A DNA stretch of 36,394 nt from a virus. Below the pieces are notes generated by a model. It saw only the letters and a list, made by a program, of their open reading frames with translations. It searched no databases and had not been told where the DNA came from. The stretch is from IMG/VR virus record IMGVR_UViG_3300048033_000210, positions 1 to 36,394 of that record; one strand, written 5' to 3'. The translations under genes were made by a program, and so were the position numbers. This document shows, piece by piece, positions 1-36,394 of the stretch; position 1 is the first letter of the stretch; each line of letters begins with the position of its first letter.

Positions 1-59
1 AGAACTAGACAAACCCACAGGTATAGCTGGCGAGGCTATGCTTCGTGCTGAGACACCAC
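1..59 (+). repeat. Terminal direct repeat, left copy
   Basis: These 59 bases equal 36336-36394 except base 43 (T here, C at 36378). The difference is silent (Leu CTT versus CTC). They are best read as overlap of a circular or permuted genome. A true terminal repeat is possible but is not needed. Confidence 0.9.
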
Positions 60-1168
60 AGGAACAGTTTAACCTGATTGGTGCAGGGCGTAGGAACCTG
101 ATTATCAATGGTGATATGAAGGTGGCGCAGAGAGGTACAAGTTTTAGCCTAACTGATGATGACTATACATTAGATAGATGGCAGTTTGCCGTTTTTGGTT
201 CTAGTGGTCATGGTACTTACACTGTAAGTCAGGATACTTCTGATTATCCTGTTGGGTACAGAAAGTCTATGAAGATTGACTGCACTACCGCAGATACAAG
301 CATAGCCACTGATGCAGCTATTGTTTTACGACAGCGTTTAGAAGGTCAGGACTTACAGCACCTTGGGTTTGCGACATCCGAAGCGAGGCCTCTGATGTTG
401 TCTTTTTGGATTAAATCTAACCTTACGGGAATAGGTGTTGTAAATCTTTATAACGTGAATGCGAATAAGCACATAGGTGCTACCTATTCAATAAACTCCG
501 CAGACACTTGGGAATATAAAACAGTTCTTATCCAAGGTGATACAGCAAACACCTTTAGTGACGACAACCAAAATCGATTAGAGGTTCGTTTTTATTTTGC
601 CGCAGGATCAAACTTTTCAAGCGGGACGCAAGTTAATACATGGAGTTCTAGAACACCCCAAAATGACGCTGCGGACTTAACTATGGACATCGGGAGTTCA
701 ACCTCCAACTATGTGAACATCACAGGTGTCCAACTAGAACTAGGCAAAGTCGCCACGCCTTTTGAACACCGATCCTTTGGGGAAGAACTGGCGTTGTGCC
801 AGCGGTACTTTCAAAAAAGTACAGAGTATAGCGTGTATCCTGCTAATGGGCCTGATACAAGTAACTTTGCAAGTAGCATGGGGAGCACTTTGAATTTAGT
901 AGGTCTTGCAATCTGGTCTAGTCCAGAACCTATCCAGTTGCCTGTAGAGATGAGGGCTTATCCTACCATGACTAGATATGGAAACAGTCAAGGTTATTGG
1001 GGTTATTTACACCTTGGAACAGCAGGGCCAAGCGGTTTATCTACCATTAACTTCCACTCAAACGTTTATATAGGTGGAACACCTAAGACTGTCTATGTAA
1101 ATAACCAAGTCTCTACAAACCCTATGTGGGGTGTAAAGGGTATGTGGACAGCAGATGCGGAGTTATAA
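1..1168 (+). CDS. Tail fibre/receptor-binding-type protein, C-terminal part (continues from right end)
   Basis: The reading frame is open from base 2. The Met at 38 is internal, because the same frame begins at 36286 at the other end of the window; joined through the terminal overlap the protein is 405 aa. Early on it carries a motif (NLIINGDMKVAQRG) and later a KVATPFEHRSFGEELALCQRYF segment. I recall both from tail proteins of many marine phages. The stretch between looks beta-rich, with Ser, Thr and Asn in abundance and a typical jelly-roll or carbohydrate-binding feel, which would fit a virion surface protein that contacts the host. It is followed 2 nt later by a small gene that may be its chaperone. 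The family assignment comes from recalled sequence style; the exact role is inferred. Confidence 0.75.
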   Translation, partial: ELDKPTGIAGEAMLRAETPQEQFNLIGAGRRNLIINGDMKVAQRGTSFSLTDDDYTLDRWQFAVFGSSGHGTYTVSQDTSDYPVGYRKSMKIDCTTADTSIATDAAIVLRQRLEGQDLQHLGFATSEARPLMLSFWIKSNLTGIGVVNLYNVNANKHIGATYSINSADTWEYKTVLIQGDTANTFSDDNQNRLEVRFYFAAGSNFSSGTQVNTWSSRTPQNDAADLTMDIGSSTSNYVNITGVQLELGKVATPFEHRSFGEELALCQRYFQKSTEYSVYPANGPDTSNFASSMGSTLNLVGLAIWSSPEPIQLPVEMRAYPTMTRYGNSQGYWGYLHLGTAGPSGLSTINFHSNVYIGGTPKTVYVNNQVSTNPMWGVKGMWTADAEL

Positions 1169-1170
1169 TC

Positions 1171-1707
1171 ATGTTTAACATTATCACAGACGAACTAAGC
1201 AACAGTCAAACGCTGTTCTGCCAAACCCACAACCACTACATCCCACTAGACCCTGCAAACCGCCACTATCAGGAAGTGCTAGACGCAATCATTGCTGAAG
1301 GCACAGACTGCTTTGACGGGGATATTCCTGAAGACCTACAGGCAGCGGCAGACGAAAAGCAGTTCAACCAACAGCTTGCAGCCTACCGTGTAGCTACAGC
1401 CCGACTAGCACAATACATCGTTGCAGATGGTCGTGAAGAAGTCACTGAGATGCAGCCTACTGGTGAGCAGGTGTTCAACGAAGAAACAATGGAAATGGAA
1501 GATGTGATGCATGAGGTTATCACAGTCACAGCCATTGAACCTGTTGAGCCTACAGTCACACGCATGGTGTACTCTGAGGATGATCCTATGGCAGAGCCTA
1601 CAGAGGAAACCATTGAGAACCCGCTTATCACAGTGGACAACGAAGAACGTGCAGCGGCTCAGGCTGTTGTCGATGCTACACCACAGGCGGTAAAAGACGC
1701 AGCGTAA
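1171..1707 (+). CDS. Small acidic protein after tail-fibre gene (possible fibre chaperone)
   Basis: The protein has 178 residues starting at ATG 1171, two bases after the upstream stop, with GCGGAG about 8 nt before the start. An earlier ATG at 1126 lies inside the upstream gene and is less likely. The product is strongly acidic in its second half and very rich in Glu, Thr and Val, with an Ala-rich helical C-terminus. No catalytic motif is visible. Position directly after a tail-fibre gene, in the same operon, suggests a fibre assembly chaperone or an accessory fibre protein, but I do not recognise the family. A structural protein of unknown role is the alternative. Confidence 0.7.
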   Translation: MFNIITDELSNSQTLFCQTHNHYIPLDPANRHYQEVLDAIIAEGTDCFDGDIPEDLQAAADEKQFNQQLAAYRVATARLAQYIVADGREEVTEMQPTGEQVFNEETMEMEDVMHEVITVTAIEPVEPTVTRMVYSEDDPMAEPTEETIENPLITVDNEERAAAQAVVDATPQAVKDAA

Positions 1708-1720
1708 CAAAGGATAGGCC

Positions 1721-3571
1721 ATGCCAACGCTAACAGCTAAAACAGGTGGCTTTGGTTGGTCTACCGCATGGTTTCCTGAAGGTGATACTTGGGATGATAC
1801 CTATGCATGGTCTGATGTCCGTGCATGGGGTGAAGATAACGTAATTCCCCTAGCGGTAGCCGAAGCCGCAAATGCTGGTACATTCACAACATCAGGCCAG
1901 AGCGTTACCGAAGACTTACTGGAAAGCATTACCAGTGGCACATTTAGTCTAACAGGTCAGGATGCGCTAAAAGGCATCACAGAGTTGACTACAGGCCAAT
2001 TCTATACGCTTGGTGGGCAAGACATTAATGAAGCCTTACTAGAAGCCATAGACTTCGGCAGCTTTACCATTAGTGGTCAGGCGGCAAACAAGGCACTTAC
2101 CGACAATATTGCTTACGGCAATTTTGTATTTAACGGACGGCCAATCACTGAGGACATCAGTGAGCGCATAGATGTTGGCACATTTGTTATAACGGGCAAT
2201 GCAGTCAATGAAGCATTGCTGGAGCATATCGACCCTGCTAACTTCAATTACGCTGGTGGCATAGCCTCTAAGCTAATCACAGACATATTCGCGCATGGCT
2301 CATTTTCCACTACAGGTCAGGATGCCAGTGTTCACATTACTGAACGTGTGGATGGCGGTAGCTTTACCCTGTCAGGCCAAGACGCTGGCAGGGGCATCAT
2401 AGAACCAGCCGAAGGCACCTCATATAGCGTAGCAGGGCAAGCGGCTGGTGCGGCTTATACTATGCTTGCGGAAGCTGGCCTGTTTGTACTGGCAGATTAT
2501 GAGAATATCCAAAGGCTAGATGTATGGCCCGACACGGGCTATTGGGCTGACAATGAGTTTTGGCTTGATGACGATCTAGTTGATTATGACATCGTTGAAC
2601 GTGCAGATGTCGGCCTGTTTGACTTTGAAGGCATTAGCGTACCGAAGTCAGTCGCAATGGCGGCTGGTACAGGTTATTTCGTACAAGCCTCATACACCGG
2701 CATTCAGCGCAATGACGAATGGCTAGACACTGGCTTCTGGTTAGATGAAGAAGTCTGGTATGATGGCGATCTAATTGACATCGACATTGTTGAACGCGCT
2801 GATGCGGGTGTGTTCAGCCTAGCGGGTCAGGTTGTTCGCAAGAAGATCGTACATTCGTTTGGTGCGGGTATATTTAGCCTAGAAGGGCAAGAAGGCGAAA
2901 AGGCTCTATCTGAACTAGCAGCGGGTCAGTTCTTTACACTTGGTGGTCAGGATATCAATGAAGCCTTATTAGAGGCTATTGATTTCGGCACCTTCAGCAT
3001 TGTGGGTCAGGACGCATTCAAGGCTCTATCTGAAGCGGCCAACGTAGGAACCTTTGTGTTCAATGGCCGTCCAATCACAGAAGACATCAGCGAAAGCATT
3101 GCAGTCGGCACATTTGCGCTAGACGGACAGCCTGTCAACGAAGCACTGTTGGAGCGCATTGACGTAGGCACATTCGCATACAGCGGCGTAGACGCATTCA
3201 AAGGTGTTTCTGAACTTGTTACAGGCGGTACATTCAGCGTCACAGGCCAAGCAATTACAGAGGCAATCAGTGAAAGCCTAGATGTTGGCTTGTTTGCGCT
3301 GGTAGGGCCAGCGGTAAATGAAGCACTGATTGAGCGGATTGACGTTGGTACGTTCAGCTTTGCCTATCAGGATGCGCTACTTTACAAGCCGCGCTATACC
3401 TTTGACGGCGAACTTTCCACTGTAACCCTAGTGACAGGGGAGCCAAACAATGTGGAGTTGGTTGCAACACTAAATTCTGCTACAATTAGCATCAATACGC
3501 CAAACTACGTTGAGTTAGACACTGAATATACGTTAGTTGAACTAACGCAAACAAACAATGAGTACACCTGA
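1721..3571 (+). CDS. Repeat-built virion/tail protein with about 23 short repeats
   Basis: 616 aa with an AAAGGATAGG ribosome site before ATG 1721. After a Trp-rich N-terminus (residues 1-52) the protein is a run of about 23 units, mostly exactly 20 residues, with consensus GTFxxxGQxxxxALxExIDV, from about residue 53 to 563. Two units (about 253-297 and 318-362) are expanded to 45 residues by a Trp- and Asp-rich insert. Units 2-7 (73-192) closely match units 15-20 (383-502), which indicates an internal duplication. The short beta-strand/helix alternation suggests a solenoid or extended fibre. The position between fibre genes and the lysis cassette supports a virion appendage or decoration role. 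No enzymatic motif is seen; the function is inferred. Confidence 0.8.
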   Translation: MPTLTAKTGGFGWSTAWFPEGDTWDDTYAWSDVRAWGEDNVIPLAVAEAANAGTFTTSGQSVTEDLLESITSGTFSLTGQDALKGITELTTGQFYTLGGQDINEALLEAIDFGSFTISGQAANKALTDNIAYGNFVFNGRPITEDISERIDVGTFVITGNAVNEALLEHIDPANFNYAGGIASKLITDIFAHGSFSTTGQDASVHITERVDGGSFTLSGQDAGRGIIEPAEGTSYSVAGQAAGAAYTMLAEAGLFVLADYENIQRLDVWPDTGYWADNEFWLDDDLVDYDIVERADVGLFDFEGISVPKSVAMAAGTGYFVQASYTGIQRNDEWLDTGFWLDEEVWYDGDLIDIDIVERADAGVFSLAGQVVRKKIVHSFGAGIFSLEGQEGEKALSELAAGQFFTLGGQDINEALLEAIDFGTFSIVGQDAFKALSEAANVGTFVFNGRPITEDISESIAVGTFALDGQPVNEALLERIDVGTFAYSGVDAFKGVSELVTGGTFSVTGQAITEAISESLDVGLFALVGPAVNEALIERIDVGTFSFAYQDALLYKPRYTFDGELSTVTLVTGEPNNVELVATLNSATISINTPNYVELDTEYTLVELTQTNNEYT

Positions 3572-3894
3572 TGGCTTTTTATATTAAGCAAAATGACACC
3601 TCGCCTAATCTACGGGCTATCCTGAAAGACGGCGATGAAGACCCAGTTAACCTAACTGGCGCAAGCATTCGCTTTCATATGCGCACTGTTGGCGGTGAAA
3701 CCGCTGTAGTTGACGCTGACGCAAGCATTGTCACGGCAGAAAGCGGCATTGTGCAGTACATCTGGGATGCGGCAGATACGGCCACTGTAGGATCATATCA
3801 GGCTGAGTTTGAGGTTACTTTTGCTGACACATCTGTAGAAACATTTCCGAATAACGGGTATATTCGGATAGAGATTACAGACGACATTACATAG
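3571..3894 (+). CDS. Small Ig-like/baseplate-upper-protein-type domain protein
   Basis: 107 aa. Its ATG overlaps the upstream TGA by one base (TGATG), so translation is probably coupled. The sequence begins with an IKQNDTSP motif and continues with an LTGASIRFHMR segment and a GSYQAEFEVTFADTSVETFP segment. This pattern is typical of the single beta-sandwich domain found at the N-terminus of phage baseplate upper proteins (BppU type) and in small stand-alone phage proteins. It is most likely a virion structural protein partnering the repeat protein before it. The family call rests on recalled motif similarity; no active site is expected. Confidence 0.75.
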   Translation: MAFYIKQNDTSPNLRAILKDGDEDPVNLTGASIRFHMRTVGGETAVVDADASIVTAESGIVQYIWDAADTATVGSYQAEFEVTFADTSVETFPNNGYIRIEITDDIT

Positions 3895-3901
3895 GTCTGA
3901 C

Positions 3902-4174
3902 ATGGCTGACGAAAAGCGATTAGAGCGGATAGAGCAAAAGTTAGACGATATGTCCAAGGCGATTGTGTCTTTGGCGCGTATGGAAGAACGCATGGTGACG
4001 TTGTTCAAGCGCATGGATACCTATGATGACGCGCAAGATAAACTGTCAGACCGCGTGTCAAAGATTGAGAAAGTGTCTGGCGCAGATGGTGTGACATTAC
4101 GGTTTCTGGAACGTATCTTCTGGATAGTCGTAACGGCGGCTGTAACAGCCTACGTTGTCACCCATATGGGCTGA
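3902..4174 (+). CDS. Coiled-coil protein with C-terminal membrane anchor
   Basis: 90 aa. Residues 1-60 are highly charged with heptad-like spacing (LERIEQKLDDMSKAI), which suggests a coiled coil. Residues about 68-88 form a single hydrophobic segment ending in HMG. Small phage proteins with this layout commonly sit at the start of lysis cassettes. It could be a holin-associated or spanin-like membrane protein, but no diagnostic motif separates these options. Its stop overlaps the next start by one base (TGATG). Confidence 0.75.
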   Translation: MADEKRLERIEQKLDDMSKAIVSLARMEERMVTLFKRMDTYDDAQDKLSDRVSKIEKVSGADGVTLRFLERIFWIVVTAAVTAYVVTHMG

Positions 4175-4341
4175 TGTTACTGGTTCTGTACCTAGTAACG
4201 ATTAATCCAGTAATCATTGACGGCCAGAAGACAGTGGTAAAGGTGTGCCACTACGCACCGGCTGAACAGCACAAGTTTCCCAAAACGTGGGGTTTCGTGT
4301 ATAATCCAAACTACAAGTGTCCTGATTTTATGGGTGTCTAA
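4174..4341 (+). CDS. Short hypothetical protein, 55 aa, lysis region
   Basis: The start ATG overlaps the preceding TGA by one base (TGATG) and the stop TAA is at 4339-4341, one base before the next ATG. The product begins MLLVLYLVTINPVII, a hydrophobic N-terminus, followed by a polar part with two cysteines and several His, Lys and Tyr residues. The perfect fit into the gap between two genes, with coupled start and stop, argues that it is real even though it is short. It could be a small secreted or membrane-associated lysis accessory protein. No family is recognised. Confidence 0.6.
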   Translation: MLLVLYLVTINPVIIDGQKTVVKVCHYAPAEQHKFPKTWGFVYNPNYKCPDFMGV

Positions 4342-4342
4342 A

Positions 4343-4795
4343 ATGTTAGCTGAACTTGCGGCCTTCAATGCGGCTTATCAGACGGTGAAAGCCACGGTTC
4401 AGGCTGGCCGTGAAATAGCTTCATGTGCGCAGTCGATTGGCACAATGGTGCAGTCGAAAGACGATCTGCATAAGAAGCTGCAAAAGAAAAAGAACAGCCC
4501 ATTTTCTGCCCGTGTTGAAACTGATCTGGAAGAATTTCTTGCGCTAGAAGACATCAAACAAGCCGAAAAAGACTTGGAATTGCTGATGGTCTACACAGGC
4601 CGGATTGGGTTAAAAGATGATTGGCTGAAGTATCAGGCGCAAGCGCGGAAGGCGCGGAAAGATGCGGAACGTGCCGCAATAAAGCAACGTGAAGAATTGA
4701 TCGAACTGATTGGCTACATAGCCGCTGGTGTTCTTGCGTTTAGCGGTGTGATTGCGGTCATATATGGGTTGGGCGTTTATTTAGGTAAGTGGTGA
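4343..4795 (+). CDS. Conserved phage protein with C-terminal transmembrane segment
   Basis: 150 aa from ATG 4343; an in-frame GTG at 4334 would add three residues. The N-terminus (MLAELAAFNAAYQTVK) and the long Lys/Glu/Ala-rich helical middle, including an LEEFLALEDIK stretch, match a protein I recall from many marine podo- and siphophages next to lysis genes. Residues about 125-145 are strongly hydrophobic, followed by a short basic tail, so the protein is probably anchored in the inner membrane with a cytoplasmic helical domain. The role is unknown; a lysis-regulator or holin-partner function is a guess from its neighbours. Confidence 0.8.
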   Translation: MLAELAAFNAAYQTVKATVQAGREIASCAQSIGTMVQSKDDLHKKLQKKKNSPFSARVETDLEEFLALEDIKQAEKDLELLMVYTGRIGLKDDWLKYQAQARKARKDAERAAIKQREELIELIGYIAAGVLAFSGVIAVIYGLGVYLGKW

Positions 4796-5052
4796 TGAAA
4801 GACGAATGGAAGGCTATATTGGCCTACGTCTATGCCTTCATATGCTTCTTTGATTTTGTCATTGTGCCGTCATGGATAGGCATTAACAGGCCACCGATTG
4901 ATGATCTGGCATATCTAAACATAGAGAAATTCAGGCAAGTCTGGCAGCATCACCAGCCGTTTACATTGCAAGGCGGCGGCATGTTTCATCTTGCCTTTGG
5001 CGCATTGCTAACGGGGTCAGTGATCAATGGTGTTGGTAGAAAGAAAGAATAA
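4795..5052 (+). CDS. Holin-like membrane protein
   Basis: 85 aa. The ATG at 4795 shares its first base with the stop of the preceding gene (TGATG); two upstream GTG codons at 4789 and 4792 are in frame but less likely. Two hydrophobic segments, about residues 8-27 and 62-80, flank a polar loop rich in Pro, Trp and His. The second segment contains FHLAFGALL, a pattern seen in 3TM-type phage holins. It would form or regulate the inner-membrane lesion that releases the amidase. It sits just before a second holin-like gene and the endolysin, which supports the call. Confidence 0.75.
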   Translation: MKDEWKAILAYVYAFICFFDFVIVPSWIGINRPPIDDLAYLNIEKFRQVWQHHQPFTLQGGGMFHLAFGALLTGSVINGVGRKKE

Positions 5053-5137
5053 GTATATCGTTTATGGCAAAGATGGTAAAATAGTGCTGATTACGTCAGA
5101 CAAAAAGATTGCAGAACGATATGCAGATAACACCTGA
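5027..5137 (+). CDS. Possible 36-aa basic microprotein between holin genes
   Basis: An open frame from ATG 5027 to TGA 5135-5137 encodes 36 residues starting MVLVERKNKYIVYGKDGK, with balanced Lys, Asp and Tyr content. It overlaps the end of the preceding holin-like gene by 26 nt and the start of the next holin-like gene by 17 nt. It fills a segment that otherwise carries no gene, and amino-acid use looks protein-like. No strong ribosome site is visible. It may be a true overlapping gene or simply chance. Confidence 0.4.
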   Translation: MVLVERKNKYIVYGKDGKIVLITSDKKIAERYADNT

Positions 5138-5366
5138 ATGGCTAGATAAGTGGCGCATATGGCCGCGCTTAATCATTACTCTGTACGGCTTTGCCTTCTA
5201 TCGCACAACAGAATGGTTCATTAGCCTTGATGCCCCATCAAACGCACAGGCCGGTTACGTTTCGGTAATTGTTGGCGCGGGTGCGGGGTTTTATGGTATA
5301 TACGTCAACGGGCAAAGCCCGAAAACGCAAACGCAGAAGGGAGTATGCGAAAAATGCGGAAAATAA
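5121..5366 (+). CDS. Second holin/antiholin-like membrane protein
   Basis: 81 aa from ATG 5121 (a TTG at 5109 is an alternative). The sequence has WPRLIITLYGFAFYRTTEWF and later NAQAGYVSVIVGAGAGFYG, two hydrophobic segments joined by a short polar loop. I recall this layout from marine phages, where it lies immediately before the lysozyme gene. The C-terminus is polar and Lys-rich. Together with the upstream holin-like protein it could be the holin or its antagonist; which is which cannot be told from sequence. Its 3' end overlaps the amidase gene. Confidence 0.75.
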   Translation: MQITPEWLDKWRIWPRLIITLYGFAFYRTTEWFISLDAPSNAQAGYVSVIVGAGAGFYGIYVNGQSPKTQTQKGVCEKCGK

Positions 5367-6010
5367 ACACTATCATAGTTCACTGTACGGCAACCCGTGC
5401 CGAATGGTGGTCTGACAGATCGGCAGACGCAAAAGCAGCGGAGTGCAAAAGCTGGCACTTAGATCGTGGCTTTTCAGATATTGGCTATCATTATTTGATT
5501 GACCGTGATGGAACAGTCACAGAAGGCCGTCCGATTGATCAGGGTGGCGCACATGCCAAAGGCCGCAATTCCAACTCAGTGGGCATAGCCTTATGGGGTG
5601 GACATGGTGGCGACCAAGATGACCAGTTTGAAGAACATTTTACACCAGAACAGGATCGCGCGTTACGCAGACTGATTGCCCAACTTCGCATGGAGTATCC
5701 GGCAATCGCTACCATCATGGGCCATAATGAAGTTAGCGCGAAGATGTGTCCATGTTTTCAGGTGACAGAATGGCTGAACAACGTAGAGACAAAACCGAAA
5801 AAGCAGAAGACGCACATAGTTCAATCGAAGACAGTGCAAGCCTCGACCATTGCAAAGGTTACATCTGCCGCCACACCCCTTGTTGGTGTTATCGGTGGGT
5901 TAGAGTGGCAGAAGCTGGCACTGATGGGGGTGTTCGCTCTGGTGGGTATGGTAGCACTAGGAATAGTCGATATGGAACGCCTGAAGAAGTGGAATAAAGG
6001 TGATCGCTGA
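5354..6010 (+). CDS. N-acetylmuramoyl-L-alanine amidase (T7 lysozyme type) with membrane-active C-terminus
   Basis: Endolysin that cuts the amide bond between muramic acid and the peptide stem. Numbering from ATG 5354 (218 aa), the Amidase_2 residues align with T7 lysozyme: zinc ligands H10 (IIVHCTAT), H124 and C132, with Y45 and K130 as catalytic partners. The H-K-C spacing of 6 and 8 residues equals that of T7 H122/K128/C130. ATG 5345 is also possible, but the strong site GAAGGGAG ends only one base before it and about 10 nt before 5354. Unlike the 151-aa T7 enzyme it has an extra tail of about 70 residues, basic and then hydrophobic (about 187-206), ending in a charged stretch. That suggests membrane association. 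Confidence 0.93.
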   Translation: MRKINTIIVHCTATRAEWWSDRSADAKAAECKSWHLDRGFSDIGYHYLIDRDGTVTEGRPIDQGGAHAKGRNSNSVGIALWGGHGGDQDDQFEEHFTPEQDRALRRLIAQLRMEYPAIATIMGHNEVSAKMCPCFQVTEWLNNVETKPKKQKTHIVQSKTVQASTIAKVTSAATPLVGVIGGLEWQKLALMGVFALVGMVALGIVDMERLKKWNKGDR

Positions 6011-6249
6011 TGTTCCTATTAGCTAGATTGAAAATGTACCTTTGGATCATTGGCGCGGCACTGGTAGCCGTTGTGACGGTCTACTTTCGCGGGAAAGCGG
6101 ATGGTCGGCATGATCTGGAAGGTGAAATAAAAGACAAGCGTATTGACGATATGCTGACCGCAAAGGAAGTAGAAGATGAAGTTGAAGCCTTGGATGATGA
6201 TATGTTGCTTGATCGTGCCAATAAGTGGGTGCGCAAGCGTGACGGGTAA
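6010..6249 (+). CDS. Inner-membrane spanin subunit (Rz-like)
   Basis: 79 aa. Its ATG overlaps the amidase stop (TGATG). Residues about 9-26 form a single N-terminal transmembrane segment, followed by a charged helical domain (GKADGRHDLEGEIKDKRI) expected to lie in the periplasm. A gene for an outer-membrane lipoprotein starts inside it in another frame, which is the classic Rz/Rz1 arrangement. The pair would fuse inner and outer membranes at the end of lysis in a Gram-negative host. The periplasmic part is shorter than that of lambda Rz. The assignment is by architecture, since spanins share little sequence. Confidence 0.85.
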   Translation: MFLLARLKMYLWIIGAALVAVVTVYFRGKADGRHDLEGEIKDKRIDDMLTAKEVEDEVEALDDDMLLDRANKWVRKRDG

Positions 6250-6382
6250 TGGCTACTGCGATATTGCCAAGCCACACTATTTTGCAGATCAACAAGTGAC
6301 GGCTTGGTTGCTGCACAATGACCGGCAGCTATTCACAGATACGGTAGTGCATAACGAAACCTATGAACGGTTGTGCGGTTAG
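6176..6382 (+). CDS. Outer-membrane spanin lipoprotein (Rz1-like)
   Basis: 68 aa, starting within the Rz-like gene in a different frame and overlapping it by 74 nt. The N-terminus MKLKPWMMICCLIVPISGC is a lipoprotein signal peptide whose lipobox ISGC places the acylated cysteine at residue 19, leaving a mature peptide of about 50 residues. GGAAG stands about 5 nt before the start. The partially embedded, shifted-frame layout with a lipobox is the defining pattern of two-component spanins. Unlike lambda Rz1 it is not proline-rich. Its stop overlaps the stop of the convergent HNH gene by 4 bases. Confidence 0.85.
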   Translation: MKLKPWMMICCLIVPISGCASVTGNGYCDIAKPHYFADQQVTAWLLHNDRQLFTDTVVHNETYERLCG

Positions 6383-6735
6383 TCTTCTTTTTCGCCTTCC
6401 CGTTCCGTCCAGTGATAAATGCGGTGACAGTTCGCACATAAGGCCAAGCATTTACTGGCTTCCTCATAAGCCTTTTTGAAGCTGCCTTGCTGGATTAACT
6501 TACTAACCTTGGCATCATCACCGCCGGTTTCAGGGTGGTGAAAGTCAATAATCGCGGGATGGCTTGCCCCACAAAAAAAGCAGCTTTGCGCTGCCTTGAA
6601 TTCTCTAAACTTTTCCCGTTGTTCTTTCTTTCGCTTTCGTGTGCGTTCAAGCGTTATTTCACGGTTGCGCTGATACCAATCCGCACCGTATTCCTTCGCA
6701 TGACGTTTACGCTTATCCTTGTCCTTATAGGGCAA
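6379..6735 (-). CDS. HNH endonuclease, small zinc-binding type
   Basis: 118 aa, reading leftward and ending tail-to-tail with the spanin gene. The N-terminus is very basic (KDKDKRKRHAKEYG). The C-terminal half has the HNH layout: CFFCG, then IDFHHP, then CANCHRIYH, so four cysteines form the structural zinc site and the HH pair provides the catalytic histidine. The first codon of this version is TTG, and the frame stays open further upstream without an ATG in the part I read, so the start is uncertain. Phages use such small HNH proteins as homing nucleases or packaging and recombination helpers; which applies here is unknown. Confidence 0.85.
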   Translation of the reverse strand: MPYKDKDKRKRHAKEYGADWYQRNREITLERTRKRKKEQREKFREFKAAQSCFFCGASHPAIIDFHHPETGGDDAKVSKLIQQGSFKKAYEEASKCLALCANCHRIYHWTEREGEKED

Positions 6736-6787
6736 AGGCGCAGCATCCCTTCTTGTGTTGGCTGGCCTTAACCTATCACAAAAAGGG

Positions 6788-6994
6788 TCAATTAGTCGGG
6801 CGTAGCTTTGGCCTGATGGATTTCGACAAAACGCCAGTGTTTTCGCAAAATAAATCGGCGTTCAATGCTTCGGCCAATCGTTCGTTGTCGCGGATGGCAA
6901 TCTGGCATTGTTCTGCATTTTGCAGCGGCATATGTATATCCAACGGACTGCCAGCCAAGGTGTAGGAAATTGTAAAAATATAGAAGAATTCCAT
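6788..6994 (-). CDS. Small hypothetical protein with hydrophobic N-terminus
   Basis: 68 aa beginning MEFFYIFTISYTLAGSPL, an N-terminal hydrophobic stretch that could be a signal peptide or membrane anchor, followed by a polar helical part with two cysteines (EQCQIA and DLFCENTG). AGGA lies about 10 nt before the ATG. It is the first gene after the inverted-repeat element at 7023-7133 on this strand, so that element would sit in its leader. I recall similar short exported proteins from alphaproteobacterial phages, but none has a known function. A disulphide-bonded periplasmic protein is possible. Confidence 0.65.
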   Translation of the reverse strand: MEFFYIFTISYTLAGSPLDIHMPLQNAEQCQIAIRDNERLAEALNADLFCENTGVLSKSIRPKLRPTN

Positions 6995-7022
6995 TGCGGT
7001 GGTTCCTGTATTTGATAGAAAT

Positions 7023-7133
7023 ATCGTGTGGGACGTTACCAGTTATTCAATCAAGCTATGCCACGGGAATGGTCTAGGCGCGTTTGGATGGCTACCAGCT
7101 ATAGCCCGACACTTTAGCAACGTCCCACACGAT
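7023..7133 (-). ncRNA. Candidate structured RNA or miniature inverted-repeat element
   Basis: Perfect 15-bp inverted repeats, ATCGTGTGGGACGTT at 7023-7037 and its complement at 7119-7133, close an 81-nt interior. Inside are further short complementary pairs: GGCTA/TAGCC at 7090-7094 and 7102-7106, GCC/GGC at 7060-7062 and 7077-7079, and the palindrome GCTATAGC at 7098-7105. TACCAG(T/C)TAT occurs twice, at 7037 and 7093. The element starts one base after the stop of the leftward gene at 7135 and ends 29 bases before the next leftward start. A multi-branched RNA (leader element or small RNA) is the simplest reading. A short transposon-like repeat is the alternative, though no flanking target duplication is evident. 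Confidence 0.5.
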
Positions 7134-7134
7134 T

Positions 7135-7500
7135 TCATTTCAAGTTATGCCTCTTAATGGCCATTGTGATGGTTGATCTAGCCTTGCCAAGCTGGTTGGC
7201 TATTTCGGCTTGATTTAGGCCGCGCTTTAGGCCGCGTTCAATCATTTCGATCAAGTCTTTCTTGCGGATTTCCTTGCCGGTTGCGCTGATCTTTGGACGG
7301 CCACCAAGCATGGCATTTTGTTGGCTTGCCTTAATGGCTTCCCATGATTGGGTGCCTAGCTTCTTTTTCATTAAATCCTGTTCTGCCTTACATACTTGCC
7401 GCATGATGGGCATAACCTTTAGCCATGTATCTTCATTTACGGGTGTTCCCTTTGGCCACTTAAACCTAGCTGCGTCAAACTGGTGTGCCTGTAATGTCAT
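7135..7500 (-). CDS. Helix-turn-helix DNA-binding protein
   Basis: 121 aa. The C-terminal 30 residues form a helix-turn-helix (GLNQAEIANQLGKARSTITM, about 94-113) of the type found in resolvases and small regulators. A GGRPK segment about 25 residues earlier resembles a minor-groove-binding hook. The N-terminal half is helical and charged with no recognisable domain. It is likely a sequence-specific DNA binder or transcription regulator of the leftward genes. Its start lies inside the end of the 58-aa gene upstream. No invertase catalytic serine region is present, so it is not a full recombinase. Confidence 0.75.
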   Translation of the reverse strand: MTLQAHQFDAARFKWPKGTPVNEDTWLKVMPIMRQVCKAEQDLMKKKLGTQSWEAIKASQQNAMLGGRPKISATGKEIRKKDLIEMIERGLKRGLNQAEIANQLGKARSTITMAIKRHNLK

Positions 7501-7651
7501 CTGTTTTCCCTTTTATTTTATGTGAAATGACATGTTCTGCTATTTGACGGATTTCGTCAATTTCGCCTTTAGTATGGTTTGGGTTTGCCTTATGTGCCGC
7601 GCACAGCCGCACAATCCGCTTCAGATATTCAATTTCCTGATTTTCTGTCAT
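7475..7651 (-). CDS. Hypothetical 58-aa protein
   Basis: The frame from ATG (complement of 7649-7651) to TGA at 7475-7477 encodes 58 residues beginning MTENQEIEYLKRIVRLCAAH. The first half looks helical, and the rest is Lys-, His- and Ile-rich. It overlaps the start of the helix-turn-helix gene by 26 nt and begins within the end of the zinc-ribbon gene, so it fills the operon without a gap. AGGT precedes the start. No family is recognised. It is a typical small early or accessory phage gene. Confidence 0.65.
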   Translation of the reverse strand: MTENQEIEYLKRIVRLCAAHKANPNHTKGEIDEIRQIAEHVISHKIKGKTDDITGTPV

Positions 7652-7817
7652 GGTTTACCTGTATTGTTATAATTGACTTGTGGCCACTGCCGCCGCACCA
7701 AAGACACTGTTCATGTATGCGGTGCGGCTGACCATCGTAGTTATATTGTACTTCAGTTTGATACCCCTTACCAAAGCATTGTCGGCAAGGGGTGCTAGGG
7801 TCTTCAATGCGCATCAT
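7629..7817 (-). CDS. Small zinc-ribbon protein (DnaJ-like CxxCxGxG)
   Basis: 62 aa from ATG at 7817 (MMRIEDPSTPC). Two motifs, CRQCFGKG and CLWCGGSG, are arranged like half of a DnaJ zinc-binding module and should coordinate one zinc ion. The sequence ends in a basic tail. Its start overlaps the end of the upstream gene by 14 nt (translational coupling); an open frame extends 10 codons further upstream to 7847 but lies wholly inside that gene. Such mini zinc-ribbon proteins are common in phages, and their partners are unknown. Confidence 0.75.
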   Translation of the reverse strand: MMRIEDPSTPCRQCFGKGYQTEVQYNYDGQPHRIHEQCLWCGGSGHKSIITIQVNHDRKSGN

Positions 7818-8016
7818 GGGGCGTTTCCACAGACTGATCGGCCACATAGGGTGAAACCATTATGTCGGCCAGTTCCCACCCGCTAGGCATGGCGTTGTTG
7901 CGCCGTACAGCGGGAATGTGAAGATATGACCCCACTTCACTTGGGAAGCCAGTTGTGCGGTAGTGGTAGCCGTCATGGATCAGGTCGATGTTCATAGTTA
8001 GATCACGGTATTTCAT
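7804..8016 (-). CDS. Hypothetical 70-aa protein
   Basis: 70 aa beginning MKYRDLTMNIDLIHDGYHYR. The ATG directly abuts the stop of the ParB-like gene (TAA then ATG), so the two are likely co-translated. The protein is His-, Tyr- and Asp-rich, with no membrane segment or known motif. It ends in HDAH, overlapping the zinc-ribbon start. The function is unknown. Confidence 0.65.
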   Translation of the reverse strand: MKYRDLTMNIDLIHDGYHYRTTGFPSEVGSYLHIPAVRRNNAMPSGWELADIMVSPYVADQSVETPHDAH

Positions 8017-8847
8017 TTAATTGCTCCCATTCTTCCAAGTCAGCATCAATTCGCGCGTCATAAGCGAAACTTTCTTTCTGAAGCCATCGTGAAGCCGTAG
8101 AGTTGACCGGTTCGTGTCGGTATTTAGGAATAAATACATGCCACGCATAAAGAATTCGTTGTTCAATGATCTGCCATCTTGTTTTTCAAACCCATCATCA
8201 AACTGCCGGAATATATCCTTCATTATCGGGCTAAACTTGTGCAAGTTCATACAGCCTAAATCGGTATAGATTTCTATACACTTCCCGACATTTGCCTTAT
8301 TTGATCCGGTGGCTACACAAAATGCGGCTCTAAAAGGCATCATCTTGAAACGCCTGTCTTTAGGCTTAATAACTTCATGGATGTATTCTGCGCTTTGCAG
8401 TAAGTTGGAGCCGCGCAATTCCTCTATATCTTCCGGCACAGGTTTCATGGTGCCTGTAGCGCGAAGCAAATATTGGATAGGGCCGACAACTGAAGGATGT
8501 AGTCCGGTGATGTCGGAGTTTGTTCTATTAACGCCTTGGTCAAGAACCTTGTAAACATCTGTGTCTTCAACCGTGGCAACAACCATGTTCTGGGATATTC
8601 CAGACTTCACTATTGCTGAAAGTCTATGCTGGCCATCTAATAGAAGGCCGGTTCTGTTGAATACAATCGGTTCGGGACTTAACTTCCAACGCTCTTGAAG
8701 CATCTGATCCGCTAAATGCTTCACATGACTTGGGCGAAGCCTTCTATTGGATAGATTGCTTTCTATAAGCCATTTGTTGGCTAGTTTTGGGTCTACACTT
8801 ACGACTTCATAATTAATCTCGTTATTGCTGCGTGTGGATTTAAACAT
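8017..8847 (-). CDS. ParB/sulfiredoxin-fold domain protein
   Basis: 276 aa. The start at 8847 is chosen because AGGAAGGAAG lies 4-5 nt before it; an ATG at 8868 would add seven residues. The motif LLLDGQHRLSAIV at about 68-80 is the ParB box: the G-x-HR core binds nucleotide (CTP in ParB, ATP in sulfiredoxin-like relatives). The preceding LRPSHVKHLADQMLQERW helix and the PIVFNRTG strand complete the fold. The C-terminal 170 residues are helical and unlike the ParB helix-turn-helix. Phage proteins with this fold act as DNA binders, nucleases or modifiers, and partition is unlikely without a ParA gene nearby. The fold call is firm; the role is not known. Confidence 0.85.
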   Translation of the reverse strand: MFKSTRSNNEINYEVVSVDPKLANKWLIESNLSNRRLRPSHVKHLADQMLQERWKLSPEPIVFNRTGLLLDGQHRLSAIVKSGISQNMVVATVEDTDVYKVLDQGVNRTNSDITGLHPSVVGPIQYLLRATGTMKPVPEDIEELRGSNLLQSAEYIHEVIKPKDRRFKMMPFRAAFCVATGSNKANVGKCIEIYTDLGCMNLHKFSPIMKDIFRQFDDGFEKQDGRSLNNEFFMRGMYLFLNTDTNRSTLRLHDGFRKKVSLMTRELMLTWKNGSN

Positions 8848-8867
8848 AATACTTCCTTCCTGTTTCA

Positions 8868-8957
8868 TCACATCACCATCAAGCTATCAATGTTCATGCC
8901 GGCGATAACCATCACCGCGCCGAAGATAATTAGAATTGCATAATCTGATTTAGTCAT
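8868..8957 (-). CDS. 29-aa membrane microprotein
   Basis: ATG (complement of 8955-8957) to TGA at 8868-8870. The peptide starts MTKSDYAILIIFGAVMVIAG and is a single hydrophobic helix with short polar ends. It has the clearest ribosome site of the leftward operon: AAGGAG 8 nt before ATG. It is the first gene behind a TTGACA promoter. It could insert in the inner membrane, for example as a superinfection-exclusion or host-takeover peptide, but that is a guess; no family is recognised. Confidence 0.65.
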   Translation of the reverse strand: MTKSDYAILIIFGAVMVIAGMNIDSLMVM

Positions 8958-8984
8958 TCGCTCTACTCCTTATATGACACCGCT

Positions 8985-9014
8985 ATCGTAAATCCTATAA
9001 ACATCCTATGTCAA
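8985..9014 (-). promoter_or_regulatory. Sigma70-type promoter for leftward accessory operon
   Basis: On the minus strand a perfect -35 box TTGACA (9009-9014) is followed after 18 nt by TACGAT (8985-8990), a 4/6 match to the -10 box. Transcription would begin near 8978, about 20 nt before the 29-aa gene with its AAGGAG site. Two copies of ATAGGAT lie in the spacer, so a bound regulator would block the promoter. Confidence 0.7.
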
Positions 9015-9062
9015 CTAAATAATTGGACTTTACATTAACAAAATGACCCATTAACATCCTAT
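8992..9062. promoter_or_regulatory. Three ATCCTAT motifs, candidate operators in divergent promoters
   Basis: ATCCTAT occurs at 8992-8998, 9003-9009 and 9056-9062. The last two extend to the identical 10-mer AACATCCTAT (9000-9009 and 9053-9062). Spacing is 11 bp (about one helical turn) and 53 bp (about five turns), so all sites face the same side of the helix. They overlap the leftward promoter spacer and the rightward -10 region. The adjacent ribbon-helix-helix gene is the natural candidate for the binder. Confidence 0.55.
9029..9057 (+). promoter_or_regulatory. Sigma70-type promoter for rightward replication operon
   Basis: TTTACA (9029-9034) is followed after 17 nt by TAACAT (9052-9057), giving 5/6 and 4/6 matches. 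A start near 9064 would leave about 20 nt before ATG 9085, with AGGAG at 9071-9075. A third ATCCTAT motif (9056-9062) covers the -10 box and the start region. Confidence 0.5.
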
Positions 9063-9084
9063 CTCACTGAAGGAGATGAAACCT

Positions 9085-9252
9085 ATGAAAAAAGAAAGTC
9101 GCGTCATAATGACGGAAGCCCAACATGAAGCGTTGAATATTGCAGCGCAGAAGTTGGGCATGAAGTTGGCCACTTACCTTCGATGGTGTGGCCTGAATTA
9201 CGCCAGTAAGAATGGCATTCATGCGGAACAACCAAAGGTCGATCATGGTTAA
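9085..9252 (+). CDS. Ribbon-helix-helix transcriptional regulator (Arc/CopG-like)
   Basis: 55 aa. The start at 9085 lies 9 nt after AGGAG; an in-frame ATG at 9076 directly abuts that site and is less likely. The sequence KKESRVIMTEAQHEALNIAA followed by KLGMKLATYLRW fits the ribbon-helix-helix pattern: a short beta strand with alternating contact residues (ESRVIM), then two helices around a GMKLATY turn. Such proteins bind as dimers to repeated short sites. It is the first rightward gene after the divergent control region, suggesting autoregulation and control of the leftward operon. Its end overlaps the next gene by 8 nt. Confidence 0.75.
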   Translation: MKKESRVIMTEAQHEALNIAAQKLGMKLATYLRWCGLNYASKNGIHAEQPKVDHG

Positions 9253-9637
9253 TGGACGCAATAAAGGGGCATCTTGGGAGCGCACCGTAGCGAATATGTT
9301 ATTCGATGAACTAGGTGTGGAATTCTCAAGAGACTTACGGCAGTATCAAAAGTCCGACTTGGGTGATCTAATATGTGACGATCCAACATGGCCATTCGTG
9401 TTGGAACTAAAGCGATACGCATCAGGTTACACCTACCAACAGGCATGGTGGGATCAGGTTGTGAAAGCGGCAGACGCAGCGCGGAAAGAACCGGTGTTGA
9501 TCTACAAGTTTGATCGACGGCCAATCTTTGTGGTGATGCGGCTGGCCTTTCTGATGCAAGACGAAACTTATGAGAATGAACGCGCCATTCTAACGTGGAG
9601 TGGCTTTATACAAGTAGCAAGGGAAAGTTGGTCATGA
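9245..9637 (+). CDS. PD-(D/E)XK nuclease, Holliday-junction-resolvase-like
   Basis: 130 aa from ATG 9245; a longer frame from 9212 lies inside the regulator gene and is rejected. Motifs match the archaeal Hjc-type and phage resolvase group: E12 in GASWERTVANML, D41 in KSDLGDLI, and E54-x-K56 in FVLELKRYA. These form the metal-binding E...D...ExK active site. It could resolve branched replication intermediates before packaging. It lies in the replication/recombination operon, with its stop overlapping the next start (ATGA). Confidence 0.8.
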   Translation: MVNGRNKGASWERTVANMLFDELGVEFSRDLRQYQKSDLGDLICDDPTWPFVLELKRYASGYTYQQAWWDQVVKAADAARKEPVLIYKFDRRPIFVVMRLAFLMQDETYENERAILTWSGFIQVARESWS

Positions 9638-9924
9638 TAAAGCAAGAAACAACCCTGTTGAACCGCTTCAACAAGTTCAACGAAGATAACCCAGAGGTTT
9701 ATGAACTTTTCACAAGGTTTACGTTCGAAGCGATAAGACGCGGTCACAATCGTTTGTCAGCGTGGATGATAGCAAACCGCATCCGTTGGGAAACTGCGAT
9801 TGTCACTGTGAATTGCGATTATAAGATCAGCAACGATTACATCGCGCTTTATTCCCGTAAATTTATGAAAGATTACCCACAGTACGATGGTTTTTTTCGT
9901 ATCAAGGAGATGAAACGCGCATGA
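9634..9924 (+). CDS. Conserved hypothetical phage protein
   Basis: 96 aa from ATG 9634, overlapping the upstream stop by 4 bases (ATGA). The sequence has FNKFNEDNPEVYELFTRFTF, then AIRRGHNRLSAW and a YKISNDYIALYSRKFM segment. I recall this pattern from small proteins of Alphaproteobacteria and their phages, always of unknown function, often near recombination or replication genes. It is basic and mainly helical, so nucleic-acid binding is possible. Its stop overlaps the RecE-like gene start. Confidence 0.75.
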   Translation: MIKQETTLLNRFNKFNEDNPEVYELFTRFTFEAIRRGHNRLSAWMIANRIRWETAIVTVNCDYKISNDYIALYSRKFMKDYPQYDGFFRIKEMKRA

Positions 9925-10715
9925 TCCGCACTGACTTAACCAATGAACAATATCATGCACACCATGCCATTAGTTCATCAGACGTAAAAGCGGCAGCACG
10001 ATCACTGGCCCACTGGAAGGGTGCAGAACGCAAGGAAACGCCAGCGTTGGACATAGGCACTGCATTCCATGAAATGACGCTAGAACCTGAAATGCGTGGG
10101 CGTATCATCAGAGGGCCAGAAACGCGCCGTGGTAACGCATGGAAGGAAGCACAAGAGGAAGCCAAGGCTACAGGTCAGTTGCTTCTAACGCAAGGCGATT
10201 ACGACTTATGCAATGCAATGTCGGAAAGTGCATTACGCAATCCTACCATTGCCAAACAAGTGCATCACGACGATGCCAAGATTGAACACAGTATTTTCGT
10301 GACTTGCCCAAAGACCGGCCTTGAATTACGCTGTCGGCCCGATTTGTATAACCCAAACACGGGCGTAGTTGTCGATTTAAAAAGCACACTAGATGCCAGC
10401 CCAAATAGAGGTGGCTTTGAAAAGTCTCTATGGGCCTACAACTACGATTTACAGGGAGCATTCTATAAGTATTGCCTTGAATTAGAAGATATTCAGGTGA
10501 CTTATTTTGTGCTTGCCGCTGTAGAAAAGTCAGCACCTTACGCGACATGTTGCCATGTCCTATCCGGCGAGGTGCTAGACCATGCGCACGAACGAATGAT
10601 GAAAATCCTTCAGCGCATTAAACTGGCCAACGAAGAAGGGAAATATCCCACTGATTGGCCGAATATCAACATGATCCATCTGCCGGAATGGATGAAACTG
10701 CACAAGGAAGATTAA
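9921..10715 (+). CDS. RecE-like PD-(D/E)XK exonuclease
   Basis: 264 aa. AAGGAG lies ahead of ATG 9921. The sequence shows the phage exodeoxyribonuclease VIII/RecE-like nuclease layout (PDDEXK, DUF3799-type): H50 in DIGTAFHEMTLEP, E122, D141 in LRCRPDLY, D152-x-K154 in VVDLKST, and Q178 in DLQGAFYKYCL. It would degrade one strand of double-stranded ends to give single-stranded tails for annealing or replication restart. The neighbouring SSB-like gene begins one base after its stop. No RecT or Red-beta type annealing protein is recognisable, so the SSB-like protein may substitute. Confidence 0.85.
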   Translation: MIRTDLTNEQYHAHHAISSSDVKAAARSLAHWKGAERKETPALDIGTAFHEMTLEPEMRGRIIRGPETRRGNAWKEAQEEAKATGQLLLTQGDYDLCNAMSESALRNPTIAKQVHHDDAKIEHSIFVTCPKTGLELRCRPDLYNPNTGVVVDLKSTLDASPNRGGFEKSLWAYNYDLQGAFYKYCLELEDIQVTYFVLAAVEKSAPYATCCHVLSGEVLDHAHERMMKILQRIKLANEEGKYPTDWPNINMIHLPEWMKLHKED

Positions 10716-10716
10716 T

Positions 10717-11322
10717 ATGCAGCATAATATCAACAACGTGGAAGCATTATGGCCGCGCATCAATTCAACGTATAAATATGACAGTGTTGAAGGTCGGTCA
10801 GTTAAGTGCGATCCAAAAGACCCAGCCGCAGCGTATGAAATGTCATTTCGTATGATTGAAAGCGAAGCCAAGACCCTATGGGCTAAAATGGTGGAAGCCT
10901 ACAATGAGCGGAAACAGGCTGGTTGGCCCGATATGCCTACTAATCCATTCAAAGAGGATGAAGGCACATATATTGGCAAGGCCAAGCTGAAGGGCAGCTA
11001 CAACGGCGAATTGACCAAAGGCGTTGCGCAATATGATGCGCAAGGAAATCGGTTGGGTGATGACTTCATGCTGACCACCGGTAGTAAGGTTAATATTGCC
11101 GTGACGTTTGTACCCTACAACATGCGCGAAGCTGGCGTATCGCTGCGCCTACGCGCCGTGCAAGTGGTGGAATACAAGGAAGTTGAAGAAGCTAACCCCT
11201 TCGGTGTGGTCAATGGATTTATCAAGAATAAAGAAGATGACCCGTTTGGTTTACCGCCAGTTAAGTCAGAAAGTAAATCGGCTGATCTGTCGTCTGATCT
11301 GAACGATGAAATCCCGTTCTAA
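10717..11322 (+). CDS. Single-stranded DNA-binding protein (SSB-like)
   Basis: 201 aa. The body contains strand-rich segments (GTYIGKAKLKGSY, SKVNIAVTFVPYN, GVSLRLRAVQVVEY) that fit a phage OB-fold SSB of the T7 gp2.5 type. The tail is Ser- and Asp-rich and ends NDEIPF, nearly the same as the DDDIPF tip through which bacterial SSB recruits partner proteins. It lies directly downstream of the RecE-like nuclease. A hairpin follows the stop closely, so this gene probably ends a transcription unit. The residue pattern and context are strong; the exact family was not tested. Confidence 0.75.
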   Translation: MQHNINNVEALWPRINSTYKYDSVEGRSVKCDPKDPAAAYEMSFRMIESEAKTLWAKMVEAYNERKQAGWPDMPTNPFKEDEGTYIGKAKLKGSYNGELTKGVAQYDAQGNRLGDDFMLTTGSKVNIAVTFVPYNMREAGVSLRLRAVQVVEYKEVEEANPFGVVNGFIKNKEDDPFGLPPVKSESKSADLSSDLNDEIPF

Positions 11323-11328
11323 GTAAAA

Positions 11329-11368
11329 AGAACCCCGTAAGTTCGAGCGATAAGACTTACGGGGTTCT
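11329..11368. terminator. 14-bp perfect hairpin after the SSB-like gene
   Basis: AGAACCCCGTAAGT (11329-11342) is exactly complementary to 11355-11368, with a 12-nt loop. On the plus strand no T-run follows; on the minus strand the hairpin is followed by CTTTTT. So it may be a terminator for antisense transcripts, a bidirectional terminator, or an RNA end-stabiliser between the SSB-like and HNH genes. Confidence 0.65.
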
Positions 11369-11383
11369 TACACTGCGTGTAAG
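11367..11383 (+). other. Second small hairpin overlapping the first
   Basis: CTTACAC (11367-11373) pairs with GTGTAAG (11377-11383) around a 3-nt loop. Its left arm shares two bases with the right arm of the preceding 14-bp hairpin. It ends 16 nt before the HNH start at 11400, so the two stems could influence read-through or translation. Confidence 0.45.
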
Positions 11384-11399
11384 GAAGTTTGGAGCAGTT

Positions 11400-11993
11400 A
11401 TGAATAATATAAGTCTATACACTAAATCTGGCAAGTTGACAAAGAAATACCGCAAGATGCGGTGTTCAGAGATCATCAGGTCATACGAAGTTGATACATA
11501 TTTCACCCCGTATGACATTGATGAACTGAATGCCTTGCTGGGATCGCACTTCGTGTTCGCCATGCGGCGTATTAATGAAACCTACCCAAGTGATCCGGCG
11601 CACTTATGGGTGAAGTACGATATGGGCGACATGATGCCTGTATCATGGAACAACCTGATTTATCCAAAGTCAGAACGCCAGAAACGCCATAATGCCATGC
11701 GCTTTGCTATTGCGGATGATATTTCAGATATTCGCAGCACAATGGGCGCAGAATGCGAAGCCTGTCAGGCCAAGGATCACTTGCAAGTGGATCATCTGGT
11801 GCCGCCGTTTATGCAGATTGCAGATGAATTTATTGCCAAGCACGGCGAATTCGAAATAATCAATAATGATGATGGTGCCGGTTGGGTATTTGCAGACGCA
11901 AACCAAGAAGCCGAATGGATTGCCTATCATGCCAGCCGCGCAACGTATCAAATCCTTTGCAGATCATGCAATGCATCGAAGGGAGCGAAGTAA
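11400..11993 (+). CDS. HNH endonuclease-like protein
   Basis: 197 aa; GGAG lies 6 nt before ATG 11400. The C-terminal half has a CxxC (C119, C122), then QVDHLVPP with D131 and H132, then a spacer of about 50 residues, and CRSCNASK (C187, C190, N191, K194). That is the beta-beta-alpha-metal HNH layout with a structural zinc. The N-terminal 100 residues show no known domain. The spacer between the two zinc half-sites is longer than usual. It sits between the SSB-like and primase-helicase genes, so it may be a replication-linked nuclease or a homing nuclease inserted in the operon. Its stop overlaps the next start by one base (TAATG). Confidence 0.8.
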   Translation: MNNISLYTKSGKLTKKYRKMRCSEIIRSYEVDTYFTPYDIDELNALLGSHFVFAMRRINETYPSDPAHLWVKYDMGDMMPVSWNNLIYPKSERQKRHNAMRFAIADDISDIRSTMGAECEACQAKDHLQVDHLVPPFMQIADEFIAKHGEFEIINNDDGAGWVFADANQEAEWIAYHASRATYQILCRSCNASKGAK

Positions 11994-14602
11994 TGCATCA
12001 GGTCACAATAATTAAATCAATAAACCCAGACCGCGTATGTAAAACCTATAGTCAAACAGAACAGGGATTAAAGAAAAGCGTAATTGCCAACATTAATGAA
12101 GGCGAGGCCATTACCGTTGATGTGCCTGATGCGCAGAAAATGATGAAGGTACTGAAAAGCGTAACGGAACGCAATGACTTGGTTCTATGCGCTGGCATAT
12201 GGCATAATTCACAAATCGGCCAGAAGTTTGACGTTGTATCAGAAAAGGCACTTTGTGGCATTATCGGTGGCCAGATTGGAACCGTGCAAGGTGGTGTCGT
12301 AGAGCATAAAGGAAGGCTTGTCAGTGCCAGACTAAAGCGCGGCATAGACTATTCATGCTGGATGCTATTGGACGCTGACAACCCTGATGGCATCCCAGAT
12401 GAATGGGCCAGAATGACAATCGCAGAACGCTTGGAACTGTGGGAGCCATTCGTAAAGGGCATCAGTAAATGCGAACGCATTGAACTGCGCGGTTCATCAG
12501 CCCGTGTTGTGCGTGACGGCGAAGACGCTGGCAATGCAACACATGCATGGATTAGAGTAAGTGACCCCGAAAAGATCGCGGTACTACGTTCGTATATACG
12601 GGTGCAAATGGTGCTTCAGGGTGCGTCATTTACGTTTAAGAAAATGTCGCAGATCGAAGATGGCAAAGTTGTCGGTAACGAAGCACGGTCAGTCTTTGAT
12701 TTAGCAGTGTTTGACACAGGCCGTTTGGTGTTCTGCGCCAAGCCTGAAGTCAATGCCGATGGCTATACCGTTCACGATGCGGATATTCGCCTGTATAATG
12801 AAGGTGCCGGTGCGCTGGACTTATCATGGGTGGAACTGCCAACACCGCGCCACATGGAAGATTTGCGCAACATCACCGGCGTTAAAATGTCTGTCAAGCG
12901 TGATAATAATTCCATCGTCACCTATTCTGAAGGGGAATTGACAGGCGATACAGAAGTAGAAGTCAAAGGCATTGTGCGGCCACTGGCAGATTGGGCAGCA
13001 ACTATGAAGTCCGGTGATAAGCTGCGCTGTGAAGCCCCGTTTAGATCAAGCCAATCAGAAGCCGCATTCATTAAAATAGGGGATGACGGACAGCCATTCA
13101 TGTATGACATAGGCAACAGCACAACCTACCTGATGCGCCGTGAAATACAGAAGTATAAACCAGAAAGCAACTTTGATGACTTTGGGTTTGAGCCAGTGGC
13201 ACAAGATGATGCCTTTGTTGCTCCGGTGGAAGTGCAAGACAATCTGGAACGGCCAGTGCATGGCTTTGATGATTGGGTGTTTCTCATTCGTCGCAATGTA
13301 TTCCGCAATAAGTTCACCGGCGAAGAATGCACCACACAAGCCTTTAATCTGGCATTCACGCGGCAAGTGCCAACCATAGATATGCCAACGCCTAACGGTG
13401 GAACGCGGCCTGTACGTCTGGCAGCGGCGAAGTACGTCATGGATCATTTGGGGTGTGAGGCCGTCTATGATACGCTGTACCTACCCCAAGAGGCCAAGAA
13501 TGGCATGGTATTCGCACATGATGGTGTGGACTATGTGAATTCATATATGCCCCTGAAGGTGCCGCATGTGGATGTGGAATGGCAATCATCCAATGCGTGG
13601 AAGTTATGCGAAGACCATATACGCAACATCTTGCCCAATGATTGGGAAGTGGTGTTGCAGTGGATGGCCTACAACGTGCAAAACGCTGGCCGCAAGGTAT
13701 TATGGTCGCCCATCATTAAGGGCATTCAAGGTGATGGTAAGACCACCATAGGGCAGATGTTAGGCGCAGCTATGGGCCACAATAACGTGCGCATGATTAG
13801 CCCAGAGGAAACCAAGTCAGACTTCAACGGTTGGGCAGAAGGTGCGTGTGTCGGCATTCTTGAAGAAATACGCATCAAGGGACACAACCGGCATGATGTG
13901 ATGAACAAGCTGAAGCCGCTAATCACCAACGACAAAATCAGTGTAGTGCGCAAAGGGCAAGACGGGCGTAATATTCCGAATTGCACAAATTATCTGGCAC
14001 TGACTAACTTTGAAGATGCCTTGGTGTTAGATGATGAAGACCGGCGGTGGGGTGTCTTCTTTACGCGGTATGAAAGCCGTGAAGAATTGCTGAACGCCAC
14101 TGATGATGCCTATTGGGATGCGCTGTATAATGCCATCAACAAGCACCCTAACGTGATCCGTGGATGGCTGATGAATTACGATGTGTCTGGGTTTGTACGA
14201 ACGAAGGCACCGGCCATCACTGATGCCAAATCACGCATGATAGAGGCAGCGCGATCTGAAGAATATCTATTGATTAAAGAAATGGTTGATCTGACAGGCT
14301 ATGGCATATCAAGCGATATTATCGCCACTGATTGCCTGAACGCATTGATTAAGCAGGGTGGATATAAGCAGATCAACAGTAGGGCATTATCAAAGGCTAT
14401 CGAAGAAGCTGGCTTTGTGAAGGTGGATAAGGCCGTCAAGTGGCGCGGTAGAACGCGGCGACTGTATGTGCGGAAAGCCAGTGAACTTGTGCTGCATGGC
14501 GATGATCAGACCGTACTACGGGAAGCCTTGGACGCTACCGTTGACGATGATTTTGATACATTTACGGCTTCATCAGTGGTGCATTTAGATGACTTTAAAT
14601 AG
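11993..14602 (+). CDS. Primase-helicase (SF3-type, D5/DUF5906-like)
   Basis: 869 aa from ATG 11993, coupled to the HNH gene (TAATG) with GGGAGCG before it; a longer frame from 11882 lies within that gene. Residues 127-129 (LLDADNPDG) supply a DxD motif consistent with an archaeo-eukaryotic-type primase domain. The C-terminal part is the helicase: Walker A at 577-585 (GIQGDGKTT), acidic Walker B at about 620-625 (GILEEIR), then a sensor-like CTNYLALTNFEDAL and a DEDRRWGVFF segment typical of phage primase-helicases. It would open the origin and prime synthesis for the host polymerase, since no phage polymerase is present. The next 327 bp are repeat-rich non-coding DNA, its possible target. Confidence 0.88.
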   Translation: MHQVTIIKSINPDRVCKTYSQTEQGLKKSVIANINEGEAITVDVPDAQKMMKVLKSVTERNDLVLCAGIWHNSQIGQKFDVVSEKALCGIIGGQIGTVQGGVVEHKGRLVSARLKRGIDYSCWMLLDADNPDGIPDEWARMTIAERLELWEPFVKGISKCERIELRGSSARVVRDGEDAGNATHAWIRVSDPEKIAVLRSYIRVQMVLQGASFTFKKMSQIEDGKVVGNEARSVFDLAVFDTGRLVFCAKPEVNADGYTVHDADIRLYNEGAGALDLSWVELPTPRHMEDLRNITGVKMSVKRDNNSIVTYSEGELTGDTEVEVKGIVRPLADWAATMKSGDKLRCEAPFRSSQSEAAFIKIGDDGQPFMYDIGNSTTYLMRREIQKYKPESNFDDFGFEPVAQDDAFVAPVEVQDNLERPVHGFDDWVFLIRRNVFRNKFTGEECTTQAFNLAFTRQVPTIDMPTPNGGTRPVRLAAAKYVMDHLGCEAVYDTLYLPQEAKNGMVFAHDGVDYVNSYMPLKVPHVDVEWQSSNAWKLCEDHIRNILPNDWEVVLQWMAYNVQNAGRKVLWSPIIKGIQGDGKTTIGQMLGAAMGHNNVRMISPEETKSDFNGWAEGACVGILEEIRIKGHNRHDVMNKLKPLITNDKISVVRKGQDGRNIPNCTNYLALTNFEDALVLDDEDRRWGVFFTRYESREELLNATDDAYWDALYNAINKHPNVIRGWLMNYDVSGFVRTKAPAITDAKSRMIEAARSEEYLLIKEMVDLTGYGISSDIIATDCLNALIKQGGYKQINSRALSKAIEEAGFVKVDKAVKWRGRTRRLYVRKASELVLHGDDQTVLREALDATVDDDFDTFTASSVVHLDDFK

Positions 14603-14613
14603 GCCAAAATCGG

Positions 14614-14643
14614 GGTTACGGATAGGGTTACACATCCGTAACC
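14614..14643. repeat. 10-bp inverted repeat just after the helicase gene
   Basis: GGTTACGGAT (14614-14623) is exactly complementary to ATCCGTAACC (14634-14643) across a 10-nt loop that itself contains another GGTTAC. It begins 12 bases after the helicase stop and may double as a transcription terminator and an iteron pair. Confidence 0.7.
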
Positions 14644-14701
14644 TTTCTGTAACCGTTGACGTTAACGTAAACTTCGGAGGTTACGAATAGCCATGATTGG
14701 A

Positions 14702-14737
14702 TTATCTGTAACCTTATCTGTAACCTTATCTGTAACC
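14702..14737 (+). repeat. Three tandem 12-bp iterons TTATCTGTAACC
   Basis: Three uninterrupted exact copies occupy 14702-14713, 14714-14725 and 14726-14737. A 9-bp inverted copy, GGTTACAGA, lies at 14786-14794. The 12-bp period is slightly longer than one helical turn. Confidence 0.85.
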
Positions 14738-14757
14738 TCTCTTTTTCCTTTATTTTC

Positions 14758-14784
14758 TTATACTTATATACTTTATAAGTATAA
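14758..14784. repeat. AT-rich 11-bp hairpin
   Basis: TTATACTTATA (14758-14768) pairs perfectly with TATAAGTATAA (14774-14784) around a 5-nt loop, preceded by a pyrimidine-rich run. It lies between the tandem iterons and the inverted iteron, where a melting or cruciform element would be expected in an origin. Confidence 0.7.
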
Positions 14785-14929
14785 AGGTTACAGAAGTTAT
14801 AGATAATATAGGGTCAGTAGTATTTCACATAAAATAGCTAAAAAAGGGTAAATATATGGAAATATATGTAAAATACTGGCGGTATAGAGAAAACAGGCTT
14901 TCAGTAACCTTTGGCATTTTGGGGGCAGA

Positions 14930-15181
14930 ATGGAGAAACTAACACGCAGCGGGAAGGTACGGGCTGAAGAAGCAGCAAAGGCACCGAATGAATACGCGGA
15001 ACTATTGCTTGGCTGGATGCGCTGTCAGGAGACATCACAAGACATGATCAATGTGGCGAATGCCAACATGGACATAATCACCGTCTTAAAGCGCATGGAG
15101 CCGGTAAGGGTGACACACATGCGAAACATGATTAAGCTGAAACAACTAATTGAAAAGAAGGAACAGGGAAATGAACAATAG
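14930..15181 (+). CDS. Hypothetical helical protein, 83 aa
   Basis: 83 aa beginning MEKLTRSGKVRAEEAAKAPN, with a GGGGGCAG run just before the start. Mostly helical and charged, Met-rich, ending Lys/Glu-rich. No membrane segment or catalytic motif. It is the first gene after the candidate origin and overlaps the next gene by 11 nt, suggesting an operon with it. The function is unknown. Confidence 0.65.
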   Translation: MEKLTRSGKVRAEEAAKAPNEYAELLLGWMRCQETSQDMINVANANMDIITVLKRMEPVRVTHMRNMIKLKQLIEKKEQGNEQ

Positions 15182-15440
15182 AAGAACCCAACTACTGGCC
15201 AATGCGATTGATCTAATCAACGGGCCACGACAGGCATCCTATGGGCCACCAGAGGAAAACTTTGAACGCATTGCAGTTAGATGGTCGCAACACTTGGGCA
15301 TTGAAGTGACGGCCTATCAGGTGTGCTTATGCATGGCTGAACTAAAACTGGCACGATTGGCCAATGGGTATTCACAAGATAGCCTAACGGATGGTGCGGC
15401 ATACATTGCTCTAGCTGAAGAAATGTATGATGTGGTATAG
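15171..15440 (+). CDS. DUF6378-type phage protein
   Basis: 89 aa from ATG 15171, within the end of the previous gene. The sequence LINGPRQASYGPPEENFERI, followed by MAELKLARLANG and a DGAAYIALAEEMY stretch, matches a small helical family common in phages (DUF6378, as I recall it). Its conserved GPRQ-YG-P-ENF signature is intact. The biochemical role of the family is not known. A GC-rich hairpin with T-run follows and probably ends the transcript. Confidence 0.75.
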   Translation: MNNRRTQLLANAIDLINGPRQASYGPPEENFERIAVRWSQHLGIEVTAYQVCLCMAELKLARLANGYSQDSLTDGAAYIALAEEMYDVV

Positions 15441-15465
15441 TGGAGCCACTCCCCTGTTGGGCCAC

Positions 15466-15506
15466 GGCCCGTCCTTGGTCGGCCTCTTTACGGGGTCGGC
15501 CTTTTT
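15466..15506 (+). terminator. GC-rich terminator-like hairpin with T-run
   Basis: GGCCCGTCC (15466-15474) can pair with GGGGTCGGCC (15492-15501) with one C/C mismatch and two G-U pairs, followed by TTTTT at 15502-15506. GGTCGGCCT is repeated directly at 15477 and 15494. The GC-rich block stands out from the rest of the sequence. Confidence 0.5.
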
Positions 15507-15522
15507 ATTTTATGGTGGAACT

Positions 15523-15717
15523 ATGTTAGTATTACTCAGAGTACCGGATATCATAGACGATGACGCAGCGTCCGATGAACTGGATGAACTCTGTGACTAT
15601 ATAGAAGGCCGACTAACAGACGGCATAAGTGAACGCCGTGTGTTTCAGTCGTTAATGGAAGCCGTGCTTTCGTTTGAAGGTGATGGGATAGATAAGTCAG
15701 AACATGTTCTGCATTAG
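15523..15717 (+). CDS. Hypothetical acidic protein, 64 aa
   Basis: 64 aa from ATG 15523 with GGTGGA before it; an open frame from 15427 crosses the terminator-like hairpin and is rejected. The product starts MLVLLRVPDIIDDDAASDEL and is strongly acidic and helical. It has no recognisable domain. It lies just ahead of the structural and packaging genes. The function is unknown. Confidence 0.6.
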   Translation: MLVLLRVPDIIDDDAASDELDELCDYIEGRLTDGISERRVFQSLMEAVLSFEGDGIDKSEHVLH

Positions 15718-15724
15718 GTGAAGA

Positions 15725-16519
15725 ATGCCAGTATCGTTTAAGTTTGAAAGTAATTCGAAGGAAGTAAATGCAAGGTTATCGAATATGGTAGCCGTTCAAA
15801 TGCCGTTCGCTATATCCAAAGCACTAAACGATACAGCGGCCACAATGGTTATGAAGAACCAGCAAGATATTCCAAGAATATTCGACAAAGCCGTGCCTTG
15901 GACAATAGATGCGTTTGGTTCATCGAAGCGTAAGAATGGGCCAGTTAATACGAAGAAGACAAGGGTAACAAAGGCTGATGTAAAAAGTGGCCATGCACAT
16001 ATTTATATTCGTAGGAAAGATCAGGCGACTAAGCGTCACTACTTGGAAGTTCAAGAGGAAGGCGGCACAAGGGAAAACACAGGTTTAGAAACATTGATAA
16101 ACTTAAACCTGCCGACTTCAAGGTTTGTGGGTGCAGTGACACCAACGCCGCATTTTAAGCGGAGCAAAAGCGGGGCAATGTCTGGTGGTGAACTGAATAA
16201 GATAATGTCAGCGTTACATCTTAGCCGTGACACGGCAACACATAGCAAGCGATACGGCTACACCGGCAAGACTAAGCGATCAACAGGCTACTTTGTGCCA
16301 GCACCTACGCACCCACTTGGCCAAGGCAAGAGGTTCGGTGTGTATAGACGCAACAATGTAGGCAACGCAAAGAAGGTGCTGAACATCAGTGAACGCCGTC
16401 CGGTGTACAAACCTAAGTTTAGATTTGATGAACGCATGACTAGATACGGAAAGATGGTTTTCCCTAAGAAAATGCAGAAGGCATTATCATTTGCCATGCG
16501 AACAGCGAAGTTTCGGTGA
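15725..16519 (+). CDS. Basic protein resembling lambda minor tail protein Z (tail completion)
   Basis: 264 aa with AGGTGAAGA before ATG 15725. Very rich in Lys and Arg. The N-terminal segment (MPFAISKALNDTAATMV, then a DIPRIFDKAVPW stretch) has the same layout as gpZ-type proteins, where an AxALNxTA helix precedes a basic beta-rich body. A gpZ-like protein would complete the tail end before head joining. It lies upstream of TerS instead of between the head-tail connector and gpU genes as in lambda. The resemblance is by pattern only, so an unrelated phage structural protein remains possible. Confidence 0.55.
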   Translation: MPVSFKFESNSKEVNARLSNMVAVQMPFAISKALNDTAATMVMKNQQDIPRIFDKAVPWTIDAFGSSKRKNGPVNTKKTRVTKADVKSGHAHIYIRRKDQATKRHYLEVQEEGGTRENTGLETLINLNLPTSRFVGAVTPTPHFKRSKSGAMSGGELNKIMSALHLSRDTATHSKRYGYTGKTKRSTGYFVPAPTHPLGQGKRFGVYRRNNVGNAKKVLNISERRPVYKPKFRFDERMTRYGKMVFPKKMQKALSFAMRTAKFR

Positions 16520-16520
16520 A

Positions 16521-16598
16521 ATGAAAAGGTACTTCCATAACATGCGTGTGGCGGGTAATTCGAACCACGAAATATTTTTAGCGATAGGACGTTTATAA
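16521..16598 (+). CDS. Possible 25-aa peptide before TerS
   Basis: ATG 16521 to TAA 16596-16598 encodes MKRYFHNMRVAGNSNHEIF and a few more residues. It starts one base after the previous stop and ends before the strong AAGGGGG site of TerS. No clear ribosome site of its own and no known family. It may be only part of a leader. Confidence 0.25.
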   Translation: MKRYFHNMRVAGNSNHEIFLAIGRL

Positions 16599-16616
16599 GG
16601 GGGTTGTGGTAATAAT

Positions 16617-17081
16617 ATGTCGTCAATGAGTGAAGTTGCGCAACATTTGAACACAAGTCAGCAAGCATTGTCTAAGCTGATTGAGGATGGCGTAATAGAC
16701 AAACAACCGCGTGGACAATATGACATAGATGAAGTCCGTGCGCAGTACATAAAACATTTTCGCGCGATTGCTTCAGGCCGCGCTGCATCTGGTGACTTAG
16801 ACTTGGGGGCTGAACGTGCGCGATTGGCGAAAGAACAAGCTGATGCCAAAGAAATGGAAAACGCGATTGAGCGTGGCGACTTGGTATATATCGAAAAAGT
16901 GGCGAAAGAGTTCGAAACGCAATTACTCAAAGCTAAAACTAAGTTACTGGCGATGCCGTCCAAAATAGCGGCTGAAGTTCACGCAAGTGCAAACGTGAAG
17001 GAAGCCAAGGAATTGATTGAACTAAACATGCAGGATGCATTAAGTGAACTGGTCGGATACGGTAGACAAACAACAGACTGA
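16617..17081 (+). CDS. terS: Terminase small subunit (lambda Nu1-like)
   Basis: 154 aa; AAGGGGG precedes ATG 16617. The N-terminal MSEVAQHLNTSQQALSKLIE is a winged helix-turn-helix like lambda Nu1, which binds the packaging start site. The region after about residue 60 is a charged helical linker for multimerisation and TerL contact (ERARLAKEQADAKEMENAIE, a typical Nu1-family stretch). The C-terminus overlaps the TerL gene by 38 nt. It would recognise the viral DNA and load the large subunit for genome packaging. Confidence 0.88.
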   Translation: MSSMSEVAQHLNTSQQALSKLIEDGVIDKQPRGQYDIDEVRAQYIKHFRAIASGRAASGDLDLGAERARLAKEQADAKEMENAIERGDLVYIEKVAKEFETQLLKAKTKLLAMPSKIAAEVHASANVKEAKELIELNMQDALSELVGYGRQTTD

Positions 17082-18891
17082 AAAGCTGCGCAGACGGCTT
17101 CAGGAAGTTATGGCAACGGCATTAGCACCGCCGCCTAAACTTACTGTGTCTGAATGGGCCGACACCTACCGGCAACTATCATCAGAAAGTTCGGCTGAAG
17201 CTGGCCGTTGGTCAACTAGCCGTGCGGAATATCAGCGTGGCATGATGGATGCGGTCAGTGATCCAGACATTGAAACCGTTGTGTTAATGACGGCAGCGCA
17301 GATTGGCAAAACTGAACTGATCAACAATGTTGTTGGGTTTCACATCCATCAAGACCCTGCGCCAATGCTTGTTGTGCAACCCACGTTGGAAATGGCACAA
17401 ACTTGGTCAAAAGACAGACTTGCGCCGGCCATACGCGACACCCCAGCATTGACGGAAAAGATAAAAGACCCAAGATCACGCGACAGTGGCAATACAACTT
17501 TGCATAAAGTGTTTGCCGGTGGTCACGTTACGGCTTGTGGTGCAAATTCGCCTTCATCATTGGCATCCCGTCCATGTCGCATAATCTTGTGTGATGAAGT
17601 TGACCGATACCCAATATCTGCCGGCACTGAAGGCGATCCCGTTAGCTTGGCGAAAAAGCGGAGTGCTACATTTTGGAACCGCAAGATTATCTTGGTATCA
17701 ACGCCAACGGAAAAGAATGCCAGCCGGATTGAAGCCGCTTATGGCGATAGCGATCAGCGCAAGTATTTCGTGAAGTGCAAAGACTGCGATGAACATCAAG
17801 ATTTAAAGTGGGCGCAAGTTCACTGGCAAAGTGGAAACCCCAATACGGCAGAATATGCATGTGAGCATTGCGGATCACTGTGGAGTGACGCTGACCGCTG
17901 GCGGGCTATCCGCGCGGGTGAGTGGCGCAAAACGGCTGAAGGTGACGGTAAAACAGCGGGATTTCACCTGTCTGGCCTATATTCACCTTGGACACCGCTT
18001 GCTGACATTGCGCGGGACTTCCTACAGGCCAAAAGTGACCCAATGCGACTGCGCACATGGATTAATACAACGCTTGGCGAAACCTTCGAAGAACAAGGCG
18101 AAGGCATTGACGAATATGATCTGATTGCGCGGCGTACTTATTGGGGTGATCAGTTGCCAGATGATGTTCTATTGATTACTTGCGGCGTTGACGTTCAGGA
18201 TGACCGAGTTGCCTATGAATTGGTTGGCTGGACGCGAAGCGAAGCAAGCTATTCACTGGAATATCGTGAAATATACGGCGATCCATCGACTGCGCAGCTT
18301 TGGATGGACTTGGATGATGCACTAAGCCAAACATTTACGCATCCAGAACGCGGCGAAATGGCAATTAGGTCAACTTGCATCGACAGTGGCGGTCACTTTA
18401 CGCAAGCGGTGTACAACTACGTCAAAAACCGTACGGGAAAACGTATTTTTGCTATCAAAGGTGTTGGCGGCGAAGGCAAACCGATCATTGGAAGGCCATC
18501 GAAGAACAACATAGGCAAAATCAACCTATTTCCTGTTGGTACAGATACGGCTAAGGAACTGGTTTATGCGCGATTGAAGGTAACTGATGAAATGGATGGC
18601 TACTGTCATTTCCCAAGCGACAGATCAGAAGAATATTTCCGCATGTTGACGGCTGAAAAGAAGGTTGTGCGGTACTTTAAGGGTCGGCCAAGACGGGAAT
18701 GGGTGAAGGTCAGAACACGCAACGAAGCACTTGATTGCCGCGTATATGCAACCGCTGCATTGGCACTTTTAAACATAAATATGGAAGCGATTGCAAAAAA
18801 GGCACAAAATAGTGTACAATCGGCACAACCAAAGCACGTTCGGCGGCCTTCCATGCCTCGCCGGAATTCGTTCGTTCACGGGTATAGGTAA
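17044..18891 (+). CDS. terL: Terminase large subunit (lambda gpA-like)
   Basis: 615 aa from GTG 17044; ATG 17110, with AGGA before it, is an alternative, but the LRRRLQEV stretch in between resembles the gpA N-terminus. Packaging ATPase motifs: TAAQIGKT (83-90) as the deviant Walker A, IILCDEVDRYP (D184, E185) as Walker B. A four-cysteine zinc finger follows (C245, C248, C273, C276). The nuclease domain begins around ITCGVDVQDDR (D383), with a further CIDSGGH motif. It cuts concatemers and drives DNA into proheads through the portal. The gpA family usually cuts at cos sites, so this phage may have cohesive ends. Confidence 0.95.
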   Translation: MNWSDTVDKQQTEKLRRRLQEVMATALAPPPKLTVSEWADTYRQLSSESSAEAGRWSTSRAEYQRGMMDAVSDPDIETVVLMTAAQIGKTELINNVVGFHIHQDPAPMLVVQPTLEMAQTWSKDRLAPAIRDTPALTEKIKDPRSRDSGNTTLHKVFAGGHVTACGANSPSSLASRPCRIILCDEVDRYPISAGTEGDPVSLAKKRSATFWNRKIILVSTPTEKNASRIEAAYGDSDQRKYFVKCKDCDEHQDLKWAQVHWQSGNPNTAEYACEHCGSLWSDADRWRAIRAGEWRKTAEGDGKTAGFHLSGLYSPWTPLADIARDFLQAKSDPMRLRTWINTTLGETFEEQGEGIDEYDLIARRTYWGDQLPDDVLLITCGVDVQDDRVAYELVGWTRSEASYSLEYREIYGDPSTAQLWMDLDDALSQTFTHPERGEMAIRSTCIDSGGHFTQAVYNYVKNRTGKRIFAIKGVGGEGKPIIGRPSKNNIGKINLFPVGTDTAKELVYARLKVTDEMDGYCHFPSDRSEEYFRMLTAEKKVVRYFKGRPRREWVKVRTRNEALDCRVYATAALALLNINMEAIAKKAQNSVQSAQPKHVRRPSMPRRNSFVHGYR

Positions 18892-18894
18892 AAT

Positions 18895-19482
18895 ATGGCG
18901 AATTTATTTGATGCAGCAAACGCACCCGAAGGCGAACCAACACAGGTCGTAGTGGGTGATTTCATCCAATGGAAAAAGGCAAATATTGCCCAAGACTACC
19001 CAACAGCTACACATTCGGCTGAATATGTTGCGCGAATAACTGGCGGCGGGTCTAACGAAATCAAGTTAGCTGCTACGGAAACTGATGGTTACTACTTATT
19101 CACAGTTGATAGCGTTACATCAGCCGATTTTGCCGTTGGACGCTATCATTGGCAGCTAGAAGTCACCGAAACATCATCTGGAAATCGTCTGGTAATTGAA
19201 CGCGGTGAATTTGAGGCAATCCCAGATTTAGACGTTAATCAATCTGACCCAAGAACACATGCAGACATCATGTTGGCCAAGATTGAAACCATCTTGGAAG
19301 GCAAGGCCGACAGTGACGTTGGTTCTTACTCTATTGCTGGTCGTTCATTGACCAAAATGTCATTTGATGAACTTATGGTGGCGCGAGATAGGTACAAACG
19401 TGAAGTTCTACAGCATCAGCGTGATGAATTGGTCAAACGCGGCAAGGCAAGCGCAAATACGGTAAAAGTTAGGTTTAGCTAA
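18895..19482 (+). CDS. Head-completion (gpW-like) protein with N-terminal extension
   Basis: 195 aa. The last 80 residues (SYSIAGRSLTKMSFDELMVA followed by a basic helix) have the gpW pattern of a loop and two helices that plug the portal. The first 110 residues are a beta-rich domain (TQVVVGDFIQWKKANIA and a GRYHWQLEV motif), probably an Ig-like or BppU-N-like domain. Lambda gpW has only 68 residues, so this is a fused version. The position between TerL and portal matches gpW in lambda. Its stop overlaps the portal start by one base. Confidence 0.7.
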   Translation: MANLFDAANAPEGEPTQVVVGDFIQWKKANIAQDYPTATHSAEYVARITGGGSNEIKLAATETDGYYLFTVDSVTSADFAVGRYHWQLEVTETSSGNRLVIERGEFEAIPDLDVNQSDPRTHADIMLAKIETILEGKADSDVGSYSIAGRSLTKMSFDELMVARDRYKREVLQHQRDELVKRGKASANTVKVRFS

Positions 19483-20972
19483 TGGGCATTATGGACATAT
19501 TTCGGCGGTCTACTAAGGCCAAACCGTCAAAGCGCAATTATGCTGCCGCCGCAAAGGGCAGATTATTCGCAGATTTCGTCGGATCAAACCGAAGTGCCGA
19601 CAGTGAAATCCGGTGGGCTTTACGCGATATTCGTAATCGCAGTCGAGATTTGGAGCGAAATAATGAATATTTCCGTCGTTATCTTCAGCTTCTTAGGGTT
19701 AATGTCGTAGGTGAAAACGGGTTTAACGTCCAAGTGCGCGGCAGAAACCCTGATAATAGCCTTGATCGGGCTGGAAATAACATCATTGAAGGCGCATGGC
19801 GTGAATTTAGCCGCATGGGTGGCCCAACTGTAGATGGAAAGATGTCTATGGTTGATTTGTGCAATCATATCATCACTGGAATGGCCCGTGATGGCGAAGT
19901 GTTCCTTCAGATCGTAAAAGGCAACTATTTGCGCCACGGTATTGCCGTCCAGATCATCGAACCAGACCGTGTTGACGAAGAAAAGAATGAATTAGCACCA
20001 AATGGCAATTCAATTCGCATGGGTGTCGAATTAGACAAGAAAACACGCCGCCCAACGGCCTATCATGTGCTGACCTACCATAAAGGCGACTATGATTACA
20101 TGTTGCCAGCGAATGAACGCAAATATGAAGTCATTCCGGCATCAGAAATGATGCATATCTACAAACCTGATCGTGCTGGACAAACGCGCGGCGTTCCTTG
20201 GTCATCAGCGGCCATAACTTCGCTGAAGATGTTGCATGGTTATCGTGAAGCTGAATTGATTGCGGCCCGTACAGGCGCGGCGAAAATGGGCTTCTTTACT
20301 TCACCAGCGGGTGATGGATTTACGGCAGACGGTTTTGACGATGCCGATAACACAGTTCCCATCTACGATGCGGAAGCGGGTTCATTCCACCAGCTACCCG
20401 CCGGAGTTGATTTCAAGGCGTTTGACCCCTCCCACCCGACAAGCGCATTTGCTGACTTTGAAAAGTCCATACTTCGCGGGATAGCTGGTGGTTTGGGCGT
20501 TAGTTACACATCCCTAGCTAACGATTTAGAAGGCACAAGCTATTCTTCAATTCGCCAAGGTGCGCTTGAAGAACGTGACTTCTACAAAACATTGCACCGG
20601 TTTATGATAGATCACTTCCTTGATCCGCTATATCGCATGTGGCTGGATCATACGATGCAGTTCGGATTTATCCCAATTAATGGCGAAGCCAAAGTTATGA
20701 AGTTCACTCAAGATGTGACTTGGCGTGGTCGTGGCTTCCAGTGGGTTGACCCTCTGAAGGAAATGAATGCGGCAGTTGTTGGCCTACAGAACGGCATCAT
20801 TAGCCATTCTGACATTGCTGCCAACTATGGCCGCGATGCTGAAGATACATTTGCGCAAATCCAGCGTGATAAAGAAACGGCAGACGAATATGGTCTGAAC
20901 ATGGCTTATCAACCATTTGGCGACAAACTGCCGGTGCCAGCGGAGGGTGAAGATGCCGTACAAACCGACTAG
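19482..20972 (+). CDS. Portal protein (lambda gpB-like)
   Basis: 496 aa, ATG overlapping the upstream TAA by one base. The N-terminus has a basic start (IFRRSTKAKPSKRN), then WALRDIRNRSRDLERNNEYF, typical of the lambda portal family. Later GMARDGEVFLQIV, HIYKPDRAGQTRGVPW and YREAELIAARTGAAKMGF are hallmark segments. It forms the dodecameric ring at one head vertex through which TerL pumps DNA and to which the tail connector binds. The C-terminal tail is acidic. Its end overlaps the protease-capsid start by 20 nt. Confidence 0.95.
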   Translation: MGIMDIFRRSTKAKPSKRNYAAAAKGRLFADFVGSNRSADSEIRWALRDIRNRSRDLERNNEYFRRYLQLLRVNVVGENGFNVQVRGRNPDNSLDRAGNNIIEGAWREFSRMGGPTVDGKMSMVDLCNHIITGMARDGEVFLQIVKGNYLRHGIAVQIIEPDRVDEEKNELAPNGNSIRMGVELDKKTRRPTAYHVLTYHKGDYDYMLPANERKYEVIPASEMMHIYKPDRAGQTRGVPWSSAAITSLKMLHGYREAELIAARTGAAKMGFFTSPAGDGFTADGFDDADNTVPIYDAEAGSFHQLPAGVDFKAFDPSHPTSAFADFEKSILRGIAGGLGVSYTSLANDLEGTSYSSIRQGALEERDFYKTLHRFMIDHFLDPLYRMWLDHTMQFGFIPINGEAKVMKFTQDVTWRGRGFQWVDPLKEMNAAVVGLQNGIISHSDIAANYGRDAEDTFAQIQRDKETADEYGLNMAYQPFGDKLPVPAEGEDAVQTD

Positions 20973-23388
20973 CGGAATGGTAACAGAGGCCCAGCGCGGC
21001 CTTGATTGGCGCAAGGAACACGGGCGCGGCGGCACTGAAGTTGGTATTGCCCGTGCGCGTGACATTGTGAACGGCAAGAACCTATCAGAAGATACGGTCA
21101 AACGTATGTATTCATTTTTCAGCCGCCATGAGGTTGATAAACAGGCTGAAGGTTTCAGCCAAGGCGAAGATGGCTATCCATCCAACGGGCGCATTGCATG
21201 GGCCTTGTGGGGTGGCGATGCTGGGTATTCATGGAGCCGTAAAATTGCGGAACGTCTGAAGAAAGAGGAACGCACTATGCAAGATATGGATAAATCTGAT
21301 ACAATATCGCCAGATATTGAGGATGAAACAATGACTGATGAAGTTCGTGCGGAACCTGATGAACTAAGTGTTGGCGATTTCGTTAGCTGGGATAGTTCAG
21401 GCGGTGAAGCCTATGGCAAGATTGAGCGCATAGAACGTGATGGTTCTATTGACGTTCCAGACAGCGAATTCACGATCAACGGTGACGCAGATGACCCTGC
21501 CGCACTGATTGAAGTGTACCGCGAAGGCGAAGACGGTTACGAGGCATCCGGCCAGATGGTTGGCCACCGCTTTTCTACACTGACTAAAACAGCGGAACGT
21601 GGCTACAAAGACAAAGAACGCTTTGACCGTGAAAAGATGGAAACGCGCGGCATGATGTTCGACACAAAAGTTGTCGATGAAGAAAAGCGCACAGTTCGCA
21701 TTGCGGTGTCTAGCGAAGAACCTGTTGAACGCAGTTTTGGTAATGAAATATTAGATCACGACGAACGCAGCATTGATCTTAGCTTTGCGCGTTCAGGCAC
21801 TATGCCACTGTTGTTGGATCACGATCCGCGTCAACAGATTGGCGTAGTTGAAGATGTTAACCTTGATGGATCGGCGCGGAGACTACGCGCGACTGTTCGT
21901 TTCGGAAGGAACGGGCTTGCCAAAGAGGTTTTCGAAGATGTTGTTGATGGTATCAGAAGCAACATCAGTGTTGGCTATCATGTCAACAGCATGGTCGAGG
22001 AAGGCACGGGTAGCTACCGTGTTGATAATTGGCTACCAATGGAAGTATCGGTTGTAAGCATACCCGCAGACAGGACAGTCGGGGTAGGTCGTGCAGCGGA
22101 GAAGCCACCCGCAGAACCTAAAATTCAATCTGAAACAAAGGAAACTACAATGACTGAAGAAGTTCAAGTTGACGTAGAAGCGGTTCGCGCAGATGCAGCA
22201 CGTTCCGCAGCTAAAGAAACAGCCGAAATGTATCGCTTGGCAGCAAAGCACAACAAGCGCGACATGGCAGACAAAGCGGTTGCAGAAGGCCGTTCACTAG
22301 CGGAATTCCGTGGTGAATTGCTAGAAGCAATCGGAAACGCGCCACTAGACACACAAGAGATTGGCCTAACAAAGAAAGAAGTTCGTAACTTTTCTTTGAT
22401 GAACGCAATCCGTGCGATGGCGAACCCAACTGACCGCAATGCACAAGAAGCTGCGCGTTTCGAATTCGAAGCGTCACAAGAAGCAGCGAAACGTGCTGGT
22501 GTTGACCCACAAGGTCTATACATGCCACATGACGTTCTACGTTCATGGAACCAGCGTGATCTGAACACATCAGACGATAGCGCAATGGTTGCAGAAGCGT
22601 ATCGCGGCGGTGACTTCATTGACGTACTACGCAACGCATCATCTGTTATGCAAGCTGGCGCGACAATGTTGACAGGTCTACAAGGTGACGTAAAAATCCC
22701 TAAGAAGACAGCGGCATCAACAGGTGCTTGGATCGCAACTGAAGGTGGCGCGTCCACTGAAAGCGAGCCAACATTTGGTCAGGTCACAATGTCACCAAAA
22801 ACAGTTGGTGCATTCACTGACATCACACGCTTGATGATGATGCAATCGTCACTAGACATCGAAAACCTAGTTCGTAATGACCTATCAACAGGCATCGCAC
22901 TAGCAATCGACAACGGTGCATTGCAAGGTTCAGGTTCATCTGGCCAGCCAACAGGTGTTGCAAACACATCTGGCATCAATGCACCAACATCTTTCGCAGC
23001 AGCTAACCCAACATTCGCAGAAGTAGTTGCGATGGAAACAGCGGTTGCAGAAGATAACGCGCTTATGGGCAACCTAGCGTACATTTTGCCAGCAAGCATG
23101 ATGGGTGCATTGAAAACAACTGCAAAAGACGCTGGTTCAGGCCAGTTCGTTGCAGATGGTGGCCAGATCAACGGTTACAACGCAATCGTATCTAACCAAG
23201 TAACAGCCGGTGACTTGTACTTCGGTAACTTCGCTGACTTGTTGATTGGTATGTACGGCGGCTTGGATATCACAGTTGATCCATACACCGCATCAACATC
23301 TGGCACAGTTCGCATCGTTGCATTGCAAACTGTTGACGTAGCAGTACGTCACGCAGTTAGCTTCGCATACAACAATGACGGCGCATAA
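20953..23388 (+). CDS. Prohead protease-major capsid protein fusion (HK97 type) with extra N-terminal domains
   Basis: 811 aa from ATG 20953, with GGAGGGTGA before it. Order of parts: (a) residues 1-100, a conserved segment with ARDIVNGKNLSEDTVKRMYS and IAWALWGGDAG, found ahead of some phage proteases; (b) about 135-215, a small domain starting VGDFVSWDSSGGEAYGKI; (c) about 225-370, S78-type protease with H290 (LLLDHDP) and S339 (NISVGY); (d) about 400-480, Ala/Glu/Lys-rich scaffold-like helix; (e) about 490-811, HK97-fold capsid protein. Mature capsid subunits would be released by self-cleavage. An ATG at 22150 offers an internal start for scaffold plus capsid. No separate capsid gene exists elsewhere. 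Confidence 0.92.
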   Translation: MPYKPTSGMVTEAQRGLDWRKEHGRGGTEVGIARARDIVNGKNLSEDTVKRMYSFFSRHEVDKQAEGFSQGEDGYPSNGRIAWALWGGDAGYSWSRKIAERLKKEERTMQDMDKSDTISPDIEDETMTDEVRAEPDELSVGDFVSWDSSGGEAYGKIERIERDGSIDVPDSEFTINGDADDPAALIEVYREGEDGYEASGQMVGHRFSTLTKTAERGYKDKERFDREKMETRGMMFDTKVVDEEKRTVRIAVSSEEPVERSFGNEILDHDERSIDLSFARSGTMPLLLDHDPRQQIGVVEDVNLDGSARRLRATVRFGRNGLAKEVFEDVVDGIRSNISVGYHVNSMVEEGTGSYRVDNWLPMEVSVVSIPADRTVGVGRAAEKPPAEPKIQSETKETTMTEEVQVDVEAVRADAARSAAKETAEMYRLAAKHNKRDMADKAVAEGRSLAEFRGELLEAIGNAPLDTQEIGLTKKEVRNFSLMNAIRAMANPTDRNAQEAARFEFEASQEAAKRAGVDPQGLYMPHDVLRSWNQRDLNTSDDSAMVAEAYRGGDFIDVLRNASSVMQAGATMLTGLQGDVKIPKKTAASTGAWIATEGGASTESEPTFGQVTMSPKTVGAFTDITRLMMMQSSLDIENLVRNDLSTGIALAIDNGALQGSGSSGQPTGVANTSGINAPTSFAAANPTFAEVVAMETAVAEDNALMGNLAYILPASMMGALKTTAKDAGSGQFVADGGQINGYNAIVSNQVTAGDLYFGNFADLLIGMYGGLDITVDPYTASTSGTVRIVALQTVDVAVRHAVSFAYNNDGA

Positions 23389-23397
23389 TGCTAACGT

Positions 23398-23416
23398 GGG
23401 GCGGCACTGCCGCCCC
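23398..23416 (+). other. GC-rich hairpin after capsid gene
   Basis: GGGGCGGC (23398-23405) pairs with GCCGCCCC (23409-23416) around ACT. It starts 10 bases after the capsid stop and is followed by CTCT rather than a T-run. It may protect the 3' end of the capsid message or lower downstream transcription, as is common after highly expressed capsid genes. Confidence 0.6.
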
Positions 23417-23435
23417 CTCTAACGAGGGGCAGAAA

Positions 23436-23630
23436 ATGAAGTATGTTATTCTAAAATCTTGTGTTGCAGCGGGTGGAGCGCGTAAGGCTGGCGAAATCGT
23501 AGAGATTGGGCCAGATGAAGCAGCATCATTGACGGCCTATGGGCGGGTTGCAGTAGCACCAGAACCAAAGCCAACTGTGGCTTCTACAGACCGCGCGGCA
23601 AAGCCTAAATCAACACGGGCAAAGAAATGA
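23436..23630 (+). CDS. Small connector-region protein, 64 aa
   Basis: 64 aa from ATG 23436 with GAGGGGC before it; a frame opening at 23388 crosses the hairpin and is rejected. The sequence MKYVILKSCVAAGGARKAGE then an IVEIGPDEAASLTAYGRV stretch is a small beta-rich fold often seen just after capsid genes; the C-terminus is Lys-, Pro- and Thr-rich. It could be gpFI-like or a packaging accessory. Its stop overlaps the next start (ATGA). The following 55-aa gene has the same N-terminal plan, suggesting a tandem pair of related proteins. Confidence 0.7.
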   Translation: MKYVILKSCVAAGGARKAGEIVEIGPDEAASLTAYGRVAVAPEPKPTVASTDRAAKPKSTRAKK

Positions 23631-23794
23631 AGATCACCTTGCTAAAACTGGCCCGTTGGGGTGACATAACAGCGGAGCAAGGCACAGTGCATGAAGTGCA
23701 TGACCGTATCGCGGCGAAACTTATTGCCCGTGGGTATGCAGAAGAATACGATGAAAGTGCGGAAGCACCTGAAGAAACAGATGAAAGTGAATAA
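23627..23794 (+). CDS. Small connector-region protein, 55 aa, related to the preceding gene
   Basis: ATG 23627 overlaps the previous stop by 4 bases and the TAA (23792-23794) directly abuts the next ATG. The product begins MKITLLKLARWGDITAEQGT, then a VHEVHDRIAAKLIARGYAEE part and an acidic tail. The motif order (strand, G-x-V/I-x-E-V, helix ending in A-x-G-Y/R) parallels the 64-aa protein just upstream. It is probably a structural or assembly helper. The gene fits the operon exactly. Confidence 0.65.
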   Translation: MKITLLKLARWGDITAEQGTVHEVHDRIAAKLIARGYAEEYDESAEAPEETDESE

Positions 23795-24109
23795 ATGGCC
23801 ATTCCATTTGCTGATGATCTGACTGCCATTTTTGATGTGGATGACTTCGCATCAACTGTTTCGTATCGTCGCAAATTAGGCTTGGGTGATAGTTCGATCA
23901 CTGGCATATTCGACAATGAAACCGTTCCTGTTGATGCCGGTGGTATCGCATCAGTTCATCAGGAACAGCCACGGTTCACATGCAAAACTTCCGATGTGTC
24001 GAACATTGCTGAAGATGATTTTATTGTTGTCAGCAATGTAGAATATCGCGTTGTGGCTTGGTTGCATGACGGAACAGGCGTGACAACAATTCAGTTGGAA
24101 AAACAATAG
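23795..24109 (+). CDS. Head-tail joining protein (lambda gpFII-like)
   Basis: 104 aa. The start abuts the preceding stop. The sequence starts MAIPFADDLTAIFDVDDFAS and later has GIFDNETVPVDAGGIASVHQ with VVSNVEYRVVAWLHDGTGVT, the strand pattern of the gpFII connector (phage attachment) family. It would cap filled heads and provide the docking surface for the tail. Order, size (lambda gpFII is 117 aa) and following gpU-like gene all agree. Confidence 0.8.
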   Translation: MAIPFADDLTAIFDVDDFASTVSYRRKLGLGDSSITGIFDNETVPVDAGGIASVHQEQPRFTCKTSDVSNIAEDDFIVVSNVEYRVVAWLHDGTGVTTIQLEKQ

Positions 24110-24553
24110 ATGGCACATGTTCGTAAACAAATCAGGGATCGTGTTGCCGCAATACTGAAGACAAACGTAAGTTTGGTGAAGAAGCGCGTATATACAACGC
24201 GGGTTCATCCACTAAACGACACAAATTTACCGGCCATCAGTGTATATACAGGCGCAGAAAGCAGTGAACGCCTTAACGCTGGTGTGACCGACTTATTTCG
24301 TGAACTTACCTTGGATGTTGACATATATGTCCGTGAAACAAGTAAGTTTGACGACGATGTGGACGCAATCAGCGTTCAGGTCGAGGAGGCAATAGCCGAT
24401 GATTTCACAATCAATGGCCTTGCAAAATTTGCTGTACTGACATCAACTGAAATACAGTTTGACGGTGATGCTGACCAAATTCTTGGAATAGCGAAGCTGA
24501 CTTACTCTATTAGATATGTTACAGCTATTAATGACGTAGAAACAGCCAAGTAG
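24110..24553 (+). CDS. Tail terminator (lambda gpU-like minor tail protein)
   Basis: 147 aa, start abutting the FII-like stop. Contains VRKQIRDRVAAILKTNV, LPAISVYTGAESSERL and a C-terminal LGIAKLTYSIRYVT strand, which match the gpU-type tail-terminator fold: helix, beta hairpin, then an edge strand. It would form the ring that stops tail-tube polymerisation and interfaces with the head. Lambda gpU has 131 residues. Its neighbours, the FII-like and tube genes, fit. Confidence 0.8.
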   Translation: MAHVRKQIRDRVAAILKTNVSLVKKRVYTTRVHPLNDTNLPAISVYTGAESSERLNAGVTDLFRELTLDVDIYVRETSKFDDDVDAISVQVEEAIADDFTINGLAKFAVLTSTEIQFDGDADQILGIAKLTYSIRYVTAINDVETAK

Positions 24554-24563
24554 GAGTTCCAAA

Positions 24564-24968
24564 ATGGCGACACATACAGGAAGTGAAGGAACCGTAAAAG
24601 TCGGCACGGCTGGTTCTGACACTGTAATTGCAGAAATCCGTTCCTTCAGCATTGAAGAAACAGCGGATACACTAGAAACAACAACTATGGGCGACACATC
24701 CCGTTCATATTCATCATCACTGAAAAACTTCACTGGTTCAGTTGATGTGTATTGGGATGAAACCGACACAACCGGCCAAGGTGCGTTGACCGTTGGTGCA
24801 GAAGTTACACTTAACTTCTACCCTGAAGGTGCAACATCAGGCGACACATATTATGGCGGTACAGCCATTGTAACAGGTCGCACAATCAATTCATCATTTG
24901 ATGGCTTGGTTGAGGCATCATTGACCATCCAAGGTTCTGGCGCATTAACGGAAACAACGGTAGCGTAA
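24564..24968 (+). CDS. Tail tube protein (major tail protein)
   Basis: 134 aa; GGAG 7 nt before ATG 24564. Segments GSEGTVKVGTAG, ETADTLETTTMGDT and DVYWDETDTTGQGAL, with alternating strands and a GRTINSSFDGLVEASLTIQG C-terminus, are typical of the TP901-1/lambda tube fold. It polymerises in rings around the tape measure. Compared with lambda gpV (246 aa) it lacks the C-terminal Ig domain. The start context GGAGTTCCAAAATGGC recurs exactly at 32126-32141, before a fibre-region gene. Confidence 0.88.
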   Translation: MATHTGSEGTVKVGTAGSDTVIAEIRSFSIEETADTLETTTMGDTSRSYSSSLKNFTGSVDVYWDETDTTGQGALTVGAEVTLNFYPEGATSGDTYYGGTAIVTGRTINSSFDGLVEASLTIQGSGALTETTVA

Positions 24969-24969
24969 T

Positions 24970-25314
24970 ATGTCACTAGCGAAACGCATTGCAGCAAAAC
25001 GGGCGGAACAAGAACGGGGTTTTCTGGATGTGGAAGAATGGGGCGAAGGGGATACACCGCTTCGCCTATATTTCACAACGGTTTCAGCGCGTGATATGGA
25101 GCAAATCCAACGTAAACACAAGGATTTCATCAACAACCCAACAATGTCGGCCATGATTGATATGATCATCCGTAAGTGTGAAGACGATGCTGGTGAAAAG
25201 GCATTTTCACTTGAAGATAAGCCAATATTGATGGGCGAACCAATCAACTTGATTGCGAAGGTGTTTGGTGCGGTTCTTGAAAGTGTGACTATAGAGGAAC
25301 ACGAAAAAAACTAA
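24970..25314 (+). CDS. Tail assembly chaperone, short form (G-like)
   Basis: 114 aa. The sequence has GEGDTPLRLYFTTVSARDME and later EKAFSLEDKPILMGEPINL, a pattern typical of lambda-type tail chaperones, located between the tube and the tape measure genes. It wraps the tape measure during tail building and is absent from the finished virion. The gene ends at a slippery site, AAAAAAC, so a share of ribosomes should produce a longer GT-like form. Confidence 0.85.
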   Translation: MSLAKRIAAKRAEQERGFLDVEEWGEGDTPLRLYFTTVSARDMEQIQRKHKDFINNPTMSAMIDMIIRKCEDDAGEKAFSLEDKPILMGEPINLIAKVFGAVLESVTIEEHEKN

Positions 25315-25466
25315 GAAGCGATCCGTTTAGATATAATCTGATTGCATTGGCTGAATTGCTTGGAAAAACCATAGGTGAAATAGAGCAAATCAGCCTTTCA
25401 GAATATAACGAATGGGTCGCATACTTTAAGATCAAGTCGGAGCAAAAAGACAATGGCACAGACTAA
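24970..25466 (+). CDS. Tail assembly chaperone, frameshifted long form (GT-like)
   Basis: Read as joined 24970-25311 and 25311-25466, giving about 165 aa. The extension begins LRSDPFRYNLIALAELLGKT, then an IGEIEQISLSEYNEWVAYFK segment. It matches the T domain seen in many phages, a helical piece with a conserved WxAYF motif. This extension lacks its own start codon and ribosome site, and would be left untranslated without frameshifting. Its end overlaps the tape measure start at 25453 by 14 nt. The T domain recruits tube subunits to the tape measure complex. Confidence 0.88.
25305..25311 (+). promoter_or_regulatory. Programmed -1 frameshift site AAAAAAC
   Basis: The 0-frame codons are GAA AAA AAC TAA, so the heptamer A AAA AAC has the ideal X XXY YYZ form, one codon before the stop. 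Shifting back one base reads on at CTA AGA AGC for 51 further codons of protein-like sequence. Frameshift sites at this position are conserved in siphophage tail chaperone genes. Confidence 0.9.
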
Positions 25467-26925
25467 TTTAACCATTCGCATGGATGCCGTTGGAAACGCC
25501 GTACCTGAAATGAAAAAGGTACAGGCGCAGCTTGGCAATCTTGATCAGACAATCATCAAATCCACCGCGAACATGAACCGTCATGTTCGAGGAATGCACA
25601 ACGTAGCCCGTGCCAACAAGGGCATGACCCGCAACTTAGGCATGGCATCATTGCAGTTCCAAGATATGGCAGTTCAGGCTTCTATGGGTACTGATGCGCT
25701 ACGCATTATGACCATGCAAGCACCACAACTTGCGTCTATTTTTGGGCCAAAAGGGATGATCTTGGGTGCGCTTATTGCGGTTGGCGGTGCTATCGCAATG
25801 ATGGGCGATAAGACTACAAAGCTATCATTTGACTTCAAGCGATTTGGTGCAGACATGAAGACTGCGTTCCAGCCGTTTATTGACTTTGTGCGTCCGGCTA
25901 TTGATCTAGTGAAGAAAGGTTTTGATTTATTAAAACGTGGGGCGATGATCGCAATCAATGGGTTGGTTTATGGCATCAATTACTTTGCCATTGTGGTTAG
26001 TAATATCCCAGCGATAGTTCGTGAAGCGTTCGACAGAATGTTTATGCGGATAAAAATATTTGAACTAAACTTCACATATATGACCCTGAACATTAGGAAG
26101 AAGTTTTATGAAATGCTTGTGGGCATTGTTGGGCGTTTCAGGGATGCAACTACAGCATTAAGTGCAGAACTGAAAAAGTTTGGCGTGGATTTCCCAGATG
26201 ACATTGGTGAAGACAGTTTTGGCAAACTTAAAGACACATTAGAGGGCATAAATCACGAAATGATAGGCATCGGGCCGGAAATAGCAATGATCCGTTCTGA
26301 TTTAGACAAGCCATTTGATAGTGTAACAAATCTAAAGGACGAACTTGCCAACATTCCCAAAATCGACTTGTTTTCATATTTTAAGCGCGTCAAGGTAGCC
26401 GGCGAAGATGCTGCCGATGGTATTGGCGAAAAAGTCCAAACTGTTGCCGAAATGATGAGCGATAAGTTTGGTGATGCGTTTATGTCTATGGTTGACGGCA
26501 CCATGAAGGCCAAGGACGCATTCCGCACAATGGCCGCTGACATCATCAAGGAACTTTACCGCGTGTTTGTCGTTAAAAAGATCACCGGCTTTATTAGTGA
26601 TGCCCTAACCGCAAAGTTTCCAGTGTTAGGCACACCCATGAAGGCCATAGGTGGCCCCGTACAGCGCGGGAAGCCATACATGGTGGGCGAACGTGGGCCA
26701 GAATTGTTCGTACCGTCACGCACTGGTTCTATCGTGCCCAACGACAAGATCGCTGGTGGTAGCGGTCAGGTGGTCGTCAACCAAACCATCAACGTATCAA
26801 CAGGCGTACAGCAAACCGTGCGCACTGAAATCAAGTCACTGATGCCACAGATTGCGGAAAGCGCGAAAGCGGCAGTCGCAGATGCGAAACGGCGTGGCGG
26901 TTCATATGGAAGGGCGTTTGCATAA
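25453..26925 (+). CDS. Tape measure protein
   Basis: 490 aa. The N-terminal part is helical; MTMQAPQLASIFGPKG followed by a Gly/Ala/Ile-rich hydrophobic stretch at about 92-115 is characteristic. A second hydrophobic patch lies near 160-190. The C-terminal part has VGERGPELFVPSRTGSIVPN, a signature of this family. It sets tail length and reaches the host membrane during DNA entry. It is short for a siphophage (lambda gpH has 853 aa), so a short tail, perhaps about half lambda's, is expected. It follows the chaperone pair as usual. Confidence 0.9.
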   Translation: MAQTNLTIRMDAVGNAVPEMKKVQAQLGNLDQTIIKSTANMNRHVRGMHNVARANKGMTRNLGMASLQFQDMAVQASMGTDALRIMTMQAPQLASIFGPKGMILGALIAVGGAIAMMGDKTTKLSFDFKRFGADMKTAFQPFIDFVRPAIDLVKKGFDLLKRGAMIAINGLVYGINYFAIVVSNIPAIVREAFDRMFMRIKIFELNFTYMTLNIRKKFYEMLVGIVGRFRDATTALSAELKKFGVDFPDDIGEDSFGKLKDTLEGINHEMIGIGPEIAMIRSDLDKPFDSVTNLKDELANIPKIDLFSYFKRVKVAGEDAADGIGEKVQTVAEMMSDKFGDAFMSMVDGTMKAKDAFRTMAADIIKELYRVFVVKKITGFISDALTAKFPVLGTPMKAIGGPVQRGKPYMVGERGPELFVPSRTGSIVPNDKIAGGSGQVVVNQTINVSTGVQQTVRTEIKSLMPQIAESAKAAVADAKRRGGSYGRAFA

Positions 26926-27536
26926 TGGCTATCACTTACCCCTTAACCCTGCCGTCACACACTGGCATTGCGCAGATTGAGTTACGCGCAGTAAACGCCG
27001 TGGCTTACAGTCAGTCACCATTCACTTATGCGGGTCAGGCACACGCTTACAGCGGTGAAACATGGCAAGCCGATATTACATTACCGTCAATGAAACGCGC
27101 GGATGCGGAACAATGGATCGCGTTTCTCGTTAGCTTGCGTGGGCAATACGGCACATTCTACCTTGGCGATCCTAGCGCAACTTCACCGCGCGGCACTGTA
27201 TCGGCAAATAATGACGTTAATTCTGCATCTGGAAGTGCGGGTGATCGCACGATATCAGTCACTATTACATCAGGCGAAACTTTGTTAGCTGGTGATTATA
27301 TCCAGATTGGCACAACATCTAACCGCACATTGCACAAGGTGCTAGAAGATGTGACGGGTACAGGCGCATCACAAACAATAGAAATATGGCCAGCCTTGCG
27401 CGAAAATAAGTCTAGCGCGGGTGTGAATATCTTGAACACAACTGGCAAGTTTCGCTTGGCAAGCAATCAGCAAAACTGGTCAGTCAATGAGGCCAGCATT
27501 TACGGGATTACATTTGGAGCGTTTGAAGCGATATGA
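26925..27536 (+). CDS. Minor tail protein, lambda gpM position (distal tail-like)
   Basis: 203 aa; ATG overlaps the tape measure stop by one base. MAITYPLTLPSHTGIAQIEL and GETWQADITLPSMKRADAEQ, followed by a GQYGTFYLGDP motif, are typical of a small beta-rich tail protein that follows the tape measure in many alphaproteobacterial siphophages. It probably forms the ring between tube and tip (distal tail role). It overlaps the next gene by 4 bases. Confidence 0.75.
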   Translation: MAITYPLTLPSHTGIAQIELRAVNAVAYSQSPFTYAGQAHAYSGETWQADITLPSMKRADAEQWIAFLVSLRGQYGTFYLGDPSATSPRGTVSANNDVNSASGSAGDRTISVTITSGETLLAGDYIQIGTTSNRTLHKVLEDVTGTGASQTIEIWPALRENKSSAGVNILNTTGKFRLASNQQNWSVNEASIYGITFGAFEAI

Positions 27537-28165
27537 GTAGAACAATCCCATCGTCAATATTGGCCGCGCTTGGCAACCCTGAGATTGAGCCGTTCTATGC
27601 CATTGATTTGGACTTTGCGACAGTATCAGGCGGCACTGATGTGAATGGCAATGCTTATACATATGGGCCACTTCGTTTATGGACGGGATATGGCAATAAG
27701 ACGATAGGTGCATATTCTTACATAGGGTCGGGCGATATGCTCAATATAAGCGGCCTAGAAGAAGCGAATGATTTATCAGCGAAGGGTGCAACAATAAGCC
27801 TGTCTGGCATATCTAGTGACGTTGTGAGCTACGCCATCAAGGCTTCATACCAAGGAAGGCTTGTCACAATCTATTGGGGTATCAACGGTGTTTCTGATGT
27901 GATTGAGGTCTTTTCTGGTTACATGGATAAGATGACGATCCAAGACGAAGGCGCAACTTCAAACATATCTTTAAGCGTTGAAAGTAGATTGATCGCCTTA
28001 GATCGCGCTAAGGTTAGAAGATATACCCATGAAAGCCACAAGGCAGTCATTGATACTGAGGGTTACAGTCAGACAACCGATACATTTTTCAAATGGGTAA
28101 CGCGGCTTCAAGATAAGCAGATCGTCTGGGGCCGCGAGGTAAATAATCCAGATGACGCATCCTAA
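27533..28165 (+). CDS. Minor tail protein, lambda gpL position (DUF2163-like)
   Basis: 210 aa. Contains EPFYAIDLDFATVSGGTDV, a LRLWTGYGNK motif with a SYIGSGDMLNISGLEEANDL stretch, and a C-terminal FKWVTRLQDKQIVWG that I recall from this family. In lambda the gpL at this spot binds an iron-sulphur cluster; no comparable cysteine set is visible here, so the function is likely structural. It overlaps the following peptidase-like gene by 14 nt, and the order matches lambda M-L-K. Confidence 0.75.
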   Translation: MSRTIPSSILAALGNPEIEPFYAIDLDFATVSGGTDVNGNAYTYGPLRLWTGYGNKTIGAYSYIGSGDMLNISGLEEANDLSAKGATISLSGISSDVVSYAIKASYQGRLVTIYWGINGVSDVIEVFSGYMDKMTIQDEGATSNISLSVESRLIALDRAKVRRYTHESHKAVIDTEGYSQTTDTFFKWVTRLQDKQIVWGREVNNPDDAS

Positions 28166-28571
28166 CATTGATAACTTAAACGAATACATCAAAAAGGTGC
28201 GTGACGTTCCCTTCCAATGGCATGTCAATGATTGTTTTACTTTTACCAATAATGCATTTCATGCGATGTATGGCGAAGGTTGGGCAGATGATTGGGTTGG
28301 TAAGTATACAAAAAATGGGCTGTACTTAAAGCGCGATGAATTGCGGAAAGCATTTGGCGCACAAACTCTTGAACAGGCTATAGATGAAAAGCTGCAAAGG
28401 TATGACGGCATTCCACCAAGGGGCGCACTTGTATCAACAGATAAAACGCGCAGATGGGTTATAGGTCAGGCTTTAGGGATTGCTGTAGGCGCAAAAGCTA
28501 TATTTTTAGGCGAAACTGGTGTAGTTTCTGTTTATATTGAAGACATCAAAAATGCATGGGTCAAAGCATGA
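28152..28571 (+). CDS. NlpC/P60-like tail protein (lambda gpK position)
   Basis: 139 aa. The start of the domain, VPFQWHVNDCFTFTNNAFHA, places a cysteine (about residue 25) in the ndC-xxF context of the DUF6950/NlpC-P60 peptidase-like families, with a later GIPPRGALVSTDKTRRWVIG segment where a catalytic His is usually expected but is not clear. In lambda gpK an NlpC/P60 domain sits between gpL and gpI and is thought to help penetrate peptidoglycan. Here a gpI-like gene is absent, and the gpJ-like gene follows directly, overlapping by 4 bases. Confidence 0.75.
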   Translation: MTHPNIDNLNEYIKKVRDVPFQWHVNDCFTFTNNAFHAMYGEGWADDWVGKYTKNGLYLKRDELRKAFGAQTLEQAIDEKLQRYDGIPPRGALVSTDKTRRWVIGQALGIAVGAKAIFLGETGVVSVYIEDIKNAWVKA

Positions 28572-31500
28572 AGTATCGTTTGGGAGATTTAACCGTTAAT
28601 CACTGGAATGATTGGGATCGTGTACCGCGTGATCCATTTATCATTTTTGGCGGGAATATACTTGCCGCACCTACTGTTGGACAAATTATTTTTGCTTCTG
28701 TAGTCAGCACTATAGCCGTTACCGCAGTTACTTCATGGGCATTAAATGCACTTGCTCCTACTCCTGACTTTAGCAGCACTATGGCGGGTAGTCGCGGTTT
28801 GCTCACAAACACCCGTGATGCGGCAGCACCGCAACAAGTAGTATACGGTCAGATCAGGAAGGGTGGCATTGTCACCTACTTAGAAAGCACTGGCGATACA
28901 AACCAATATTTGCATCAGATTATTTGCGTTGCGGGTCACGAAATAAACAGCTTTGAAAACTTCTATATCAATGACGAAATTATTGCCCGTGATGCCAATG
29001 ACTATGTGACGACATCTAAGTGGGTTGGCTCAGATAGTAATAGCAAAATCTTAATCAAAGAATTTACGGGTGCGCCAAACCAGAATATTTACACTACTCT
29101 AAACGCTCTATCTAATGGCCCAGAATGGCAAAACAAGCAAACTGGCGATGACACCAATTTCAGAGGTCAAGGCATTGCTTGCGTATATGTGCGTATGGAA
29201 TATGACCAAGATGTTTTTGCTGAAGGTATTCCTCTTTTCACCTTCGATATAAAAGGCAAAAAGATATACAATTACTACAATGGTCAGACGGAATACAGCA
29301 ACAACGCGGCCAATGTTATTGCCGATTATATCACATCGAAATATGGCCTTGATGACAGTGGCAAAATTGATAGCACAAGTTTTACGGCAGCGGCCAATAC
29401 TTCAAGGGAATTAGTTGATAAATACTATGCAGTATCTAACCCACCGCAAGAGGAACGCTATCACATTGATGCTGTATTTGACCTAAGCAGAACGCCATCA
29501 TCCATTCTGTCAGACATGATGACCGCTTGCGCTGGCACATTGTTCTGGGGCCAAGGTGCGTGGCGGCTGGTAGTGGGCGAATATACATCACCTGTCAAAA
29601 CGCTAACCTTAGATGACTTTAGATCAGGCATTACGCTTGAAACGAAGCACAGTCGAAGGGATACGTTTAACACGGTCAGGGGTACGTTTATTGATGCGGA
29701 ACAAGACTACATCACGACGAACTACCCTGAGAAAAAAGAAACTACATTTATCACAGAAGATAACGGGCTAGAACAGGCGTTAGAACTTGATTTGCCATGC
29801 ACCACTTCTAAATGGGCAGCGCAGCGTTTGGCCAAGATGACATTGTTCCGTGCGCGTGAGCAAATGACAATCAACGCTGATTTTGGCATGGCCGCATTTG
29901 AAGTTCAGGTGGGTGAAATCGTATCCATTACAAATGAAAGATATGGATGGAGCGCAAAGGATTTCGAGGTTGTTGGATGGAAGCTGACAAACGATAGTGA
30001 TGCGGGTGATTTGCGGATTAACTTAACGCTGCGCGAAACATCATCTACGGCCTTCGCTTGGGATGGTGATGCGGAAGACATCATTAGCAATGATAGTAAT
30101 GTTACGAACCCAAGTTCAAACATCACTCCATCTAGCGTTACTGTAACTGATGCGGGTGAGGTTCAGAGTGACGGCACATTTGTTGCGCAGCTAGATGTAG
30201 GTTGGACGGCTGGTACGAACTCATTCGTCTTAAACTACGAAGTTCAGTGGCGTTTGACGGGTACATCATCATACAACACAACAATAACAACAGGTAATTC
30301 CATTGTTATTGGGCCAGTTCAATCTGGGGATCAGTATGAAATAAGGGTTAGGGCATATACATCAACTGGCCGATTTAGCCCCTATGTGAGCGCATCCGTT
30401 CATACTGTTGGCGGTGATACAATCGCACCTTCGCCTATAACAAACCTAAACAAAACTGGCGGCCCTAAAAGTGTGACGCTAGATTGGGATGCGCCAACAA
30501 CGCAAGTTGGCGGTGGAGACTTGTACGATTTGCGTGGGTACTACATTTATCGCAACACATCGAATACCCAGCCATCCAGTGCATTTGCGTTTGTATCGGC
30601 TGATAAATTCGTTGATGGCGGGCTGGCTGAAAACACAACATATTACTATTGGGTAGAGGCAATCGACCAATCAACGCCAGCTAACGTAAGTACGGCAGTT
30701 GCTAGTGGTGCGGTCACAACAGATGCAGCGGTAAGCGTTCCCGCCCAAGTTGACACCAAAGTCTACAGCGGAGTTTTGTATTATACGACAATCCAAGCAA
30801 CTGCACCTTCAGCCCCAACCGCATCTAACTTTACATTTGATGTATCAACCAAAACGTTCACAACTCGAGAAACGGGATGGAGCCACAGTCAAACAACTGT
30901 TGACTACACATCACTGGCGAAAAAGGAATGGACTGTTACTTATACGGTTACGGTAAACACGAATAACACTGTTGGTAGCATTGTGTTTGGCACTGTTAAT
31001 GGTGCCTTCCAGATCACAGACACTATCGAAAGCGATGTGTTTACATCTGGTTCTACTGGTTGGCGTATAAGTAAAGACGGCACCGCTGAATTTGACGCGG
31101 CAGTTATACGAGGCCAGTTAGAGGCTGACCATATTAAAATTGACAATATTACGATTGACACAAACGCAAGTGATGAGCTTGTCATTAGGCAATCTGGCGT
31201 TAATACAAATGAAATTGCACTTAATGCCGTTACAAAAACCGCATATGCGAACGTCTCTACGTCTTATTATTATGATCACGCTACATATGGCGGCAGTAAC
31301 TCTGGCTCAAATTTACCTATATCAGTGACCGCTACGAGAACAGGTGCGCGAGCAATAGTAAGGTTTGTATTTAAAACAACCATTTTCACAAATTGGACGG
31401 GTGGACTTACTGGCGGCGGAACAGGCACAAGAACGGACACCGCGGGGATTGACTATCAGTTTGCTATTAGAAAAATAATCAATGGGACGCCATCTATCTT

Positions 31501-31687
31501 TAGCTTTATTCCTTTAAGTTTCTTCCACAGAGGCATGTCAACCTATGTGAACACCTATGAATTTGAAGATGTATTGACGGGAACTGTCGTTTACCAGCCA
31601 TACATTGCATCATTCAATGTTCATAACGGCGCAAGTCACTTAGTTCTACGCGATCAAATATGTCAGGTTCTAGAGGTCAAGCGATGA
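28568..31687 (+). CDS. Tail tip/host specificity protein (lambda gpJ-like)
   Basis: 1039 aa from ATG 28568 (ATGA overlap; a start at 28556 is possible). Residues about 30-60 form a Gly/Ala/Val-rich hydrophobic stretch, as in gpJ tip-plug regions, followed by AAAPQQVVYGQIRKGGIVTY. Two fibronectin type III domains lie at about 520-615 and 622-720. The C-terminus contains GWRISKDGTAEFDAAVIRGQ, a conserved piece before the final receptor-contact domain. It forms the central tail fibre and probably decides host range. The stop overlaps the next start by 4 bases. Confidence 0.9.
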   Translation: MKYRLGDLTVNHWNDWDRVPRDPFIIFGGNILAAPTVGQIIFASVVSTIAVTAVTSWALNALAPTPDFSSTMAGSRGLLTNTRDAAAPQQVVYGQIRKGGIVTYLESTGDTNQYLHQIICVAGHEINSFENFYINDEIIARDANDYVTTSKWVGSDSNSKILIKEFTGAPNQNIYTTLNALSNGPEWQNKQTGDDTNFRGQGIACVYVRMEYDQDVFAEGIPLFTFDIKGKKIYNYYNGQTEYSNNAANVIADYITSKYGLDDSGKIDSTSFTAAANTSRELVDKYYAVSNPPQEERYHIDAVFDLSRTPSSILSDMMTACAGTLFWGQGAWRLVVGEYTSPVKTLTLDDFRSGITLETKHSRRDTFNTVRGTFIDAEQDYITTNYPEKKETTFITEDNGLEQALELDLPCTTSKWAAQRLAKMTLFRAREQMTINADFGMAAFEVQVGEIVSITNERYGWSAKDFEVVGWKLTNDSDAGDLRINLTLRETSSTAFAWDGDAEDIISNDSNVTNPSSNITPSSVTVTDAGEVQSDGTFVAQLDVGWTAGTNSFVLNYEVQWRLTGTSSYNTTITTGNSIVIGPVQSGDQYEIRVRAYTSTGRFSPYVSASVHTVGGDTIAPSPITNLNKTGGPKSVTLDWDAPTTQVGGGDLYDLRGYYIYRNTSNTQPSSAFAFVSADKFVDGGLAENTTYYYWVEAIDQSTPANVSTAVASGAVTTDAAVSVPAQVDTKVYSGVLYYTTIQATAPSAPTASNFTFDVSTKTFTTRETGWSHSQTTVDYTSLAKKEWTVTYTVTVNTNNTVGSIVFGTVNGAFQITDTIESDVFTSGSTGWRISKDGTAEFDAAVIRGQLEADHIKIDNITIDTNASDELVIRQSGVNTNEIALNAVTKTAYANVSTSYYYDHATYGGSNSGSNLPISVTATRTGARAIVRFVFKTTIFTNWTGGLTGGGTGTRTDTAGIDYQFAIRKIINGTPSIFSFIPLSFFHRGMSTYVNTYEFEDVLTGTVVYQPYIASFNVHNGASHLVLRDQICQVLEVKR

Positions 31688-32070
31688 AGTCTATCGTCAT
31701 ATACAACGTCGAAACAGGCATGATCCGTCAATCTATGGCGATTGATGAAGAATTAATTAGCGCAAACCTACAAGACGGCGAAGCATACATTGAAGGCACG
31801 GCAGGGCCACATGAAACGCATGTGGTCAATGGTGAAATTGTCGATGGGTACGCGGATCAACGTGAACAAGATGCCATAGATCAGGCATGGATAGACTTTC
31901 GTGAATATCGCAACATCCTACTTTCTGAATGTGATTGGACGCAAGCTGCCGATAGCCCGTTGAATGACACAAAAAAAGCAGAATGGGCGACCTATCGTCA
32001 ACAGCTACGGGATTTGCCATCAGGCACAAGTGATCCCACAACCCCGACTTGGCCAACTAAACCAACCTAA
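31684..32070 (+). CDS. Tail fibre assembly chaperone-like protein
   Basis: 128 aa from ATG 31684 (ATGA overlap). The C-terminal half, WIDFREYRNILLSECDWTQA then DSPLNDTKKAEWATYRQQLR, is the phage tail assembly chaperone signature (Phage_tail_APC): an R-x-x-LL-x-x-CDW-T motif followed by WxxYRQ-LRD. It helps fold or attach fibres and follows the gpJ-like gene. The N-terminal 60 residues are an unspecific beta-rich domain. It is the last gene before a gap with a promoter. Confidence 0.8.
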   Translation: MKSIVIYNVETGMIRQSMAIDEELISANLQDGEAYIEGTAGPHETHVVNGEIVDGYADQREQDAIDQAWIDFREYRNILLSECDWTQAADSPLNDTKKAEWATYRQQLRDLPSGTSDPTTPTWPTKPT

Positions 32071-32073
32071 CCT

Positions 32074-32121
32074 TTGCAAACACCTTAAAATGCGCTAGAA
32101 TGCGCTTGCATATGCTAAAAT
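32074..32121 (+). promoter_or_regulatory. Promoter(s) for tail-fibre genes
   Basis: TTGCAA (32074-32079) followed after 16 nt by TAGAAT (32096-32101) forms a sigma70-like promoter. A second possible -10 with TG extension, TGC TAAAAT, lies at 32113-32121. Both are in the 66-bp gap before the fibre-region gene at 32137. Confidence 0.5.
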
Positions 32122-32136
32122 ATCTGGAGTTCCAAA

Positions 32137-32574
32137 ATGGCAACATTTAACAAGATCAACGATTTCGTTGTGAACGCAGTGCATAACATGGATTTGGAAA
32201 GCGACCAGATCGTTGTAGCACTATCTAACACTGCCCCATCAGCCGAAGCCACAGACCCGACAACAGACGGGAATGGCATCTTGGGCAATGTAACTGAAGT
32301 TTCGTACACGAATTGCTCTACACGCAACGTGACAACAACATCATCAACACAAACAAGCGGCACATATAAGCTGGTATTGACTGACATTACGCTGACTGCA
32401 TCAGGCGGCGATGTTGGGCCATTCCGCTACGTTTACATCTACAATGACACAGTAGCGACCCCAGCCGACCCATTGATTGGGTATTATGACTATGGCTTGT
32501 CACTTACACTGAATGATGGTGATAGCTTTACCTTGGATTTCTCAGCCACAGACGGCGTTATTCAAGTATCATAA
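32137..32574 (+). CDS. Phage structural protein, fibre region
   Basis: 145 aa; GGAG 7 nt before ATG 32137, in the same 16-nt context as the tail-tube gene. Starts MATFNKINDFVVNAVHNMDL; it is Thr-, Asp- and Ser-rich with alternating strands, and has DVGPFRYVYIYNDTVA. I recall proteins of this style beside tail-fibre genes in marine phages. It is probably a small virion component or fibre adaptor. No enzymatic motif. Confidence 0.7.
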   Translation: MATFNKINDFVVNAVHNMDLESDQIVVALSNTAPSAEATDPTTDGNGILGNVTEVSYTNCSTRNVTTTSSTQTSGTYKLVLTDITLTASGGDVGPFRYVYIYNDTVATPADPLIGYYDYGLSLTLNDGDSFTLDFSATDGVIQVS

Positions 32575-32595
32575 AATTTAGAGAGGTTGCATTAG

Positions 32596-33459
32596 ATGGC
32601 TACTTTTAACAATGGCGAAAGCCTATCGTCGGTTCGCACCAAGATTAATGATGCTATCGACAAGGTAGATGGCAATGCAGCCTTTTCTAACGACATATCT
32701 GTTTCTGGCAATATCACGGTCACTGGCACTGTAGACGGGCGTGATGTAGCCGCTGATGGCACTAAGCTGGATGGCATCGAGGCATCAGCTACAGCCGATC
32801 AAACAGGCGCAGAAATAAAGGCACTCTATGAGGCCGAAGCAGACACAAATGCATTCACTGATGCAGAGCAGACGAAACTGTCAGGCATCGAGGCATCAGC
32901 GGATGTAACCGATACAACCAACGTAACTGCCGCTGGCGCACTGATGGACAGTGAGTTGACCAGTGAGGCATCTGTTAAGGCATTAGACCAAGGCGTAGCA
33001 ACGACTGACAGCCCAACCTTTGCGGGGCTTACGACTACGGCTAATGTATCCTTCGGCGACAACGACAAAGCCATCTTCGGTGCTGGGTCTGATTTGCAGA
33101 TTTACCATGATGGAGCCGCTGGTAGCAGTCATATTACAGAGACTGGTTCCGACAGTCTTTACGTTCGTGCTGAGAATTTATTTTTGCAGAACACAGGTGG
33201 GGCAACTTATCTGCAAGCCATATCTGGTGGCGAAACACAGTTGCGCTATAATAATTCCCCCAAACTCGCCACCACCAGCACAGGTGTAGAAATCACTGGG
33301 ACACTAAGCGCAACCACAGTGGACTTCGGCGATTGGACAATCACAGAAAGCGGCGGTTCCCTTTATTTCGCCACAGGCGGCACAAACAAGATGAAACTGG
33401 ACGCATCTGGCAACTTGGATGTTGTCGGCAGCGTAAATGCAAACGCAACCATTAGCTAA
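32596..33459 (+). CDS. Tail fibre protein with repeated KLDGIEASA-type motifs
   Basis: 287 aa; GAGG stands about 10 nt before ATG 32596. The middle has two related repeats, KLDGIEASATADQTGAEIK and KLSGIEASADVTDTTNVTAA, common in long trimeric phage fibres. The second half has NDKAIFGAGSDLQIYHDGAA and a C-terminal FATGGTNKMKLDASGNLDVV that resemble fibre shaft and knob segments. It would form part of a trimeric fibre. A longer fibre gene follows after 15 nt. Confidence 0.85.
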   Translation: MATFNNGESLSSVRTKINDAIDKVDGNAAFSNDISVSGNITVTGTVDGRDVAADGTKLDGIEASATADQTGAEIKALYEAEADTNAFTDAEQTKLSGIEASADVTDTTNVTAAGALMDSELTSEASVKALDQGVATTDSPTFAGLTTTANVSFGDNDKAIFGAGSDLQIYHDGAAGSSHITETGSDSLYVRAENLFLQNTGGATYLQAISGGETQLRYNNSPKLATTSTGVEITGTLSATTVDFGDWTITESGGSLYFATGGTNKMKLDASGNLDVVGSVNANATIS

Positions 33460-33474
33460 TAGGAGTATCCGAAG

Positions 33475-35763
33475 ATGGCTATTAAGATTGCAGGGACAGA
33501 GGTTATCAATGATAACAAGGAACTCGTTCTTGCCAAACTCACAGAAATAGATGCGTCAATCGCAGACACAGCCGTAGACATCTTTGTGTACGACACCCGC
33601 AAGGACAGCGATGGCGGTGCATGGCGTAAGCGCACACAGCATACCTCATGGTACAATGAGACACTGAACACTAGCACCCGTGGTAGCCGTAAGGAGTTCC
33701 CTGCGGTGGCTGTGATTGTGGTCGATAATGCAAACAAAAGGCTCACTATCTACGATGGTGATGACCCTGACATGCCTATGTGGATGATATTCACAGGTGA
33801 TGGAACAAGTACATTTGATGGCACAGACAAATTTTTGAATGCCACTTCATACGATTATACTTGTTGTTCTGCGGTAAATGGCGTGGTTTGTATGGGTTCG
33901 TATAGAGGATCAGAAAACAATAACTATGACTATGGCCTAAGTGTTATTTCCTTTGTAGACGATACTGCCGCCCGTTGGTTGAACAACAAGGTAAAAGAGT
34001 GGCCTCACGGAATTGGTAAACGTGAAAGCGCACTTACATTTTCTCCAGATGATAATTCTCGAAGCCTTGTTTCAGGTATGGTCAACGATGTAGCCATGAC
34101 CGTTCTGCCCAACGCCCCGATTGATGCTGCTACAGGATTGCCTGTGCCGACGATTGCGGTGGCGACTGATGGTGGGGTTTCTGTTATCAAGGATGATGGG
34201 ACTGTTGTTGATATTAGCTATCCCACTGCAACGCAAAGCATATCTTTTAACGCAGACAGGCTGTTTATGCACCCTAGTGCGAGTGCCGTTAGTTTTGGGT
34301 CGCTTCCCAGTTCCGATGTTACAATGACATCTTGGAGAGATGGATACTATTCAGCAGCAAGTGTACCCGCAGTTATCTCAAGCGCAGGGACGTTAAAAAG
34401 CGATGTAACTCACGGTGTTGTAGTAACATCAGCGGGGGTAACTTTTCTTGACGAAGACGTACAAACACCCTCTAACGGTATGGTCGCCTACACCACAAGT
34501 GATTATGCCACAGGCTGGATGAACGGCGACATCAAACTCGCCACCTTGTCCGACACCGATGATACTGACGTTACTGGCGCAGAGTTGGTGACGAATGGTC
34601 AATCACCAATATCATCTACAAGTGGCTGGTCTACTATTTACAGCAATTCTACGCTTTCTATCAATAGTGATAGACTGAGAGCAACAGCTAGTGGGTCTGG
34701 GGCTTATGGTTTTAGCCGATCAATATCTTTAGATACTTCAAAGAAGTATACGTTAACAGTTACAATAGATGTAGACGATGCGAGTGGTGGTTTTGGAAAC
34801 TTTAGAATTGCTACTAATTCTAGTTTAAGCTCTGGAGATACTACCATTGCTAATAGCTCTGGCACTTATAGTTACACCTTCACCCCCTCTGCATCAACGA
34901 TGTACGTTGGTATGAATGATACAGCAGATGATAGCTCTAACTTTTTAGAACTTGTTAATCTATCAGTACGCCTAGCCGAAGAAGACCGCAGTGTGAACGG
35001 CAACGGTCTACAAGTGTTCGGCACTGTGACCAAAAACCCTGTGGCTACTGGTGCGGATTTGGTGGCGTATAGTGGGTTTAGTAACAGTAACTATTTGGAA
35101 CAGCCTTATAATAGTGATTTACCGTCAGGTGCATCCGATCCTTTCGCTGTGATAATGTGGTTCAAAGTTGCATCTGTAAGTGCTACGCAGGTACTGCTTC
35201 AATTTGGCACTAATGCAACTGGCGAACTTCGTCAGTTTAACCTGAATGCCACAGGGAACCCGTATTTTGCAAGAAGCGGTCAGAATACAGGCAATTCAAG
35301 AGAGTGTGAGGATGATGTCTGGCACCATTGGGCTACAGTGCATGATGGCAATAAAAATATCAGTATTTATATCGACGGTCAGCATATACACACAACAAAT
35401 ATGACTGTGTTTACTGATCCTTCTACAGATGAGCCTCTATATATAGCCAATGACCACGATGGGGGAAATGCATTTACAGGCTCCCTAGCCCTACTACGCA
35501 TCTCAGGCACAGCCCCATCCCCAGAACAGATCAAGAAAATCTACGAGGATGAGAAGGTGCTATTCCAAGAGAATGCCCAAGCCACGCTATACGGCGACAG
35601 TGATGCTGTAACAGCTTTGGCTTACGACGATAGCACAGAGTTGCTTCATGTAGGTACAAGCGCAGGGCGTTCAGTCTTCCAAGGATTACGACGAGTAGAC
35701 AACACAACAACCGCTGTCGGTGCTGCAATCAGTGCATCAGGGGGGCTTGTCGCAGATGAGTAA
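33475..35763 (+). CDS. Large tail fibre protein with CBM-like and LamG domains
   Basis: 762 aa; GGAG before ATG 33475. The N-terminal VDIFVYDTRKDSDGGAWRKR motif, with RTQHTSWYNETL, is common in marine phage fibres, followed by a beta-propeller-like stretch. Residues about 368-505 look like a carbohydrate-binding jelly roll (SGWSTIYSNSTLSINSDRLR). Residues about 528-688 form a LamG/concanavalin-like domain, with DDVWHHWATVHDGNKNISIY and YIDGQHIHTT. These parts probably bind surface polysaccharide on the host. The stop overlaps the HNH start by 8 nt. Confidence 0.88.
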   Translation: MAIKIAGTEVINDNKELVLAKLTEIDASIADTAVDIFVYDTRKDSDGGAWRKRTQHTSWYNETLNTSTRGSRKEFPAVAVIVVDNANKRLTIYDGDDPDMPMWMIFTGDGTSTFDGTDKFLNATSYDYTCCSAVNGVVCMGSYRGSENNNYDYGLSVISFVDDTAARWLNNKVKEWPHGIGKRESALTFSPDDNSRSLVSGMVNDVAMTVLPNAPIDAATGLPVPTIAVATDGGVSVIKDDGTVVDISYPTATQSISFNADRLFMHPSASAVSFGSLPSSDVTMTSWRDGYYSAASVPAVISSAGTLKSDVTHGVVVTSAGVTFLDEDVQTPSNGMVAYTTSDYATGWMNGDIKLATLSDTDDTDVTGAELVTNGQSPISSTSGWSTIYSNSTLSINSDRLRATASGSGAYGFSRSISLDTSKKYTLTVTIDVDDASGGFGNFRIATNSSLSSGDTTIANSSGTYSYTFTPSASTMYVGMNDTADDSSNFLELVNLSVRLAEEDRSVNGNGLQVFGTVTKNPVATGADLVAYSGFSNSNYLEQPYNSDLPSGASDPFAVIMWFKVASVSATQVLLQFGTNATGELRQFNLNATGNPYFARSGQNTGNSRECEDDVWHHWATVHDGNKNISIYIDGQHIHTTNMTVFTDPSTDEPLYIANDHDGGNAFTGSLALLRISGTAPSPEQIKKIYEDEKVLFQENAQATLYGDSDAVTALAYDDSTELLHVGTSAGRSVFQGLRRVDNTTTAVGAAISASGGLVADE

Positions 35764-36289
35764 ACCAATGGACATAACCAACCGTGTGTATGGTCGTTTA
35801 ACGGCAATTAAGCATTTAGGTAAAAACGCATCAGGCCGCCATCACTGGCTATGCAAGTGTGAGTGCGGTAACGAAACAACTGCTGTTACGGCAGAGTTGA
35901 ACCGTGGCAAGGTTACTTCCTGTGGTTGCTATGCAAGTGAACAGTCTTCACAACGTCTATCTCAGCGCAATACAAAGCATGGCTATGCAAACGACAAAGA
36001 GGTTCGTGCTGAATACTTTGCTTGGCGTGATATGAAGCAACGCTGCCAATGGGAAGCGCACCCGCAGTATAAAGATTGGGGTGGCCGTGGCATCAAAGTG
36101 TGTAAACAGTGGCAGGATGACTTTGCTCAATTTCTTGCTGATGTAGGGCGAAAGCCAGACCCATCGTTATCATTAGATCGCATTGATAATGACGGTGATT
36201 ACACACCAGATAATGTTCGGTGGGCTGATCGCTACACTCAATCTAACAATAGACGCTGTAGTCTAAGCAAAGAAGGGATAGCAGCATGA
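35756..36289 (+). CDS. HNH homing-type endonuclease
   Basis: 177 aa from ATG 35756. An N-terminal zinc-binding segment (DITNRVYGRLTAIKH then CKCECG and a SCGC motif) is followed by a C-terminal HNH part with DWGGRGIKVCKQW and SLDRIDNDGDYTPDNVRWA, the classic D-R-ID-NDG-Y-P-NVRW signature of phage HNH homing enzymes. The gene is embedded in the tail-fibre operon with coupled stop/start at both ends (8-nt and 4-nt overlaps), unusual for an independent invader. It could promote replacement of nearby fibre genes in co-infecting phages. Confidence 0.88.
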   Translation: MSKPMDITNRVYGRLTAIKHLGKNASGRHHWLCKCECGNETTAVTAELNRGKVTSCGCYASEQSSQRLSQRNTKHGYANDKEVRAEYFAWRDMKQRCQWEAHPQYKDWGGRGIKVCKQWQDDFAQFLADVGRKPDPSLSLDRIDNDGDYTPDNVRWADRYTQSNNRRCSLSKEGIAA

Positions 36290-36394
36290 CAGTCAACGTA
36301 TCTAAGCCAGCCATTAACGTAAGAGAAAAGCTGGCAGAACTAGACAAACCCACAGGTATAGCTGGCGAGGCTATGCTCCGTGCTGAGACACCAC
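36286..36394 (+). CDS. Tail fibre/receptor-binding-type protein, N-terminal part (continues at base 1)
   Basis: ATG 36286 overlaps the HNH stop (ATGA) and opens MTVNVSKPAINVREKLAELD. The frame runs to the window end and, through the 59-bp terminal overlap, is continuous with the frame at base 2, giving a 405-aa protein. The Lys/Glu-rich first 25 residues probably form the attachment helix to the virion. Confidence 0.85.
   Translation, partial: MTVNVSKPAINVREKLAELDKPTGIAGEAMLRAETP
36336..36394 (+). repeat. Terminal direct repeat, right copy
   Basis: Copy of bases 1-59 with one silent difference at 36378. It lies in the coding region of the tail-fibre gene and keeps its frame when joined to the left end. 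Confidence 0.9.

Follow-up and report, generated by a model that had tools for sequence, protein, structure and literature searches.

A candidate family of structured RNAs that directly follow stop codons in two groups of marine phages

The Staphylococcus Rsa RNAs and RNAIII carry UCCC loop motifs, and the packaging RNA (pRNA) of phage phi29 is a phage RNA with a terminal helix and a three-way junction. The element described here resembles the Rsa RNAs and RNAIII in presenting UCCC in a hairpin loop, which could meet GGGA-containing ribosome-binding sites; however, no homology to them is seen (no Rfam match), and its complementarity to one neighboring gene extends over only five bases. With pRNA it shares a broadly similar size, a terminal closing helix, and a three-way junction, but its phage is of a different kind, with a large terminase and a portal, and Rfam again gives no match. 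The general kind to which the element can be compared, that of phage-encoded or 3′-UTR-derived small RNAs, is treated in a review (PMC12197685). Like such RNAs, the element is a short structured RNA on the gene strand that follows a stop codon within a block of phage genes and exposes a C-rich loop. Unlike the named examples, which it matches in neither sequence nor structure, it is a predicted transcript, and it combines a three-way junction with a long-range closing helix.

Searches against Rfam 15 at the gathering score returned no match for the element in the window or in five of its relatives (L002, L016, L057, L060, and L061), and at an E-value threshold the same sequences gave nothing but chance-like matches. 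The best of these sub-threshold matches was rox2 (23.3 bits where the cut-off is 55; E 0.057), an insect RNA whose likeness to the element is confined to long arms around a loop; we took it as chance. The element represents a new family of phage structured RNAs, ~110 to 135 nt long and without an Rfam counterpart, of a general kind that is already known.

The element and its gene neighborhood

The window, by which we mean the whole stretch of DNA analyzed, is the 36,394-base IMG/VR virus record IMGVR_UViG_3300048033_000210, from an uncultivated marine phage. Its terminase, portal, and capsid match those of Roseobacter phages CRP-811, CRP-831, and CRP-406, which are members of the CRP-822-type roseophage family, a type for which 279 UViGs have been described (PMC12629253); judged by these matches, the window phage is related to the CRP-822-type roseophages. 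Plus-strand genes occupy the window from ~9076 onward and in the lysis region (1–6382). A divergent minus-strand block runs from 8871 to 6379, head-on with the plus-strand lysis region, and its position and content (small proteins and an HTH protein) suggest that it is an early block.

Within this block, the element lies between a gene predicted to encode an HTH_38-like DNA-binding protein of 121 aa (7135–7500, minus strand), whose stop codon abuts it, and a small gene of 68 aa (6788–6994, minus strand), which also follows the element in the close relatives L002 and L003. The last gene of the leftward block is HNH endonuclease-like (6379–6735, minus strand; PHROG 3106, E 6e-22). The same block encodes a small CxxC zinc-finger protein (7629–7847, minus strand) that weakly resembles a Q-like antitermination PHROG (E 8e-4). 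In both phage groups discussed below, a small CxxC zinc-finger protein is encoded upstream of the HTH gene, at this site in the window and at 16836–17060 in L045.

An earlier note on this DNA had described exact 15-bp terminal inverted repeats, beginning one base past a stop codon and ending shortly before another gene start on the same strand, and this description is accurate. The sequences ATCGTGTGGGACGTT (7023–7037) and AACGTCCCACACGAT (7119–7133) are complementary at 15 of 15 positions, with 81 nt between them; a single base, 7134, separates the element from the minus-strand HTH stop at 7135, and a minus-strand ATG at 6994 lies 28 nt beyond it. First-order Markov simulations predict 0.017 perfect 15-bp inverted repeats with a spacer of up to 200 per window, whereas two were observed. 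The other repeat, at 11328–11369, has a 12-nt loop and lies between an SSB-like gene and the next ORF; it has no clear T run and looks like an ordinary hairpin or terminator.

On the minus strand, which is the gene strand, the closing helix (P1) grows to 19 pairs when G–U pairs are included, joining a 5′ arm at 7115–7133 (RNA AUCGUGUGGGACGUUGCUA) to a 3′ arm at 7023–7041 (RNA UGGUAACGUCCCACACGAU). Comparison of folding energy with shuffled sequence, as proposed in the earlier note, yielded z-scores of −6.1 on this strand and −4.8 on the plus strand. A conserved 17-nt motif, CUAGACCAUUCCCGUGG (7061–7077, minus strand), is identical in L002 and L003 and in L016 and L017 of the second phage group, and its last 12 nt (7061–7072) can form the hairpin CCAU-UCCC-GUGG. 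A structured interior, which had also been claimed, stands as a property of the family but not in the form of the window's own minimum-energy interior, since the GUCGGGCUAU/AUAGCUUGAU pairing is absent from relatives. The best window fold, which joins GUCGGGCUAU and AUAGCUUGAU, is more stable by only 0.5 kcal/mol than an alternative that contains both P1 and the UCCC hairpin. A simple terminator had been thought unlikely, and the element does not have the form of an intrinsic one, a short-loop GC hairpin followed by a T run: it has an 81-nt loop and no T run and is not listed by a terminator scan. Neither a promoter nor a terminator is conspicuous at this site, and ARAGORN reported no tRNA or tmRNA in the window.

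Relatives in two phage groups

Further copies in other genomes were sought, and homologs were found in three close contigs and in a second phage group. The three IMG/VR contigs (L002–L004), reached via the HTH protein, form family A together with the window. The element follows the same stop codon in all of them, and the neighboring gene product is 77 to 78% identical to the window HTH protein. The arms of these relatives are GGGGGACG/CGUCCCCC, the differences between L002 and L003 beside the closing stem are compatible with pairing, and the interior of the family A elements keeps GUGUCGGGCUAUAGC and CUAGACCAUUCCCGUGG.

The second group, family B, was reached through a 16-base motif and has almost no other genes in common with the window group. 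Scanning IMG/VR with TAGACCATTCCCGTGG gave two further phage contigs, L016 and L017, which share only two, weakly similar, proteins with the window. In these contigs the HTH protein encoded just upstream is 277 aa long (HTH_23), and a scan with this protein led to further contigs with variant copies of the element. The family B RNA lies directly after a stop codon whichever gene is upstream, usually a small hydrophobic ORF. The upstream gene is swapped for a 181-aa ORF without a Pfam match in L053 and L054 and for another ORF in L057 and L058, with the RNA retained. In total, ten distinct copies of the element were aligned, and CCAUUCCCGUGG is identical in all ten.

Downstream of the family B RNA, the next gene is convergent and nothing follows on the same strand. 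This arrangement bears on a role as a leader, one of the readings offered in the earlier note, or as a riboswitch or antitermination element for the following 68-aa ORF (6788–6994), a role that suits the small gene starting shortly downstream in the window and in L002 and L003. Because no same-strand gene follows the element in the second group, only a convergent gene cluster, we regard such a role as improbable and not as general to the family; moreover, Rfam gives no known riboswitch or ribozyme.

Immediately upstream of the RNA, genes have been inserted or replaced by others at L053 1623–2300, L054 2534–3190, and L059 3831–4353. Two small genes in L059 lie between near-copies of GTCGCAATAATATTTTGARRTCG, which suggests recombination at this boundary. 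L059 also gave the impression of a cassette between short repeats, a reading that was rejected because the contig ends there.

Other searches delimit the distribution. An IMG/VR scan with the exact arms found nothing, because the arms are the varying part, and among 18 matches to a 15-mer the element was present only in those already known. Motif matches in L064 and L065 were rejected as a coding match, and pattern matches from a genome collection (L018–L021) were rejected because they look like chance. No similar DNA was found among 50,697 phage records. Searches of 385 alphaproteobacterial and of 398 phylum-level genomes returned no homolog either, both being weak negatives without a positive control genome. 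CRP-811, CRP-831, and CRP-822 have no credible copy, and no cultured phage carries a confident one.

Closing helix, strand, and the invariant hairpin

Five family B sequences, and no window sequence, went into a covariance model, R1. Over 25 loci (289 kb), R1 found all complete family B copies, and its best match outside family B was the window element at 7022–7134 on the minus strand, at full length (21.2 bits, E 0.013 for 289 kb). L003 and then L002 came next, with nothing else up to E 10 among these loci. Run unfiltered on the window alone, the model gave E 0.0016 at 7022–7134 minus, and 12.1 bits on the opposite strand at the same place. The match to the window, which sets the 5′ end of the whole RNA at 7134 and its 3′ end at 7022, is evidence for homology, strand, and borders together. 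It is no proof that the window has the same interior arms as the second group.

In the cultured roseophage CRP-406, an 8-bp repeat, TGGGGGAA/TTCCCCCA, with ~90 nt between its halves, directly follows the CRP406_14 stop (L010 6353–6466). This gap resembles the element in position and in the 8-bp repeat only; its R1 score is no better than the genome background and its fold no better than shuffles, and it was rejected as a counterpart.

Most family B sequences fold as a three-way junction. Its parts are a short outer helix (GUC/GAC or GAUC/GAUC), the closing helix P1, and two arms. The upper hairpin of P2 (CGUUG/CAACG) varies but retains GGC in its loop, and P3 (UCAUC/GAUGA and CGAG/CUUG) ends in CCAU-UCCC-GUGG. 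L051 and L052 favor an alternative P2 pairing. For family A a CGGG/CCCG pseudoknot was considered and dropped; the second group has nothing that corresponds to it.

Compensatory changes in relatives, the test proposed in the earlier note, are present both in the P1 arms and in an alignment of the family (A6). P1 shows exchanges between U–A and A–U, between G–C and C–G, and among C–G, U–A, and G–C, with an extra A–U pair in L061, and P2b in the second group alternates between AAUGU/ACAUU and AAAAG/CUUUU. Counted by hand, P1 arms pair with their own partners at 9/9, 8/8, 9/9, 9/9, and 10/10 positions without a broken pair, whereas arms swapped between the two groups pair at only 5 to 7 of 9 to 10. 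In A6, double-sided changes occur in 10 of 30 pairs, compared with 3.8 in shuffles (0 of 500 shuffles reach 10), and 92.9% of cells pair, compared with 85.3% in shuffles and 30 to 47% with the partner slid. Because A6 was model-fitted to the structure and leans toward it, more weight belongs to the hand count of P1 and to the independent model. The family B sequences are close relatives of one another, which is a further limit of this alignment. No copy departs from the UCCC hairpin, and one of its invariant pairs, a U–G pair, would be standard on the gene strand only.

Comparison of the copies thus far aligned demonstrates homology across the two phage groups, the strand and boundaries of the element, and a closing helix kept through compensatory changes; for the second group it likewise demonstrates a three-way junction, one arm of which terminates in the invariant CCAU-UCCC-GUGG hairpin. 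That the element is a conserved structured RNA is, on this comparative evidence, highly probable. Of the readings in the earlier note, a structured or small RNA is the one that the compensatory changes uphold. Coding sequence is unlikely, because the lengths of L016 and L051 differ by five bases.

These results also bear on readings in which no RNA need be made. A miniature mobile element, likewise put forward in the note, would explain the short length and the perfect terminal inverted repeats. Each virus record holds a single copy, no target-site duplication is seen, and the arms diverge between relatives yet stay complementary; this is not the pattern of a MITE, and since single copies and covarying arms argue against it, we consider this origin very improbable. 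A recombination, replication, or packaging site acting in DNA as a cruciform or single-strand hairpin might likewise use terminal inverted repeats, and the gain and loss of genes just upstream loosely recalls cassette sites. However, the conserved G–U pairs are strand-specific, R1 scores the gene strand at 21.2 bits and the other at 12.1, and in 190 alphaproteobacterial genomes, where no conserved host target or attachment site was seen, the 17-mer is no commoner than a reversed control; a DNA-level function is thus improbable. A chance inverted repeat without function, for which the small number of close relatives might speak with no other support, is the least credible reading of all given the simulated expectation and the covarying homologs in the second phage group.

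Possible modes of action

In the aligned contigs the family RNA is encoded on the strand of the gene block and comes immediately behind a stop codon, where the block ends or is close to its end. The leftward block would be expressed early, and the RNA would be cut out of the early transcript's 3′ end or would form that end. During infection it would then act in trans, and its exposed UCCC loop would make the contact with an RNA or protein of the host or the phage. The loop is invariant on a variable scaffold, and we therefore envisage a conserved recognition partner and prefer a small RNA derived from an early transcript at its 3′ end. We advance the trans-acting mechanism tentatively, at somewhat below even likelihood, and a conserved structured RNA that acts in this way, taken as one proposition, likewise falls a little short of even.

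Its close rival is a cis-acting 3′-end element of the mRNA, which we judge possible but doubtful. Here the long helix would block 3′ exonucleases or would be an RNase III cutting or processing site, setting the stability or segmentation of the transcript, and the UCCC loop would bind a processing or protective protein. The fixed place after a stop codon, at or near the block end in many contigs and behind any upstream gene, is consistent with such a role, as is the very stable closing helix of 19 pairs in the window. P1 has only 8 to 10 pairs in most relatives, however, further genes follow in family A, and a mere stabilizer would have no need of an invariant 12-nt hairpin sequence.

For the preferred trans-acting small RNA, one possible partner can be named as a lead only. 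The loop sequence UUCCC is complementary to GGGAA. Of 40 starts checked in the window, only the start of the adjacent HTH gene has GGGAA upstream (AAGGGAAAA, 7500–7525). GGGAA also precedes the HTH gene start in L002 and L003 but is absent in family B; this five-base match was noticed afterwards, and no target common to both groups was found.

A bolder proposal, which we consider unlikely as it stands, is that the family is a new early-expressed RNA class, shared by distantly related groups of marine phages, whose invariant UCCC hairpin, borne on a three-way-junction scaffold, serves to take over or inhibit a component of the host. The host component may be ribosome-binding sites, an RNA-binding protein, or a defense sensor.

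Structured RNAs of marine phages are poorly catalogued. The present element has a defined boundary and strand, a closing helix, an invariant loop, and a fixed operon position, and its ten distinct aligned copies, together with the covariance model, allow targeted searches of marine viromes and transcriptomes. Its recurrence in two phage groups with almost no common genes suggests a selected function in infection.
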